Below are positions 1 through 64,000 of a DNA stretch of 64,000 nucleotides, one piece after another (position 1 is the first letter of the stretch; every line of letters begins with the position of its first letter). The notes below the pieces were generated by a model, which had not been told where the DNA came from, searched no databases, and saw only the letters and a list, made by a program, of their open reading frames with translations. The position numbers and the translations under genes were made by a program. The DNA comes from Gammaproteobacteria bacterium (GTDB lineage: Bacteria; Pseudomonadota; Gammaproteobacteria; HK1): the NCBI GenBank assembly GCA_021773635.1, contig JAJFJV010000021.1:124001-188000 (forward strand). Reading direction: 5' to 3'.

Positions 1-39
1 TATGGCCCCGAGGATAAGAAAGTCTGATAAGGCAATCAT
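1..39 (-). CDS. nuoK: NADH-quinone oxidoreductase subunit K, N-terminal fragment (cut by window edge)
   Basis: Only the first 13 codons are inside the window, reading MIALSDFLILGAI on the minus strand. This matches the start of NuoK, a small three-helix membrane subunit of complex I that helps form the proton-pumping arm. It follows nuoJ directly, as in standard nuo operons. An AAGGGG ribosome-binding sequence lies 9 bases before the ATG and overlaps the nuoJ stop codon, which suggests translational coupling. The rest of the gene, and presumably nuoL to nuoN, lies beyond the left edge. Confidence 0.85.
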   Translation of the reverse strand, partial: MIALSDFLILGAI

Positions 40-52
40 GATATTCAGCCCC

Positions 53-670
53 TTAAGGTGTTTCCGAGTCCGGCCGTTCGGCCGCCATCTTCACCAGGCG
101 CACCCGCTCCCGCGGATTAACCACCACCTGCTCTTCCGGCCGTTGCCCCCGGCGTTTCTTGACGCGCCCGCTCAGGCTCAGCGCAATAGCGGCAACGATA
201 GCTACCAGCAAGATTACCGCGGCTATCTCGAAGGGATAGACATAAACGGTGTACAGCACGCCGCCAAGCTCTTCGATATTGCTATAGGCGGGGCCGTGAT
301 GTGCCGGTGCCGGCACAATGTCCAGCCCAAACTGACTGGGCCCGAGCACCATGACGATTTCCAGCCCCAACAGCACCGCGATGAGAATCCCCACGGGAAG
401 ATAACGACTAAAACCCTCGCGCAGCACCACCAGATTGATATCGAGCATCATGATGATGAACAGGAACAAAACCATGACCGCGCCGACGTACACCAGCACC
501 AGGGTCATGGCCAGGAATTCCGCGTCCAGTAACAGCCAGATTCCGGCGGTGGTGAAAAATGCCAGCACCAAAAAGAGCGCCGCATGGATCGGATTACGCA
601 CCGTAACCACCATGCTTCCGGCAAAAACCAGAATACCGGACAGCGCATAGAAGACGAGTTGTTCCACCAT
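53..670 (-). CDS. nuoJ: NADH-quinone oxidoreductase subunit J
   Basis: NuoJ is a membrane subunit of the proton-translocating arm of complex I. The 205-residue protein begins with MVEQLVFYALSGILV and has five hydrophobic segments in its first 170 residues, including the GAVMVLFLFIIMMLD stretch typical of the family. The C-terminal 30 residues are basic and polar, as expected of a cytoplasmic tail. It lies between nuoI and nuoK in the normal order. The start has no clear Shine-Dalgarno sequence and is separated from nuoI by an unusually long 117-bp spacer that holds an inverted repeat. Confidence 0.96.
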   Translation of the reverse strand: MVEQLVFYALSGILVFAGSMVVTVRNPIHAALFLVLAFFTTAGIWLLLDAEFLAMTLVLVYVGAVMVLFLFIIMMLDINLVVLREGFSRYLPVGILIAVLLGLEIVMVLGPSQFGLDIVPAPAHHGPAYSNIEELGGVLYTVYVYPFEIAAVILLVAIVAAIALSLSGRVKKRRGQRPEEQVVVNPRERVRLVKMAAERPDSETP

Positions 671-706
671 AAAAAACGACCGACAGTCTGTTTTGTTTAA
701 ATCACA

Positions 707-734
707 TTGAAAAAGCCACCAGGGTCTTTTTCAA
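707..734 (-). repeat. Inverted repeat in the nuoI-nuoJ spacer
   Basis: A perfect 9-bp inverted repeat (TTGAAAAAG and CTTTTTCAA) encloses a 10-base loop inside the only long spacer of the visible nuo operon. In the minus-strand transcript it resembles a weak attenuator or an mRNA-processing hairpin: A-rich 5' arm, short GC core, T-run in the 3' arm. Any function is inferred. The other visible nuo junctions are 15 bp or less, or overlap. Confidence 0.5.
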
Positions 735-787
735 CCTCAAACCGGAAGGAATTATCCCACCGGGCTTCAGCTAATTATCTTTCCGGC

Positions 788-1276
788 TTAGCGATACTTC
801 GCGTCCGCCGCCCGATCCTCGGCGATGCGCCCTTCTTCGTCCGCACCTACCGCCAATAACTTCACCTTATTCATCAGCAAATCACTGCGTTTTTCGCCGT
901 GGTATTCATAGATCCGGGTCTCGACAATAGAATCCACCGGGCAGGCCTCTTCACAAAAACCACAGAAAATACATTTACTTAAATCAATGTCATAGCGTGT
1001 GGTACGACGCGATCCATCATCGCGAGGTTCTACATCAATCGTAATGGCCAACGCCGGGCAAACCGCCTCACACAACTTGCAGGCAATGCACCGCTCCTCG
1101 CCATTTTCATAGCGACGCAGCGCATGCAGGCCACGAAAACGCGGTGACTGAGGGGTCTTCTCCTCGGGGTAGCGAATCGTAAACTTCTTCGCAAACAAAT
1201 ATCGCCCGGTCAGAAACAGGCCCTTCCACAGCTCCCACAGCAGAAAAGTCTTGATAAGGTGTTGAGCAGATTTCAT
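788..1276 (-). CDS. nuoI: NADH-quinone oxidoreductase subunit I (two 4Fe-4S clusters)
   Basis: NuoI is the ferredoxin-like subunit that passes electrons to NuoB through clusters N6a and N6b. Two CxxCxxCxxxCP motifs are visible: C63, C66, C69, C73 in [12 protein letters not shown] and C102, C105, C108, C112 in [12 protein letters not shown]. The 162-residue length is the family norm. The basic, hydrophobic N-terminus suits its position at the membrane interface. It follows nuoH after 13 bp. Confidence 0.98.
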
Positions 1277-1289
1277 GGCGTTTTCCTAA

Positions 1290-2357
1290 CTAGTCGAACC
1301 AGGGGCCAATGCCAGCAGCAATCGCCACGCCAATTACCAGGATCCATACCAGGGTAACGGGAATAAATACCTTCCACCCCAGACGCATGATCTGGTCATA
1401 ACGGTAACGCGGGAAGGTTGCGCGGAACCAGAGATAGAAAAATAGAAACAGCGCGACCTTAAACACGAACCAGTGGAAGCCGGAATCCAATAGCGAACCC
1501 AGCGGACTCGCCAGGGTCTCTGCCGATGCCATGCCCTCAAAGGGAGACAACCAGCCACCCAGAAACATGACCGAGGAGAGCACGCTAATCAGGATCATAT
1601 TGGCGTATTCGGCCATGAAGAATACCGAGAAACTCATGCCTGAATATTCCACGTGGAAGCCGGCAACGATCTCTGACTCACCCTCTGAAACGTCAAAGGG
1701 AGCACGATTGGTCTCGGCCACGCCCGAAATGAAATAGACCACAAAAAGGGGCAACAAGGGCCACACAAACCAGTGACCAAAACCACCGGCCTGGGCATTT
1801 ACGATTTCACCCAGATTGAGACTACCCGCCGCCATAAGCACCCCGACGAGCGCAAACCCCATGGCAATTTCGTAGGAAACCATCTGCGCCGCCGAACGCA
1901 TGGCACCAAGCAAGGCATATTTGGAGTTGGAGGCCCAACCGGCGATGATCACACCGTAAATACCCATCGAGGTCATTGCGAGGATATAGAGCAAACCTGC
2001 GTTGAGATCCGCCAGCACCCGACCCGCTCCGAAGGGCACTACCGCCCACGCCGACAAGGCCGTGGCAAGCGAGACAATCGGAGCAAGAATAAAGAGGAAG
2101 CGATTGGCTCCCGCGGGGATAATGATTTCCTTGAAGGCCAGCTTCACGGCATCCGCGATGGGTTGCAGGAGACCGATGGGCCCCACTCGATTGGGCCCCA
2201 TACGCACCTGCATAAAGCCAATAACCCGGCGTTCGGCGTAGGTCAGATAGGCCACGCAGAGCAACAATGGCGTCACGATGGCGATGATCTTCAGCAAGAT
2301 CAGCGTCAGGGTCTGCAGGCCGCTTGGCAACAGGTCAAGCAATGGAATCTCAGGCAT
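1290..2357 (-). CDS. nuoH: NADH-quinone oxidoreductase subunit H
   Basis: NuoH is the membrane subunit that sits against the quinone-binding site. The 355-residue protein has about eight hydrophobic helices and the conserved loops [20 protein letters not shown] (residues about 40-60) and the acidic [20 protein letters not shown] region, both hallmarks of NuoH/ND1. Its start overlaps the nuoG stop by 8 bp, which suggests translational coupling. Confidence 0.98.
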
Positions 2358-4704
2358 CTGCTTGTCCCTCCGCGCTGTTTGTCAGCGTGATGCTGCCAAA
2401 ACTCGCCCCCAGACTGGCATCCGTGGCCGTTCCCGCGGGCACTCGCACGCAGGCATCCGGAACGGCCCCGTCAATACGCAAGGCACAGCGCGCCTGTGCA
2501 CCGTTTTGGGAGACCATCACCTCTTCAGCCTCCAGCAGGCCAAGCCGTTCCGCCAGTGCCGGATTAATGGCGGCATAGTCTGCATCACCATCGACAGTTT
2601 GCTGCAAGGCGCTCGCGCGACGAACCAGGCTATCAGTCGTATAAGGCGCCGTGTCACCGATGCGTTGCAATTCACTCACGGCAACACTCATAAGCCGTTC
2701 CGGCATCGGGAAATCAGTGCCAAACGGTATCCTGGGACGATTAACCAAATCACGCAGTTCGGTCAGAACCCCGGTGGAATCCCCATATTCAAAACCGTCC
2801 GCATCCACCAGATTCCCCAGTACCCTCAATACTTTCCAAGCCGGGCGAGCTTCTCCCGGTGGAGCTGCCGCACCGGCGAAGCTTTGCCATTCTCCAGCGA
2901 GATTGACGAAGGTGCCAGAAGTTTCCGGATACAGCCCGACGGGAAGTAACACGTCGGCATAGGCTTCCATTTCAGCACTGTGATAAGCCGATGCCATGAC
3001 CACGAACTCCGCCTTGTTAAGGGCCTCGCGCGCCAAAGCGGCATCAGCGCAGTCACGTTCCGGCTCAAATCCGAGCAGCAGATAGGCATCAAGCTGCTGT
3101 GCAAACATTTCCGCCGTCGCCAGACCCGTGTTCACGGATGCACCAGCGGGGCCACGATGGGGTACGCAGCCAGCAAGCCAGGCACCGGCAGCATTCGCCC
3201 CCTCAGGCAGGGTGCCGAGCACCGCACCAGAGGCACCGGCAATCCGCTCGGCAATGGCACGCAATGCCGCCGCATCGGGATGATTCAGGGCTGAAGCCCC
3301 CAGCAAGACTATACTGCGCTCGCCCGACTTCAGCCGCTTGGCGATAGCCGCCTGACCGTCGCTGGCCTGGGCCGTGACATCCGTCGCGTCAAGCGCCGCG
3401 GCAATTCCAGCCAGGTTATCGAACAATTCAGCAGGGGGTACGACAATCTGTTCTTCAAGCTTGCAGTTAAAGGCGTAATTCACCGGATTAACCGCCATTA
3501 ATGCGCCACCCGCCTGCACCGCCTTGCGTACCCGATGCTGGAGCATTGGCTGCTCCTTGCGCAAATTGGAACCGATGAGTAGTACGGCATCCTGCTGCTC
3601 GAGTTCTGCAATAGTGCAACCCAGGCCCGGGGCCAAAGGTGCAGTTTGCTGGTCACGCACATCCTGGACGCGTAGACGATGGTCGATACTTTCGCTGCCG
3701 AGAGCACGCCCCAGTTTCTGTAACAGATAGAGCTCCTCAACGGTCTGCGAGGCCGAAGCCAGCGCACCCAGGCCCGTACCAGCGTGCTTTTTCAGGCCCT
3801 CTGCTGCTGCCTGCAAGGCAGTATCCCAATCTACTTCCTTCCACTTGCCATCACGCCGCAACATCGGCTTCTGCAGGCGATCTTCGGTATACAGACCCTG
3901 GTAGCTGAAGCGGTCACGATCGGAAATCCAGACCTCGTTAATAGCGGCATTGTCCCGCGGCACCGCACGTAAAACCTGATTGCGCAGAGTATGAATCGAA
4001 ATATTCGAACCCACGCCATCGTGCGCACCGATGCCCGCATGCTGACGTAATTCCCATGCACGCCCCTGGAAACGATTAACCTTGGAGGTCAAGGCACCCA
4101 CAGGACAGATATCAATAATGTTGCCGGATAATTCCGAATCCAGGCTCTGCTCGATGAAGGTCCCGATCTCCACCCACTCACCACGCCCGGTGGCCCCCAT
4201 CTGAGGCATCCCGGCAACCTCCTTGCCAAAACGGACGCAACGGGTGCAATGGATACAGCGGGTCATTTCAGTGGCGATTAGCGGTCCGATATCCTTTTCC
4301 CGCACCGCGCGCTTGCCTTCCTGATAGCGCGAGACATCCTTGCCATAACCCAGGGCCAGGTCCTGCAGTTCACACTCGCCGCCCTGATCGCAGATGGGGC
4401 AATCCAGCGGATGATTGATGAGCAGAAACTCCATGACCGCTTTCTGCGCCCCGCGGGCAAGTGGTGAACCGGTATAGACCTGCATACCCTCAGCCACGGT
4501 GGTCGCACAGGCCGGTAGCGGCTTCGGAATCTTGTCTACCTGCACCAGACACATACGGCAGTTGGCCGCTATGGACAGCTTGGGGTGATAGCAGAAGCGC
4601 GGGAGCTTTATCCCGGCATCATCCGCGGCCTGGATCACCCGTGAGCCAGGCTTGGCCTGTACGGGGATACCGTCGATTTCTAAATTTATCAGGTCGTCGC
4701 TCAT
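2350..4704 (-). CDS. nuoG: NADH-quinone oxidoreductase subunit G
   Basis: NuoG is the large iron-sulfur subunit of the peripheral arm. The N-terminal ferredoxin domain holds C38, C49, C52 and C66 for a 2Fe-2S cluster. H98 with C102, C105 and C111 forms the His-Cys3 cluster site, and C150, C153 and C156 plus a cysteine near residue 200 ([10 protein letters not shown]) bind another 4Fe-4S cluster. The remainder is a molybdopterin-oxidoreductase-like domain that has no molybdenum role in this family. At 784 residues it is of usual proteobacterial length. Confidence 0.97.
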
Positions 4705-4718
4705 GGTTTCATCTGTAA

Positions 4719-6017
4719 TCAGGCGGCGTCACTGCGGACACTACCCGGTCCGACCAGACAACGTTTGTGCTCTATGTGGTATTCGAATTCCTCACGGAAC
4801 CGTCTCAAAAAGCCCTTCACCGGCCACGCTGCTGCATCGCCCAGGGCGCAAATCGTCTTGCCTTCGATATTGCTGGCAACATCGAACAGCAGGTCGAGGT
4901 CCTCAGGCACACCTTGACCATGCTCAATCCGGCTCACAATCCGGTGCATCCAGCCGGTCCCCTCGCGACAGGGTGTGCACTGGCCACAGGATTCCATTTG
5001 GTAGAAGCGGCTCAGGCGTTCAAGCACCTTGACCATGCAGGTGTGCTCATCCATAACGATAACCGCACCGGAGCCCAGCATGGAGCCAGACTTCTGTACA
5101 CCGTCATAGTCCATGGTGGTTTCCATCATGATCTCGCCTGGCACCACCGGCATCGAGGAACCACCGGGAATAACTGCCTTTATTTTGGCTCCATTGAGCA
5201 TCCCGCCAGCCATTTCCAGCAATTCGGAAAAAGGGGTACCCATGGGCATCTCATAGTTGCCCGGCTTGTTCACGTGACCAGAGACGGAAAAAACCTTGGT
5301 TCCTGCCGCCGAGGGAATGCCGAGACTGGTAAACCACTCGGCACCGTTACGCATAATCGCCGCGGCTGAGGCAAAAGTCTCGACATTGTTAATCGTCGTG
5401 GGTCGGCCATAGACCCCGAAGTTGGCCGGAAATGGAGGTTTGAAACGTGGCCTGCCCATTTTACCTTCGAGGGATTCGATCAGCGCCGTTTCTTCACCGC
5501 AGATATAGGCGCCGGCACCCAGCACGACATAGAGTTCAAAATCCCAGCCAGAGCCCTGGATGTTCTTGCCCAACATGCCCAGATCGTAGGCCTCCTTGAG
5601 GGCGGCCTCCACGCGCTTGAAGGGCTCATCCATAAACTCGCCGCGCATATAGATATAACCAACACTGGCGGCCATGGTATAGCCGCCGATGGCAAGGCCT
5701 TCAATCAACTGATGCGGATTGAAGCGCAGGATATCGCGATCCTTGCAGGTACCCGGCTCACTTTCATCCGCGTTACAAACCACATAATTCTGGTCGTTGC
5801 CGTTGCGTGGCATGAAGCTCCATTTCAGGCCTGAGGGAAAACCGGCACCGCCGCGCCCGCGCAGGCCGGAAGCCTTGAGCTCGCCGATCACGTCATCGGA
5901 GGCCTGCTTCTCACTCAGGACTTTTTTCCAGCCCTCGTAGCCTCCAATGGAAAGATAATTCTCCAGCGTCCACGGCTGGTCGAATTTCATAGTCACAAAG
6001 CAAACGTCATTCGCCAT
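4719..6017 (-). CDS. nuoF: NADH-quinone oxidoreductase subunit F (NADH- and FMN-binding)
   Basis: NuoF binds NADH and FMN and takes the first electrons into complex I. The FMN/NADH glycine loop [10 protein letters not shown] is at residues 54-63. The N3 4Fe-4S cluster ligands are C344, C347 and C350 in [11 protein letters not shown] and C390 in TICALGDA. Length is 432 residues. A second in-frame ATG at residue 10 ([10 protein letters not shown]) could be the true start; the family alignment does not settle this. It lies 6 bp after nuoE and 14 bp before nuoG. Confidence 0.97.
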
Positions 6018-6023
6018 AGCGGG

Positions 6024-6512
6024 TCACTCCAGGGTATCCAGTATGGCGTCCACCTTTTCAGGGGTCAGGTCGACGTGGTACACGTGATCCACCATCATCA
6101 TCGGCGCCCCGCAACACGCCGCCAGACATTCTTCCTCTGCCTTCAGGTGGATACGGCCATCAGCGGTACTCTCGCCACGCTTGATATCCAGCTTGTTTTC
6201 GAGATGGGCAATGATGTCGTCGGCACCTCGTAACATGCAGGAAATGTTGTTACAGACGGACACACTGTGACGCCCGCAGGGCTCAGTTTCCAGCATGGAA
6301 TAGAAGCTTGCGACCTCATAGACATCGATAGGTGTCAGGTCCAGATAGTCGGCAACACCATCCATCAATTCTTTACTGAGGTAACCATTATTTTCATGCT
6401 GGGCAGCCCGCAGTGCCCCCAAAATTGAGGAACGGCGCTGCTCAGGAGGAAATTTAGTGCACCAATGGTCAATCTCGGCCCGCAGGCTCTCTGAAAGTGG
6501 CTGTACACTCAT
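6024..6512 (-). CDS. nuoE: NADH-quinone oxidoreductase subunit E (2Fe-2S)
   Basis: NuoE carries the N1a 2Fe-2S cluster beside the FMN site. The thioredoxin-like ferredoxin motif is intact: C87 and C92 (Cx4C) and C129 and C133 (Cx3C, in ECLAACCGAP). Length is 162 residues, close to E. coli NuoE. The start codon shares one base with the nuoD stop (TGATG), so translation is probably coupled. Confidence 0.97.
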   Translation of the reverse strand: MSVQPLSESLRAEIDHWCTKFPPEQRRSSILGALRAAQHENNGYLSKELMDGVADYLDLTPIDVYEVASFYSMLETEPCGRHSVSVCNNISCMLRGADDIIAHLENKLDIKRGESTADGRIHLKAEEECLAACCGAPMMMVDHVYHVDLTPEKVDAILDTLE

Positions 6513-7765
6513 CAGCGGTCAATCTCCCCGAATACAATGTCCTGGGTACCAATAACTGCCACCACATCCGCCAGCATATGGCCACGTACCATTTCATCCA
6601 TGGATGAGAGGTGGGCAAAGCCCGGCGCCCGCACCTTCAGCCGATACGGCTTGTTGGCACCGTCGGAGACGAGATACACACCAAACTCGCCCTTGGGCGC
6701 CTCTACCGCGGCATAAGCCTCGCCTGCAGGGATGCAATAACCCTCGGTAAACAGCTTGAAGTGATGAATCAGGGCCTCCATGTCCCCCTTCATCTCTTCG
6801 CGGCGAGGCGGTGAAAACTTGTGATCGTCGAGTTTTACCGGGCCGGGGTTGGCACGCAGCCAGTCCACACATTGGCGAATAATGCGGTTGGACTGACGCA
6901 TTTCCTCGACGCGAACCAGATAACGGTCATAACAATCCCCGTTAACACCCACGGGAATATCAAAATCGAGCTGGTCGTAGACCTCGTAGGACTGCTTCTT
7001 GCGCAGGTCCCATTCCACACCGGAACCGCGCAGCATCGGGCCTGTGAAGCCAAGCTGGAGTGCGCGTTCGGGAGAAACCGCCGCGATACCTACGGTGCGC
7101 TGCTTCCAGATGCGATTGTCCGTCAGCAGGGTCTCGTATTCGTCCACGCAAGCCGGGAACCGATCGGTGAAATCCTCGATAAAATCGAGCACCGAACCTT
7201 CCCGGGGAGTGTTAAGTCCCCGCAGGGTTTGGGCGTCACGCCACTGTGAGGGGCTGTACTGGGGCATCTGATCCGGCAAATCCCGGGCTACGCCACCCGG
7301 CCGATAATAAGTCGCGTGCATGCGCGCGCCGGAGACGGCCTCGTACACATCCAGCAGATCTTCCCGCTCCCGGAACGCATACAGAAAGATGGTCATCGCA
7401 CCGATATCAAGACCGTGCGTACCCACCCACATCAGGTGATTGAGAACGCGGGTAATCTCATCAAACATCACCCGGATGTACTGGGCCCGCACTGGCGCGG
7501 TAATCCCCAGCAATTTCTCCAGCGCGAGCACGTAACCGTGCTCATTGCACATCATGGAGACGTAATCGAGGCGGTCCATATAACCGATGCTCTGGTTATA
7601 GGGTTTGGTTTCTGCGAGCTTCTCGGTGCCCCGATGGAGCAGGCCGATATGCGGGTCCGCGCCTTCGATAACCTCGCCGTCCATTTCCAGAATAAGACGT
7701 AGCACACCGTGGGCCGCCGGATGCTGAGGACCAAAATTCAGGGTGAAATTGCGGACTTCAGGCAT
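6512..7765 (-). CDS. nuoD: NADH-quinone oxidoreductase subunit D
   Basis: NuoD is the 49-kDa subunit that forms the quinone cavity with NuoB. The N-terminus [19 protein letters not shown] and the C-terminus DIVFGEIDR are diagnostic, and the length is 417 residues. The frame is open seven codons further upstream, but the ATG at 7765 is chosen because GAGGAAGG sits 5 bases before it and the family starts here. It overlaps the end of nuoC by 8 bp. nuoC and nuoD are separate genes, unlike the fused nuoCD of E. coli. Confidence 0.97.
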
Positions 7766-8459
7766 CTTGGCCTTCCTCTTCCACAACCGGCTCGACCTGA
7801 AGCGGTTCTTCGCGGATAACCCGCGGAACCAGGGTCCTCGGCTCTATCTCTACCGGTTCATAAATCACGCGTTTTTGCTCCGCGTCATAACGCATTTCCA
7901 CATGTCCGCTGAGAGGGAAATCCTTGCGGAAGGGATGTCCAACAAAACCATAGTCAGTCAGTATTCGGCGCAAATCCGGATGTCCATCGAAATGGATACC
8001 GAACAGATCAAAGGCCTCGCGCTCGTACCAGTTGGCAGAGTTCCAGATATCCACCACTGAAGGCACCTGTGGTGTATCGCCAGGGGCTGGTACGCGTATC
8101 CGCAGGCGACGATTGTGGCGGATGGAAAGCAAGTGATAAACCACCGCAAAACGTTCCTTGCCCGGCCAGCTGCAGTTACCAAAGTCGCCCTGACCAACGG
8201 CCCGGGAAAAACCACTGGCAGTGGCAGTCTCACTGGTCTCCCAATCGCCCAGTCCGTAGCCCGAGTAATCGATGCCACAGAGGTCGATCAGTTGTTCAAA
8301 GGAAAATTCATCACGGTCACACAGCGCCCGCGCCACTCCGAGGATATGGGCTGCATCAACTTCGATGGTCAGTTCGCCGGCAGCAAGGGTGCAGGCACTC
8401 AGCTCACTCCCAAACTGTGCTTCCAGCAGGTCCCGCAGGATTTCGTTGCTTGTCGCCAT
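7758..8459 (-). CDS. nuoC: NADH-quinone oxidoreductase subunit C
   Basis: NuoC is the 30-kDa peripheral-arm subunit. The 233-residue protein carries the family signatures [20 protein letters not shown] (about residues 105-125) and [22 protein letters not shown] with the following [13 protein letters not shown]. An internal stretch around [21 protein letters not shown] looks like a lineage-specific loop. It lies between nuoB and nuoD with an 8-bp gap and an 8-bp overlap. Confidence 0.95.
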
Positions 8460-8467
8460 GAGTTTGC

Positions 8468-8947
8468 CTAGCGCGCCGCTATGGTGTTGGTTCGCCGAAT
8501 CTTGTTATGTAACTGGAGAATGCCGTAGAGCAGCGCCTCCGCCGTCGGGGGGCAACCGGGCACATAGACATCGACCGGCACGATGCGGTCACAACCGCGT
8601 ACCACCGAGTAGGAATAGTGATAGTAGCCACCGCCATTGGCACAGGAGCCCATGGAGATCACCCAGCGTGGCTCTGACATCTGGTCATAAACCTTGCGTA
8701 GCGCCGGCGCCATCTTATTGACCAGGGTACCGGCAACGATCATCACGTCTGACTGCCGCGGACTGGGGCGGAAGACCATACCAAAACGGTCCAGATCGTA
8801 GCGCGCCGCACCGGCGTGCATCATCTCTACCGCGCAACAGGCCAGCCCGAAGGTCATGGGCCACATGGAACCCGTGCGGGCCCAGTTAATCAGCTTGTCG
8901 GCCGTGGTGGTTACCACGCCCTCCGGGAGCACCCCTTCTATTCCCAT
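8468..8947 (-). CDS. nuoB: NADH-quinone oxidoreductase subunit B (cluster N2)
   Basis: NuoB holds the terminal N2 4Fe-4S cluster that reduces quinone. Its ligands are visible: the tandem C37-C38 ([10 protein letters not shown]), C102 (GSCANGGG) and C132 ([11 protein letters not shown]). Length is 159 residues. The start overlaps the end of nuoA by 10 bp. Confidence 0.98.
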
Positions 8948-9294
8948 TCCAGTGCCCCTTTACGCCATTCGTAGATAAAGCCGATGGTCAGCACCGTGAG
9001 AAAAAGCAACAGTGCCAGCAAACCAAACCTTCCGATCTGATCCAGCACTACCGCCCAGGGAAACAAAAAGGCGATTTCGAGATCAAAGATGATGAACAGG
9101 ATGGCCACCAGGTAGTAGCGCACATCGAACTTCATGCGGGCGTCATCAAAGGGTTCAAAGCCACACTCGTAGGGAGACAGCTTTTGATCATCCGGCCGCC
9201 GGGGACCAAGAATTGAGCCGGCCATAATCATCATCGAGCCCATCACCAGGCTGACCACGATAAACTCCAGCACGGGCAGATAATTCTCAAGCAT
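8938..9294 (-). CDS. nuoA: NADH-quinone oxidoreductase subunit A (first gene of nuo operon)
   Basis: NuoA is a three-helix membrane subunit. The 118-residue protein has the conserved loop [40 protein letters not shown] spread over residues about 43-83. It is the first gene of the operon and starts 74 bp after the 3' end of tRNA-Leu, on the same strand. Read-through from the secG/tRNA transcript or a promoter in that gap could drive the operon; no strong promoter stands out. Confidence 0.97.
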
Positions 9295-9368
9295 GTTCAG
9301 CCATCCTGTCGCTCACGCACATCCCCAATTGGATACTCAGTATCCCGTATTCGCACTTAAATAAAACC

Positions 9369-9453
9369 TGGTGCCGATGGCCGGACTCGAACCGGCACGG
9401 CTTGCGCCACTGCCCCCTCAAGACAGCGTGTCTACCAATTCCACCACATCGGC
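9369..9453 (-). tRNA. tRNA-Leu (anticodon GAG)
   Basis: The 85-nt minus-strand sequence folds as a class II tRNA. The acceptor arms GCCGATG and CATCGGC pair perfectly. The D-arm, an anticodon loop reading TTGAGGG (anticodon GAG) on a CTGTC/GGCAG stem, a long variable arm and a GGTTCGAGTCC T-arm are all present, and the 3' CCA is encoded. It lies downstream of secG, the classic place for this tRNA in gammaproteobacteria. Confidence 0.97.
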
Positions 9454-9483
9454 AATAGGGTTCTCAAACTGGGCGGAGCACCA

Positions 9484-9852
9484 TTATCCGCCCTGCCCCG
9501 TTTCCTTCCCACCCGGAACTGAGGGCAGATCGGATACCGGTGCAGCTTTTTCTTTTCCGGTCTGGAGGCCACCATCCACTACCGGTGCCTCCACCCGCTC
9601 GACGATGCTCCGGCGCTCCACGTTGCGACCGCTGAGGTAGCCCAGGCCGAGACTGGTACTGAAAAAAATCACTGCGAGGATAGCCGTGGTACGGGTAAGA
9701 AAGGTTGCCGGCCCGCGACTTCCGAATACAGAACCGGCGCTACCGCTACCGAAGGCAGCACCTGCATCTGCGCCCTTGCCGTGCTGCAACAGCACCAGGC
9801 CGATAAGCCCCAGGGCAACCAGGACATGCACCGAGAGCAAAAAAGTCTGCAT
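9484..9852 (-). CDS. secG: Preprotein translocase subunit SecG
   Basis: SecG is the small accessory subunit of the SecYEG channel. The 122-residue protein has two hydrophobic helices (residues about 2-22 and 52-72) joined by the conserved linker LLQHGKGADAGAAFGSGSAGSVFGSRG. The C-terminal 45 residues are polar and poorly conserved. It starts 2 bp after the tpiA stop codon, so the pair is almost certainly co-transcribed. Confidence 0.97.
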   Translation of the reverse strand: MQTFLLSVHVLVALGLIGLVLLQHGKGADAGAAFGSGSAGSVFGSRGPATFLTRTTAILAVIFFSTSLGLGYLSGRNVERRSIVERVEAPVVDGGLQTGKEKAAPVSDLPSVPGGKETGQGG

Positions 9853-9854
9853 CG

Positions 9855-10607
9855 CTAGGCCGCCGCCGCGCAGATGGTAACAAAGTCTTCGGCCTTGAGG
9901 GACGCACCACCAATCAGACCACCATCTATATCAGGCTGGCCAAACAGAGTGGCTGCATTAGCCGCATTGGCACTGCCACCGTAGAGTATACGAACACCCT
10001 CCGCGGCCGCTGCATCCTCTGCAGCAATACGACTGCGAATGAAGGCATGCACGTCCTGGGCCTGCTCCGGAGTAGCTGTCATACCAGTGCCAATGGCCCA
10101 GACCGGCTCGTAGGCAATGACGCTATTGCATAAAGCCTGCACACCCGCGGCGGTAAGTACCGCGTCAATCTGCCGGGCAATCACAGATTCCATAGCACCG
10201 CTTTCCCGTTCTTCCAGGCTCTCGCCCACACACAGGATGGGGATCAGCCCTTCATCACGAGCCCGCAGAAATTTCTTGCTAACCAGCGCATCGTCTTCAC
10301 CATAAAGTGTACGACGCTCCGAATGGCCGATGATCACGTATTCACAACCAACATCCTTCAACATCGCCCCGGACACCTCTCCGGTATAGGCACCGGCTTC
10401 TTCATCCGCCAAATTTTGGGCCCCAAGGGACACACCACTGCCGTTAACCAGTGCGGCAACGCTTTCAAGGTGGATGAAGGGGGGGCAGACGACAACATCT
10501 GCCGCAGGACTGTTTCCGATGCTTGCCACCAACGCCTTTACGAGCGCATTCGCGCTCTCCAGCGAACCATTCATCTTCCAGTTTCCGGCAACAAACTTGC
10601 GGCGCAT
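9855..10607 (-). CDS. tpiA: Triose-phosphate isomerase
   Basis: This enzyme interconverts glyceraldehyde-3-phosphate and dihydroxyacetone phosphate. The 250-residue TIM barrel has the substrate-binding N9 and K11 (GNWKMNG), the electrophilic histidine in GHSERR, the catalytic glutamate in AYEPVWAIGTG, and the phosphate-binding YGGSANAAN loop. It lies between glmM and secG, the usual order. A 173-bp gap separates it from glmM. Confidence 0.98.
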   Translation of the reverse strand: MRRKFVAGNWKMNGSLESANALVKALVASIGNSPAADVVVCPPFIHLESVAALVNGSGVSLGAQNLADEEAGAYTGEVSGAMLKDVGCEYVIIGHSERRTLYGEDDALVSKKFLRARDEGLIPILCVGESLEERESGAMESVIARQIDAVLTAAGVQALCNSVIAYEPVWAIGTGMTATPEQAQDVHAFIRSRIAAEDAAAAEGVRILYGGSANAANAATLFGQPDIDGGLIGGASLKAEDFVTICAAAA

Positions 10608-10675
10608 TCGGGGGTCCTGAGGATTCGGAAAAAACGGCGCAAAGCTTAGCGGCTGGGGTCGGGAAAATCAATTTG

Positions 10676-10760
10676 CAGGAGCGCTTTTTTTTGCTTCTCC
10701 TGAACACGGAAAAAGGCGCTGGACAGGGGCCCCCGTTTCATGATTCTTTTTGCGCCGAAA
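10676..10760 (-). repeat. Inverted repeats in the glmM-tpiA gap (possible terminator)
   Basis: Reading the minus strand after glmM, GGCGC and GCGCC arms enclose a GC-rich core containing GGGGCCCC and are followed by TTTTT. Further on, CAGGAG and CTCCTG arms flank a run of eight A residues. The first structure could act as a weak intrinsic terminator and the second could lie close to a tpiA promoter. Pairing is imperfect and the function is a guess. Confidence 0.3.
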
Positions 10761-10780
10761 CCCCTTTTGAGATAGCGACG

Positions 10781-12133
10781 CTAGGCGACTGCTGCGACGG
10801 CCTCCTGAACGGTATCCGCAATCCTTTTTGCCAAGCTTTCCACCTGCTCGCGTTCCCGTCCCTCCACCATGACACGCACCAGTGGTTCGGTACCAGAGAG
10901 CCGTAACAACACCCGGCCATTCTCTGCCAGGGTTTCCTCCACCTCACGCACGGCCGCCTGTACGGCTGGCAAGGTCAGCACGTCCATCTGCCGGGAAAGT
11001 CTTACATTAACCAACACCTGAGGGTACTTGCTCATACCCTGCTTTAATTCGTGCAGGGACTTGCCGGTACTCCGCATGGCGGCAAGTACCTGGAGTGCAG
11101 CGACGATGCCATCACCGGTGGAAATCCGGTCCAGACAGAGGATGTGTCCGGATGTCTCGCCACCCAGATTACAGCCTCCCTGCCGCATCATTTCCAACAC
11201 ATATCGGTCGCCCACCTGAGCCCGGCGAAGTTCCGTGCCCTTGGCGCGCAGCGCCTCCTCAAGGCCAAGATTGGTCATCAGGGTGCCCACAACGGCATCG
11301 CTGAGAGCATTTTCCGCCCGCCGCGACTCCGCGATCACAAACAGCACTTCGTCGCCATCCACGATCTCGCCAGCATGATCCACCATAATCAGGCGATCAC
11401 CGTCCCCGTCAAGCGCAATACCGAGATCGGCCCCGCTATCCAGAACTGCTTTTTGTAGCGCCTGCGGCTGGGTGGCGCCACAGGCCTCATTGATATTCAG
11501 GCCATCCGGATTGACCCCAATACAGCCGACCTCCGCACCCAATTCTGAAAATACGTCAGGAGCGACGTGATAGGTGGCCCCGTGGGCACAATCCACAACC
11601 AGCTTCAGCCCCTTCAGGTCGATACCGTGAGGAATGGTGCTCTTGCAGAACTCGATATAACGGCCAGGGGCGTCATCTACCCGCTGCGCCTTGCCCAGTG
11701 CCTCGGAGCGAACACTCTGCATGGGCTTGTCCATTTCAGCCTCAATGGCCCGTTCCACCTCGTCCGCCAGCTTCATACCCTCGCCAGAAAAGAATTTCAC
11801 CCCGTTGTCGGCAAAGGGATTGTGGGATGCGCTGATAACAACCCCGGCACGGGCATGCAGGGTTTGGGTAAGATAGGCAATCGCCGGCGTCGGCATCGGT
11901 CCCAGCAAGTAAATGTCGAGCCCGGCCGCCGACAGCCCGGCTTCCAGCGCCGATTCAAACATATAGCCGGAGATCCGCGTGTCCTTGCCAATGAGGACCT
12001 TGCCACGTCCGCCCTTGGCAAGTACCCGCCCCGCGGCCCATCCCAGCTTGAGCATAAAATCCGGTGTAATGGGATGGATTCCCACTTCTCCCCGGATTCC
12101 ATCGGTTCCAAAAAATTTGCGTTCCTGCGCCAT
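10781..12133 (-). CDS. glmM: Phosphoglucosamine mutase
   Basis: GlmM converts glucosamine-6-phosphate to glucosamine-1-phosphate for UDP-GlcNAc, and so for peptidoglycan and LPS. The active-site phosphoserine S103 is in VVISASHNP, the metal-binding loop is [11 protein letters not shown], and the C-terminal phosphate-binding loop is [15 protein letters not shown]. Length is 450 residues. AAGGGGG precedes the ATG. It follows folP by 5 bp in a conserved gene order. Confidence 0.98.
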
Positions 12134-12138
12134 AGTCG

Positions 12139-12975
12139 CTACGTCCCCCTTACCGCTGTCTGTACCTTTAATGCATCCACCGTAGGCGCCACATCGTGAG
12201 TACGAATGATGTGCACGCCTTGATCTGCCGCTATCATCGCCGCAGCGATACCCGCTGCCACCCGTCCCCCCTCCGCTCGCCCTGTCAGCGTACCGAGCAT
12301 GGACTTGCGGGAGATCCCCACCAGTACCGGTAAGCCCATAGCGACAAATTGTCCCAGATTGGCGAGTAGCGCGAGATTGTGGGCAAGACTCTTGCCGAAG
12401 CCAAACCCGGGGTCAATCAGCAGTTTATGGTGCGGGATACCCGCCTTCAGACAAGCCGCTACCCGCTGTTCCAAAAATACACCCACCTCAGCGACTACAT
12501 CCTCATAATGGGGTGCCCGCTGCATATGCTGTGGTGCCCCTTGCATATGCATCAGACAAACGGCTGCGCCGAGTTCCGCCACGGTCTCAACCGCACCCTC
12601 GGCCGCCAGTGCCCGAATGTCATTGATCATGGTCGCACCGGCAGCGACGGCTGCCCGCATCACCTCCGGCTTGGATGTATCTACCGAAATCATGACCGGC
12701 ATTTCGGTGGCAATGGCCTGAATTACCGGGATTACGCGGTCAAGTTCATCTTCAGGCAGCACTGGCCTTGAACCAGGGCGCGAGGACTCTCCTCCCACAT
12801 CAATAATCGCCGCCCCCTCCGCCACCATCTCCCGCGCCCGCACCAAGGCCGCCTCGGGCGCAACAAAACGTCCGCCATCAGAAAAAGAATCGGGGGTAAC
12901 ATTGAGTACGCCCATGATCCGGGGCGCGACAAAACCACTATCAGGGTCGTGTAACCAGGGCGCTCCGGCCATCAT
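12139..12975 (-). CDS. folP: Dihydropteroate synthase
   Basis: FolP joins p-aminobenzoate to dihydropterin pyrophosphate in folate synthesis and is the sulfonamide target. The 278-residue TIM barrel shows [14 protein letters not shown], the pterin-site [18 protein letters not shown] and GISRKSMLG motifs in the right order. Two consecutive ATG codons (MMAG) are possible starts. A 67-bp gap separates it from ftsH upstream. Confidence 0.97.
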
Positions 12976-13042
12976 GGCCCGCTACTGCCCGGCAACCGCG
13001 ATAACACGTTAACGGCCACGCAAGAGTTTTCCAAAGGAGTAG

Positions 13043-14974
13043 CTAGTGTGAGCCGGCCGGATCACCAATCTTCGAGGACGAGGCATCTTTTTTCTCACCC
13101 GGCGTGGGATCACCCCCATCCGACTTCGGGTCCGAGCTACCCCAATCCGCGGGAGGCGGCGGTTCCTTGCCTTCCATGATGGCATCAATCTGCGCAGCGT
13201 CGATGGTCTCGTAGCGGATCAGCGCCTTGGCCATGAGGTGAAGCTTTTCGAGATTCTCTTGCAGTAGCGTCTCGGCACGCTGGTAGTTGCTATCGATTAC
13301 GCGACGGATCTCCTCGTCGATTACGTGCGAAGTTTCGTCGGAAACTACCTTGTGCTGGGTGACGCTTTTACCCAGGAAAACCTCACCTTCTTCCTCGCTA
13401 TAGACCTGCGGACCAAGCTTTTCAGACAAGCCCCACTTGGTCACCATATTGCGGGCAATCTCGGTGGCACGCTGGATGTCATTACTCGCCCCGGTGGTGA
13501 CATTATTCGCCCCAAAAATGAGCACCTCGGCAATACGCCCACCGAAGAGGCTGGATATCTGGCTTTCCAGACGCTCCTTGCTGAAGCTGTAACGATCCTC
13601 CTCGGGCAGGAACATTGTTATACCGAGAGCACGGCCGCGGGGAATGATGCTGACTTTATAGACCGGATCGTGGGAGGGCACCAGCCGCCCCACGATGGCA
13701 TGCCCTGCCTCGTGATAGGCGGTCAGACTTTTTTCCTCGTCGCTCATCACCATGGATTTGCGTTCCGAACCCATCATGATTTTGTCTTTGGCGCGCTCGA
13801 AGTCGTCCATCTCCACCACTCGCTTGTTGCCGCGAGCCGCGAATAGCGCTGCCTCATTCACCAGATTAGCGAGATCCGCACCGGAAAAACCGGGGGTGCC
13901 ACGGGCGATAATACTGGCGTCCACTTTGTCAGCCAGGGGTGCCTTACGCATGTGCACCTTGAGGATTTGCTCCCGCCCGCGGATATCCGGTAGTGGCACA
14001 ACCACCTGGCGGTCAAAGCGTCCCGGGCGTAACAGCGCCGGGTCGAGCACGTCCGGGCGGTTGGTTGCGGCAATCACGATGACACCTTCGTTACCCTCAA
14101 AACCATCCATCTCCACCAGTAACTGGTTCAGGGTCTGTTCACGTTCGTCGTGCCCACCCCCGAGACCCGCTCCGCGATGGCGACCCACCGCGTCAATCTC
14201 GTCGATAAAGATTATGCAGGGCGCATGCTTCTTTGCCTGCTCGAACATATCCCTGACCCGGGATGCACCCACGCCGACAAACATTTCCACAAAATCGGAA
14301 CCGGAAATAGTAAAAAACGGTACCTTGGCCTCACCCGCGATGGCCTTGGCCAACAGGGTCTTGCCGGTACCCGGGCTTCCCACCATGAGAACGCCACTGG
14401 GAATCTTGCCACCCAGCTTCTGAAATTTTCCCGGATCACGGAGAAAATCGACCAGTTCCCCAACCTCTTCCTTGGCCTCTTCCACCCCGGCCACATCGGC
14501 GAAGGTGATCTTGATCTGATCTTCGCCCAGCAAGCGCGCCTTGCTCTTGCCGAAGGACATGGCACCGCGTCCACCGGCCCCGCCCTGCATTTGGCGCATG
14601 AAAAAGATCCAGACCCCGATGAGTAACAGCATCGGGAACCAGGAGATAAAGATTTGCATCAGCAATCCTTGCTGTTCCGGCGGGCGCGCATCGATGACCA
14701 CGCCATTTTCCAGGAGATCGCCAATGAGCGCGCGATTATCCGTCTCCGGCACATAGGTGTTTACCTGCTCGCCACCCTGCAAAGTCGCCTTTACATTGCG
14801 CCCTTCGAGCACCACCTTTTGCACCACCCCCTGCTTCACATCAGCGATAAAACGGGAATATTCCACCTGCCGGGTATTCGTGCGCTGTGGTCCAAAGCTC
14901 TGAAACACGGACATCAGAACCAGTGCGATCACGACCCACAAAATCAGGTTTTTTGCCATCTCATTCAAAATCAT
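13043..14974 (-). CDS. ftsH: ATP-dependent zinc metalloprotease FtsH
   Basis: FtsH is the membrane-anchored AAA+ protease that degrades misfolded membrane proteins, LpxC and sigma-32. The 643-residue protein has two N-terminal membrane helices (about residues 9-26 and 105-125), Walker A GSPGTGKT, Walker [12 protein letters not shown], the SRH region [20 protein letters not shown] split around residue 310, and the zinc site HEAGH. Its neighbourhood with rlmE and folP is conserved. Control of sigma-32 by FtsH links it functionally to the upstream heat-shock genes. Confidence 0.98.
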
Positions 14975-15033
14975 AAACCTCAGTTGCCAGCGTCAGGGGA
15001 ACAGTGTTCTGCCACCCAACAGACCTGAAATCA

Positions 15034-15654
15034 CTATACACCATAGCCTCGCGCCAACAGATAAAGTTCACGGGAATGAGCCCGTGACGCCTGTGGCTTA
15101 CGTACCTGCACACGCTGAAAACTATCCCGCAGCGCCCGGGTAAGGGCCTCAATGCCCTCTCCCTGAAACACCTTAATCAGCAATGCCCCACCCGGAGCGA
15201 GTACCTGGTGAGCCAAATCCAGGGCCAACTCTGAAAGCCCCATGGAACGTGGCTGGTCCACCGCCCGGATACCACTCATATTGGGGGCCATATCCGATAT
15301 TACAAGCCCTACGGTTCTTTTACCCAACAGGGCCAGCAGCTCGTCCAGCACCGACTCCTGCTGGAAATCGCCTTGCAGAAACTCGACCCCGGCCAGCGGA
15401 TCCATAGGGAGTATGTCGAGCGCGAAGACCATTCCTTGAGGACCGACCCGCCCGGCGGCGTATTGAGACCAGCCACCGGGGGCGGCACCGAGGTCCACTA
15501 CCGTCATGCCAGGCTTCAGAAGATGGTCGCGCTGATCGATCTCGGCAAGCTTGTAGACGGCACGTGAACGAAAGCCGGCCTCCCGCGCCTGCTGAACGTA
15601 GCTATCCTTTTCGTGGGCCTCGATCCAGCGGTGGCTACTTCTCGATCTCGCCAT
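15034..15654 (-). CDS. rlmE: 23S rRNA (uridine-2'-O-)-methyltransferase
   Basis: RlmE (RrmJ/FtsJ) methylates the 2'-OH of U2552 in the A-loop of 23S rRNA and is heat-shock induced in E. coli. The 206-residue protein has the SAM-binding [14 protein letters not shown] motif and the catalytic tetrad context: K in [12 protein letters not shown] in [12 protein letters not shown] in [10 protein letters not shown] and a C-terminal glutamate. It is co-oriented with ftsH. A yhbY gene, often found near here, is absent. Confidence 0.97.
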
Positions 15655-15694
15655 AGGGAAATGCCCGTCCCCACGGTGGGGACATGCCGGCTAA

Positions 15695-16171
15695 CTAGAG
15701 ATATTTGACCTCGAGGATCTCGTAGGTTTTCTCCCCCGAAGGGGCATGGACGGTTGCAGTATCGCCCTCGCTCTTGCCTATAAGTGCTCGCGCAATGGGC
15801 GAACTAATGGAAATACGGTGGGCCTTTATATCGGCCTCCATGTCACCCACGACCTGATAGACCACTTCCTCATCGGTATCGATGTTGACCAGCTCCACCG
15901 TGGCCCCAAAAACCACGCGCCCACCGGCGTCCAGAGCCGCCACTTCGATAATCTGGGCCCGGGACAGGACATCCTCGATAGCCGCTATACGCCCTTCAAT
16001 GAAGCTTTGCTGCTCCTTTGCGGCATGGTATTCGGCATTTTCTTTCAGATCGCCGTGTGCCCGGGCCTCGGCAATAGCCTGTATAACTGCAGGGCGTTTA
16101 ACCGTTTTGCAGTGATGCAACTCATCGCGCAGATCATCGGCACCGGTCGAAGTAAGGGGGGGACGACTCAT
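15695..16171 (-). CDS. greA: Transcription elongation factor GreA
   Basis: GreA rescues backtracked RNA polymerase by stimulating transcript cleavage. The 158-residue protein has the N-terminal coiled coil with acidic tip residues and [20 protein letters not shown] (residues about 33-52), followed by the C-terminal FKBP-like domain ([25 protein letters not shown]). Its ATG overlaps the carB stop by 4 bp (ATGA). Confidence 0.97.
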
Positions 16172-19100
16172 GACACAAGCTCCTGATGCAGGTCCTGCAG
16201 GCGATTTATCCGGTCACGCACCGGCTCACCGAGCGCCAGCATCATCGCCCGCGCACCGGCCATCGTCGTAGTGTAAGTCACGCCACGATGCAACGCGGTA
16301 CGACGAATCGTGTAGGAATCCAGAATCGCCTGCTTGCCCTCCGTGGTGTTAACGATAAGGGTAATTTCGTCGTTCTTGAGCATATCCACGATATGCGGAC
16401 GCCCCTCCTTAACCTTGTTAACCACCCGACTTTCTATCCCGGCCTTATCGAGCGCCCTGGCAGTGCCACGAGTGGCAACCAGCTCAAAACCAAGCCGTAC
16501 CAATTCACGCCCCACGTCGACACACAAGGCCCGGTCCCGTCGACGCACGCTGAGAAAGGCACGCCCCTTGCGCGGCAGGGCATCCCCGGCCGCCCACTGG
16601 GCCTTGGCAAAGGCCTCACCGAAACTGCGGCCAACTCCCATCACCTCGCCGGTGGATTTCATTTCGGGCCCAAGGATCAGATCCACGCTGGGAAATTTGA
16701 TAAAGGGCATAACAGCCTCTTTCACCGAAAAATATCCCGGCACCTGCTCATGGGTGATTCCCTGCTCGGCAAGGGATTTTCCCGCCATGCAAAGGGCGGC
16801 CACGCGGGCCAGGGAAACGCCGCAGGCCTTGGATACAAAAGGCACGGTACGTGAGGCACGCGGGTTGACCTCCAGTACATAGATATCCTTGCCCTGAACC
16901 GCAAACTGGATATTCATCAGCCCCACCACCCCGAGACCGCGAGCCAATTTCCGGGTCTGTTCGCGGATGCGATCCTGGATTGCAGCATCCAGACTGCAGG
17001 GGGGGAGTGAACAGGCGGAATCCCCTGAATGCACGCCGGCCTGTTCGATATGCTCCATGATGCCGCCAATAACCACTGCCGTGCCATCGCACACAGCGTC
17101 CACGTCCACCTCGATAGCATCGTCCAGAAAGTGGTCCAGCAGTACCGGCGAATCATTGGACACAGAAACTGCATCGTGAATATAGCGGCGCAGCCCTTCT
17201 TCATCATGGACGATTTCCATCGCCCGCCCGCCCAGTACATAGGACGGCCGCACCACCAGGGGATAACCAACTTCTTCGGCAAGCGCTACCGCCGATTCCG
17301 GATTGCGCGCAGTGCGATTCTCCGGCTGGCGCAAACCCAGTTCTATGACCAATTGCTGGAAGCGCTCGCGATCCTCAGCCAGATCAATGGAATCCGGTGA
17401 GGTCCCTATAATAGGCACGCCCTCCGCCTCCAGAGCCCGAGCCAGGCCCAGAGGCGTCTGACCGCCGTAATGAACAATCACCCCGGCAGGCTTCTCACAA
17501 GCCACAATCCCCAGCACATTTTCCAGCGTCAGGGGCTCAAAATAGAGTCGGTCAGAGGTATCGTAATCCGTCGATACGGTCTCCGGATTGCAATTGACCA
17601 TGATGGTCTCAAAGCCGTCTTCGCGTAGCGCCAGCACGGCCTGCACACAGCAGTAATCGAATTCGATACCCTGACCGATACGATTAGGCCCACCACCCAG
17701 CACCATAATTTTCTGCCGTTCATCAGGTTGTGCCTCGCATTCCTCCTCGTAGGTGGAATACAGGTAGGCAGTGGTCGCAGGAAATTCGGCAGCACAAGAA
17801 TCCACCCGCTTAAAGACGGGCGAAATGCCGTGCTGCAAACGCAATTTTCGCACCGCGGTTTCAGTATTGCCCAACAACTGTGCCAGCCGGTTATCGCCAA
17901 ATCCCTTGCGCTTCAGACGCCACAGGGTGGATGGCTCAAGGTTATCCAGGCTTGCATCATTGAGTGCCTGCTCTTCCCTGATGAGATCGCCTACCTGATG
18001 CAAAAACCACGGATCGATACGTGAAAGCGTATACAGCTCCTCCATATCCATACCGCAGCGAAAACCATCGGCAAGATAACGAATACGCTCCGGTCCGGGC
18101 TGCTGCAATTGCTGGCGAATCTCCCCGGCATCGATCTCCCCGCCCTCAAACATCGTACTCAAACCGTTAATGCCGGTTTCGATACCACGCAAGGCTTTTT
18201 GCAGGGATTCCTGGAAGGTGCGACCCATGGCCATCACCTCACCCACGGATTTCATCTGCGTGCCGAGGCGTGCAGTGGCCTGGGGAAACTTTTCGAAGTT
18301 GAAACGCGGAATCTTGGTAACCACGTAATCAATGCTGGGTTCAAAGGACGCCGGGGTCACGCCACCGGTAATGTTGTTGCCCAACTCATCCAGGGTATAA
18401 CCCACGGCCAGCTTGGCAGCGACCCAGGCAATGGGAAAGCCGGTGGCCTTGGAAGCCAGCGCCGAAGAACGTGAGACCCGCGGATTCATTTCGATGATGA
18501 CCATGCGCCCGTCATCGGGGTTGATCCCGAACTGCACATTAGAGCCACCGGTCTCTACCCCAATCTCGCGCAATACCGCGAGGGAGGCATTACGCATAAT
18601 CTGGTATTCGCGGTCCGTCAGGGTCTGGGCTGGCGCAACGGTGATGGAGTCACCGGTATGGACCCCCATGGGATCGAAGTTCTCAATGGAGCAGATGATG
18701 ATGCAGTTATCCTTGCGATCCCGCACCACCTCCATCTCAAACTCTTTCCAGCCAAGTACCGATTCCTCCAGCAACACCTCACTGGTGGGCGAAGCCGCCA
18801 GCCCCTGCTCACAGATATCGATAAACTCTTCACGGTTATAGGCAATGCCGCCACCGGTACCACCCATGGTGAATGAGGGGCGGATAATGACAGGAAAGCC
18901 AATACTGCCCTGCAGCTGATTGGCCTCCTCCATGCTGTGAGCCACCACCGAGCGTGGCGTCTCAAGGCCGATGTGCTTCATGGCCTCGCGAAAACGCTCA
19001 CGGTCCTCGGCCTTGTCGATGGCATCCCGACTGGCACCAATGAGCTCGACCCCGAACTCCTCCAATACCCCTTCACGATGCAGATCGAGGGCACAGTTAA

Positions 19101-19392
19101 GCGCCGTTTGACCGCCCATCGTGGGCAGCAGGGCATCCGGGCGCTCACGCTCGATGATCTTCGCCAGGGTGCGCCAATGGAGTGGCTCAATATAGGTGGC
19201 ATCCGCCGTACCCGGGTCGGTCATGATCGTCGCCGGATTGGAGTTGGCGAGGATGATCCGGTAACCCTCCTCACGCAGTGCCTTGCACGCCTGCACCCCG
19301 GAGTAGTCAAACTCACAGGCCTGACCGATGATGATCGGTCCCGCACCGATAATCAGAATACTTTTGATGTCGTTACGCTTGGGCATGCTCAA
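16168..19392 (-). CDS. carB: Carbamoyl-phosphate synthase large subunit
   Basis: CarB makes carbamoyl phosphate from bicarbonate, ammonia and two ATP, for both arginine and pyrimidine synthesis. The 1074-residue protein contains two homologous ATP-grasp halves (starting around residues 8 and 560, each with a GxGPxxIGQ-type loop) and a C-terminal MGS-like allosteric domain from about 940. Two near starts exist (MSMPKRND). It follows carA by 29 bp and overlaps greA by 4 bp. Confidence 0.98.
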
Positions 19393-19421
19393 CTCTGCTG
19401 GTTCGATGGAAACTCAAATAC

Positions 19422-20561
19422 TTAGCTCCGGGCTACGGCCATAAGCTTGATGAAGTGGTCAAACAAGAGACTGGCATCATGAGGCCCGGGGCTCGCCTCC
19501 GGGTGACCCTGGAAACCAAAAGCCGGCCGGTCGTTACGCTCGATTCCTTGCAAGGAACCGTCAAACAGGGAGCGATGGGTCGCCTGCAAGGTGGCGGGCA
19601 GAGAGTCTTCGTCTATAGCGAAACCATGATTCTGACTGGTGATCATGACCCGACCGCTGGCGATGTCCTGTACCGGGTGGTTGGCGCCATGATGACCAAA
19701 TTTCATTTTCAGGCTCTCGGCCCCGCTCGCCAACGCCAATAGCTGATGCCCCAGGCAAATGCCGAACAGGGGTATTTTCCGCTGCAGAAATTCCCTGATG
19801 GCATCCAGGGCATAAGCACAGGGTTCCGGGTCACCCGGGCCATTGGAAAGGAATATGCCGTCGGGCTGATAGGCCAGGGCTTCACTGGCCGATGTGCTGG
19901 CCGGTACCACGGTAATCTCACAATGCCGCTCTGCCAGCAAACGTAAAATATTGCGTTTGACGCCGAAATCGTAGGCCACTACCCGCCAGGGCCGCTCCGG
20001 GGCGTCGGCCGGCTTGCCAAATCCATCGGCCAGGGACCAGCTGCCCTGGTCCCAGTTATAAGCTTTGGCAGCACTCACCTCGCGTGCCAAATCCACTCCC
20101 TGCAATCCGGGAAATTCCCGGGCAGCGGCCACAGCGGCGGCATCATCTATGGAATCACCGGCAAGAATACAACCACTCTGGGCGCCTTTCTCACGCAGGA
20201 TCCGGGTGAGCTTGCGGACATCGATGCCGGCAATGGCCACTACCTTCCGGCGTTGCAGATAATCCCCCAGTCCCTCGGTGGCGCGCCAATTGCTGTAGAC
20301 CACCGGCAGGTCGCGGATCACCAGCCCGGCGGCAAAAACCTGCACGCTTTCATCGTCCTCCGGATTAGTCCCGGTATTTCCAATATGAGGATAGGTCAGG
20401 CTAACGATCTGTCGGCAGTAAGAAGGATCGGAAAGGATTTCCTGGTAACCAGTGAGCGCAGTGTTGAACACCACCTCCCCCACCGACTGCCCGGACATGC
20501 CTACGGACTCACCCTTGAACACGGTGCCATCCGCCAATGCGAGTATCGCGGGAACGCTCAC
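19422..20561 (-). CDS. carA: Carbamoyl-phosphate synthase small (glutaminase) subunit
   Basis: CarA hydrolyses glutamine and channels ammonia to CarB. The nucleophile is the Cys in [12 protein letters not shown], with the catalytic His-Glu in [12 protein letters not shown] place the start at the GTG at 20561 (379 residues, close to the usual 382) because AAGGTG lies 5 bases upstream and homology begins at [13 protein letters not shown]. The frame is open 24 codons further upstream but without family similarity. The start overlaps the stop of a leader peptide (GTGA), directly after an intrinsic terminator. Confidence 0.95.
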
Positions 20562-20674
20562 CTGGACACCTTGGTGAAAAAAATAGTTATAGAGGGCATC
20601 GTCCCTGCCCTCTGGGGTGTATCCCACCCGCAATACGTCCTGGCACGTCCTCTGGAAGGCGTCGCCATGCTCAT
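20558..20674 (-). CDS. Candidate carA leader peptide (38 codons)
   Basis: A short frame starts at the ATG at 20674, with GGAG 6 bases upstream. It encodes a 38-residue peptide starting [17 protein letters not shown] and ends at a TGA that overlaps the carA GTG start. Three Arg codons (AGA, CGT, AGG) fall at positions 8, 10 and 12, and two more at 22 and 38. The reading frame runs through an intrinsic terminator hairpin and its T-run, so a ribosome translating it would mask the terminator. This resembles the leader of enterobacterial pyrBI. The peptide is predicted, not recognised from any family. Confidence 0.6.
20576..20613 (-). terminator. Intrinsic terminator in carA leader (attenuator)
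   Basis: On the minus strand an 8-bp GC-rich stem (AGAGGGCA and TGCCCTCT) with a 7-base loop is followed by ATAACTA and then seven T residues. It ends 15 bases before the carA start codon, which makes it an attenuator rather than an end-of-operon terminator. An upstream AGAGG (in CCAGAGGACG near 20653) could compete for the CCUCU arm as an antiterminator. Confidence 0.75.
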
Positions 20675-20784
20675 TATTAACTCCGCTGTAAGATGGAAAC
20701 AGAGCCCGCGTCTGGAGGAAAAACGGGCGCTTTTTTGGCCCATCACCAAAGGCCTGGTGGGCGGGGATTCTAATCTACCTGCAC

Positions 20785-20800
20785 GGCGGTTGAAACCGCC
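20785..20800 (-). repeat. Hairpin after dapB
   Basis: A perfect 7-bp palindromic stem (GGCGGTT and AACCGCC, 2-base loop) starts 20 bp after the dapB stop. It lacks a T-run, so it may be an mRNA-stabilising hairpin or a Rho-linked pause rather than an intrinsic terminator. A TAGAAT hexamer that could serve as a -10 box for the carA leader follows about 13 bases later. Confidence 0.4.
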
Positions 20801-20819
20801 ATTCACCCCGCACGGCAAA

Positions 20820-22747
<1,928 letters not shown>

Positions 22748-22802
22748 GGCCCGGTCCGTGCCTGTACCCGTAGCAATTTCATTCTTTCAAAACGGCAAGA
22801 CG

Positions 22803-22830
22803 GGACGCGCGTTATCAACGCCGTCCCGCC
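22803..22830 (-). repeat. Strong hairpin in the dnaK-dnaJ spacer
   Basis: Arms CGGGACG plus GCGTT pair with AACGC plus CGTCCCG around a 3-base loop, with one bulged base, giving a stem of about 12 bp. On the minus strand it is followed by TCTTGCCGTTTTG, a poor T-run. It is best read as a leaky attenuator or stabilising hairpin that sets the dnaK to dnaJ ratio; that role is inferred. Confidence 0.6.
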
Positions 22831-22854
22831 TGCCTCCAACATAACGAATCCGGG

Positions 22855-24789
22855 CTATTTTTTGCCCTCGTCCACCTCTTCAAACTCGGCATCCACCACG
22901 TCATCCCCGCCTTCGGAAGCCTCGGCATCAGCATCGGCAGCACCTTCACCCGCCGCCTCACCTTCGGCCTCGGCCTGCTTGTAGACCCGCTCAGCCAATT
23001 TCCCGGAGACTTCCGCAAGTGCGGCAGTTTTGGCCTCGATGTCAGCCTTGTCATCAGTTTTTGCGGCTTCTTCCAAAGCAGAAATGGCTGCCTCAATGTC
23101 CGAGCGCTCCTGCTCTTCCACCTTTTCACCCAGTTCCTTGAGGGACTTGTTGGTGCCATGAATCAGGTTGTCCGCCTGATTGCGCACGTCCACCAGCTCG
23201 TGGAATTTCTTGTCCTCATCGGCATGCGCCTCGGCATCGGAAACCATGCGCTCCACCTCATCATCATCGAGTCCACTGGAGGCGGTGATAACGATGGATT
23301 GCCTTTTGCCTGTTGCCTTGTCCTGAGCCGAAACATTGAGGATGCCATTGGCATCGATGTCCAGAGCCACCTCGATTTGAGGCACACCTCGTGGCGCCGG
23401 CGGGATATCCGCAAGATCAAAACGCCCCAGAGACTTATTACCCGAGGCCACATCGCGCTCGCCCTGGAGCACGTGCACGGTCACCGCATGCTGGTTGTCC
23501 TCAGCCGTGGAGAAGGTCTGCGTGGCCTTGGTGGGAATCGTGGTGTTCTTGTCGATGAGCTTGGTCATCACTCCACCCAGGGTCTCTATTCCAAGCGACA
23601 GCGGCGTCACGTCCAGCAACAACACGTCCTTAACATCACCGGCCAGCACGCCCGCCTGAATCGAGGCGCCAACGGCCACGGCTTCATCCGGATTGACGTC
23701 TTTGCGCGGCTCTTTACCGAAGATGGAGGCAACAATCTCCTGCACCTTGGGCATACGCGTCTGACCACCCACCAGAATGACGTCGGAAATATCGCTCGCG
23801 GAAAGACCAGCATCCTTCAATGCGGTGCGACACGGATCCTCGGTACGCGCCACCAGATCTTCCACCAGGGACTCCAGCTTGGCCCGGGTCAACTTGATAT
23901 TGAGGTGTTTGGGACCACTGGCATCCGCGGTGATGTAGGGCAGATTAACCTCGGTCTGCTGGGAGCTGGAAAGCTCAATCTTCGCCTTCTCGCCCGCCTC
24001 TTTTAGCCGTTGCAATGCCAGCGGATCGTTATGCAGATCAATGCCCGAGTCCTTTTTGAATTCCGCCGAGAGGTAATCGATGATGCGCAGATCGAAATCC
24101 TCACCACCAAGGAAGGTATCGCCATTGGTGGAAAGCACCTCGAACTGGTGTTCACCATCCACTTCGGCAATTTCGATGATAGAGATGTCAAAAGTACCAC
24201 CGCCGAGATCAAACACCGCGATGGTGGAGTCACCCCGCTTCTTGTCCATGCCGTAAGCAAGAGCCGCCGCGGTGGGCTCATTGATGATGCGCTTTACTTC
24301 CAGGCCGGCAATACGCCCGGCATCCTTGGTGGCCTGACGCTGGGAATCGTTAAAATAGGCCGGCACCGTAATAACTGCCTCGGTAACCGGCTCGCCAAGG
24401 TAATCCTCGGCGGTCTGCTTCATCTTCATCAGGGTTCGGGCAGAGATTTCCGGGGCAGCCATTTTTTTTCCATCCACCGCGACCCAGGCATCGCCATTAT
24501 CCGCGGCGACGATCTTGTAGGGCACCATGTGGATGTCCTTTTGCACCACATCATCATCGAAGCGGCGACCAATGAGACGCTTGATCGCGAATAGCGTATG
24601 TTCCGGATTGGTAACCGCCTGCCGCTTTGCCGACTGACCCACCAGCACCTCGCCATCATTGGTGTAGGCAACCACCGACGGCGTAGTTCGATCCCCCTCG
24701 CTGTTTTCGATCACCCGGGCCTCTTTGCCGTCCATGACCGCAACGCAGGAATTGGTTGTTCCCAGGTCGATTCCGATGATTTTACCCAT
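22855..24789 (-). CDS. dnaK: Chaperone protein DnaK (Hsp70)
   Basis: DnaK is the main Hsp70 chaperone. The ATG at 24789 is chosen because the protein then begins [15 protein letters not shown], the universal DnaK start, and GGAG precedes it; five more codons are open upstream. The 644-residue protein has the ATPase domain with [12 protein letters not shown] and VGGQTRMP, the [11 protein letters not shown] linker region, the substrate-binding domain, and a C-terminal acidic tail ending [14 protein letters not shown] heat-shock-type promoter lies upstream. Confidence 0.98.
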
Positions 24790-24869
24790 GACTTCTTTCT
24801 CCACTTAAAGCTTGTTCTGGCATCCGGTTTGTATTCGGTACGCCGTTAAAATTTCGTTAACCGTTAGGT

Positions 24870-24897
24870 ATATAAGGGCACTCTCGCAGACTTCAAG
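24870..24897 (-). promoter_or_regulatory. Candidate sigma-32 (RpoH) promoter upstream of dnaK
   Basis: The minus strand reads CTTGAA, 13 bases, then CCCTTATAT, about 80 bases before the dnaK ATG. This fits the gammaproteobacterial heat-shock promoter pattern (CTTGAA, 13 to 16 bp, CCCCATTTA-like). It provides a dnaK-dnaJ start independent of the hrcA promoter. The match is by eye, and no transcription start is known. Confidence 0.7.
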
Positions 24898-24904
24898 CCC
24901 GCAT

Positions 24905-25501
24905 TTACTTCGCCACGATAACCATGGCCGGGCGAACGAGACGACCATTGAGCAGGTAACCACGCTGCACCACCGTCAGCACCGTGCCCGATCCAGCCTC
25001 CTCGGACTCCTGCAGGGTCATAGCCTGGTGAAAGTCGGGGTTGAAGGGTTCTCCTGCCGGGTTGAGCTCTTCTACGCCAAACTTGGCGATCGCCCCCTGC
25101 AGCATTTTCAGGGTCAGCTCCATGCCCTCATGGACATGGCTCAACTCGGCATCGGAATTTTCCGCCGCACTGATTCCCAGCTCCATGCTGTCCTTTACCG
25201 GCAATAACTCGCTGATAAAGCGCTCAAGCCCGTACTTGTGGGCATTTTCCAACTCCCGTGCCGCGCGCTTGCGAAAATTTTCCAGTTCCGCTTGGGCACG
25301 CAACAGGGCATCCCGATGCTGATTGGCCTCGTTGCCTTTTTCTTCCAGCAAACGACCAAAGTCCTCGGGCGACACGACCTCGGCCGTTGCCTCGACTTCA
25401 CCATCCAGGGCTTCCGGCCCGACAGATTCAGCTTCCGGGTCGATTGGCTGCTGCTCCGCTTCGATTCCATTTTCAGTTGCTGGCTGCTTCTTTGTGTTCA
25501 T
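24905..25501 (-). CDS. grpE: Nucleotide exchange factor GrpE
   Basis: GrpE releases ADP from DnaK. The 198-residue protein has an acidic, disordered N-terminus (residues 1-50), a long coiled-coil helix with RDALLRAQAELENFRKRAARE, and the C-terminal beta domain with FNPDFHQAM and LLNGRLVRPAMVIVAK. It lies between hrcA and dnaK, the order found where HrcA is present. Confidence 0.97.
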   Translation of the reverse strand: MNTKKQPATENGIEAEQQPIDPEAESVGPEALDGEVEATAEVVSPEDFGRLLEEKGNEANQHRDALLRAQAELENFRKRAARELENAHKYGLERFISELLPVKDSMELGISAAENSDAELSHVHEGMELTLKMLQGAIAKFGVEELNPAGEPFNPDFHQAMTLQESEEAGSGTVLTVVQRGYLLNGRLVRPAMVIVAK

Positions 25502-25625
25502 CGTATTCCTGTATTCAGCGACACCCCGGAACCGGGTCCAGGCGTATGGTTAATCTAAATGAACAAGGACAAGCCCACCCACGAAGATGGGCAGGCTGGC
25601 CATCGTACCGGTGGGTATATGGGGT

Positions 25626-26678
25626 CTAATGGGGCTGCTTCAAGGCCACCCCGTATAATTTTGCGGTGAGATCAACAATGGGTATCACCCGCTCATAGTC
25701 CATCCGGGTGGGGCCAATCACCCCGAGCACACCCAGCACCTCGCCATCCACCTCATAGGGTGAGGTCACTACGCTACAGCCATCGAGTATGGAGTGTCCC
25801 GATTCCTCACCGATAAACAGCTGCACTCCGCGCGCCATCATGGCGTGATCCAGCAGATAAAGTATGTCCTGCTTGCAGTTGAAGGCCTCGAAAATCTCCC
25901 GTAACTGACTCATATCGAGAAGATCGCCGTATTCCATCAGATTGGTCTGCCCCGAGACCACCAGATCGTCACTTTCAGAGCCGCTGAAAAAAGCCCGTTC
26001 GGCCATGCGGATAGCCGCCACCATGACGCCATTGAGATGTTTACGGGTGTCCTGCATATCCTTCAGCAAAACCTTCCGCATCTGGCGCAGGTCCCGACCG
26101 GCGCAAATCTCATTGAGATAATTCGCCGCCTGCTCCAGCTCGGCCGCACTGTACTGACGGCCCGTGGCAATGATGCGATTCTCCACCTCGCCATCATCGC
26201 TGATCAAAATGGCCAGCACCTGATTGTCCGATAACTTCAAAAACTCCAATTGACGCACCGCGACCGGCCGTCGCTTCGGCACCATCACCAGACCCGCCAA
26301 ATGGGTGAGATCCGAAAGCAGGGAGGAAACTTCTGTGGTCAGACCGGAGGGGCTGCGGCGGGCACCGATACCCGAGTTCAGGCGCGCCACCTCCTGTGAG
26401 TCCGGCGCGTGGACGGTTAACAGGGAGTCTACAAACACACGGTAACCCAGGGAGGTGGGGATGCGTCCGGCCGAGGTGTGGGGCGAGGCCAGCAAACCCA
26501 TATCCTCCAGGTCCGCCATCACATTGCGAATAGTCGCCGGACTCAGGTCCAGCCCGGATCCGCGGGCCAGCGTGCGTGAACCTACCGGGTTCCCGTCGCG
26601 TATATATTGCTCCACCAACACCTTGAGCAGGTGTCGTGCCCGCGGATTTAGCGCCTGCTCTGAAATAGGGGTGTTCAT
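25626..26678 (-). CDS. hrcA: Heat-inducible transcription repressor HrcA
   Basis: HrcA represses chaperone operons by binding CIRCE operators and is kept active by GroEL. The 350-residue protein has an N-terminal winged helix (LARGSGLDLSPATIRNVMADLEDMG, with the helix-turn-helix in the middle), a GAF-like middle domain, and the C-terminal SVVTSPYEVDGEVLGVLGVIGPTRM signature. It leads the grpE-dnaK-dnaJ cluster, and a CIRCE site overlaps its likely promoter, so autorepression is expected. HrcA is absent from enteric bacteria but present in several other gammaproteobacteria. Confidence 0.97.
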   Translation of the reverse strand: MNTPISEQALNPRARHLLKVLVEQYIRDGNPVGSRTLARGSGLDLSPATIRNVMADLEDMGLLASPHTSAGRIPTSLGYRVFVDSLLTVHAPDSQEVARLNSGIGARRSPSGLTTEVSSLLSDLTHLAGLVMVPKRRPVAVRQLEFLKLSDNQVLAILISDDGEVENRIIATGRQYSAAELEQAANYLNEICAGRDLRQMRKVLLKDMQDTRKHLNGVMVAAIRMAERAFFSGSESDDLVVSGQTNLMEYGDLLDMSQLREIFEAFNCKQDILYLLDHAMMARGVQLFIGEESGHSILDGCSVVTSPYEVDGEVLGVLGVIGPTRMDYERVIPIVDLTAKLYGVALKQPH

Positions 26679-26779
26679 AGAAAGCTCTCGGGGCCACGTT
26701 ACAGTGGTGAAGAACGCACAGCAAAAGGCCTTCAGGCCACACCAAATCCGGGCTCACCAAAGCCGGATCGGCGCCGAAT

Positions 26780-26806
26780 TTAGCACTCTACCCAAACGAG
26801 TGCAAA
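26780..26806. promoter_or_regulatory. CIRCE operator (HrcA binding site) between hrcA and nadK
   Basis: TTAGCACTC, 9 bases, GAGTGCAAA: this matches the CIRCE consensus TTAGCACTC-N9-GAGTGCTAA at 17 of 18 arm positions. It covers a possible minus-strand promoter for hrcA (TTGCAC at 26805-26800, 17-bp spacer, TAAATT at 26782-26777), so bound HrcA would block RNA polymerase. The divergent nadK start is 83 bp away on the other side. Confidence 0.93.
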
Positions 26807-26888
26807 GACGAATTTTAGCCCCTGATTGGCGCACCCCGGTGCGCGTGTTAAGTTTCGCCTCCTGTATGGAATTGGGCGGGAATAACGG

Positions 26889-27758
26889 ATGTTTAAACAT
26901 ATCGGGCTGGTCGGAAAACATCGGGTTCCTGAGGTGCTCGAAACCCTCGACAAATTGATCACCTACCTGCAGGCACATCGAGTCAGCGTCACGGTTGACC
27001 CCGATAACGCACACCTGCTTTCCACGGCGGACATCAAGAGTGCCGACCTGCCCACCATGGGAAGAAAATGCGATCTGGTCATCATCGTTGGTGGCGATGG
27101 CACCTTTCTGCGGGCTGCCAGCACCCTTGTTGAATATGAAGTTCGGCTACTGGGAATCCATATGGGCCGAGTCGGCTTCCTCACCGATCTGACGCCTCCA
27201 CGCATGTGCGTACAACTCGATCAGGTGCTGGCAGGGGATTTTACCCAGGAGGAGCGCTTTCTACTGCACACCACCATCATGCGCGAGGGTGAGGCCTTGA
27301 GCGAGGTGGATGCCCTCAACGATATCGTCGCCCACAATGCCAATATTGCCCGACTGATTGAATTCGAGACCTACATCAATGGCCAGCTGGTGAGCTGCCA
27401 GCGCTCTGACGGCCTGATCGTCTCCACTCCCACCGGTTCCACTGCCTACGCCCTTGCCGGCGGTGGCCCTATCCTCCACCCCGGTCTCGACGCCATCGTG
27501 CTGGTCCCCATCTGCCCCAACACCCTGAGTAGCCGCCCCATCGTGGTGGATGGGGATAGTGAAATTGAAATTGTTATAGGCCCACGCAGCCCAACCCGGG
27601 CGCAGCTGGCCAGCGATGGACAGATCACGCTCAACCTGGAGCCCGGGGATCGCATTCTGATTCACAAAAAGCGTAAACATCTGCATCTGATACACCCGCC
27701 GGGGCATGATTATTTCGCCACCTTACGGCAAAAGCTGGACTGGAACCGGGAGCTCTAG
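26889..27758 (+). CDS. nadK: NAD kinase
   Basis: NadK phosphorylates NAD to NADP. The 289-residue protein has the GGDGTFLRAA active-site motif (about residues 64-73), the NDIVAHNANIARLIEFETYINGQ region, and TPTGSTAYALAGGGPI. The stop shares a base with the recN GTG start (TAGTG). It is divergent from hrcA with a CIRCE site between them, as in several lineages where nadK neighbours the heat-shock cluster. Confidence 0.97.
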   Translation: MFKHIGLVGKHRVPEVLETLDKLITYLQAHRVSVTVDPDNAHLLSTADIKSADLPTMGRKCDLVIIVGGDGTFLRAASTLVEYEVRLLGIHMGRVGFLTDLTPPRMCVQLDQVLAGDFTQEERFLLHTTIMREGEALSEVDALNDIVAHNANIARLIEFETYINGQLVSCQRSDGLIVSTPTGSTAYALAGGGPILHPGLDAIVLVPICPNTLSSRPIVVDGDSEIEIVIGPRSPTRAQLASDGQITLNLEPGDRILIHKKRKHLHLIHPPGHDYFATLRQKLDWNREL

Positions 27759-29425
27759 TGCTCACTCATCTGGCGGTGCGTGATTTTGCGATCGTCTCTG
27801 AGCTGGAGCTGGAGTTCGGCCCCGGCATGACCGTTCTCACTGGTGAAACCGGGGCGGGAAAGTCCATCCTGGTGGATGCCGTAAGCCTCGCCCTGGGCGA
27901 GCGTGGCAATGCCCACATGGTGCGCCAGGGCTGCCCTCGGGCCGATGTAACCGCCACCTTCGAGCTATCTGCCCTGCCCCACCTGCGGGGCTACCTCGAA
28001 GAACAGGAACTGGAAGGAAGTGACGGGGAATGCCTGCTGCGGCGCACCCTCGGCAAAGACGGCCGCACCCGCGCCTACATCAATGGCCATACCGTTCCAA
28101 TCTCTTTACTGCGGGAATTGGGTGACCGACTGGTAGACATCCACGGCCAACATGCGCATCAGTCATTACTGCACGGCGCCACCCAACGGCAAATTCTTGA
28201 CGACTGGGCAAATCACGGGGCCCTGCTGGCGACCTGCCGGGCAACGTGGAAGGCGCTAAAAAGTCTGCGTGAAAAACGATCCGCGCTAACTTCCGAAGGT
28301 CCCGAGGGTGATCTGGAATTCCTTCACTATCAGGCGGGCGAGCTGGAAGCCCTGGCGCTGGATGCCGAAGAAGCAGCTGAGCTTGAACTCGAGTTCAAGC
28401 GTCTCAACCACGCCGAGGAACTGCAGTTCGAATACAACCACATACTGGAGCAACTCACCGGCGGCGAGGTCTGCGCATCCAACTGGATGCAACAGAGTAT
28501 TTCCACCCTTAGCCGGCTGGAGAGCATCGACCCCGGGTTGGCCGCCGGCAAAACGTTACTGGCAGACGCCGGCGTGCTATTGGAAGAGGCCAGCAGCGAG
28601 CTGCAAAGCCACCTGAATCGCATCGAAGTGGATGGTGCACGTCTCCAGGAGGTGGGAAATCGGCTGGAGCGCATACACGATCTGGCACGCAAGCATCAGT
28701 TATCAAGTGACCAACTGCACACCGTATTGCCCGCATTGCAGCGGCAAATCAGTGAACGGGAAAATGCCGGTGCACATATCGCCGAGCTGGAAACGGAGAT
28801 CGCCGCGGCCGGGGAGAAGCTGTTAAAGAGCTCGGTCACCCTGCATCAACGGCGCCAGAAGGCAGCACAAAAACTGGCACAAAAACTTGGCCAGGACATG
28901 GCCCAACTCGGCATGGCCGGCGGGCGTTTTGAAATCCACCTAAAGGCACTCGAGGAACCAGGACCCAGCGGTGCCGATGAGGTCGAATTTCTGGTCAGTG
29001 CCAATCCTGGACAGGCGCCCCAGGCCCTCGCTCGAGTTGCCTCTGGCGGCGAGCTGTCACGTATCAGTCTCGCCATCCAGGTCATTGTCGCCTCGGACAA
29101 TGGCGTCCCGTCACTAATTTTTGATGAGGTGGATGTAGGCATCGGTGGCAAGGTGGCTGAAATCGTGGGTGCGCGCCTGCGTGCCCTGGGAGAGAAGCGG
29201 CAGGTGTTATGTATTACCCACCTGCCCCAAGTGGCGGCTCAGGCCCACGGTCATCTACAGGTCAGCAAGCATCAAATCAAGAATGAAACCCAAACCTGCC
29301 TCGCGGTCTTGCAGGAAAAGGAGCGTGTTCAGGAAATTGCACGCATGCTGGGAGGGGTCGAGATCAGCACCGAGGCTGTTGCCCATGCCCGGGAGATGCT
29401 GGGTGCAAACGCGGAGCAACACTAA
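27758..29425 (+). CDS. recN: DNA repair protein RecN
   Basis: RecN is an SMC-like ATPase recruited to double-strand breaks. The 555-residue protein begins MLTHLAVRDFAIV from a GTG codon and has Walker A GETGAGKS, a long coiled-coil middle (about residues 160-390), the ABC signature VASGGELSRISLAIQV and Walker B PSLIFDEVDVGIGG. It is translationally coupled to nadK. No clear SOS box is visible, though the gene is LexA-controlled in enterics. Confidence 0.97.
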   Translation: MLTHLAVRDFAIVSELELEFGPGMTVLTGETGAGKSILVDAVSLALGERGNAHMVRQGCPRADVTATFELSALPHLRGYLEEQELEGSDGECLLRRTLGKDGRTRAYINGHTVPISLLRELGDRLVDIHGQHAHQSLLHGATQRQILDDWANHGALLATCRATWKALKSLREKRSALTSEGPEGDLEFLHYQAGELEALALDAEEAAELELEFKRLNHAEELQFEYNHILEQLTGGEVCASNWMQQSISTLSRLESIDPGLAAGKTLLADAGVLLEEASSELQSHLNRIEVDGARLQEVGNRLERIHDLARKHQLSSDQLHTVLPALQRQISERENAGAHIAELETEIAAAGEKLLKSSVTLHQRRQKAAQKLAQKLGQDMAQLGMAGGRFEIHLKALEEPGPSGADEVEFLVSANPGQAPQALARVASGGELSRISLAIQVIVASDNGVPSLIFDEVDVGIGGKVAEIVGARLRALGEKRQVLCITHLPQVAAQAHGHLQVSKHQIKNETQTCLAVLQEKERVQEIARMLGGVEISTEAVAHAREMLGANAEQH

Positions 29426-29429
29426 TCCG

Positions 29430-29849
29430 TCAGTGCGACGTCTTGCGGCAGCGGGCACAAATCCCGTAGAGATACAGGCAGTGCCCGGTCACCTCAAAAT
29501 CCGCACGCAATGCAATTTCACGCTGCCTGCGCTCGATGGTCTCATCGGTAAACTCGGTAATACCGCCACATTCGACACAGAGCAGGTGATCATGGTGGGC
29601 CCCCGTATCCAGCTCGAACACCGATTGGGCGCCATCAAAATGGTGCCGAACTACGAGACCGGCCTCCTCAAACTGGGTCAGTACCCGATAAACGGTCGCC
29701 AGCGCCACCTCCTCACCCGCATCGCGCAATAGTGCGTGCAGTTCCTCTGCACTCAAGTGCTGCTGGCCATTTTTCTCCAGCGCATCCAGCACCCGTAGCC
29801 GTGGCACCGTGGCCTTGAGTCCTGCCAGTTTCAATGCCTTCCGGCTCAT
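29430..29849 (-). CDS. fur: Ferric uptake regulator Fur
   Basis: Fur represses iron-uptake genes when bound to Fe(II). The start is placed at the ATG at 29849 (MSRKALKLAGLKATVPRLRVL, 139 residues) because GGGAG lies 7 bases upstream and the family begins here; the frame is open 28 codons further. The N-terminal winged helix includes ATVYRVLTQFEEAGLV, the metal-binding region is HHDHLLCVECG, and a second CxxC (CARC) is near the C-terminus. It converges with recN, 4 bp apart. Confidence 0.96.
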   Translation of the reverse strand: MSRKALKLAGLKATVPRLRVLDALEKNGQQHLSAEELHALLRDAGEEVALATVYRVLTQFEEAGLVVRHHFDGAQSVFELDTGAHHDHLLCVECGGITEFTDETIERRQREIALRADFEVTGHCLYLYGICARCRKTSH

Positions 29850-29882
29850 CTCATGACTCCCTGTATCGGATACGCAAGGCTG

Positions 29883-29888
29883 TATAAT
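29883..29888 (+). promoter_or_regulatory. Consensus -10 box (TATAAT), possible bamE promoter
   Basis: A perfect TATAAT stands in the fur-bamE divergent gap, about 120 bp before the bamE start. No good -35 hexamer is found at 16 to 18 bp, so this is a weak call. If used, it would give a leader holding the two AT-rich direct repeats described separately. Confidence 0.3.
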
Positions 29889-29963
29889 GCGGCGCTGAAC
29901 CGGGCTCGTTCCGCACCAGGAAACACCAGACACATCTTGATTTCAGCAATTAACACGCGCCGT

Positions 29964-30006
29964 ATTTATCATAATAATCAACCGGATATAAAGACATCAT
30001 AATAAT
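29964..30006. repeat. Direct repeats resembling Fur boxes between fur and bamE
   Basis: The 11-base sequence ATCATAATAAT occurs at 29968-29978 and 29996-30006. The 19-bp window at 29964-29982 matches the Fur box consensus GATAATGATAATCATTATC at 12 of 19 positions. The second copy abuts the bamE ATG, where no Shine-Dalgarno sequence is seen. Fur control of fur or bamE is an inference. Confidence 0.4.
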
Positions 30007-30663
30007 ATGAGCGAAGTACGTTCCTGGCCCCAACCCGCATATCAAACTGGCCATCTCAAGGTCAGCAAGCTTCTCATTTTTCTGTTTGCAGCCGCAACCG
30101 TGCTGCTCCAGGCCTGCTCCGTTGAAAAGCTTCCCGGGATTTACCGCATCGATATCCAGCAGGGTAATGTCGTGACCCAGGACATGCTTGCGCGCCTGGA
30201 GCACGGCATGAGCAAGGAGAAGGTGCGGCGTATCCTCGGCACGCCCGCTATCGTGGACACCTTTCACCAGCAGCGCTGGGACTATATTTATACCTTCCAG
30301 GAGGGTGGTGGCGAGCGCGTGGAACGACGCATTTCACTGCTCTTTAAAAACGAACGTCTGGACCAAATCAAAGGCGATGTAAAACCGGGAACAGGCCGTG
30401 CTGCAGACACCCAGCCCGCCCGGGAGAAGGTGGTCACGGTCCCCGAGCCAAAGGAAAAGGGCTTCTTCGGGCGGCTCATGCCTGATGGCACGAGCAGTAT
30501 CAAAAAGAAGAAAAAACCAGGCGTCGACTCCGCTGAAAGCGAGGACGGATTCTTTCAGCGCCTGAAACGAAAAATTGGTCTTGGCGAAAAAGACGACGCA
30601 GAAACCCGGGATACCGGGGAAGACAGCGAGACTTCGGAAAACGACTCCAGTCCCGCGAAGTAA
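30007..30663 (+). CDS. bamE: Outer membrane protein assembly factor BamE (OmlA), with long C-terminal extension
   Basis: BamE is a lipoprotein of the BAM complex, which inserts beta-barrel proteins in the outer membrane. A hydrophobic signal ends at the lipobox LLQAC (Cys38). The SmpA/OmlA fold follows with YRIDIQQGNVVTQDMLARLEHGMSKEKVRRILG spread over residues about 47-80 and the DTFHQQRWDYIYTF strand. The protein is 218 residues, against about 110 in E. coli; residues about 125-218 are a charged, Lys/Glu-rich and probably disordered tail. The position beside fur and the rnfH-ratA genes is conserved. Confidence 0.93.
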   Translation: MSEVRSWPQPAYQTGHLKVSKLLIFLFAAATVLLQACSVEKLPGIYRIDIQQGNVVTQDMLARLEHGMSKEKVRRILGTPAIVDTFHQQRWDYIYTFQEGGGERVERRISLLFKNERLDQIKGDVKPGTGRAADTQPAREKVVTVPEPKEKGFFGRLMPDGTSSIKKKKKPGVDSAESEDGFFQRLKRKIGLGEKDDAETRDTGEDSETSENDSSPAK

Positions 30664-30668
30664 TCTGA

Positions 30669-30962
30669 TTACTCGCCGCGACGCCGTGCACGACGCTTCC
30701 GGCTCACGCGCGGATCCACCTTTAGCCCACGATAGATCTCGACCCGATCACCCGCCTGCAGGACGTGCCCCAGCTCCACCAGTCGACCATGGACCCCAAC
30801 CCGGTTCTGGCCAGGCTTTATCTCCGGAAAGCGCTCCAGAATTCCCGACGAGGTGATAGCATCACCAACGGTATCTCCGGCATGAAGCTGCACCTCAATA
30901 ACAAGCTGATCCTGCTCACCAGCCCAGGCGAGTTCTACCTCAATCGGTGCTTTTTTCGCCAT
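30669..30962 (-). CDS. RnfH-family ubiquitin-like protein
   Basis: A 97-residue protein of the UPF0125/RnfH family, a beta-grasp fold usually encoded beside ratA. It begins MAKKAPIEVELAWAG at 30962, chosen over an upstream ATG because GGGAG precedes it and homology starts here. The conserved core is VGVHGRLVELGHVLQAGDRVEIYRGLKVDP (given in part), followed by a basic tail SRKRRARRRGE. The biochemical role is not established. The start overlaps the end of ratA by 23 bp. Confidence 0.9.
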   Translation of the reverse strand: MAKKAPIEVELAWAGEQDQLVIEVQLHAGDTVGDAITSSGILERFPEIKPGQNRVGVHGRLVELGHVLQAGDRVEIYRGLKVDPRVSRKRRARRRGE

Positions 30963-31389
30963 ACAGCTCCCGGGCTCGCTGACAGAAAGCATTCAGCATG
31001 GAGTGAGCAATTTCATTGAATAATGGACCAATGCTCGCCTTTAATAATGCATTGGCATATTCAAAATCGAGCCGCAGGGAGACCTTGCAGCCATCAGGAC
31101 CCAACGGCTCGAAGGACCACGCGCCCTCAAGCTGCTGAAATGGGCCACTATGCAAGCGCATCTCGATCCGGCGATCCTTTATCATGTGGTTGCGGGTGGA
31201 AAAGGCCTTGCGCAAAGGTCCACGACGAAAATGGATGGTGGCAAGCACCTCATTGGCATGCACCGGCTCCACCTCGGTGGATTCGCACCAGGGCAAAAAT
31301 GCCGGATAAGATGCAACATCCTGCACCAGCTCATACATTGCCGCCGTGCTGAAGGGCACGAGCGCACTTTTGTTAACGTGGGCCGACAC
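30940..31389 (-). CDS. ratA: RatA-family START/coenzyme Q-binding-like protein
   Basis: The 149-residue protein belongs to the polyketide cyclase/START superfamily that includes E. coli RatA and mitochondrial Coq10. The motif ALVPFSTAAMYELVQDVASYPAFLPWC is present in part at residues 9-35, and the C-terminal helix has PLFNEIAHSMLNAFCQRARELYG. RatA is described as a ribosome-association toxin and the Coq10 branch binds ubiquinone; which role applies cannot be told from sequence. It is divergent from smpB, as in many gammaproteobacteria. Confidence 0.92.
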   Translation of the reverse strand: MSAHVNKSALVPFSTAAMYELVQDVASYPAFLPWCESTEVEPVHANEVLATIHFRRGPLRKAFSTRNHMIKDRRIEMRLHSGPFQQLEGAWSFEPLGPDGCKVSLRLDFEYANALLKASIGPLFNEIAHSMLNAFCQRARELYGEKSTD

Positions 31390-31437
31390 TAACTGTAAAC
31401 CCGCTGAATCCGATGCATCGGGGAATTCCTACAACAA

Positions 31438-31917
31438 ATGGCAAGAAAAAAATCCAAGTCCGCGCTCAAGGGCAGCCTCATCGCCAGCAACAAAAAGGCG
31501 GGACATGACTATTTTATCGAAGAACGCCTGGAAGCGGGACTCGTTCTTGAAGGCTGGGAGGTCAAAAGCCTCCGTGCGGGCCAGGTTCACCTGAAGGAAA
31601 GCTATGTGCTTCTGAAGGACGGCGAGGCCTGGCTCTTTGGCGCCCATATCACTCCGCTAATCACCGCCTCCACCCACATTAACCCGGACCCCCAGCGGAG
31701 CCGCAAACTGCTGCTGCATACGCGCGAGCTCAGCCACCTCTTTGGTGCCGCGGAGCGTCAGGGCTACACCCTGGTAGCCACCCGTCTTTACTGGAAAAGA
31801 GGGCGCGCCAAACTCGAGATCGGCGTCGCTAAAGGCAAGAAGCAATACGACAAGCGGGCGGTAGAGAGGGAACGCGACTGGCAGCGGGAGAAGCAGCGCC
31901 TGCTCAAGGCGCACTAG
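31438..31917 (+). CDS. smpB: SsrA-binding protein SmpB
   Basis: SmpB escorts tmRNA to stalled ribosomes. The 159-residue protein has the OB-fold core with [38 protein letters not shown] (in part) and [10 protein letters not shown], plus the basic C-terminal tail [20 protein letters not shown] that reads the empty mRNA channel. It lies 57 bp upstream of ssrA, its RNA partner. Confidence 0.98.
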
Positions 31918-31928
31918 CACCCTAACTG

Positions 31929-31956
31929 CTGGCACGGAACTCTGGGCGGGTATAGA
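31929..31956 (+). promoter_or_regulatory. Candidate ssrA promoter
   Basis: CTGGCA at 31929-31934 (4 of 6 with the -35 consensus), a 16-bp spacer and TATAGA at 31951-31956 would start transcription about 12 bases before the mature tmRNA 5' end. That leaves a short leader for RNase P to remove. This is a by-eye match. Confidence 0.5.
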
Positions 31957-31974
31957 CTGTCCCAGTTGCAAACC

Positions 31975-32331
31975 GGGGGCGATCGGTTTCGACGCGGGTA
32001 GCAAAACCCAAGGTGCATGTCGAGGTGCAGCATACCTCGTAAATCCAGCTGCAAACCTAGATAGTTGCCAACGACGACAACTACGCTCTAGCAGCTTAGG
32101 CTTGCTAGCCTCCGACCGGTGTGTGCTTGTGCGCCCGGACCCCGGGGGTCGACTCACACAAGATCGCGGAAAGGTCTGCCCTGAGCCAATCTGCTAAAAC
32201 CTAAAGGGATCGCCGGCTCCATTTCCTGCCCGTCGGGAAGGCTCCGGTCAAACTAAAAAGACGCGGCTAAGCATGTAGATCCAAGGGCGGAGTGCTCTCG
32301 GACGCGGGTTCGATTCCCGCCGCCTCCACCA
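31975..32331 (+). ncRNA. ssrA: Transfer-messenger RNA (tag ANDDNYALAA)
   Basis: tmRNA frees stalled ribosomes and tags the stuck protein for proteolysis. The 5' end GGGGGCG pairs with CGCCTCC before the encoded CCA, with one G-U pair. The tRNA-like T-arm is GCGGGTTCGATTCCCGC and the 5' D-loop motif GGTTTCGACG is present. The tag frame at 32067-32099 reads GCC AAC GAC GAC AAC TAC GCT CTA GCA GCT TAG, giving ANDDNYALAA and differing from E. coli by Asp for Glu at position 4. Length is 357 nt. It is followed by a strong terminator. Confidence 0.97.
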
Positions 32332-32337
32332 ACCTAC

Positions 32338-32364
32338 AAGGCCACCCACACGGGTGGCCTTTTT
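32338..32364 (+). terminator. Intrinsic terminator after ssrA
   Basis: A perfect 10-bp stem (AAGGCCACCC and GGGTGGCCTT, loop ACAC) is followed by more T residues, starting 7 bases after the tmRNA CCA end. It is a textbook Rho-independent terminator. Confidence 0.93.
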
Positions 32365-32395
32365 ATTGGCAGGTTGGTACGAATGATGGCTCCCT

Positions 32396-32896
32396 TCAGA
32401 GGCTTGAGGCCGACGCCTTTTCCGGCTGCAAAAAAGACTGTAGCTCCGTGAGCGCGCGTTGATACACCTCGCGCTTGAAAACGATGACCTCGGTAGGAGG
32501 GTGCCAGTAGTCCACCCACTTCCAGTGATCGAATTCGGGTTTTTCGTGGGCGTCGAGCTGGAGGGCATCTTCGCCAGCGGTGAGTTGCAACAGAAACCAG
32601 CGTTGCTTCTGGCCGATACATACGGGCCGGCTATGATGACGGATGTAGCGCTTGGGTAATTTGTAACGTAACCACTTGTGGGTAGAGCCAAGGATTTCCA
32701 CGTCTTCCGGGGCCAGTCCCAGTTCTTCCTGGAGCTCTCGATAGAGTGTATCTTCCGCACTCTCGCCGGATTTCATGCCCCCTTGGGGGAATTGCCAGGC
32801 ATCCTGTTGCCCCAGGCGCCGGGCCCACAGCACTTTGGCCTCGTGGTTCGAGACGATAATGCCGATATTCGCTCTATAACCTTCTGAGTCAATCAC
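32396..32896 (-). CDS. rppH: RNA pyrophosphohydrolase
   Basis: RppH removes pyrophosphate from the 5' end of mRNAs and so triggers RNase E decay. The 166-residue protein starts [19 protein letters not shown] and has a complete Nudix box, [22 protein letters not shown] (key residues G, E, R-E-x-x-E-E), plus [19 protein letters not shown], a conserved RppH region. It is convergent with ssrA and divergent from the HAD gene. Confidence 0.97.
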
Positions 32897-33063
32897 TTAG
32901 AATAGCTCCGCCTGACGGGAGTGGGCGCTGTAGCCACGGCCACACCGGCGGTATCAACAACCGGGGGCAAACTCCACGCGCTGTATTCTTCCACGTTCCA
33001 GCGGAGCCGGCAACGGCGGTCATCCGTCACGCCTCTTCCACCCATTAGATAAGAGAGAAAGAC

Positions 33064-33720
33064 TTGAGCCTTTGTATTTTTGACCTCGACAACACCCTGA
33101 TCGGTGGCGACAGCGACTATCTGTGGGGGGAGTATCTGGTGGAAATCGGGGTACTTTCGGAGGAAGTCTACCGCCAGAAAAACGATGCGTTCTACGAAGA
33201 CTACAAGCAGGGACGGCTGGATATCTACAAATTTCTTGCCTTTGCCCTGGAGCCCCTGGCAACCCATCCCCTGCCCGATCTGCTGAGTTGGCGGGAGGAT
33301 TTCATTGCCCGCAAGATCCGGCCAATTCTGCTCCCCCGGGCCGCTGAGCTCATCGCCCGCAATCGGGCCGAAGGGCGGCGCCTGCTGATCATTACCGCCA
33401 CCAACCGCTTTGTTACCGAGCCCATCGCCAAACTGCTGGAAATCGACGAATTGATTGCCACGGATCCGGAATTTGACGGAGCCGCATACACCGGTCGACC
33501 CGAAGGGATTCCCTGCTACGCGGAAGGTAAGGTCACACGGCTCGACGCCTGGCTGAAAGCACGGGCACTTGATCTGCAGGACAGCCGCTTTTACAGCGAC
33601 TCCCACAACGACCTGCCGTTACTGGAAAAAGTGACCGAGCCCGTGGCCGTGGACCCGGACGACCGCCTGCGGGAGACGGCCAAGGTCCGGGGCTGGCCGA
33701 TTATCAGCCTACGGGACTAG
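33064..33720 (+). CDS. HAD-superfamily (subfamily IB, SerB-like) phosphatase
   Basis: The 218-residue protein has the HAD nucleophile motif FDLDNTLIGGD (residues 5-15), motif II in LLIITATNRF and motif III/IV in FYSDSHNDLPLLEKV. This places it in the HAD-IB group, which includes phosphoserine and small-phosphate phosphatases; its substrate is unknown. It starts at a TTG codon preceded by a purine-rich AAGAGAGAAAGAC; no ATG lies before the motif. It converges with adk, 10 bp apart. Confidence 0.88.
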   Translation: MSLCIFDLDNTLIGGDSDYLWGEYLVEIGVLSEEVYRQKNDAFYEDYKQGRLDIYKFLAFALEPLATHPLPDLLSWREDFIARKIRPILLPRAAELIARNRAEGRRLLIITATNRFVTEPIAKLLEIDELIATDPEFDGAAYTGRPEGIPCYAEGKVTRLDAWLKARALDLQDSRFYSDSHNDLPLLEKVTEPVAVDPDDRLRETAKVRGWPIISLRD

Positions 33721-33730
33721 CGGACAGTAC

Positions 33731-34423
<693 letters not shown>

Positions 34424-34468
34424 CTATTATGCCGATGCCTTCAAGGGGTCGCCAGCGACAATACGCAA

Positions 34469-34846
34469 ATGAAATTACACCTGGAACAAAATGATCAGAG
34501 CTACCGGATCACGGGCTATGGACCTGGCTACATCGCCCTTGGGGAGAAAAGACTGGAACGCAGCCTGATTCTCACTCCGCAGACCCTGCTCGAAGATTGG
34601 CGCCCACAGAAGTTTGAGGACATTGATGCGGAAAATATGGGGAAACTGCTTGAATTCGATATCGAGGTGGTATTACTTGGAACGGGCAAACAACAGCGTT
34701 TTCCAAAACCCGATGCTTTTGCGCTCTTGTCAGCACGGGGTCTGGGGGTGGAGGTGATGGACACCGCCGCCGCCTGCCGAACCTTCAATATCCTTGCCGC
34801 TGAAGGCCGTCAAGTAGCCGGTGCCTTGCTGATGATTCAGGAATAA
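34469..34846 (+). CDS. Mth938-like domain protein (DUF498/NDUFAF3 family)
   Basis: A 125-residue single-domain protein. The core GYGPGYIALGEKRLERSLILTP and the end DTAAACRTFNILAAEGRQVAGALLM are typical of the Mth938 family. The human member NDUFAF3 is a complex I assembly factor; the bacterial function is not established. It is convergent with rpoS, 9 bp apart, so the nuo operon 25 kb away is not an operon partner. Confidence 0.85.
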   Translation: MKLHLEQNDQSYRITGYGPGYIALGEKRLERSLILTPQTLLEDWRPQKFEDIDAENMGKLLEFDIEVVLLGTGKQQRFPKPDAFALLSARGLGVEVMDTAAACRTFNILAAEGRQVAGALLMIQE

Positions 34847-34855
34847 GCCTTCGCG

Positions 34856-35773
34856 CTATTCAAAAGCCCAGGCGCCGGAAAAACCCTCGCGCTCAAGGAT
34901 GTCCCGCAACCGACGCAGCGCCTCAATCTGAATCTGGCGTACCCGCTCCCGGGTGACACCCAACTCATTCCCGACCTGCTCCAGCGTCGCAATCTCACGC
35001 CCGTGCAGGCCAAATCTGCGTTCGACCACGGAACGTTGCTTGTCACTAAGCTTACCCAGCCAGGTATGAACATGCTGCTGAACGTCGCTGTTCTGCAGCA
35101 GAACAGACGGGTCCGGATTCGACAGGTCGGGAATAGAATCCAGCAAGGGCTTGTCAGAGCCCGAGGCTCGCGGCGTATCCACCGAGGCGGTGCGCTCGTT
35201 GAGCCGAAACATTCTTTTTACATCTTCAATGGGCTTGTCCAGCATCTCGGCCACATCTTCCGGACTGGGTTCACGATCCAGCGATTGCGCCAGCTGGCGC
35301 GCCGCACGCAGATAGACGTTGATCTCCTTAACCACGTGTATGGGAAGACGGATGGTGCGGGTTTGATTCATCAACCCGCGCTCGATGGTCTGGCGAATCC
35401 ACCAGGTGGCATAGGTGGAAAAGCGAAAGCCGCGCTCGGGATCGAATTTTTCCACCGCGCGAATAAGGCCAAGATTGCCTTCCTCGATGAGATCGAGCAG
35501 CGGCAGGCCCCGATTCATATAACGCCGTGCGATTTTTACCACCAGACGAAGGTTGCTCTCGATCATGCGCTTGCGCGCGGCCTCATCACCCCGTTGCAGC
35601 AGGCGGGAGAAATAAACCTCCTCCTCAGCGCTCAGCAACGGAGAAAAACCGATCTCCCCAAGGTACAGACGCGTGGCATCCAATTCTCGCGGCCGTACAT
35701 CCTCGGAGGATGTCGGGTATGCGAACCGTTTACCTGAATTTGCTACTTTCGGCTTTTTATCTGTCGTAGACAT
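34856..35773 (-). CDS. rpoS: RNA polymerase sigma factor RpoS
   Basis: RpoS is the stationary-phase and general-stress sigma factor. The 305-residue protein starts region 1.2 at [21 protein letters not shown], has region 2 with [12 protein letters not shown] and [21 protein letters not shown] (given in part), and ends with region 4.2 [30 protein letters not shown] (in part). It lies downstream of nlpD, where the rpoS promoter normally resides inside nlpD. Its shortness compared with E. coli (330) comes from the N-terminus and C-terminal tail. Confidence 0.96.
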
Positions 35774-35836
35774 GCATCCAATCCGCCTGGTTTTTATTTT
35801 TGTATGAACTACAAGCCCAGGCTGAGTTCCTTGCCG

Positions 35837-36649
35837 CTAGCCCGGAAGGTAACGCATGGGATCCACCGGTTTGCCATCGCGCCGCACCTCGAAGTGCAAC
35901 ATAACGCGCCGGGCTCCACTACGTCCCATTTCCGCAATCCGTTCCCCCGAGGCCACCGTCTGCCCTTCGGATACAAGCAGTTTTTTATTGTGCGCATAGG
36001 CACTTAGGAAACGTTTATTATGTTTGACGATAATAAGCTTCCCGTAGCCACGTAGTCCACTCCCGGCATAAACCACTCGCCCGCCAGCGGTGGCCATTAC
36101 CGCCTGACCCGACTTTCCGGAGATATTGATACCTTGTTTATCTGGCAGCTTGAAGCGTGCGACAAGTTTGCCACGAGCCGGCCATTTCCACCGTTTGATT
36201 GGACTCGTAGTACTTTTCCCGGGCTTCCGAGCTGTGGTCCGGGTTGATTGCCGGGTGGAGGCACTCGGGGCCCGGACAGTGGTCTTGCCGGGGCGACTTC
36301 GAGCACGAGGCCGTTGACTGGCGGCCTTCTTGCTGACGCGTAATTTTTGACCCGGGTAGATCGTGTAGGGGCTTGTGATGGCATTCCAGCTCGCAAGATC
36401 ACGATAATCGAGATGATATTGCCAGGCGATGGCGTACAGGGTTTCACCACGATGCACCACATGCCGGAAGGAGGCCTTTTTCGCCGCCACCGGCGTGCGT
36501 CCCAGGGGCGCACGAAGGTCCGGCGTGCTGCATGCCGCAAGCAATAATAGTCCCAGGCAGACCAGCAACGGGCCCGCGAGCCGATGCGGTACCGGGGTGA
36601 CTATCCACCCCGGGGACTTATTGCGGCTTTGTTCGACGCTCATGGCCAA
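35837..36649 (-). CDS. nlpD: NlpD-like lipoprotein (LysM and degenerate LytM domains), amidase activator
   Basis: NlpD activates the cell-wall amidase AmiC during division. The 270-residue protein has a lipoprotein signal (LLVCLGLLLLAAC), a LysM domain (about residues 64-107, HRGETLYAIAWQYHLDYRDLASWN), a basic Ser/Thr-rich linker and a C-terminal M23 domain (about 170-265). The M23 metal ligands are degenerate (QGINIS in place of HxGID), so the domain is probably non-catalytic, as in E. coli NlpD. It lies between pcm and rpoS as expected. Confidence 0.95.
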   Translation of the reverse strand: MAMSVEQSRNKSPGWIVTPVPHRLAGPLLVCLGLLLLAACSTPDLRAPLGRTPVAAKKASFRHVVHRGETLYAIAWQYHLDYRDLASWNAITSPYTIYPGQKLRVSKKAASQRPRARSRPGKTTVRAPSASTRQSTRTTARKPGKSTTSPIKRWKWPARGKLVARFKLPDKQGINISGKSGQAVMATAGGRVVYAGSGLRGYGKLIIVKHNKRFLSAYAHNKKLLVSEGQTVASGERIAEMGRSGARRVMLHFEVRRDGKPVDPMRYLPG

Positions 36650-36667
36650 CTTGAATAAACACGGCGT

Positions 36668-37315
36668 TCAAATGCCTGCCCCGGAACCACTGCCAGCCAA
36701 CATGGGAACGAAGCGTACCTGCTCCAGCACCTCTTCGAGAAACTCATCGCCCTCCCGACGCACCAGCATAAGGCGCTGCGCACCCCGCCCTCCCACCGGA
36801 ATCACCATACGGCCACCCTCAGCCAATTGTTGCTTGAGTATTTCAGGAATTTCCGCTGGTGCTGCAGTGACGATGATGCCGTCATAGGGTGCATGGGCAG
36901 ACCAACCATCGAAGCCATCAGCCTCTCGAATGCGGACGTTGCGGATGCCCAGCAGATGCATGCGTTCACGGGCACGGCTGGCCAGCGCCGGCAGGCGTTC
37001 AATGCTGTAAACCGAATCCGCCACATGAGAGAGAACCGCCGCCTGATAACCGCAACCGGTACCTATCTCCAGAACCTTTCCCAAATGCTGCCCGGCGATC
37101 ATGGCCTCGGTCATGCGCGCCACGATATAGGGTTGGGAGATGGTCTGGCCGTGGCCAATGGGCAGGGCGTTATTTTCGTAGGCCCGGCTGGCCAGGGCCT
37201 CATCCACAAAGATGTGTCGAGGCACCTCGGATAGGATCTCCAGCACCGTGGCATCGGCTATACCCTCGGCGCGGAGAGTTTCCACCAGGCGGTCACGGGT
37301 ACGTTGTGAGGTCAT
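36668..37315 (-). CDS. pcm: Protein-L-isoaspartate O-methyltransferase
   Basis: Pcm repairs isoaspartyl residues in aged proteins. I place the start at 37315 (MTSQRTRDRLVETLR, 215 residues), which aligns with characterised Pcm proteins; ATG at 37342 or GTG at 37348 would add 9 or 11 residues. Motifs: ALPIGHGQTISQPYIVARMTE, SAM-binding VLEIGTGCGYQAAVLS, and YDGIIVTAAPAEIP. The usual upstream partner surE is missing; an ABC ATPase gene lies there instead. Confidence 0.95.
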   Translation of the reverse strand: MTSQRTRDRLVETLRAEGIADATVLEILSEVPRHIFVDEALASRAYENNALPIGHGQTISQPYIVARMTEAMIAGQHLGKVLEIGTGCGYQAAVLSHVADSVYSIERLPALASRARERMHLLGIRNVRIREADGFDGWSAHAPYDGIIVTAAPAEIPEILKQQLAEGGRMVIPVGGRGAQRLMLVRREGDEFLEEVLEQVRFVPMLAGSGSGAGI

Positions 37316-37433
37316 TCCCACGCCGCGATAGGAGCCGCTCATGACCACAAGGAGAAATTCAGCCAGCCGTTAAAGATGCGTTGATCTCCAAAAGATGAGG
37401 CTTCCCGGGTTCTGCCACCCACATTTTCACTCG

Positions 37434-38501
37434 CTATGGGGATGCTGACGGGTCCGCCGGAAAAGCCACCAGATGCTCTGCACTGACTCGTATGCCCACC
37501 TTGTCCCCCAGCGCCAGTTCCCGGCTGCTGGGCGACAACGACAACAAGGTCGCGCCGGAAGCAAGAGCCAGAGAATAAAGGATCTTGGGCCCAATGAAAG
37601 CCCTGTTGGAAACGGTGGCCTGTACCGCCGCATCGGCATCTTGCTGCACATCGTCTGGCCGCAGTAGCACATCCACTGCACTGCCAGTCGGCCAATCGAA
37701 ATGACCCCGGCCACGAATAATCCCCACCTCGGTTTCTATCTGCTGCGTATCGAGTAATTTGCCACGCAGAAAAACCCCCTGACCGATGAAATCTGCCACG
37801 AAACGTTCGACCGGCCGATGGTAGAGGTTATAGGCACTGTCCCATTGGAGAATCCGTCCCGCGTGCATCACGCCAATATGCTCGGAAAGCGCGAAGGCCT
37901 CATTCTGATCATGAGTCACCAGGATGGCGGTTGTGGAACGCTCACGCAGGATTCCCCTTACCTGGGCACTGAGGCGGGAGCGGAGATCTACATCGAGATT
38001 GGAAAAAGGCTCGTCGAGTAATAACAGATCGGGGTCCGGGGCAAGGGCCCGGGCCAGCGCTACCCGTTGCTGCTGGCCACCGGACAGCTCATGTGGATAG
38101 CGCGCCTCCAGACCCATCAGATCCACTACCTCAAGCAGCCCGCCAACTATATTCCGCTGTTCCTGGCGGGAGCGCCCGCGTAGGCCAAAGGCGATGTTCG
38201 CCGCGATATTGAGATGAGGAAAGAGGGCATTGTCCTGAAACACCATGCCAATGCGTCGCTTTTCTGGTGACAGGGTGTAGGCGGCACGGGAAACCACACG
38301 TTCACGCAGGCGAATCTCGCCATCCAGTATGGGGGTGAAGCCACCGATAGCACGCAGCACCGTGGTTTTTCCACAGCCACTGGGGCCCAGCAGACAAACG
38401 ATATCCCCCGCCTGAACCTGCATGGAAAGCCCGCGGATCACCCGATGCCCGGGGTATCCGGCATACATCTGATCTATCTCCAGGAGGACATCGGCACTCA
38501 C
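37434..38501 (-). CDS. Orphan ABC transporter ATPase, FbpC/PotA-like
   Basis: The 355-residue protein has Walker A GPSGCGKTT, the signature LSGGQQQRVALARALAPDP, Walker B LLLLDEP, an H-loop VTHDQ and a C-terminal TOBE-type domain (about residues 240-355). It resembles ATPases of ferric-iron or polyamine/spermidine importers. No permease or binding protein is adjacent: argF is upstream and pcm downstream, so the substrate is unknown. It starts at GTG. Confidence 0.85.
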   Translation of the reverse strand: MSADVLLEIDQMYAGYPGHRVIRGLSMQVQAGDIVCLLGPSGCGKTTVLRAIGGFTPILDGEIRLRERVVSRAAYTLSPEKRRIGMVFQDNALFPHLNIAANIAFGLRGRSRQEQRNIVGGLLEVVDLMGLEARYPHELSGGQQQRVALARALAPDPDLLLLDEPFSNLDVDLRSRLSAQVRGILRERSTTAILVTHDQNEAFALSEHIGVMHAGRILQWDSAYNLYHRPVERFVADFIGQGVFLRGKLLDTQQIETEVGIIRGRGHFDWPTGSAVDVLLRPDDVQQDADAAVQATVSNRAFIGPKILYSLALASGATLLSLSPSSRELALGDKVGIRVSAEHLVAFPADPSASP

Positions 38502-38559
38502 CTGTGACTCTCTCCCATCCTCGAACTATCCGCTTGTTTCAGGAAACCTGCCCTGAGGA

Positions 38560-38602
38560 GTCTGCTGAACCTGGGGCCATAGAAACACCCGATTCAGCAG
38601 AC
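38560..38602. repeat. 10-bp inverted repeat overlapping the argF stop
   Basis: GTCTGCTGAA (38560-38569) and TTCAGCAGAC (38593-38602) are perfect inverted arms around a 23-base spacer. The right arm includes the argF TGA stop. In the minus-strand transcript it forms a hairpin between argF and the ABC gene, without a T-run. A smaller palindrome, CAGGAAACCTG, lies beside it (38540-38550). Confidence 0.55.
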
Positions 38603-39499
38603 AACGAGTTTTTCCAGCAAGGCCTTCTGTGCATGCAGGCGATTTTCCGCCTCATCCCAAACCACGCTTTGGGGGCCATCAATTACCGCGGCACTCACTT
38701 CCTCTCCGCGGTGTGCCGGCAGGCAGTGCATGAACAGGGCATCGCTCTTGGCGTGAGCCATCACCTCATCACTTACCTGATAGGCATCGAAGGCACGCTC
38801 GCGCGCCACCTGCTCCTCTTCCTGTCCCATACTCGCCCACACGTCCGTCACCACCAAATCTGCCTGCTCAGCTGCCAACAGCGGGTCCCGTACGATCTCG
38901 GCCACTGCGGCCGTCTTGGACAATAGCTGGCTGTCTGGGTCAAAACCCTCGGGGCAGGCAATCCGCAGCTTGAAGCCAAACCGTAGCGCCGCTTCCATAT
39001 AACTGTGACACATATTGTTACCGTCACCGATCCAGGCCACCGTGCGTCCGGCGATGCTGCCGCGATGCTCCACGTAGGTCTGGATATCCGCAAGCAACTG
39101 ACAGGGATGGGAAAGATCAGTGAGTGCGTTGATCACCGGAACCGAGGAGCTGGCGGCAAAACGCTCGATCTTCTCGTGGGCAAAGGTCCGCACCATGATC
39201 ACGTCGACCATGCGCGAGAGCACCCGGGCGGTATCTTCCACTGGCTCTCCCCGCCCCAGCTGGGTGTCCCGGGAGGAAAGAAAGATCGCACCACCACCCA
39301 TCTGAACCATTGCCGACTCGAAGGAGACGCGGGTACGGGTGGAAGATTTCTCAAACACCATGCCCAGCACCTTGTTTTTCAGCGGCGCGTACTGCTCGCC
39401 GCGCTGACGCATGGCCTTCAACTCGATAGCACGCGCCACCAATTGCTCCAGCTCGGCGCTGCTCCAGTCAGCAAGACTGAGAAAATGACGAACACTCAT
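38594..39499 (-). CDS. argF: Ornithine carbamoyltransferase
   Basis: ArgF joins carbamoyl phosphate, made by CarAB, to ornithine to give citrulline. The 301-residue protein has the carbamoyl-phosphate loop [24 protein letters not shown], the ornithine-site SMGQEEE region and [12 protein letters not shown]. It follows argD by 28 bp, a common gammaproteobacterial arginine operon. No clear ArgR box is seen. Confidence 0.97.
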
Positions 39500-39527
39500 A
39501 GAAAAACTTCCTTGAACAGACTAAATC

Positions 39528-40721
39528 CTAGGTCACAGACGACTGCGCCGAGCCGAGAAATTCGACAATTAGCGTGATCACACTCCCGGCTACCTGATGC
39601 GCTTCATCGTCACTAAGAATCAACGGCGGCAGCAGACGAACCACACGCTCTGCAGTAACATTGATCAATAGCCCCGCCTCCAGGGCTCTGGTAACCAGCT
39701 CCCCACACGGCCGATCCAGCTCTATACCCATCATCAGGCCAAGGCCACGAATATCCTGCACCCCGGCCACACCATCCAGCCCTGCCCGTAACTCGGAGAG
39801 CAGACTTTCGCCAAGGGCGCCGGCACGGGCCACCAGGTCGTCGGTTTCAATCGCATCAAGCACTGCCAAAGCTGCACTACAGGCCAGTGGATTCCCGCCA
39901 AAGGTGGAACCATGGTTGCCTGGGTGGAAGAGATCTGCCGCCGCACCACGGGCCAGGCAAGCCCCGACAGGCACGCCGTTGCCAAGCCCCTTGGCGAGGG
40001 TCATGACATCTGGTTGAGCAGCTGTGTGCTGCCAGGCAAACCAGCGCCCGGTGCGTCCGGTACCGGTCTGCACCTCGTCCAGCATCATCAGCCAGCCATG
40101 CTGGTCACACAGCGCCCGTACCCCCTCAAGGTAAGCAGCATCGGGAACGACTACGCCACCCTCACCCTGAATGGGCTCCAGCATCACGGCAACCACGTCG
40201 CTGCGGCACTCGGCAACCCGGACAATGGCCTCAAGGTCATCATAGGGCACCCGTACAAAGCCCTTGACCAGCGGCTCGAAGCCGGCGTGCACCTTGCGAT
40301 TTCCAGTGGCGCTCAGGGTGGCCAGGGTGCGCCCATGGAAGCTGCCTTCCGCAACGATGATGGCGGGGGTCTCTATCTCCTGGCCATGGCCATGCAGACG
40401 GGCAAGCTTGATCGCGGCCTCGTTGGCCTCGGCCCCGGAGTTGGCAAAAAAGACCCGGTCCATGCCGGAAATAGCCGTCAGGCGCTCGGCCAGAAGTTCC
40501 TGTTTTTCAATGCCGTAAAGATTCGATGTATGCAACAACTGAGCGCTCTGCGTACAGATGGCCTGACTCACGCCCGGGTGCGCATGGCCCAGCCCACAGA
40601 CAGCGATCCCCGCCAGCGCGTCCAGGTAACGCTTGCCAGCCGTGTCCCACAGCCACGCCCCCTCTCCCCGGCTAAAGCTCACCGGCAACGGAGCATAGGT
40701 GGACATCAATGAATCACTCAT
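39528..40721 (-). CDS. argD: Acetylornithine aminotransferase
   Basis: ArgD is a PLP-dependent class III aminotransferase of arginine synthesis and can also serve lysine synthesis. The 397-residue protein has GAEANEAAIKLARL, the aspartate in MMLDEVQTGTGRTG and the PLP lysine in TLAKGLGNGVPVGACLA. The C-terminus carries MGIELDRPCGELV. It is the first gene of argD-argF. Confidence 0.95.
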   Translation of the reverse strand: MSDSLMSTYAPLPVSFSRGEGAWLWDTAGKRYLDALAGIAVCGLGHAHPGVSQAICTQSAQLLHTSNLYGIEKQELLAERLTAISGMDRVFFANSGAEANEAAIKLARLHGHGQEIETPAIIVAEGSFHGRTLATLSATGNRKVHAGFEPLVKGFVRVPYDDLEAIVRVAECRSDVVAVMLEPIQGEGGVVVPDAAYLEGVRALCDQHGWLMMLDEVQTGTGRTGRWFAWQHTAAQPDVMTLAKGLGNGVPVGACLARGAAADLFHPGNHGSTFGGNPLACSAALAVLDAIETDDLVARAGALGESLLSELRAGLDGVAGVQDIRGLGLMMGIELDRPCGELVTRALEAGLLINVTAERVVRLLPPLILSDDEAHQVAGSVITLIVEFLGSAQSSVT

Positions 40722-40756
40722 AAAAATCCCTGCAAATCTTTGGCGAAACGGGAAAT

Positions 40757-40783
40757 TTTATATTTATGGAAACAGTTCAGCAA
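40757..40783 (-). promoter_or_regulatory. Candidate argD promoter
   Basis: On the minus strand, TATAAA (40762-40757) lies about 36 bp before the argD start within an AT-rich tract. TTGCTG (40783-40778) is a possible -35 box with a short 15-bp spacer. The -10 match is good and the -35 spacing is poor. No ARG box consensus is visible. Confidence 0.35.
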
Positions 40784-40944
40784 ATCGCCTAACCATAACC
40801 TTTGCCTCCAAGTTACCTTGACCCCCTTCCTTCGAGCCCGTTAGCATGCCCCGTCAGCGTGCAAGTGAGGACCGCGGACCCCGTCTCGACTTCCTCGCCC
40901 GCTGACCCAACACCCATAAAAAAACGATTGGAGAAACCTGAATA

Positions 40945-41520
40945 ATGAGTTTTCAGCTACCTGAGTTGCCCTACACCCTGGATGCCCTGCAGCCACATAT
41001 CTCGCAGGAGACCCTGGAGTATCACCACGGCAAACATCACAACACCTATGTCACCAACCTGAACAACCTGACCAAAGGTGGTGAATTCGAGAACGCGACA
41101 TTGGAAGAAATCATCAGCAAGGCCTCGGCCGGTATCTTCAACAATGCCGCCCAGATCTGGAATCACACTTTTTACTGGAACTCCCTGTCCCCCAACGGCG
41201 GCGGCGAGCCCACTGGCGCCATTGCCGCGGCCATTGACCGTGATTTTGGTTCCTTTGCGGCCTTCAAGGAGGCTTTCACCACCGCAGCCCTCACCCTGTT
41301 CGGCTCCGGCTGGGTCTTCCTGGTGAAGAACGGCGACAAACTGGAAATCCGTCAGGAAGGCAATGCCGGCAACCCGATGACCAGTGGCCTGACCCCTATA
41401 CTGACCTGCGATGTATGGGAGCATGCCTACTATGTCGACTACCGGAACGCGCGTCCGAGCTATGTGGATACCTTCTGGAACCTGATTAACTGGGAATTTG
41501 CCTCGGCCAACCTCGGTTAG
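40945..41520 (+). CDS. sodB: Superoxide dismutase [Fe]
   Basis: SodB converts superoxide to peroxide and oxygen. The 191-residue protein starts MSFQLPELPYTLDALQPHIS and has metal ligands in YHHGKHHNTYV (His), the WNHTFYW histidine and DVWEHAYYVDYRN (Asp, His). The Gln in FGSGWVFLV context and the absence of Mn-type residues suggest the iron form. GGAG lies 11 bases upstream of the ATG. It is monocistronic, with its own terminator. Confidence 0.95.
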   Translation: MSFQLPELPYTLDALQPHISQETLEYHHGKHHNTYVTNLNNLTKGGEFENATLEEIISKASAGIFNNAAQIWNHTFYWNSLSPNGGGEPTGAIAAAIDRDFGSFAAFKEAFTTAALTLFGSGWVFLVKNGDKLEIRQEGNAGNPMTSGLTPILTCDVWEHAYYVDYRNARPSYVDTFWNLINWEFASANLG

Positions 41521-41529
41521 TTACAAGCT

Positions 41530-41561
41530 CCGGGGGCTGTCACTGACAGTTCCCGGATTTT
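41530..41561 (+). terminator. Intrinsic terminator after sodB
   Basis: A 12-bp stem with two G-T pairs (CCGGGGGCTGTC and GACAGTTCCCGG, 3-base loop) is followed by ATTTT, 9 bases after the sodB stop. An overlapping second hairpin (GGATTTTCC at 41555-41563 and GGAAAATCC at 41574-41582) would compete with its 3' arm. Confidence 0.8.
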
Positions 41562-41621
41562 CCCCAGTGTTCCGGAAAATCCGGCCAACTCCAAGCTTCT
41601 CCCACTTCCCCGAAACCGCCC

Positions 41622-43400
41622 ATGTGTGGAATCTGTACCGAACTTCGCTTTGACGGCCAAACACCCGCAGCCGCGCCCATGCAACGCATGCTGGACCAGC
41701 TCGCACGCCGGGGGCCGGATGATGACGGCCTGCATATTGCCGGTCCGGTAGCGCTCGGGCACCGCCGCCTTGCCATCATTGACCTCTCAGCACGCGGTCA
41801 CCAGCCCATGCTGGACCCCGGCAACGGCAATGTGCTGGCCTTCAACGGCATCATTTACAACTATCGCGAATTACGCACCCAGCTGCAGGCCAAGGGATAT
41901 CACTTCGATTCCAGCAGTGATACCGAGGTTATCCTCAAAGCCTATGCCGAATGGGGGGAAGATTGCCCCGGGCATCTCGACGGGATGTTCGCCTTCGCCC
42001 TCTGGGACGCTCGCGAGCAACGTCTTTTTCTGGTCCGCGATCGCCTCGGCATCAAGCCGCTTTACTACAGCTGTGACAACAAACGCATCCGCATCGCCTC
42101 CAATACCCAGGCCCTGCTCGCCGCCGGGGACGTGGATACTGAACTCGACCCCATAGCCCTGCACCATCATCTGAGCCTGCATGCGGTAGTGCCCGCCCCC
42201 AGAACCCTGCTCACAGGCATCCGTAAATTACCGCCGGCCACCACCCTGAGCATTGACCTCAGCGGGCGACAGCGGCAACGCAGCTACTGGCAACTGGATG
42301 CCTGCCGGCCCGATGAGGCTTTGGATGAAAGGCAGTGGATCGAGGCGACCCACGCCAGCCTGGCCCAGGCAGTGGACAAGCGCATCCACGCCGCCGACGT
42401 CCCGGTGGGTGTGTTACTTTCCGGCGGGCTCGATTCCAGTCTGCTGGTAGCCCTGCTGGCCGAGGCCGGACATCCGGACATCCGTACTTTCTCCGTAGGC
42501 TTTGAAGACAGCCTGGAGGAGTCTGGCAGCGAGTTTGAGTACTCCGATCAAGTGGTAGAGCGCTTCTCCACCCGACATCATCGCTGGCGCATACCCAATT
42601 CAGCCGTGCTGGAACGCCTGCCCGAAGCCCTGGCCCACATGAGTGAGCCCATGGTGGGACAGGATGCCGTCGCCTTTTATCTCCTTGCAGAACGGGTTTC
42701 ACAGGACATCAAGGTGGTGCTCAGCGGCCAGGGTGCGGATGAGGTATTCGCCGGTTACTTCTGGTATCCGCAGATGCAGGCCACCGCCGGCAGCGACCTT
42801 GAGCGTTTCCGTCAGCACTATTTTGACCGCAGCCACGAAGAACTGCTGGCGGCCATCAATCCGCGCTATCACGGCCGGGATCACACCTCGGAGCTGGTAC
42901 GAAAACGGCTGGCACAACCTGTCGCTGACCGTTTCATGGACCGCGTATTGCACATGGATGTCAACATGCTGATTACCGATGATCCCGTGAAGCGCGTGGA
43001 TAACATGACCATGGCCTGGGGTCTGGAGGCGCGGGTGCCCTTTCTCGACTACCAACTGGTGGAGCTGGCGGCGCAGATGCCACCAGAACTGAAGCTGAAA
43101 GGTGGCGGCAAATTCCCCCTCAAGGCCATATCCCGTGGTCTGCTCCCGGACAGCGTCATCGATCGACCCAAGGGCTATTTCCCCATGCCGGCACTGAAAT
43201 ACGTGCGTGGAGATTTCCTGAAGTTGATGACCGATATTCTCAGCTCCCGGGCCTGTCGTGAACGCGGGCTATTCCAGACCCGCCATATCAAGGCATTGCT
43301 GGCCGCACCAGAACGTCATCTGAGCCCCTTGCGCGGTAATAAGCTGTGGCACGCGGCCCTGCTGGAGTGGTGGCTGCAGCTCAATGTAGACGGCCATTAA
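41622..43400 (+). CDS. Asparagine-synthase-like amidotransferase, probably N-acetylglutaminylglutamine amidotransferase type
   Basis: The 592-residue protein has the class II glutaminase domain with nucleophile Cys2 (MCGIC), RGPDDDG and FNGIIYNYREL, then the synthetase domain with the PP-loop LSGGLDSS (about residue 266) and LSGQGADEVFAGY. HHHLSLHAVVPAPRTLL and IDRPKGYFPMPALKY are typical, from memory, of the NAGGN osmolyte amidotransferase family rather than plain AsnB. The usual partners (NAGGN synthetase and peptidase) are not adjacent. Plain asparagine synthetase B remains possible. Confidence 0.75.
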   Translation: MCGICTELRFDGQTPAAAPMQRMLDQLARRGPDDDGLHIAGPVALGHRRLAIIDLSARGHQPMLDPGNGNVLAFNGIIYNYRELRTQLQAKGYHFDSSSDTEVILKAYAEWGEDCPGHLDGMFAFALWDAREQRLFLVRDRLGIKPLYYSCDNKRIRIASNTQALLAAGDVDTELDPIALHHHLSLHAVVPAPRTLLTGIRKLPPATTLSIDLSGRQRQRSYWQLDACRPDEALDERQWIEATHASLAQAVDKRIHAADVPVGVLLSGGLDSSLLVALLAEAGHPDIRTFSVGFEDSLEESGSEFEYSDQVVERFSTRHHRWRIPNSAVLERLPEALAHMSEPMVGQDAVAFYLLAERVSQDIKVVLSGQGADEVFAGYFWYPQMQATAGSDLERFRQHYFDRSHEELLAAINPRYHGRDHTSELVRKRLAQPVADRFMDRVLHMDVNMLITDDPVKRVDNMTMAWGLEARVPFLDYQLVELAAQMPPELKLKGGGKFPLKAISRGLLPDSVIDRPKGYFPMPALKYVRGDFLKLMTDILSSRACRERGLFQTRHIKALLAAPERHLSPLRGNKLWHAALLEWWLQLNVDGH

Positions 43401-43512
43401 CGCCCGCACCAGAAAGCCCATACCCGGTTCAAGTGTTTGGCTGAAGATTTTCGTATTACAATTGACCGGCTCAGGAGACATCCCTGACCCTATTTTTTAG
43501 AGAGGAAGTTTG

Positions 43513-43848
43513 ATGGATGCTTTAGAAACAATCGGCCAGCAGGTCGCGGAAAACCCCGTCATTATTTACATGAAGGGCACGCCAGAGTTTCCCCAGTGCG
43601 GATTTTCCTTCCGCGCGGTTCAGGCCCTGCAGGCCTGCGAGGTGGAGTTTGCCCACGTCAACATTCTCGCGGATCCGGAGATTTTCAACGCCCTGCCAAA
43701 ATTTGCCGACTGGCCTACCTTTCCGCAGGTTTATATTGATGGCGAATTGATTGGTGGCTGCGACATCACCATTGAGATGTATCAAAAGGGCGAGCTGCAG
43801 ACTATGGCGGCTGAGGCAATTGCCAAATCCCAGGCAGCTGCAGGGTAA
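43513..43848 (+). CDS. grxD: Monothiol glutaredoxin Grx4
   Basis: This CGFS-type glutaredoxin carries and delivers 2Fe-2S clusters. The active-site CGFS is C29-S32, with K21 (YMKGTPEFPQCGFS), the TFPQVY cis-Pro motif and GGCDI for glutathione binding. The start is the ATG at 43513 (111 residues), with GAGGAAG 4 bases upstream; an in-frame TTG just before it is less likely. It converges with dnaQ. Confidence 0.97.
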   Translation: MDALETIGQQVAENPVIIYMKGTPEFPQCGFSFRAVQALQACEVEFAHVNILADPEIFNALPKFADWPTFPQVYIDGELIGGCDITIEMYQKGELQTMAAEAIAKSQAAAG

Positions 43849-43852
43849 TCTT

Positions 43853-44566
43853 TCAGGGTTCCCTTCTTTTCCACAGGCATTCCCCACCACTGGCCTCGTC
43901 GATCGCCTGCAGGCGATCGGCGTGTGCCGCAAGCTCATCATCATTGGCTCTAAGTATTTTCAGTGGGCCGCGAGTCACGTTTGGAGATTCCGTCCCCGGG
44001 TTCTGGCCCTGCGACACAAGCTGTTGAATCCCGAGCTTAAAAGCTACCTGCCCACCGGTCATTGCCACATAAACATCGGCGAGAATTTCGGCGTCTAACA
44101 GGGCACCGTGGCGCTCACGCTGAGAATTATCCACCCCGTAGCGCTTGCACAGGGCATCCAGATTGTTCTTCTGTCCCGGATGCATCTTGCGAGCAAGTAT
44201 GAGGGTGTCGAGCACGCTGCAATATTGCTCGAAGCTTCCTCGCTTGCCCCCGAGCAAACTGAGCTCCTTGTCGATAAAACCCACATCGAAAGGGGCGTTA
44301 TGAATCACCACCTCGGCATCGCGGACAAAATCCAGAAACTCGTCTACAACGTCACCAAAGTGCGGCTTGTCTTTCAGGAATTCGGCACTAATGCCATGCA
44401 CCTCTTCCGCGCCGGCATCAATCGCCCGATCCGGCTGTAAATACTGGTGAAAGGTCCGCTGGGTGAGACGCCGATCTACCAGCTCCACGCAACCGATCTC
44501 GATAATCCGGTGCCCCTGCGCCGGGTCCAGCCCGGTGGTTTCCGTATCCAGCAATATTTGACGCAT
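43853..44566 (-). CDS. dnaQ: DNA polymerase III epsilon subunit (proofreading exonuclease)
   Basis: DnaQ is the 3'-5' proofreading exonuclease of the replicative polymerase. The 237-residue protein has DEDDh motifs: LDTETTGLDP (D7, E9), HNAPFDVGFID and RHGALLDAEILADVY (His, Asp). The C-terminal tail would bind DnaE. It begins one base after the rnhA stop, so the two are one operon; in E. coli the same pair is divergent. Confidence 0.97.
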   Translation of the reverse strand: MRQILLDTETTGLDPAQGHRIIEIGCVELVDRRLTQRTFHQYLQPDRAIDAGAEEVHGISAEFLKDKPHFGDVVDEFLDFVRDAEVVIHNAPFDVGFIDKELSLLGGKRGSFEQYCSVLDTLILARKMHPGQKNNLDALCKRYGVDNSQRERHGALLDAEILADVYVAMTGGQVAFKLGIQQLVSQGQNPGTESPNVTRGPLKILRANDDELAAHADRLQAIDEASGGECLWKRREP

Positions 44567-45013
44567 TCAGCCTTTCCCCTGGAGCGCTTCCGCCGCCTCG
44601 CGAGCCAGGTCATCCACCCGTTCGTTTTCCGCGTGACCGGAGTGCCCCCGGACCCAGGTCCACTCAATCTCATGTCCTTCCCGCGCCTGATCCAGACGCT
44701 TCCAGAGATCCGAATTCTTTACCGGCTTATTACCCGCGCGTTTCCAGCCTCGCTGCTTCCATCCCACCAGCCACTGGGTAATGCCCTGCCGAACGTACTG
44801 TGAGTCCGTCATCAGGTGGACCTTACAAGGCCGTTTCAAAGCCTCCAGCCCGCGTATTGCCGCCATCAGCTCCATCCGGTTGTTGGTGGTGCCCGACTCG
44901 CTCCCGCTCAGGCTCTTTTCCACTCCGTTAAAGCGCATCAGGGCCGCCCAGCCCCCCGGGCCAGGATTTCCCAGGCAAGAGCCATCAGTAAATATTTCCA
45001 CCCGCTCGCTCAC
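44567..45013 (-). CDS. rnhA: Ribonuclease HI
   Basis: RNase HI removes RNA from RNA-DNA hybrids. The 148-residue protein has all four acidic catalytic residues: D in [13 protein letters not shown] in [10 protein letters not shown] in MTDSQYV and D in ENERVDDLA, plus the [11 protein letters not shown] loop and the basic handle helix ([16 protein letters not shown]). Its ATG overlaps the upstream methyltransferase stop by 4 bp. Confidence 0.98.
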
Positions 45014-45783
45014 TGTTTCGCAATCCTCGTTGAGGGCTCCATGATTCCAGCGTTGGCCAGTCGTCGCCGTGGTCGCCAGGGGTTTGGCAAAGGGGTCAGG
45101 GTGGTCACCCGTTTTTTTGCCAGCAACAGATAACAGCCGCTAAAAATCGGCCAACAGCGCGGTCCAATCCGCTCCAAAAATTCCAGTTTCCCCAACATGC
45201 GCTCACTCCCGAATGGCGGGCGGTAGAAAAAACGGTCTACACCAAGGATTTCGAATCCCAACAGCGCCAACCAATCACGGATTCTCGTCTCGGAGAAAAA
45301 ATACCCTTGCGGGCACCGTGGCCGGAGAAAACCGCTGATGAAACGGCGGAGACCCATGAGACTCCAGGGATTAAACGCGCTCACCAGCAAATATCCCTCG
45401 GGCATCAACACCCGCCCTGCCTCACGCAGCACCGCATGGGGCTCATGCTCGTATTCAAGCAGGTGGGGTAAAACCACCACGTCCACGCTGTCACTCGCGA
45501 TAGGCAGCGACTGAGCCCTCGTGCAGACCGAGCTATATTCATCCACGGAGCCCTTTACGGTAGTGCACAGGCGCACCCGATTGCGAATTCGGCTGGCATC
45601 AAGCGATGACCCTCCGCCACCGACACAACCTATTTCCAGGGCATGGTAACCGAAGAGATTCGGCAAATGGGCACCCAGAATTCCCCTTTCCGCAGCCCGT
45701 ATCAAGCGTCCGGCGTCACCCTTGAACCAGTGTTCCAGTTGCTGTGAAGCAGGTCCGTGTTGCCCATGGAGATGGTGCGTCAT
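45010..45783 (-). CDS. YafS-like class I SAM-dependent methyltransferase
   Basis: The 257-residue protein (start at 45783, [10 protein letters not shown]; an upstream ATG would add 15 residues) has a methyltransferase fold: [30 protein letters not shown] and [21 protein letters not shown]. The last of these closely recalls E. coli YafS, whose gene also neighbours rnhA-dnaQ. The substrate is unknown. The C-terminal 40 residues are basic. Confidence 0.85.
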
Positions 45784-45888
45784 CCGAGTTTCCCGCTGTT
45801 TTTGATCCCTGGATCCAGTGTATCTCATCGCCGCGAATGTGAAGCACTCGCTTGACCCTGACGGGACCCTTCCCTAGCATGGCCGGCC

Positions 45889-47565
45889 ATGCATATACGC
45901 AGCCTTTTTTCGTTACTGTGCCTGGTCGCCATGCTTGTCAGCTCGGGTTGCGCGCCGGCGCCCCAAACTCACAACCGCACTATTCCCTTGCCCGAGACTG
46001 CCCCGTCGGCTGCGATGACGGAAAGCAGCGACAGTACATTGGGCTCCCTTCCAGCAACGGAAATTCAGGCCTCCAGCCTGGCGGCACTTGCAAAGCTGCC
46101 CCAGCAAGAGACCGAAACCGCGGCACGTGATGGCCTTTGGAGCCGGCTCCGGGCCGGTTATGGCATTCCGGAGACCGACCCGGCGCACTATCGCAAAGAA
46201 CTCGATTGGTATCGCCAACGCCAGGATTTCCTCTATCGGGTGGGAAACCGCGCCCGTCCCTACCTTCATCATCTGGTGGCGCAAATAGAGAAGCGCGGAA
46301 TGCCGGCGGAACTGGCGCTGTTACCGGTGGTGGAAAGTGCCTTTCAGCCCTTTGCCTATTCCGCGGGGCGCGCATCGGGACTCTGGCAATTCATTCCAGC
46401 CACTGGCAAACACTACGGGCTGCGCCAAAACTGGTGGTATGACGGACGCCGGGACGTGGAAGAATCCACCCGTGCAGCACTGGACTACCTTTCCAAATTG
46501 CACAGAGAGTTCGGCGGCGACTGGTTACTGGCCGTTGCCGCCTACAACTGTGGTGAGGGCAACGTGCAGCGCGCCCTGTCCCGCTATAAGGGCAGTGCCC
46601 AAACCCCTGGTTTCTGGCACATCCGCAAGCAACTGCCCCGGGAAACACGGGGCTATGTGCCCCGCCTGCTCGCCATTGCTGCAGTAGTCGCCGAGCCCGC
46701 ACGCTACGGACTGAAACTCGACCCCATCGCCGACGAAAGCTACTTTGAGCGGGTGGAACTGGATGGCCAGATCGACCTGGCGCTGGCTGCCAGCCTGGCA
46801 AAAGTTTCCCTGGACGAGATCTACCGGCTTAATCCCGCGTTTAACCGCTGGGCAACAGCGCCGGACGGCCCCCACCGGCTCCTGTTACCGGTAGCACAGG
46901 TGGCAGAATTTGAGGCCGCACTGGCCTCTTATCCCCGGGATCAACGGGTCAACTGGCGTCGCCATCGTATCCGCAGCGGAGAAACCCTTGGCGGCATTGC
47001 CCATAAGTACCGCACCACGCCCACGGTGCTAAAGCAGGCAAACCGGCTACGCGGCAATCTCATTCGAGCTGGCCATAACCTGCTCATTCCGGTTGCCAGG
47101 AAATCCCTGCGGAGCTACCGCCAGAGCGCCGATCGGCGCCGCCAGCGTTCAATTAAAAGCCCGGCTTCGGGTAGCCGCAAGATCTACCAGGTGAAGAAAG
47201 GAGATAGCCTGTGGAGCATTGCACGCCGAAAAAATCTCCGGATTTCCCAGATCAGCGCCTGGAACGGGTTAAACCGGGGTGATCCTATCCGCCCGGGTCA
47301 ACGCCTCACCCTCTGGCAGACAAGCAAGGAAATCCCGAGTAATGTCACAGCTCCTGCTGTCGGCGCTGGACGGGCTGGCCTGACGCGGCAAAAGCTTAAC
47401 TACACGGTCCGCCGCGGCGACTCCCTGTGGCTGATTTCCAACCGCTTCAAGGTCAGCATTGCGGCGCTAAAAAGCTGGAACCGATTGAGCGGGAAAAGAC
47501 ACCTCCAGCCCGGCCAGCGCATCAAGCTGTTTGTGGATGTCACCAATACTGGTGACAACAGCTAA
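45889..47565 (+). CDS. mltD: Membrane-bound lytic murein transglycosylase D (SLT plus three LysM domains)
   Basis: MltD cleaves peptidoglycan glycan strands. The 558-residue protein has a lipoprotein signal ending at VSSGC, a goose-type SLT domain with the catalytic Glu in LPVVESAFQPFAYS, AYNCGEGNV and the conserved RETRGYVPRLLA, then three LysM repeats at about residues 358-402, 427-471 and 500-545 joined by basic linkers. It is longer than E. coli MltD because of the third LysM. It is divergent from the yafS-like gene; gloB, its enteric neighbour, is missing. Confidence 0.95.
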   Translation: MHIRSLFSLLCLVAMLVSSGCAPAPQTHNRTIPLPETAPSAAMTESSDSTLGSLPATEIQASSLAALAKLPQQETETAARDGLWSRLRAGYGIPETDPAHYRKELDWYRQRQDFLYRVGNRARPYLHHLVAQIEKRGMPAELALLPVVESAFQPFAYSAGRASGLWQFIPATGKHYGLRQNWWYDGRRDVEESTRAALDYLSKLHREFGGDWLLAVAAYNCGEGNVQRALSRYKGSAQTPGFWHIRKQLPRETRGYVPRLLAIAAVVAEPARYGLKLDPIADESYFERVELDGQIDLALAASLAKVSLDEIYRLNPAFNRWATAPDGPHRLLLPVAQVAEFEAALASYPRDQRVNWRRHRIRSGETLGGIAHKYRTTPTVLKQANRLRGNLIRAGHNLLIPVARKSLRSYRQSADRRRQRSIKSPASGSRKIYQVKKGDSLWSIARRKNLRISQISAWNGLNRGDPIRPGQRLTLWQTSKEIPSNVTAPAVGAGRAGLTRQKLNYTVRRGDSLWLISNRFKVSIAALKSWNRLSGKRHLQPGQRIKLFVDVTNTGDNS

Positions 47566-47668
47566 CGTTGTTTGTCCCCTATAGAGGGCAAATCTGGGCC
47601 CGCCCAAGCTTTTCGGCCATCTTTTCGGCCATAAACACCAGGCCCACCTCAGGGCAAACAGATTCATT

Positions 47669-48940
47669 GTGAGCGAGCATCCAGCCAAAGTAGGAAAGTT
47701 TAAAATTCTCGGCCTGTTGGGCCAGGGCAGCATGGGAACGGTCTATCTCGCCCACGATCCCTATCGTAATGACAAGGTTGCGATCAAGGTTTGCCAGCTC
47801 GACAACTCCGACCGCATTGGCCACAAGCTGTTCTTCAACGAGGCCCGCAGCGCCGGCAACCTGCATCACCCGGGCATTCTCCGTGTCCTGGACGCCGGCG
47901 ATGATGCCGAAGGCCCCTATCTGGTGCTTGAATATGTAGCGGATGCCGAACCTCTTACGAAGTACTGCCGGGCGGATGCGCTGCTACCCCTGCCACAAGT
48001 GGTAGCTATATTGTTCCGCCTCGCCAAAGCGCTGGATTATGCTCATCGGCACGGCGTGATCCACCGGGATATCAAGCCCGCGAATATTCTCCTGACCCGG
48101 GAACTCACACCCAAGATCTGTGATTTTGGGGTGGCGCGGCGCACCCAGTCCGATACCACCCAGATACTCGGCGTGTTTGGCTCTCCCCGCTATATGGCTC
48201 CCGAGCAGGCGCTGGATGCGACCATAGGCCCGCAGACCGATCTCTATTCCCTTGGGGTCGTGATGTTTGAATTGCTGACCGGTCGTGCACCCTTTATTGC
48301 AGCGGGCTTTTCGCAATTACTGCAAAAACTCATGCATGAAACACCGCCCTGCTTGCATCAAATCCGGCAGGAATTGCCATCACGTCTGGATGACATTGTG
48401 CAGCGCGCGCTACAAAAGGCTTCGCAGGATCGTTATCCATCGGGCAAGGCCATGGCCGCCGACCTGGCGCTGGTATACCAGGATCTGCATCTTGGAGAGG
48501 AGCGCCCATCCCGGGAGGAAATGAGCGAACGAGTCCGAAAACTTAGCTTTTTTGAGCAATTTTCGGAGCAGGAGGTTGCTCAAATTGTCGATGCCTGCAT
48601 CTGGGAACAATATGCCCCGGAAGAAGAGATCATCGCGGAAGGAAATCTTGACCAGGCCTTTTTCATCATTGTTTCGGGAGAAGTATCGGTGCTTAAGGGC
48701 TCCAGGCTCATCAGCACCCTTGGCAAGGGTGACTGCTTTGGAGAAATGGGCTACCTGGCCAGGGCTCGACGTACCGCCACCATTATTTCCCGCACCGAGG
48801 TTTGTTTAATCAAGATCAACGCCACCCTGATGGAAAAGACATCCACCGATTGCCAACTCCATTTCAGCCATGTTTTTCTGCAAACGCTCATCGAGCGCCT
48901 GGCACGAACCAGTGAACAACTTGCACATAAGAGAAGTTGA
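47669..48940 (+). CDS. Ser/Thr protein kinase fused to cyclic-nucleotide-binding-like domain
   Basis: The 423-residue protein starts at GTG. Residues about 11-270 form a Hanks-type kinase: GQGSMG (18-23), K40, HRDIKPAN (132-139) and DFG (152-154), all intact, then APEQALD. Residues about 290-415 resemble a cNMP-binding (Crp-like) domain with FFIIVSGEVSVLKG and FGEMGYLARARRTATI, where the phosphate-binding Arg is conserved. There is no membrane segment. This architecture suggests a soluble kinase gated by a ligand; substrate and ligand are unknown. It stands alone between mltD and fabI. Confidence 0.9.
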   Translation: MSEHPAKVGKFKILGLLGQGSMGTVYLAHDPYRNDKVAIKVCQLDNSDRIGHKLFFNEARSAGNLHHPGILRVLDAGDDAEGPYLVLEYVADAEPLTKYCRADALLPLPQVVAILFRLAKALDYAHRHGVIHRDIKPANILLTRELTPKICDFGVARRTQSDTTQILGVFGSPRYMAPEQALDATIGPQTDLYSLGVVMFELLTGRAPFIAAGFSQLLQKLMHETPPCLHQIRQELPSRLDDIVQRALQKASQDRYPSGKAMAADLALVYQDLHLGEERPSREEMSERVRKLSFFEQFSEQEVAQIVDACIWEQYAPEEEIIAEGNLDQAFFIIVSGEVSVLKGSRLISTLGKGDCFGEMGYLARARRTATIISRTEVCLIKINATLMEKTSTDCQLHFSHVFLQTLIERLARTSEQLAHKRS

Positions 48941-49077
48941 AGGCCCTCCCTATACTTTTAGCCGCGAACACGGGAAAATACGCGGTCGCTTTAACCAGCA
49001 CAGCAAACTCATCATCAAATGGCAGTTTCGGGGCACTGGTCCGAACTGGGCGTAAAGCTTAAAGAAGGAACAAATTC

Positions 49078-49866
49078 ATGGGGTTTTTGAGGGGTAAAAA
49101 AGCTTTAATCGTGGGCTTGGCGAGCGATCGCTCCATTGCCTGGGGAATTGCCAAGGCTATGGAACGGGAAGGTGCAGAACTCGCCTTTAGCTATCAAAAC
49201 GACAAGTTGAAAGGCCGGGTTGAAAAATTTGCCAAAACCCTGGGAGTCAATTTAACCCTCCCCTGCGACGTCAGTAGTGACGAGGAAATCGATGCGGCCA
49301 TGGCCACATTGAAAGACGAGTGGGGGCACCTGGACATCCTCGTCCACTCCGTTGCCTTTGCACCACGCGAGGAACTGGACGGGGATTATCTCGATAAAGT
49401 CACCCGTGAGGGCTTTCGGACGGCCCACGAGGTCAGCTCCTACAGCTTTGCGGCACTTGCAAAGGCGGCCCGCCCGCTGATGCAGGGACGCAACGCAGCC
49501 CTCCTGACCATGACCTATCTGGGCGCCGTGCGAGCCATCCCCAATTACAACGTCATGGGCCTGGCAAAGGCCAGTCTGGAGTCCAATGTCCGTTATATGG
49601 CACGTGCCCTGGGGCCGGAGGGAATTCGGGTCAATGGCCTGTCGGCAGGCCCCATACGTACTCTGGCCGCCGCCGGTATCAGCAACTTTCGCAAACTACT
49701 GGATATCGTCGCCTATAACGCGCCACTCAAGCGCAACGTCAACATTGATGAAGTCGGCAACGTAGCCGCCTTTCTCTGCTCCGATCTCGCCTCGGCAATT
49801 ACCGGAGAGATCACCTACGCCGACGCCGGCTTTAATTTCTCCTACGACGACGCCGACGCAAAATAG
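49078..49866 (+). CDS. fabI: Enoyl-[acyl-carrier-protein] reductase (NADH)
   Basis: FabI does the last reduction of each fatty-acid elongation cycle and is the triclosan target. The 262-residue short-chain dehydrogenase-like protein begins [23 protein letters not shown] and has the Y-x6-K active site in [19 protein letters not shown]-type C-terminal residues ([13 protein letters not shown]) are present. AAGGA lies 9 bases upstream of the ATG. A long hairpin follows. Confidence 0.97.
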
Positions 49867-49883
49867 CAAGCGACTTCCGGCAC

Positions 49884-49920
49884 CAATGAGTTGTCAGGCT
49901 TATGCCCTGGCAACTCATTG
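49884..49920. terminator. Hairpin between convergent fabI and unknown gene
   Basis: CAATGAGTTG (49884-49893) pairs with CAACTCATTG (49911-49920), and the stem continues inward for about five more pairs. It sits 18 bp after the fabI stop and overlaps the stop of the minus-strand gene. There is no T-run on either side, so it may work as a bidirectional RNA end or stabiliser rather than a classic terminator. Confidence 0.6.
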
Positions 49921-50529
49921 AAAACGGGATTCCACCCGCTGCAGTTCCGGAGTCAGGTGGCGGGTATTGAAGGCCTTGTCCTCACGGGCACAGATTGCAT
50001 ACATCCGCTGTTTGATCTCATTCACCGTTCTCCCGCACGGCCCGGCTGGCAAGCCGTCGTCTATCGGGGACATTAGCGGTTCACCATCATAGGTTCCGAA
50101 GATCAGGATCCGGAACTCCTCAGCACCATCATCACTCCTCGCTTCATCAAATATCGCGAAGGCCTCCAGCAAGGACAGGCGATTACGAAATAATTCCCGC
50201 ATCGACAGGGTTTGCTTGCCCGTTTCATTCAGAAAATGAAAGATAACCTCCACCGCCCCATGCTCGTCCCGGGCAATATGATCTGCGGGTCCCACGTAGA
50301 GATTCGCATCCATATCAAGTACATAGGGGTTTTCCTTGAAGCCGCCCTCAAATGTACGGCTAACAAAACGCAGTGCACCCAGAAGTTTTTTGTCACTCAT
50401 TTGACCAGGAAATACTCGGAAGGATAGCGAGGAATCAAAGCTACCCCTGCCTCCGCTGCAATGCAATCCAAAGCCATACCCATAAAGCGTGCGCGTTGGC
50501 GTTGAAATAGCGTATTGTTCATGCAACAT
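49915..50529 (-). CDS. Hypothetical protein of unknown function
   Basis: I do not recognise a family. The ATG at 50529 (MLHEQYAISTPTRTLYGYG, 204 residues) is preferred over an upstream start at 50724 because that would overlap the divergent HNH gene by 150 bp. The protein has no signal peptide or membrane segment. Features include a Gly-rich start, a predicted mixed alpha/beta core (residues about 45-160) and AIFDEARSDDGAEEFRILIFGTYDGEPLM. The start lacks a clear Shine-Dalgarno sequence. It shares a 42-bp divergent gap with the HNH gene. Confidence 0.6.
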   Translation of the reverse strand: MLHEQYAISTPTRTLYGYGFGLHCSGGRGSFDSSLSFRVFPGQMSDKKLLGALRFVSRTFEGGFKENPYVLDMDANLYVGPADHIARDEHGAVEVIFHFLNETGKQTLSMRELFRNRLSLLEAFAIFDEARSDDGAEEFRILIFGTYDGEPLMSPIDDGLPAGPCGRTVNEIKQRMYAICAREDKAFNTRHLTPELQRVESRFQ

Positions 50530-50571
50530 TAGGCGCGGTTGGAACGAACATAGGAATCGTATCCAGGCAAT

Positions 50572-51144
50572 ATGATGAGACCTCTTATACTCAGGCTGGC
50601 TGTCACCGGCTATCCCGTACGCTGGGTTCCCTGGCAGGAAGCCGTCACCCTGCACGCCCGGAACATGATTGCGTGGGACGCCGGGGATACGGTATTCACC
50701 TTCCGCGGTGGTACCAACCGACAAACGGGCGCACGCTCTGAAATCAGAGTCAGTTCAATCATTGCCGTCGCCGGCGGTGCCCACCACCCGGCCTACTACA
50801 AAACCGTTCCACCGCTTTCAAATCGGCAACTCTTCTCCCGTGACGGACACCTGTGCATGTACTGTGGCGAGGAGCTTCCAGGCTATCAACTGACCCGGGA
50901 TCACGTTATTCCGCTTTCCCGTGGCGGCAACGATTACTGGAGCAATGTGGTGGCCGCCTGCAAGTCCTGTAATCACCGCAAGGGCGCACACACCCCGGAA
51001 GAAGCCGGTATGCGGCTACTGGCCGTCCCCTATGTACCCAATCAGGCGGAATATCTGGCCCTCAGCAACCGGCGAATTCTCGCTGACCAAATGGATTTCC
51101 TTAAGAAGCGCTTTGCTGCACGCAATCGATTGCGCGGACTCTAA
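50572..51144 (+). CDS. HNH endonuclease family protein
   Basis: The 190-residue protein has a zinc-type HNH domain at about residues 95-150: CMYCGEE, LTRDHVIPLSRGGNDYWSNVVAACKSCNHRKG (key DH, N and CxxC). The N-terminal part, with LRLAVTGYPVRWVPWQEAVTL, is the conserved extension seen in a widespread chromosomal HNH family. That family is not known to belong to a mobile element or restriction system. DNA cleavage is presumed and the role is unknown. Confidence 0.88.
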   Translation: MMRPLILRLAVTGYPVRWVPWQEAVTLHARNMIAWDAGDTVFTFRGGTNRQTGARSEIRVSSIIAVAGGAHHPAYYKTVPPLSNRQLFSRDGHLCMYCGEELPGYQLTRDHVIPLSRGGNDYWSNVVAACKSCNHRKGAHTPEEAGMRLLAVPYVPNQAEYLALSNRRILADQMDFLKKRFAARNRLRGL

Positions 51145-51181
51145 AAACTCACCCGGCATCTGAATGTATTTGAGTTACGCT

Positions 51182-51237
51182 GCAACGCACCGCGTTGCGC
51201 GCCTGCTCACCCCCCATTTTCAGCTTCATGAGAAGCT
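51182..51237 (+). repeat. Two small hairpins in the metH leader
   Basis: GCAACGC-ACC-GCGTTGC (51182-51198) and AGCTTC-ATGA-GAAGCT (51222-51237) are perfect short hairpins in the 162-195 bp before metH. The first could close the HNH transcript. I saw no convincing S-adenosylhomocysteine or cobalamin riboswitch. Confidence 0.4.
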
Positions 51238-51339
51238 CCCCATCCCCCTGAAAAACCGGAAATATAGACAGAAAGGGCTCTGAATAAAGGCGCTGGATGT
51301 GGGAAAATGCGCCTCTTTTTTGCGATCGAAGCCCGTCCT

Positions 51340-54300
51340 ATGTCCCAAGTTGATACACAACGCTCCGCACGCTTCCTGCGTGCCCTGAAACAACACATTC
51401 TGATCCTTGATGGCGCCATGGGGACGATGATCCAGGGCTATGGTCTCGATGAGGCCGGCTACCGGGGCGAGCGCTTTGCCGACTGGGGTCAGGATGTCAA
51501 AGGCAACAACGATCTGCTCACCCTGAGCCAACCACAGATCATCAGTGATATTCATCGCAGCTTCCTGGAGGCCGGTGCCGACATCCTGGAGACCAACACC
51601 TTCAATTCCCAGACCATCTCGCTGGCCGACTACGGCATGGAATCGCTGGCCTATGAGCTGAATCGTGAGGCCGCCATCCTGGCACGGAGCTGCGCGGATG
51701 AGATGAGCTCGCAAACCCCGGATAAACCCCGCTTTGTCGCCGGTGTGCTCGGCCCAACCAATCGCACGGCAAGCATCTCTCCGGATGTGAATAATCCCGG
51801 CTTTCGCAATATCAGTTTCGAGCAACTGGCGACCGCCTACGATGAAGCACTGCACGGGCTGGTGGATGGTGGCGCCGACATCATTCTCATTGAGACTATC
51901 TTTGACACCCTCAACGCCAAAGCCGCGGTATACGCAGTAGAGCGCTACTTCGAGGCCGAGGGGATACGCCTGCCGGTGATGATCTCCGGCACCATTACCG
52001 ATGCCTCCGGGCGCACCCTCTCGGGCCAGCTCACCGAGGCCTTCTGGTACTCCCTGCGCCACGCCCGTCCGGTGTCCTTTGGCCTCAATTGCGCACTCGG
52101 CGCAAAACAGCTGCGTCCCTACGTAGAAACGCTCTCACGCATTGCCGACACCCGGGTATCGGCCCATCCCAATGCCGGTCTGCCCAATGAATTCGGGGAG
52201 TACGAGGAAACGCCCGAAGCTATGGCACAGGAAATCCGCCAGTGGGCCGATGCCGGATTACTCAACATCGTCGGCGGCTGCTGCGGCACCACGCCGACAC
52301 ACATTGCCGCCATCAGCGCGGCCATGGCGGATGTAGCACCGCGCAAGGTCCCGGAAAACCCCGGCTATTGCGCCCTGTCCGGGCTGGAAGCACTGACCAT
52401 TACGCCGGATTCGCTGTTTGTAAATGTCGGTGAGCGTACCAACGTCACCGGATCCGCACGCTTCCGCCGCCTGATTCAGGAGGAGGACTACGAGACCGCC
52501 CTGGAAGTGGCCCGGGAGCAGGTAGAGAACGGCGCCCAAATCATCGACATCAACATGGACGAGGGCATGCTCGATTCACCGGCGGTGATGACATGCTTTC
52601 TGGATCTGGTGGCAGCAGAGCCGGAGATATCCCGCGTCCCCATCATGATCGATTCCTCACGCTGGGACGTACTGGAGACCGGCCTCAAACATATCCAGGG
52701 CAAGGGCATCGTAAATTCCATCAGCCTCAAGGAAGGTAAGGAAGAATTTCTCCGCCGCGCCCGCCTGGTCCACAGCTATGGGGCGGCAGTCATCGTCATG
52801 GCCTTTGACGAGGCAGGACAGGCTGAGACCACCGAACGACGGGTGGATATCTGCAGCCGTGCCTACGGACTGCTGACGGAACAGGCTGGTTTTTCCCCGG
52901 AAGATATCATCTTCGACCCCAATATTTTCGCTGTTGCCACCGGCATTGAGGCCCACAATCGTTACGCGCTCGACTTCATCGAGGCCACCGGAATCATCAA
53001 GCAGAAGCTTCCCGGTTGCCTGATTTCCGGCGGTGTTTCCAACGTTTCCTTTTCCTTCCGCGGTAACAATCCGGTACGTGAGGCCATGCACGCGGTGTTC
53101 CTTTATCACGCCATCCGTGCCGGCATGGATATGGGTATTGTCAATGCCGGTCAGCTCGCCATCTACGAGGAGATCCCCGCAGAACTTCGTGAACGCGTGG
53201 AGGATGTCATCCTTAACCGCCGCGAAGACGCCACCGACCGGCTGCTGGAAACCGCTCAGGAGTATGTCGGTGGAAAGGCCCGCAGCGGCCCGGGAGAAGA
53301 CACGGCCTGGCGGGATAACCCCGTCAATGAGCGCCTGAGCCACGCCCTGGTCAAGGGCATCGTGCAGTTCATCGAGGAAGATACCGAGGAAGCCCGCCTG
53401 GCCGCCGCGCGGCCACTCGACGTCATCGAGGGGCCGCTGATGGACGGGATGAACATCGTTGGCGATCTCTTTGGCGCCGGCAAAATGTTCCTGCCACAAG
53501 TGGTGAAATCAGCACGCGTCATGAAAAAGGCAGTGGCCCACCTGTTGCCTTACATGGATGCGGAGCAGGCGGGCGTCAGCAGCAGCAAGGGTCGCATACT
53601 TATCGCCACCGCCAAGGGCGATGTCCACGATATTGGCAAGAATATCGTCGCCGTGGTACTCCAGTGCAATGGTTACGAGGTCATCGATCTTGGGGTCATG
53701 GTGCCCTGTGAGCGTATCCTTGAGGCCGCACGCAAGGAAAACTGCGATATCGTCGGCGTGTCTGGCCTGATCACCCCCTCGCTTGAGGAGATGGTGTACC
53801 TGGCGTCCGAGATGGAGCGACAAAATTTCAGCCTGCCCCTGCTTGTTGGGGGCGCTACCACCTCCCGGGTCCACACCGCGGTCAAGCTTGAGCCGGCCTA
53901 TAGCGGGCCGGTTATGCATGTACTGGATGCCTCACGCGCCGCCGGGGTCGTCAGCAAGCTGCTGAATGAGGCACAGCGTGACGACTATGCCGCACAGGTT
54001 CGTAGTGAATACCAAAAGCTCCGGGAAGAAAGAAGCCGGCAGCAGCAACGCCGCAACAGCCTTCCTATCGAAGCCGCCCGCGCCAATCGCCTGACCACCG
54101 ACTGGAAAAGCTACCACCCGCCACGACCGGCGCAACCGGGCCTGCAGGTACTGGATGACTTTCCGCTGGCCGAGTTGCTCGATTACATCGACTGGACACC
54201 CTTCTTCCAGACCTGGGAACTGTCGGGCCGCTTCCCGGAGATCCTTGATGATCCGGTAGTGGGCGAAAGCGCCCGCCAGCTATACGCCGACGCAAGGGAA

Positions 54301-55035
54301 ATGCTCAATCGTATAGTTGCAGAGAAATGGCTAACGGCACGCGCGGTGTTCGGGATCTTTCCCGCCAACGCCACGGCCAATGATGATGTCGAAATCTACA
54401 GTGACGAAAACCGTTCCCAAACGGTTGCAACATTTCATTTCATCCGCCAGCAAATGCAGCGGCGTACCGGGACACCCAATCTTTGCCTGACGGACTTCAT
54501 CGCCCCGGTGGAAAGCGGCGTGCCCGACTATCTCGGGGCCTTTGCTGTCACCACCGGACTTGGTATCGAGGCTCATCTCGCCATCTTCGAGGCCGACCAC
54601 GATGACTACCATGCCATTTTGCTGAAATCCCTTGCCGACCGGCTCGCCGAGGCCTTTGCAGAACACCTGCATGCCAAACTGCGCAAGGAATTCTGGGGTT
54701 ATGCCGCAGATGAGGCGCTGGATAACAAAGCGCTCATCAAAGAAGCCTATCGCGGCATTCGCCCGGCGCCGGGTTATCCTGCCTGCCCGGACCACAGCGA
54801 AAAAGAGGTCCTCTGGCGCCTGCTTTCTGCCCCCGAGAACGCAAATATCGAACTAACCGAGGGCTTTGCAATGTTGCCAGCGGCCTCGGTCAGTGGCTTT
54901 TACTTCTCCCACCCGGAGGCGCGCTACTTTGGTACCGGCAAGATAGGGCGCGATCAGGTGGCTGATTACGCTGCACGCCGGAACGTGAAAACAGCCCAGG
55001 CAGAGCGCTGGCTGGCTCCGGTTCTCGGCTACTAA
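51340..55035 (+). CDS. metH: Cobalamin-dependent methionine synthase
   Basis: MetH transfers a methyl group from methyltetrahydrofolate through cobalamin to homocysteine. With start [12 protein letters not shown] (1231 residues, E. coli 1227) all modules are present: homocysteine domain with zinc Cys ([15 protein letters not shown]), pterin domain ([13 protein letters not shown]), B12 domain with base-off [10 protein letters not shown], and the SAM reactivation domain ending [15 protein letters not shown]. An in-frame ATG at 51307 would add 11 residues and has GGGA upstream. Implies cobalamin synthesis or uptake. Confidence 0.97.
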
Positions 55036-55130
55036 GAATCCGTTTACGGCATCTCGCGCAACAGCTTCGTACGTGATAATCTCGCGTTTAATCATGTGGT
55101 TATGATTTATTCTTAACAGGGAATCTGGAA

Positions 55131-55796
55131 ATGGAAAAACATCTCAACGGCAGTGATGAAAGCCCGTCCGGGCCGGCCGGCCTCAGGGCGCGGCTGGAAT
55201 GCCAGAATGAAGCGCTGGCAGCCCACCCCGTATTGGGAAAGATTGAACTTGCGGGCGCTGAACTCACCATTGGGCGGGGCGAAGCCAACAACATCGCCCT
55301 CAAAGCAGACGGGGTTTCCCGTATTCACGCCCGACTCTACGCGGGTGACGGGGGTTGGGGTGTAGAGGACTTGGGCAGCACCAACGGGGTCTTGGTAAAT
55401 GGAAACAGGGTCGATAAGGCCTTACTCAAGCCCGGTGATACCTTGCTCATCGGCACCGTGACCTACAAATACCTCACGCTGGAGCAGCAGGCACCCGCGT
55501 CAGCGGATCTGGACGAAGACGATGAGGAAGATGCTTTTGAAAAGACCGTAATAATGCGGCCCACGGTCAAACAACAAATCACGGCACAGGCCGGACAGCA
55601 AAAACCCGCACCACAACCCGCCAAGGCAGCACCGCCACCACCACCGCCACCCGCCCCAAAAGCGGCCACGCCTCCCCGGGCAAAAACGACAAGCACAGCA
55701 AAACGACCGGCACCCAAATCCGCGACTAGCAATAGCCACTGGTGGATCATGATTCTCGGGGTAGCCCTGGTCATCGCTTTTCTGTTCCTTCTGTAA
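55131..55796 (+). CDS. FHA-domain protein with C-terminal membrane anchor
   Basis: The 221-residue protein has a forkhead-associated phosphothreonine-binding domain (about residues 28-120) with IGRGEANNI, VSRIHARLY and DLGSTNGVLVNG intact. It is followed by an acidic patch (DLDEDDEEDAFEKTVIMR), a Pro/Ala/Lys-rich linker and one C-terminal helix (WWIMILGVALVIAFLFLL), so the FHA domain faces the cytoplasm. It could read Thr phosphorylation by the kinase at 47669-48940, though the two genes are 6 kb apart. TVIMR may itself be a kinase target. Confidence 0.9.
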   Translation: MEKHLNGSDESPSGPAGLRARLECQNEALAAHPVLGKIELAGAELTIGRGEANNIALKADGVSRIHARLYAGDGGWGVEDLGSTNGVLVNGNRVDKALLKPGDTLLIGTVTYKYLTLEQQAPASADLDEDDEEDAFEKTVIMRPTVKQQITAQAGQQKPAPQPAKAAPPPPPPPAPKAATPPRAKTTSTAKRPAPKSATSNSHWWIMILGVALVIAFLFLL

Positions 55797-55800
55797 TTCT

Positions 55801-57177
55801 ATGGAAAACAGCCTGCTTGATGCGGGAACATCAGGGGCAATCCCTCTGGAGCCCATCCTCAGCGAGGAACTTGAGGACTGGTTGAAGTGCCAGCAGAGCA
55901 AGACTAAACGCTGGGTAGATGCCAACGGATTCAATGCCAAACCCGGAAAAATCTGCCTCCTGCCCGATGACCGTGGCAACCTGGCAAGGGTACTGCTGGG
56001 TGTCGGCGAGGTGGAGGATCCGTGGTCGCTGGCAGGCCTCCCAAAACAACTACCGCCCGGCACCTATAGACTCGAGTGCAACTGGCAACCCGAAACCCTT
56101 GAGCGGGCCGCCATCGGCTGGAATCTTGGTGCCTACAATTATTCCGTTTATCGCCCGCATGAAGAGCGCCATGTAAGTCTGGTACTTGATGCCCACTGCG
56201 ATGCCAGCCTCATAACCAATCAGGCAACGGCCCTGCGACTGGTTCGTGACCTGGTCAATACCCCGGCGGCTGACCTGATGCCTGCCGATTTGGCGGCAAG
56301 CGCCCGCTCGCTGGCTGAAAAATTTGATGCCGAGTTTGGGGAAATTACCGGTGATGCCCTGCTAAAGGCCAACTATCCCGCCATTCACGCGGTAGGCCGC
56401 GCAAGCTGCCACGCCCCCCGGCTCATCGACCTGCGCTGGGGAAATATGGAGCATCCCCGCGTCACTCTGGTTGGTAAGGGTGTGTGCTTTGACAGCGGCG
56501 GACTGGACCTCAAGTCCTCGGCCAATATGCGCTTGATGAAAAAGGATATGGGGGGTGCCGCCCATGCCCTGGGTCTGGCACGGATGATTATGGCAGCGGA
56601 GCTTCCGGTCCGTCTGCGGGTACTCGTCCCCGCCGTAGAAAATGCGGTGGCGGGAAACGCCTTCCGCCCCGGCGATGTCCTGGCGTCCCGCGCGGGGATT
56701 AGCATCGAGGTGGAAAACACCGATGCAGAGGGACGTCTTGTGCTGGCGGATGCACTCACCGACGCAGCGGCGGAAAAACCGGAGTTGCTGCTGGATTTTG
56801 CCACCCTCACGGGCGCCGCTCGGGTGGCATTGGGCACCGAACTACCGGCGGTGTTTTGCAACGATGACGAGCTTGCACACAGCCTCATGGGTTCGGCCCA
56901 GGCGGAGATCGATCCGGTCTGGCGCCTCCCGCTGCATGCACCCTATCGCCGCCTGCTAAAGAGTCAGATCGCCGAGATATCCAGCGCCGGCAAAACACCC
57001 TACGCCGGCGCCATTACCGCCGCCCTGTTCCTGCAGGAGTTTGTACCTCAGGGAATCCCCTGGGCCCATTTCGATCTCATGGCCTGGAACCTGGAAAATC
57101 GGGCGGGGCGCCCGGCAGGCGGTGAAGCGATGGGCTTGCGAGGCATATTCCGCTATCTGCGGGGGCGCTATAGTTAG
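55801..57177 (+). CDS. M17-family leucyl aminopeptidase
   Basis: The 458-residue protein has the M17 metal and catalytic motifs: VGKGVCFDSGGLDLK (Lys, Asp), MKKDMGGAA (Asp) and the signature NTDAEGRLVLADAL (Asp, Glu, Arg). It is shorter at the N-terminus than PepA, which suggests the PepB/short-LAP branch with a cytoplasmic peptide-recycling role. It starts 4 bp after the FHA gene, so they are probably one transcript. Confidence 0.92.
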   Translation: MENSLLDAGTSGAIPLEPILSEELEDWLKCQQSKTKRWVDANGFNAKPGKICLLPDDRGNLARVLLGVGEVEDPWSLAGLPKQLPPGTYRLECNWQPETLERAAIGWNLGAYNYSVYRPHEERHVSLVLDAHCDASLITNQATALRLVRDLVNTPAADLMPADLAASARSLAEKFDAEFGEITGDALLKANYPAIHAVGRASCHAPRLIDLRWGNMEHPRVTLVGKGVCFDSGGLDLKSSANMRLMKKDMGGAAHALGLARMIMAAELPVRLRVLVPAVENAVAGNAFRPGDVLASRAGISIEVENTDAEGRLVLADALTDAAAEKPELLLDFATLTGAARVALGTELPAVFCNDDELAHSLMGSAQAEIDPVWRLPLHAPYRRLLKSQIAEISSAGKTPYAGAITAALFLQEFVPQGIPWAHFDLMAWNLENRAGRPAGGEAMGLRGIFRYLRGRYS

Positions 57178-57222
57178 CCTGAGGAGATGGGTTATCTGCA
57201 ATAATAACAGTTGCATAGAATC

Positions 57223-57257
57223 ACTTATTAAACCAATATTGAGCTATTGGAATAAGT
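57223..57257. repeat. 35-bp AT-rich dyad upstream of the DUF3307-like gene
   Basis: ACTTATT and AATAAGT form the outer arms and CCAATA and TATTGG the inner arms, with a 3-base bulge and a 6-base loop. It lies 20 bp before the ATG at 57277. It could be an operator or an mRNA hairpin that hides the start; it has no T-run. Its AT-richness is unlike its surroundings. Confidence 0.55.
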
Positions 57258-57276
57258 AAAACACAGGTTCCTGCTA

Positions 57277-57681
57277 ATGGAATATGAATCTGCCCTTATC
57301 CTGACCTTTGTGCTCCTTGTGCTGTTTCAGCTCAAGCACTTTGCCGCGGATTTTCCTTTTCAGTCCCAGTACATGCTGAAAAAAGTTCGTCCCGGCTGGG
57401 ATTTTGCACCACCACTGGCCCTCCACTGTGCTTTCCATGCGGGCCTGACGCTTGCTGTCGTGCTGACATTGAGCGCCAGCCTGTGGTGGCTGGCACTGCT
57501 CGATTTTGTGGTCCACTTCCTCATGGACCGAATCAAGGCAGGCCCCCACTACCTCGGGCGCTATAACGATTTATCCAAAAAGGCCTTCTGGAACTGTCTG
57601 GGCTTCGATCAGATGGTTCATCACCTCACCCACTTTTACATAGTCTGGATGTTGGTAACGACCCGTTATCCGCTGGCCTGA
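57277..57681 (+). CDS. DUF3307-like small membrane protein
   Basis: The 134-residue protein has three hydrophobic segments (about residues 5-22, 50-70 and 72-86) and conserved polar pairs such as LKHFAADFPFQSQYML, LLDFVVHFLMDRIK and FDQMVHHLTHFYIV. The HxxxD and HHLTH patterns recall the DUF3307 family, which sometimes accompanies sulfur or phage-shock genes. The function is unknown. Its 3' end overlaps the convergent lipoprotein gene by 16 bp. Confidence 0.75.
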   Translation: MEYESALILTFVLLVLFQLKHFAADFPFQSQYMLKKVRPGWDFAPPLALHCAFHAGLTLAVVLTLSASLWWLALLDFVVHFLMDRIKAGPHYLGRYNDLSKKAFWNCLGFDQMVHHLTHFYIVWMLVTTRYPLA

Positions 57682-58292
57682 GACCGCCTTGGCAAGACCT
57701 TGCGGGCGTCCCGCACAAAGTCCGCAAAAATTTTGGAGAGGGCCTCCCCAAAGGCCACGGCACTAGCCGAAAATGACTCCCCCGCAGGTATCACCGCTTC
57801 ATATTCTCTGAGTAACAGTGGCACTCCCCGCCGCCCACTTCCCATCTGCTCAAGTTGTAGCTCCAGTCCCACCACGGCCTGTGCGGAGTGACCTGCGAGC
57901 TCACGCTCAAAGCGGAGGATTCGTCCGGTAATAACCATTCCCTGCGAAGCGCCCCCACCCTCGGTGAGCACTATGGGAGAAAAGCCGATGGCACGCAGGT
58001 AGCGGGCAAACCGGCGCTGCAGCAAACGCGGCGGTGGCTCCAGCCAGAAGTGATAATGATGTTGCTGCAAACGGATACCCCGGGAGTCTTCTGTATAGAC
58101 GATGGCCCGCTCACGATGTACCCCGTCACTCTCAAGTACCCTTACCAGCACCGATTCATTCACAACCGGACTGTTCAAAATTGTAGCCGGGAGTAGCGCC
58201 GGAAGCCGGTAAAAGTGGTCCTCCGGGACCGATGCCTGGCGACCACAGGCACCCAGAAGTAGCCCCACCCCCAAAACCAGCAGCTTTTTCAT
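57666..58292 (-). CDS. ABC-type transport auxiliary lipoprotein (PqiC/MlaC-linked type)
   Basis: The 208-residue protein has a lipoprotein signal (LGVGLLLGAC, Cys16) and the DUF330/ABC_trans_aux fold: DHFYRLPALLP, VYTEDSRGIRLQQHHYHFWLEPP (in part) and GLELQLEQMG. Members are periplasmic, outer-membrane-anchored partners of MCE transporters (as PqiC with PqiB). Its ATG overlaps the MCE gene stop by 4 bp, which confirms the partnership. Confidence 0.9.
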   Translation of the reverse strand: MKKLLVLGVGLLLGACGRQASVPEDHFYRLPALLPATILNSPVVNESVLVRVLESDGVHRERAIVYTEDSRGIRLQQHHYHFWLEPPPRLLQRRFARYLRAIGFSPIVLTEGGGASQGMVITGRILRFERELAGHSAQAVVGLELQLEQMGSGRRGVPLLLREYEAVIPAGESFSASAVAFGEALSKIFADFVRDARKVLPRRSQASG

Positions 58293-59296
58293 GGTTGCTC
58301 CTTCCCTTTGGCTTTTTGTGGCGCCGGTGCACTGATGAGCAACGCGGGGTTCTCCCTTATCTGGCGGGTGAATTCATGGATATTTCGGCTGCTGCCCTCG
58401 AGGTGATAACCCACCGTATCCACCCGCTGGGAAAGCGCCGTCAGAACCTGGCGCAGCTCGCCCACCGCCGCGCGCAGATCACCCCGATTCTCACCTACCA
58501 TACCTTCCACATCATCCAACACCCGGTCCGCGTGTTCGCGTACCTGGTGCAGGTCGAGCAACACAGTATGGAGTTTCCCCGAAGCCTGCTCCAGGTTGGC
58601 AAGCGTCGTCTCGGCACTGCTGCGATTTTCCTCCCCCAGCCATTGTTGCAACGAGCTGGCAGCCCCGTTCAGGCGGGTTAATACGCTGCTGGCCTCGGTC
58701 ACCAGATCAGCCCGCTCCAGGTCAGAGCGCAGCTTGTCCATAAGCGGACGCACACTATCCTTGCTAAGCCCGCGCAATTCCTCCAACAGCCCCGTCAACT
58801 GCACCTGCAGGTTGTTGACCAGAGGGCGAATGGTGTCCCGTGACAAGGCACGAAAATCCTCGGCGGTGTCATTGAGCGTGGCGAGGAGATTAACCCGGGG
58901 TGCACTGGCAATTTCGCCACCGGGCGAAAGTATGCGACCACTTTGCCCTCCATGAATCTCAATAGAGATTGCGGACAGCAAACCCGAGGCCGTCATTTTG
59001 GCAACACTATCCTCGGGAATTGGCCAATCGCGACGAATGTGGAGGCGCAACCGGTAGCGCAGGCTTCCCGCCTCGCGTCGCGGCTCAACTTCCTCCACCT
59101 GCCCTACCTGGAAGCCTTCGTAATAGACGGGGGTACCAAACTTTACCCCGGCGACGTTCTGGTAGTAGAGGTAATAGGCATCAGTGGCCCCGGTACGTCC
59201 GCTGAGCAAGGCTATAGCCACCAGCAATGCCGCCAGGCTGATGATCACAAAGCTCCCCACCGCCAGATAATGTATGTTGTCCCGTTTCACGAGCAA
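58289..59296 (-). CDS. MCE/MlaD-family substrate-binding protein
   Basis: The 335-residue protein has one N-terminal membrane helix (about residues 12-33), an MCE domain (about 38-115) with YYQNVAGVKFGTPVYYEGFQVGQV, and a long helical C-terminal region (about 150-310) rich in Leu and charged residues that could form a periplasmic tunnel or needle. MCE proteins carry phospholipids between membranes. It follows the ATPase gene with no gap. Confidence 0.93.
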   Translation of the reverse strand: MLVKRDNIHYLAVGSFVIISLAALLVAIALLSGRTGATDAYYLYYQNVAGVKFGTPVYYEGFQVGQVEEVEPRREAGSLRYRLRLHIRRDWPIPEDSVAKMTASGLLSAISIEIHGGQSGRILSPGGEIASAPRVNLLATLNDTAEDFRALSRDTIRPLVNNLQVQLTGLLEELRGLSKDSVRPLMDKLRSDLERADLVTEASSVLTRLNGAASSLQQWLGEENRSSAETTLANLEQASGKLHTVLLDLHQVREHADRVLDDVEGMVGENRGDLRAAVGELRQVLTALSQRVDTVGYHLEGSSRNIHEFTRQIRENPALLISAPAPQKAKGKEQP

Positions 59297-60124
59297 TTAT
59301 TCTCCAGTGAGGCGCGCAAGGTAGGCGTCGGCATCCAGCTCCTCCACCCGTGGCCGGCGATTAAGCAAGTCCTGGACCCGTGGATTGGGTGAACTCTTTA
59401 CCTTTTCCACCGTATCGCTGATCAATATCCGGCCGCTATCCAGTACGGTAATCCGGTCGGCAATGCGAAAGGCGCTCTCCAGCTCGTGGGTAACCACCAC
59501 GATACTCATGTGCATGGCCTCCCGCAGCCGCAGGATAAGCTCATCCAGTTCCGCCGATACCACCGGGTCGAGCCCCGCCGACGGCTCGTCAAAAAACAGC
59601 AGCTTCGGGTCCATCACGATGGCCCGGGCAAGCGCCGCACGCTTGGTCATTCCGCCCGACAATTGTGACGGCATAAAGTGCTCGAAACCGCCCAGATTTA
59701 CTACCTCCAGCTTCATTCGCGCCATGATCGCCATGGTGCTCTCATCCAGCCGGGTATGTTCGCGCAGCGGCAGGGTGACGTTCTCCCCCACCGTCATGGA
59801 ACTCAGCAGCGCCCCACCCTGAAAGGACACGCCGATTTGCTTGCGCAGTTCCTGCAGCGCCTGTCGATGAATACCCTCCAGCTCCTGCCCGAGCAGGCGG
59901 ATCCGCCCCGAACTAACCCGCCGTAGCCCCAGCAAATGCCGCAGCAAGGTGCTCTTCCCCGAGCCACTACCCCCCATAATGATGTGGATTTCACCGGCCT
60001 CTACCGAAAGGTTGACCCCATCGAGCACCTTGTGGCGACCGTAATGGGCAACCAGATCCTGGACCTCAACTACCGCTTCCGCTCTACCCGCGATATCACT
60101 TTCCTGTGCGTCGGGGGTCACCAT
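59297..60124 (-). CDS. MlaF-like ABC transporter ATPase
   Basis: The 275-residue protein has Walker A GGSGSGKST, a Q-loop, the signature LSGGMTKRAALARAI (the GMxKR form typical of MlaF/Mkl proteins), Walker B LLFFDEPSAGLDP and the H-loop VVVTHE. It energises the MCE lipid transporter. The ATG at 60124 has no Shine-Dalgarno sequence; a palindromic element ends 6 bp upstream and may have displaced it. The N-terminal 20 residues before VEVQDLVAHYG are not conserved. Confidence 0.95.
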   Translation of the reverse strand: MVTPDAQESDIAGRAEAVVEVQDLVAHYGRHKVLDGVNLSVEAGEIHIIMGGSGSGKSTLLRHLLGLRRVSSGRIRLLGQELEGIHRQALQELRKQIGVSFQGGALLSSMTVGENVTLPLREHTRLDESTMAIMARMKLEVVNLGGFEHFMPSQLSGGMTKRAALARAIVMDPKLLFFDEPSAGLDPVVSAELDELILRLREAMHMSIVVVTHELESAFRIADRITVLDSGRILISDTVEKVKSSPNPRVQDLLNRRPRVEELDADAYLARLTGE

Positions 60125-60130
60125 GAGGCG

Positions 60131-60293
60131 AGGAGCCTGTCTGATTTAGGCGCTCGTAGCGAGGGGAAGCCATATTGAGACAGATTTTTTGGTCGTTTGA
60201 GGATAATAGTCAGTCTATTAGACGAAAAGGAGCAGAAAATATGGCCAATACGGCTTTTCCGCAGCAGGGCAGTCCTAAGTCTGGCAGACTCCT
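60131..60293. mobile_element. 163-bp full-length imperfect palindrome (MITE/REP-like) inside the MCE operon
   Basis: The ends AGGAGCCTGTCTGATTTAGG (60131-60150) and CCTAAGTCTGGCAGACTCCT (60274-60293) are inverted repeats matching at 16 of 20 positions. The inner arms continue (AAGCCATATTG against AAGCCGTATTG; ATTTTTTG against ATTTTCTG) to an apical TAATAG-TCAGT-CTATTA exactly at the centre (60212). Most arm differences are transitions that keep G-U pairing. No target duplication is seen and no coding sequence is credible. It lies between the permease stop and the ATPase start. Confidence 0.8.
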
Positions 60294-61093
60294 TATCGGT
60301 TGAGAAACCAGGTAAACACCATATCGGCAATGACAATACCCGAAATGGCCAGTACCACGGAGCGGGTGGTCGCCCGCCCCACTCCCTCGGCTCCACCGCT
60401 TACCGAGAAACCGTTGGCGACGCCAACGAGGGTGACTATGGTGGCAAAGACACAGCTCTTGGTGAGCCCCTGCAGGACATCCCCCGTCTTGAGCACGCTG
60501 ATAACCCGATCGGCGTAGGCCCCGTAGCTGATACCGAGGTCCAAGGCGCTGTAGACCGCGCCGCCAAGCAAACCGGCAAAATCCGCCATAACGGTTAGCG
60601 CCGGCAGCATAACCAGCATGGCCAGCAACACCGGCGAAACCAGGTAGCGAACCGGCTGGATCCCCATCACCCGCAAGGCATCGATCTCCTCGGAAACCAC
60701 CATCGTGCCAATGCGCGCCGCGAGGGCGGAACCCGTGCGTCCGGCGACCACAATCCCGGTGATCAGCGGCCCGAATTCCCGGGTTATGGAAAGTGCAATC
60801 CCGATGACCACCTGGGACTCGGCGCCAAAAGTACGCAGCGTGTGAATTCCCTGGATGGCCAGCATGATGCCGATGGAGAAGGAAAGCAGAAAGACAATGG
60901 GGATAGCGTTAACCCCGGCGCGCATCATCTCGGAAAACACCGCGCTCACCCGCACCGGTTGTCGCTGAAAACTGCCAACAAAGAGCCAATAAAGGCTCTC
61001 TGCCAATAAAGCCGAGAGATAACCTGCCTCGGCTACCAGGCCAAGGGTACGCCTTCCAAGCTGTTCCACCCACATAAGGCGGGCCTCAGCCAT
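60293..61093 (-). CDS. MlaE-family ABC transporter permease
   Basis: The 266-residue protein has about five membrane helices and the family core ITGIVVAGRTGSALAARIGTM followed by EEIDALRVMGIQPVRYLVSP. The start is placed at the ATG at 61093 (MAEARLMWVEQLGRR), which overlaps the STAS stop by 8 bp and gives the normal MlaE length; an upstream ATG at 61198 would add 35 unconserved residues inside the STAS gene. It is the lipid-transport permease of the operon. Confidence 0.94.
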   Translation of the reverse strand: MAEARLMWVEQLGRRTLGLVAEAGYLSALLAESLYWLFVGSFQRQPVRVSAVFSEMMRAGVNAIPIVFLLSFSIGIMLAIQGIHTLRTFGAESQVVIGIALSITREFGPLITGIVVAGRTGSALAARIGTMVVSEEIDALRVMGIQPVRYLVSPVLLAMLVMLPALTVMADFAGLLGGAVYSALDLGISYGAYADRVISVLKTGDVLQGLTKSCVFATIVTLVGVANGFSVSGGAEGVGRATTRSVVLAISGIVIADMVFTWFLNR

Positions 61094-61418
61094 CGTCCGC
61101 GATCCGCGCATCCAGATCAGAATGAATGGGAAAGACCTGATCGAGGCGGGCCAGACGCAAGACGCTGAGCGCCGCTTCACTGACCCCGATAAGGCCAAAC
61201 TTCAGGCCCTCTTTCTTGGCCACCTGGTATCCCTCCACCAGGCTGGCGACACCGGAGCTATCAATATAGGCCACCTCCGAGAGATCCACCAACAGATCGC
61301 TCCTTTGTTCCAGGAACTGGAGAATCAATGCCCGCGCCTCGGGAGAACGGGCGAGATCCACATCACCCCGCAACTCCACCACGGCATAACCCCCTTCTGT
61401 TCTGTGTCCAAAGCCCAC
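61086..61418 (-). CDS. STAS-domain protein (anti-sigma-factor-antagonist/MlaB-like)
   Basis: The 110-residue protein is a single STAS domain. AYIDSSGVASLVEGYQVA carries the DSSG phospho-acceptor (S55) of SpoIIAA-type switches. In E. coli the Mla complex includes MlaB, a STAS subunit bound to MlaF, so this is probably its equivalent, overlapping the permease gene. The presence of S55 and an adjacent SpoIIE phosphatase suggests it can be reversibly phosphorylated, which MlaB is not known to be. Confidence 0.9.
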   Translation of the reverse strand: MGFGHRTEGGYAVVELRGDVDLARSPEARALILQFLEQRSDLLVDLSEVAYIDSSGVASLVEGYQVAKKEGLKFGLIGVSEAALSVLRLARLDQVFPIHSDLDARIADDG

Positions 61419-61433
61419 TCTATTCTCCCTGCT

Positions 61434-63131
61434 TCATGCGATCCGCTTTCTCAAAGTGAGACAATTTCCACATCCCTGTGGCGTCGTATCAAAAACCCAG
61501 TCGTCCATTAATTCATCAATAAAGCGGGTGCCAAGCCCGCCCGGACGCAGCTCATCCAGTGGCCGCGGCCGAATCTGTGAGGGGTCCACCGGCGCAGCCC
61601 AATCCTTGAGCACACAAACCAGCTCCCCGTCATTATTATGCATCTCGAGCAGGATCTCACCGGCACAATCTCCTTGGTAAGCGTGCTGCATGATATTCAT
61701 ACAAGCCTCATTAACCGCCAGCACGATTTCCCCCGCCACCTCTGCGCTACAACCGGCCTGTAGTGCCGCCGACTTGAGCTCGGTCCGAAGCCCATGCAAG
61801 CACTCGGGGTCGGCGCTGAATCGCCGCTCAAAAAGCTTTTCACCCAGCCCGGTATCCTGACTCTCGATCAACATCATGGTGATGTCATCCCGCTGGCGCG
61901 CCCCGGGACGCCGAATCTCCGCGACAATATTTTGCAGGCGTTCACAGGATTCCAGTTCTGACATGCGCTCGATCAGGGTGATCAATCCCGACACGTCCAG
62001 TGGCAGGTGCTCCGCAGTCAGGCTCTCGGTGACACCATCGGTAAAGAGGTACAGGCTGCCGCCCGCGAGGGAAATTTCACTCACCGGAAATACCGTCTCC
62101 GGTACCACACCCAGCGGCGGCGCACCGGCGGGAATCTCGGAAAAGCTGCCATCGACCCCGCGTTGCAGTGGCGGTTGATGGCCGGCATTGGAAAAGCAGA
62201 CCCGCCCGCTTTCCGGCTCGATAAAACCGGAGACAATCGTGACAAACATGCCGTGGGATGCGGTCTCGCACAGCTCCCGGTTAACTCGCGTCAACAACTC
62301 GCCCGGATCACTAAAATCCCGTGCCAGACAACGCAGCAAGCTGCTGGTCTGTGCCATCAACAGGGCCGAATTTATGCCCTTTCCCGAGACGTCCGCAAGG
62401 TTGAAATATATCCGTCCGTTGTCCAGCGGAAAGAAGTCGTAAAAATCCCCGGAGACCTCGTAGGCAGGGAAATTGACACCATTTACCGGGAAGTCTGAAT
62501 CACAGGACGGTGGCAATAAATGTCGCTGAATATCCCCCGCCAGTTCCAGCTCCCGCTTCAGGCGTTCATGCTCCACCAGCGAGGCGGCCATGCGCGCATT
62601 GTGGATGGCCAGCGCCGCCGCCGATGCCAGCACGCTGGCCAGTGCCTCATCACGCGGGTTGAACAATCCATCTCCAGTCCGCTTGTTGACCAGTTCCAGC
62701 ACACCGACACATTCCCCACGCACGCTCAGGGGGGCGCATAACAGTGAGCGGGTGGAGAAGCCTGAGCTGTGGTCGATGGTGCCGCTGAAATCGTGGCTAC
62801 GGCGTACGTCCCGAACCATCTGGCAGGCCTGTTCGCGGACACACTTGCCGACAATCCCCTCGGAAACATCCATCCGTAGTCCCGAGATATCGACCGGACC
62901 AACACACTTGTAACAAACCAGTTCCCGGTTTTCGTTCTCGAGGAGAAACAGGGACGCTGCCTCGGCATCCATGTACGCCATAAAGCGCTCTATGGCGGTC
63001 TGCAGGGTCTCATCAAGATTTAGTGAACTGGCAAATTCCTGAATCAGCTCGGCCAGCAGGGCAAGCTGCTCCACGGCAACCTGATCCGGGTCCTCACGAA
63101 TCAGACGCAGATCGGGTCGCTTCGCGCTCAC
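61434..63131 (-). CDS. GAF-SpoIIE phosphatase-HATPase fusion (partner-switching regulator)
   Basis: The 565-residue protein has a GAF sensor domain (about 30-180, LDETLQTAIERFMAYMDAEAAS), a SpoIIE-type PP2C phosphatase (about 200-405, YEVSGDFYDFFPL and LADVSGKGINSALLMAQ supply metal-binding Asp residues), and a C-terminal RsbW-like HATPase (about 430-560, N-box VNEACMNIMQHAY, G-box GGLGTRFIDELMDDW). It thus joins the phosphatase and kinase of a partner switch in one chain. It lies 15 bp upstream of the STAS gene, its likely substrate. Confidence 0.93.
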   Translation of the reverse strand: MSAKRPDLRLIREDPDQVAVEQLALLAELIQEFASSLNLDETLQTAIERFMAYMDAEAASLFLLENENRELVCYKCVGPVDISGLRMDVSEGIVGKCVREQACQMVRDVRRSHDFSGTIDHSSGFSTRSLLCAPLSVRGECVGVLELVNKRTGDGLFNPRDEALASVLASAAALAIHNARMAASLVEHERLKRELELAGDIQRHLLPPSCDSDFPVNGVNFPAYEVSGDFYDFFPLDNGRIYFNLADVSGKGINSALLMAQTSSLLRCLARDFSDPGELLTRVNRELCETASHGMFVTIVSGFIEPESGRVCFSNAGHQPPLQRGVDGSFSEIPAGAPPLGVVPETVFPVSEISLAGGSLYLFTDGVTESLTAEHLPLDVSGLITLIERMSELESCERLQNIVAEIRRPGARQRDDITMMLIESQDTGLGEKLFERRFSADPECLHGLRTELKSAALQAGCSAEVAGEIVLAVNEACMNIMQHAYQGDCAGEILLEMHNNDGELVCVLKDWAAPVDPSQIRPRPLDELRPGGLGTRFIDELMDDWVFDTTPQGCGNCLTLRKRIA

Positions 63132-63274
63132 TTCAATCCCCCTTTATCGGTAGGGACATGTGCCGAAAACCTGGCGCACAACAAGTACAGAGCAGGCACT
63201 GGAAAATTCCGCCAACTCCGGGGCCTCAGAACCGAAATTGGTGAACGATCCACATCTATCCCGCCAGCAGATTC

Positions 63275-63577
63275 CTAGCTATCTTCCGCTGCCTTTCGAG
63301 CATTAAAGGCCGCCAGTTGCTCGGCTGTTGCCTCCGTTTGGTAGCGCTTTTTCCATTCCCCGTAAGGCATACCGTAAATTGCCTCCCTGGCCTCATCCTC
63401 CTTCATATCCACCCGCTGCTCTTTGGCGGCGGCCAGGTACCACTTGGCCAGGCAGTTGCGACAAAAACCTGCGAGGTTCATCAGCTCAATATTCTGTACC
63501 TCTGGATGCTCCTGCAGATAACCCACAAGGGTACGGAAGGCCGCAGCCTCCAGTTCGATACGGGTTTGCTCATCCAC
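63275..63577 (-). CDS. DUF1244-family protein
   Basis: A small, about 100-residue protein with the family core VQNIELMNLAGFCRNCLAKWY and IYGMPYGEWKKRYQTEAT. The two cysteines in FCRNC suggest metal binding or redox; the function is unknown. The GTG at 63577 is chosen as the start because AGGAGG lies 7 bases upstream; ATG at 63649 would add 24 residues without similarity. It is 143 bp upstream of the SpoIIE gene. Confidence 0.9.
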   Translation of the reverse strand: MDEQTRIELEAAAFRTLVGYLQEHPEVQNIELMNLAGFCRNCLAKWYLAAAKEQRVDMKEDEAREAIYGMPYGEWKKRYQTEATAEQLAAFNARKAAEDS

Positions 63578-63690
63578 GTCCACACCTCCTGATATCCCAG
63601 TCTGGAGGCGATTGTAACAGGCTGGAAAGCGCGCATGGCAGATCGCCACGGGGCGTCAGCAATAACGAAGGAGGGGTACCTCTGTCGACT

Positions 63691-64000
63691 TTAGTCCCAG
63701 TCGATGACCGCGGTGACCGAATTTCCCTTGCCATGGTAGGTGAGTGAGTGGCACAGCGAACGCATCAGCGGAATACCTCGACCCGAGAGCGCAAGGTTGT
63801 CAGATGCCTTCCCCCGCAGCATGGCAAGATCAAAGCCCGGACCACTATCCTTGAAACTGATGCTCAGCCTGCCACCTGGCCCGTGGGCGACATGCCGTAA
63901 TTTGATCTCCAATCGGCCGCATTTCAGGCTCGAGAGCCGCTGCTCCCGCTCCGTATAGTAACGGGCGAAGCCCTCGGCGGAACTCTTCATCCGTGAATCC
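63691..64000 (-). CDS. C-terminal HATPase fragment, probably of a response regulator-SpoIIE-HATPase protein (cut by window edge)
   Basis: About 103 residues are visible and the frame is open to the right edge. They end a GHKL ATPase: the G1 box is FKDSGPGFD and the G2 box SGRGIPLMRSL; the N-box lies beyond the edge. The segment DSRMKSSAEGFARYYTEREQRLSSL resembles the linker seen in fused response regulator/SpoIIE/HATPase proteins. It may be a second partner-switching regulator beside the MCE operon. Confidence 0.75.
   Translation of the reverse strand, partial: DSRMKSSAEGFARYYTEREQRLSSLKCGRLEIKLRHVAHGPGGRLSISFKDSGPGFDLAMLRGKASDNLALSGRGIPLMRSLCHSLTYHGKGNSVTAVIDWD

Follow-up and report, generated by a model that had tools for sequence, protein, structure and literature searches.

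A partner-switching module encoded with an Mla/Mpc-type lipid transporter in Gammaproteobacteria and its proposed control of the MlaF ATPase

The MlaFEDB system of Escherichia coli, with MlaC and MlaA, resembles the locus described here in its MlaE, MlaF and MCE proteins, in a separate small STAS protein (MlaB) with a Ser/Thr at the phosphosite position, and in a C-terminal extension of MlaF that contains a Tyr-x3-Leu motif. It differs in that no kinase or phosphatase is linked to it, and in that MlaB lacks the final strand and helix that full STAS proteins have. MlaB T52 sits in the MlaF interface, where the T52E substitution makes binding weaker (PMC7367683), while T52A stops the ATPase without dissociating MlaB (PMC5016091). 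Phosphorylation of MlaB has been proposed twice for this system (PMC5016091, 2016; PMC7367683, 2020) and its regulation has been termed an open question (PMC7367683); no enzyme for such phosphoregulation is described in the literature searched. In the Mpc (Mla–Pqi chimeric) system of Brucella the permease carries a fused STAS domain (PMC12436622). Like the present locus, Mpc combines MlaE, MlaF, a long MCE protein and a PqiC-like lipoprotein in a single operon and includes STAS, although the Mpc STAS domain is at the N-terminus of MlaE and the one described here is free and accompanied by a kinase and a phosphatase.

The regulatory genes have their counterparts in the RsbU/RsbW/RsbV and SpoIIE/SpoIIAB/SpoIIAA switches of Bacillus, with which they share gene families and fold: a PP2C phosphatase, a GHKL serine kinase and a STAS antagonist with a D-S-S-G site. 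Unlike those switches, the operon encodes no sigma factor, phosphatase and kinase are fused in the window, and the client we propose is an ABC ATPase. The non-sporulation switches HsbR-HsbA and SypE-SypA, both gammaproteobacterial, similarly direct SpoIIE and HATPase domains at a stand-alone STAS protein, but their outputs are RpoS, HsbD or biofilm, and we know of no transporter genes associated with them.

The locus is a run of six minus-strand genes at 57,666–63,131 of the window (the whole 64,000 nt stretch analysed), encoding GAF-SpoIIE-HATPase, STAS (with a DSSG site), MlaE, MlaF, MCE and PqiC-like lipoprotein products. All six are as described in an earlier sequence-only reading, which called the run tight; mlaE and mlaF are, however, separated by 168 bp, a gap that is missing in two sister genomes. 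The same reading spoke of a 'fused' regulator, which is correct for SpoIIE and HATPase, joined in one chain, but not for the STAS and transporter genes, which are separate. The first gene (61434..63131) encodes a GAF-SpoIIE(PP2C)-HATPase_c_2 protein of 565 aa, identified by Pfam/NCBIfam matches (SpoIIE 136.8 bits, HATPase_c_2 92.2 bits), with RsbW and Rv1364c as PDB relatives. Its sequence predicts a sensor, a STAS-P phosphatase and an RsbW/SpoIIAB-type serine kinase in a single chain. The PP2C metal ligands (GD, D, DG and DD) are kept in its relatives, with the metal-binding Asp intact, and the N-box Glu/Asn and G-box PGGLG of a GHKL kinase are conserved; the sensor domain varies, being a cytoplasmic GAF domain in the window protein and HDOD elsewhere.

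The STAS gene (61086..61418; 110 aa, Pfam STAS 59 bits) is followed by that for an MlaE-family permease of the Mpc-like type a (60293..61093; PF02405 239 bits, type-a clade in the tree), the ATG start of which at about 61,093 overlaps the STAS stop codon (a ATGGCTGA overlap); a TTG at 61,198 was rejected as the mlaE start in favour of this ATG. An MlaF-family ATPase of what we call the STAS-linked clade (59297..60124; an ABC ATPase with MlaF as its best NCBIfam match) and an MlaD-type MCE protein (58289..59296; PF02470 46 bits) complete an Mla/Mpc-type core of permease, ATPase and MCE protein encoded together. The MCE protein, at 335 aa, is longer than the canonical MlaD (159 aa) of the same genome, which carries a separate, ordinary mlaFEDCB elsewhere. 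The last gene (57666..58292) encodes a lipoprotein of 208 aa with the lipobox LGAC, of which Cys16 is unchanged in 26/26; its PF03886 score (ABC_trans_aux, PqiC-type) is 17.6 bits against a cut-off of 26, which eight of nine tested orthologues pass. The long MCE protein and PqiC-like lipoprotein set type a apart from E. coli Mla, as does the lack of MlaC and MlaA, there being no match to MlaC in the locus and none to MlaA among the Pfam matches of its genes.

The predicted phosphoacceptor of the STAS protein is S54, the serine directly after Asp53 in the motif Y-I-D-S-S-G. D53-S54 aligns with the DS of SpoIIAA, making S54 the equivalent of the phosphorylated SpoIIAA Ser58; the DSSG site is intact, as had been noted from the sequence, although the residue is not S55 as then supposed. 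The YIDSSG motif is identical in 27/27 STAS relatives. An AlphaFold2 model (pLDDT 87) finds RsbV of the RsbV/RsbW complex as its top fold match and MlaB as a weaker one (TM about 0.8–0.87 to RsbV/SpoIIAA vs 0.5–0.66 to MlaB), and the sequence scores agree (72 bits with an RsbV-like protein, 23 with MlaB); with the canonical MlaB model mlaB_1 (NF033618) it scores 27.7 bits, below the 90-bit cut-off. We nevertheless propose that it is the MlaB equivalent; S54 corresponds to T52 of E. coli MlaB, and mlaB itself was not found in the STAS-linked operons. No STAS-MlaE fusion occurs among the linked loci, each linked relative, like the window, encoding STAS as an ORF of its own, and a search for natural proteins joining STAS to HATPase or MlaF found none.

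These features lead us to suggest that the partner-switching module probably controls an inner-membrane lipid ABC transporter (MlaFED plus PqiC-like lipoprotein, or Mpc-like) through STAS–MlaF binding and S54 phosphorylation. When unphosphorylated, STAS would bind the helical subdomain of MlaF and its C-terminal tail, in the manner of E. coli MlaB, and keep MlaF assembled and active. The HATPase domain would phosphorylate S54, and since this residue is proposed to lie within the MlaF interface, STAS-P would leave MlaF and transport would stop; the SpoIIE phosphatase, gated by GAF or HDOD, would dephosphorylate STAS-P and turn transport on. The kinase may also sequester STAS in its unphosphorylated form. 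We infer STAS–MlaF binding, STAS phosphorylation, the sign of control and the phospholipid cargo from these comparisons.

The sequence-only reading had asked whether the order SpoIIE-STAS-MlaE recurs, and we find that it does. Among 149 genomes of the class Gammaproteobacteria, spread broadly over families, the STAS family is present in 23, and in all 23 HATPase is directly upstream of STAS and SpoIIE is adjacent (in one genome transcribed divergently); the gene after STAS is mlaE or mlaF in 21/23. The order SpoIIE-HATPase-STAS-MlaE-MlaF-MCE-lipoprotein is found in many families and in one genome of another class (L215), so that an arrangement unique to the window genome can be rejected. Carriers in culture include Thiohalobacter thiocyanaticus Hrh1 (L212) and Methylohalomonas lacus HMT1 (L199). 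The reading's suggestion that the link is undescribed also stands for the papers searched, as searches on MlaE with RsbW and STAS, MCE with SpoIIE, and partner switching with ABC transporters returned no description, many subscription papers and preprints being outside their reach. HATPase adjoins STAS in 79/80 further loci as well, with kinase and phosphatase residues intact, and such strict pairing implies a kinase–substrate dependence. This bears on the idea that STAS acts constitutively as a structural MlaB subunit, with HATPase and SpoIIE acting mainly on other targets or setting the amount of STAS, and phosphorylation providing no gate on transport. In its favour, E. coli MlaF depends on MlaB for stability, and the effect of T52A is on catalysis and not on binding (PMC5016091, PMC7367683); moreover, the Ser/Thr at the phosphosite is kept in canonical MlaB in the absence of a linked kinase, so that, with the T52A effect, conservation of S54 alone is no proof of phosphorylation. 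We regard a purely structural role, against which the strict pairing speaks, as quite improbable.

The ATPase itself follows the module. The STAS-linked MlaF clade is present in 25/149 class genomes, including all 23 STAS carriers (hypergeometric P = 5e-25, taking genomes as independent and ignoring shared ancestry), and the association seen in the window is therefore far more than chance. The same clade serves a second transporter, type b, consisting of MlaE-MlaD-MlaA-MlaC without mlaB. The MlaF proteins of types a and b are 63% identical and form one clade (99/98), with 38% identity to canonical MlaF, whereas their MlaE proteins are only 32% identical, an a+b permease clade is rejected (p = 0.0006), and the type b permease is closer to ordinary MlaE. 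This common ATPase clade with separate permeases indicates that MlaF travels with the STAS/kinase/phosphatase module and not with the permease. The AU test of the MlaF grouping was borderline in a smaller, careful tree (p = 0.0585), and in a large, quick tree, the search for which had not converged, the alternative was not rejected and the constrained tree outscored the free one. The window MlaF has a C-terminal extension ending DADxYLxRLT; the Tyr-x3-Leu of this tail is present in 33/33 linked MlaF proteins, is mostly similar in canonical MlaF and is missing in the partners of STAS-MlaE fusions, a class (L095–L114) comparable to Mpc.

Linkage of the two gene sets is not universal. Some loci have the module with no mla genes within about 6.5 kb, yet the module-only genomes G121 and G059 carry the same MlaF clade inside an mla operon elsewhere, with mlaB missing, and G038 has SpoIIE-HATPase-STAS-MlaF at one locus and MlaE-D-C at another. 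One could suppose that an ancient operon has persisted through shared inheritance or transfer as a block, with no functional coupling, and G078, which has the transporter and no module, does indicate that the transporter can work alone. But the association persists where synteny is lost (G121, G059, G038) and where the permease is replaced (types a and b), and the MlaF clade is still found in genomes with the module alone, making such hitch-hiking very improbable. Alternatively, the trio could be a transcriptional partner switch of the ordinary kind, directed at a sigma factor such as RpoS, with co-expression or autoregulation as the only reason for its place in the transporter operon. Consistent with this are the closeness of STAS to RsbV/SpoIIAA, the control of RpoS by HsbR-HsbA in Pseudomonas aeruginosa (PMC6482189), the existence of module-only loci and a receiver-SpoIIE-HATPase gene just upstream in the window. 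However, the operon contains no sigma-factor gene, the nearest (a Sigma70_r2 match) lying at a distance of about 26 kb, and the genome's five clear sigma-factor matches are all elsewhere; nor would a sigma switch explain the tracking of STAS by the MlaF clade over unlinked loci and two permease types, or the absence of mlaB. We consider it unlikely. Because the MlaF clade co-segregates with the module over both permease types and mlaB is absent, these comparative data indirectly favour the MlaF ATPase rather than a sigma regulator as the STAS partner.

G122, G098 and G092 each have both transporter types and a single STAS, and in G052 a single linked-clade MlaF lies beside both permeases. The latter suggests that more than one MCE transporter may be powered by a single ATPase clade, as with mycobacterial MceG, although MceG involves no partner switch and belongs to another phylum and architecture. 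We tentatively raise the further possibility, about which we are more doubtful, that one phospho-switched STAS and its dedicated ATPase clade form an exchangeable control-and-motor unit powering two only distantly related lipid transporters of the envelope, an Mpc-like needle system and an MlaEDAC system, in the same cell, with one cytoplasmic signal setting lipid flow through both. The widespread encoding together of kinase, phosphatase, STAS and transporter makes the MlaB phosphorylation idea directly testable. If MlaF is controlled as proposed, the module would be the regulator that has been missing for a well-studied system of membrane maintenance. Partner switching would then reach beyond sigma factors to act directly on the motor of an ABC transporter, and signals sensed in the cytoplasm (GAF, HDOD) would be tied to lipid homeostasis of the outer membrane.

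A weaker HATPase-STAS pair was seen in genomes of family f173, which belong to another class, possibly Zetaproteobacteria, and are not counted as members; mla or MCE genes are nearby in 3/8 fetched loci (L219, L225 and L226), and in at least two loci the pair is beside ubiD-like genes. Upstream of the operon in the window, also on the minus strand, is a genus-conserved gene for a DUF1244 protein (63275..63649; PF06844), followed by the C-terminal end (63691..64000) of the receiver-SpoIIE-HATPase protein, which is 575 aa as a whole and runs past the window edge; it is a possible second input to the module. We note that both genes have equivalent positions in two other genomes, G001 and G002.

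All six genes that the sequence-only reading placed in one minus-strand run are located there; they encode a GAF-SpoIIE-HATPase_c_2 protein (61434-63131), a STAS protein (61086-61418), MlaE (60293 to about 61093), an MlaF-type ATPase (59297-60124), an MCE protein (58289-59296) and a lipoprotein (57666-58292). The last is a member of the ABC_trans_aux/PqiC family: its own match is below threshold, but of nine orthologues tested eight exceed the cut-off, and the lipobox Cys is invariant. There is an overlap between STAS and mlaE (ATGGCTGA), and mlaE and mlaF are separated by 168 bp (60125-60292), although in the sister genomes (n=2) these two genes overlap instead; the spacer could hold an internal promoter or be an insertion. 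A separate ordinary mlaFEDCB operon is present elsewhere in the genome. Upstream of the run are a DUF1244 gene and a receiver-SpoIIE-HATPase gene (63691-64000 and beyond; 8691-10418 in the fetched locus L003), both kept in the genus. The latter, HsbR-like in its architecture, is the second gene upstream of GAF-SpoIIE in 3/3 genomes of the genus. Its target may be this STAS, which would thereby receive an additional, two-component signal, or a different STAS (contig C18). Outside the window, also upstream, a 1505-aa repetitive ORF (L003:14401-18918) appears adhesin-like, with an apparently FecR-like neighbour.

The SpoIIE-STAS-MlaE order recurs in sister genomes, in a sample of the class and in another class, and the whole six-gene order is kept in both sister genomes. 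When 149 evenly drawn gammaproteobacterial genomes were searched with a profile of the window's STAS family, the scores were bimodal: 23 genomes reached at least 133 bits, and none of the rest exceeded 61 bits. In all 23 a HATPase gene is directly upstream of STAS and SpoIIE is adjacent (22 same strand, 1 divergent), and the gene after STAS is mlaE or mlaF in 21. In a further, biased set of 80 loci with record titles, picked by STAS motif among the matches listed, HATPase is directly upstream in 79 and the next gene is mlaE in 59 and mlaF in 6. The phosphatase sensor domain varies by lineage, being GAF in some and HDOD in others, and cultured carriers include Thiohalobacter thiocyanaticus Hrh1 and Methylohalomonas lacus HMT1. 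In another class of the phylum one locus (L215) has the full order and another (L216), on a short contig, has the module only. A diverged HATPase-STAS pair is found at three loci of the f173 family (L219, L225 and L226), also of another class; its neighbour is either an mlaFEDC operon that lacks mlaB, at a distance of 3 kb, or a divergent MlaE-MCE operon, with the pair on its downstream side. The linkage of the module (phosphatase, kinase and STAS) with transporters is real and widespread, and is probably functional; it is a combination of two known kinds of system.

The module accompanies two transporter types, MlaE-MlaF-MCE-PqiC-like (type a) and MlaF-MlaE-MlaD-MlaA-MlaC (type b; MlaA identified by Pfam in three loci). 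MlaF is 63 % identical between types a and b and 38 % between b and canonical operons, whereas for MlaE the values are 32 % and 43 %. In a careful tree the a and b MlaFs form a single clade (support 99/98), with borderline rejection of the grouping of b with canonical (AU P=0.0585); the AU test on an earlier, larger quick tree gave no rejection, owing to a free search that stopped short of convergence. A single a+b clade is rejected for MlaE (AU P=0.0006), and therefore it is the ATPase, not the permease, that these comparisons indicate is common to the module-linked types. At a profile cut-off of at least 400 bits, the linked MlaF clade is found in 25/149 class genomes, including all 23 with STAS (hypergeometric P=5e-25, uncorrected for phylogeny); of the other two, G027 has a locus truncated at the end of its contig, and G078 is a true exception.

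In genomes G121 and G059, SpoIIE-HATPase-STAS stands alone, and elsewhere there is a cluster of linked-clade MlaF with MlaE, MlaD and MlaC, lacking mlaB. G038 has SpoIIE-HATPase-STAS-MlaF at one site and MlaE-D-C without F or B at another, and in G052 one linked MlaF adjoins both permease types; the single MlaF at this locus (L045:89-12564) is accompanied by the module, a pair of SpoIIE genes, a type a transporter and an MlaE-D-C set of type b. Three genomes (G122, G098 and G092) have both transporter types and one STAS each. A second STAS was sought in the type b loci and found in none; an MlaB-like STAS is present in 17 of 20 fetched canonical operons. Such arrangements are to be expected if STAS acts on MlaF, and operon hitch-hiking does not easily account for them.

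The phosphosite had been read as S55, but the residue equivalent to SpoIIAA Ser58 is S54. The YIDSSG motif is invariant in 27/27 STAS relatives, as are the HATPase N-box Glu/Asn and PGGLG across aligned relatives; conservation extends to the metal-binding residues of the PP2C domain. In Escherichia coli a helical face of MlaB, with T52 central, contacts MlaF, T52E lowers binding, and Tyr261, Leu265 and Leu266 of the MlaF tail pack on MlaB (PMC7367683). The linked MlaF clade has a Tyr and a Leu four apart in its tail (invariant, 33/33), and canonical MlaFs mostly have a similar [Y/F]-x3-L tail, unlike the partners of STAS-MlaE fusions. Such fusions resemble Brucella Mpc (PMC12436622), a system already described that is related to the type a transporter and has its STAS fused to the permease. 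Long MlaE ORFs of about 370-400 aa with an N-terminal STAS-like extension are a common class (L095-L114), accompanied by MlaF and, in many cases, by MCE and lipoprotein genes in an Mpc-like arrangement; kinase and phosphatase are absent, and the MlaFs lack the tail motif.

Phosphorylation of MlaB was proposed by Thong 2016 (PMC5016091) and Kolich 2020 (PMC7367683), with no enzyme named. In the open-access literature we found no account of partner switching that acts on an Mla or MCE transporter, which fits the sequence-only reading, to which no description of the link was known. We infer that a signal received by GAF or HDOD would turn on the phosphatase, that dephosphorylated STAS would then bind MlaF, giving an assembled and active transporter, and that the kinase would have the opposite effect. 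The binding and phosphorylation steps, the sign of the control and the cargo are all predictions. Several points weigh against this scheme: canonical MlaB keeps Ser/Thr at the phosphosite without a linked kinase, the effect of T52A is catalytic (PMC5016091), module-only loci exist, and the STAS is closer to RsbV than to MlaB in sequence. Its AlphaFold2 model (mean pLDDT 87) likewise best matches RsbV of the RsbV/RsbW complex, with MlaB a poorer match. A further weak point is the one transporter without a module, in G078; this type a locus (L235), preceded by a LemA-family gene, lacks STAS, kinase and phosphatase and offers a natural case for testing loss of the regulator.
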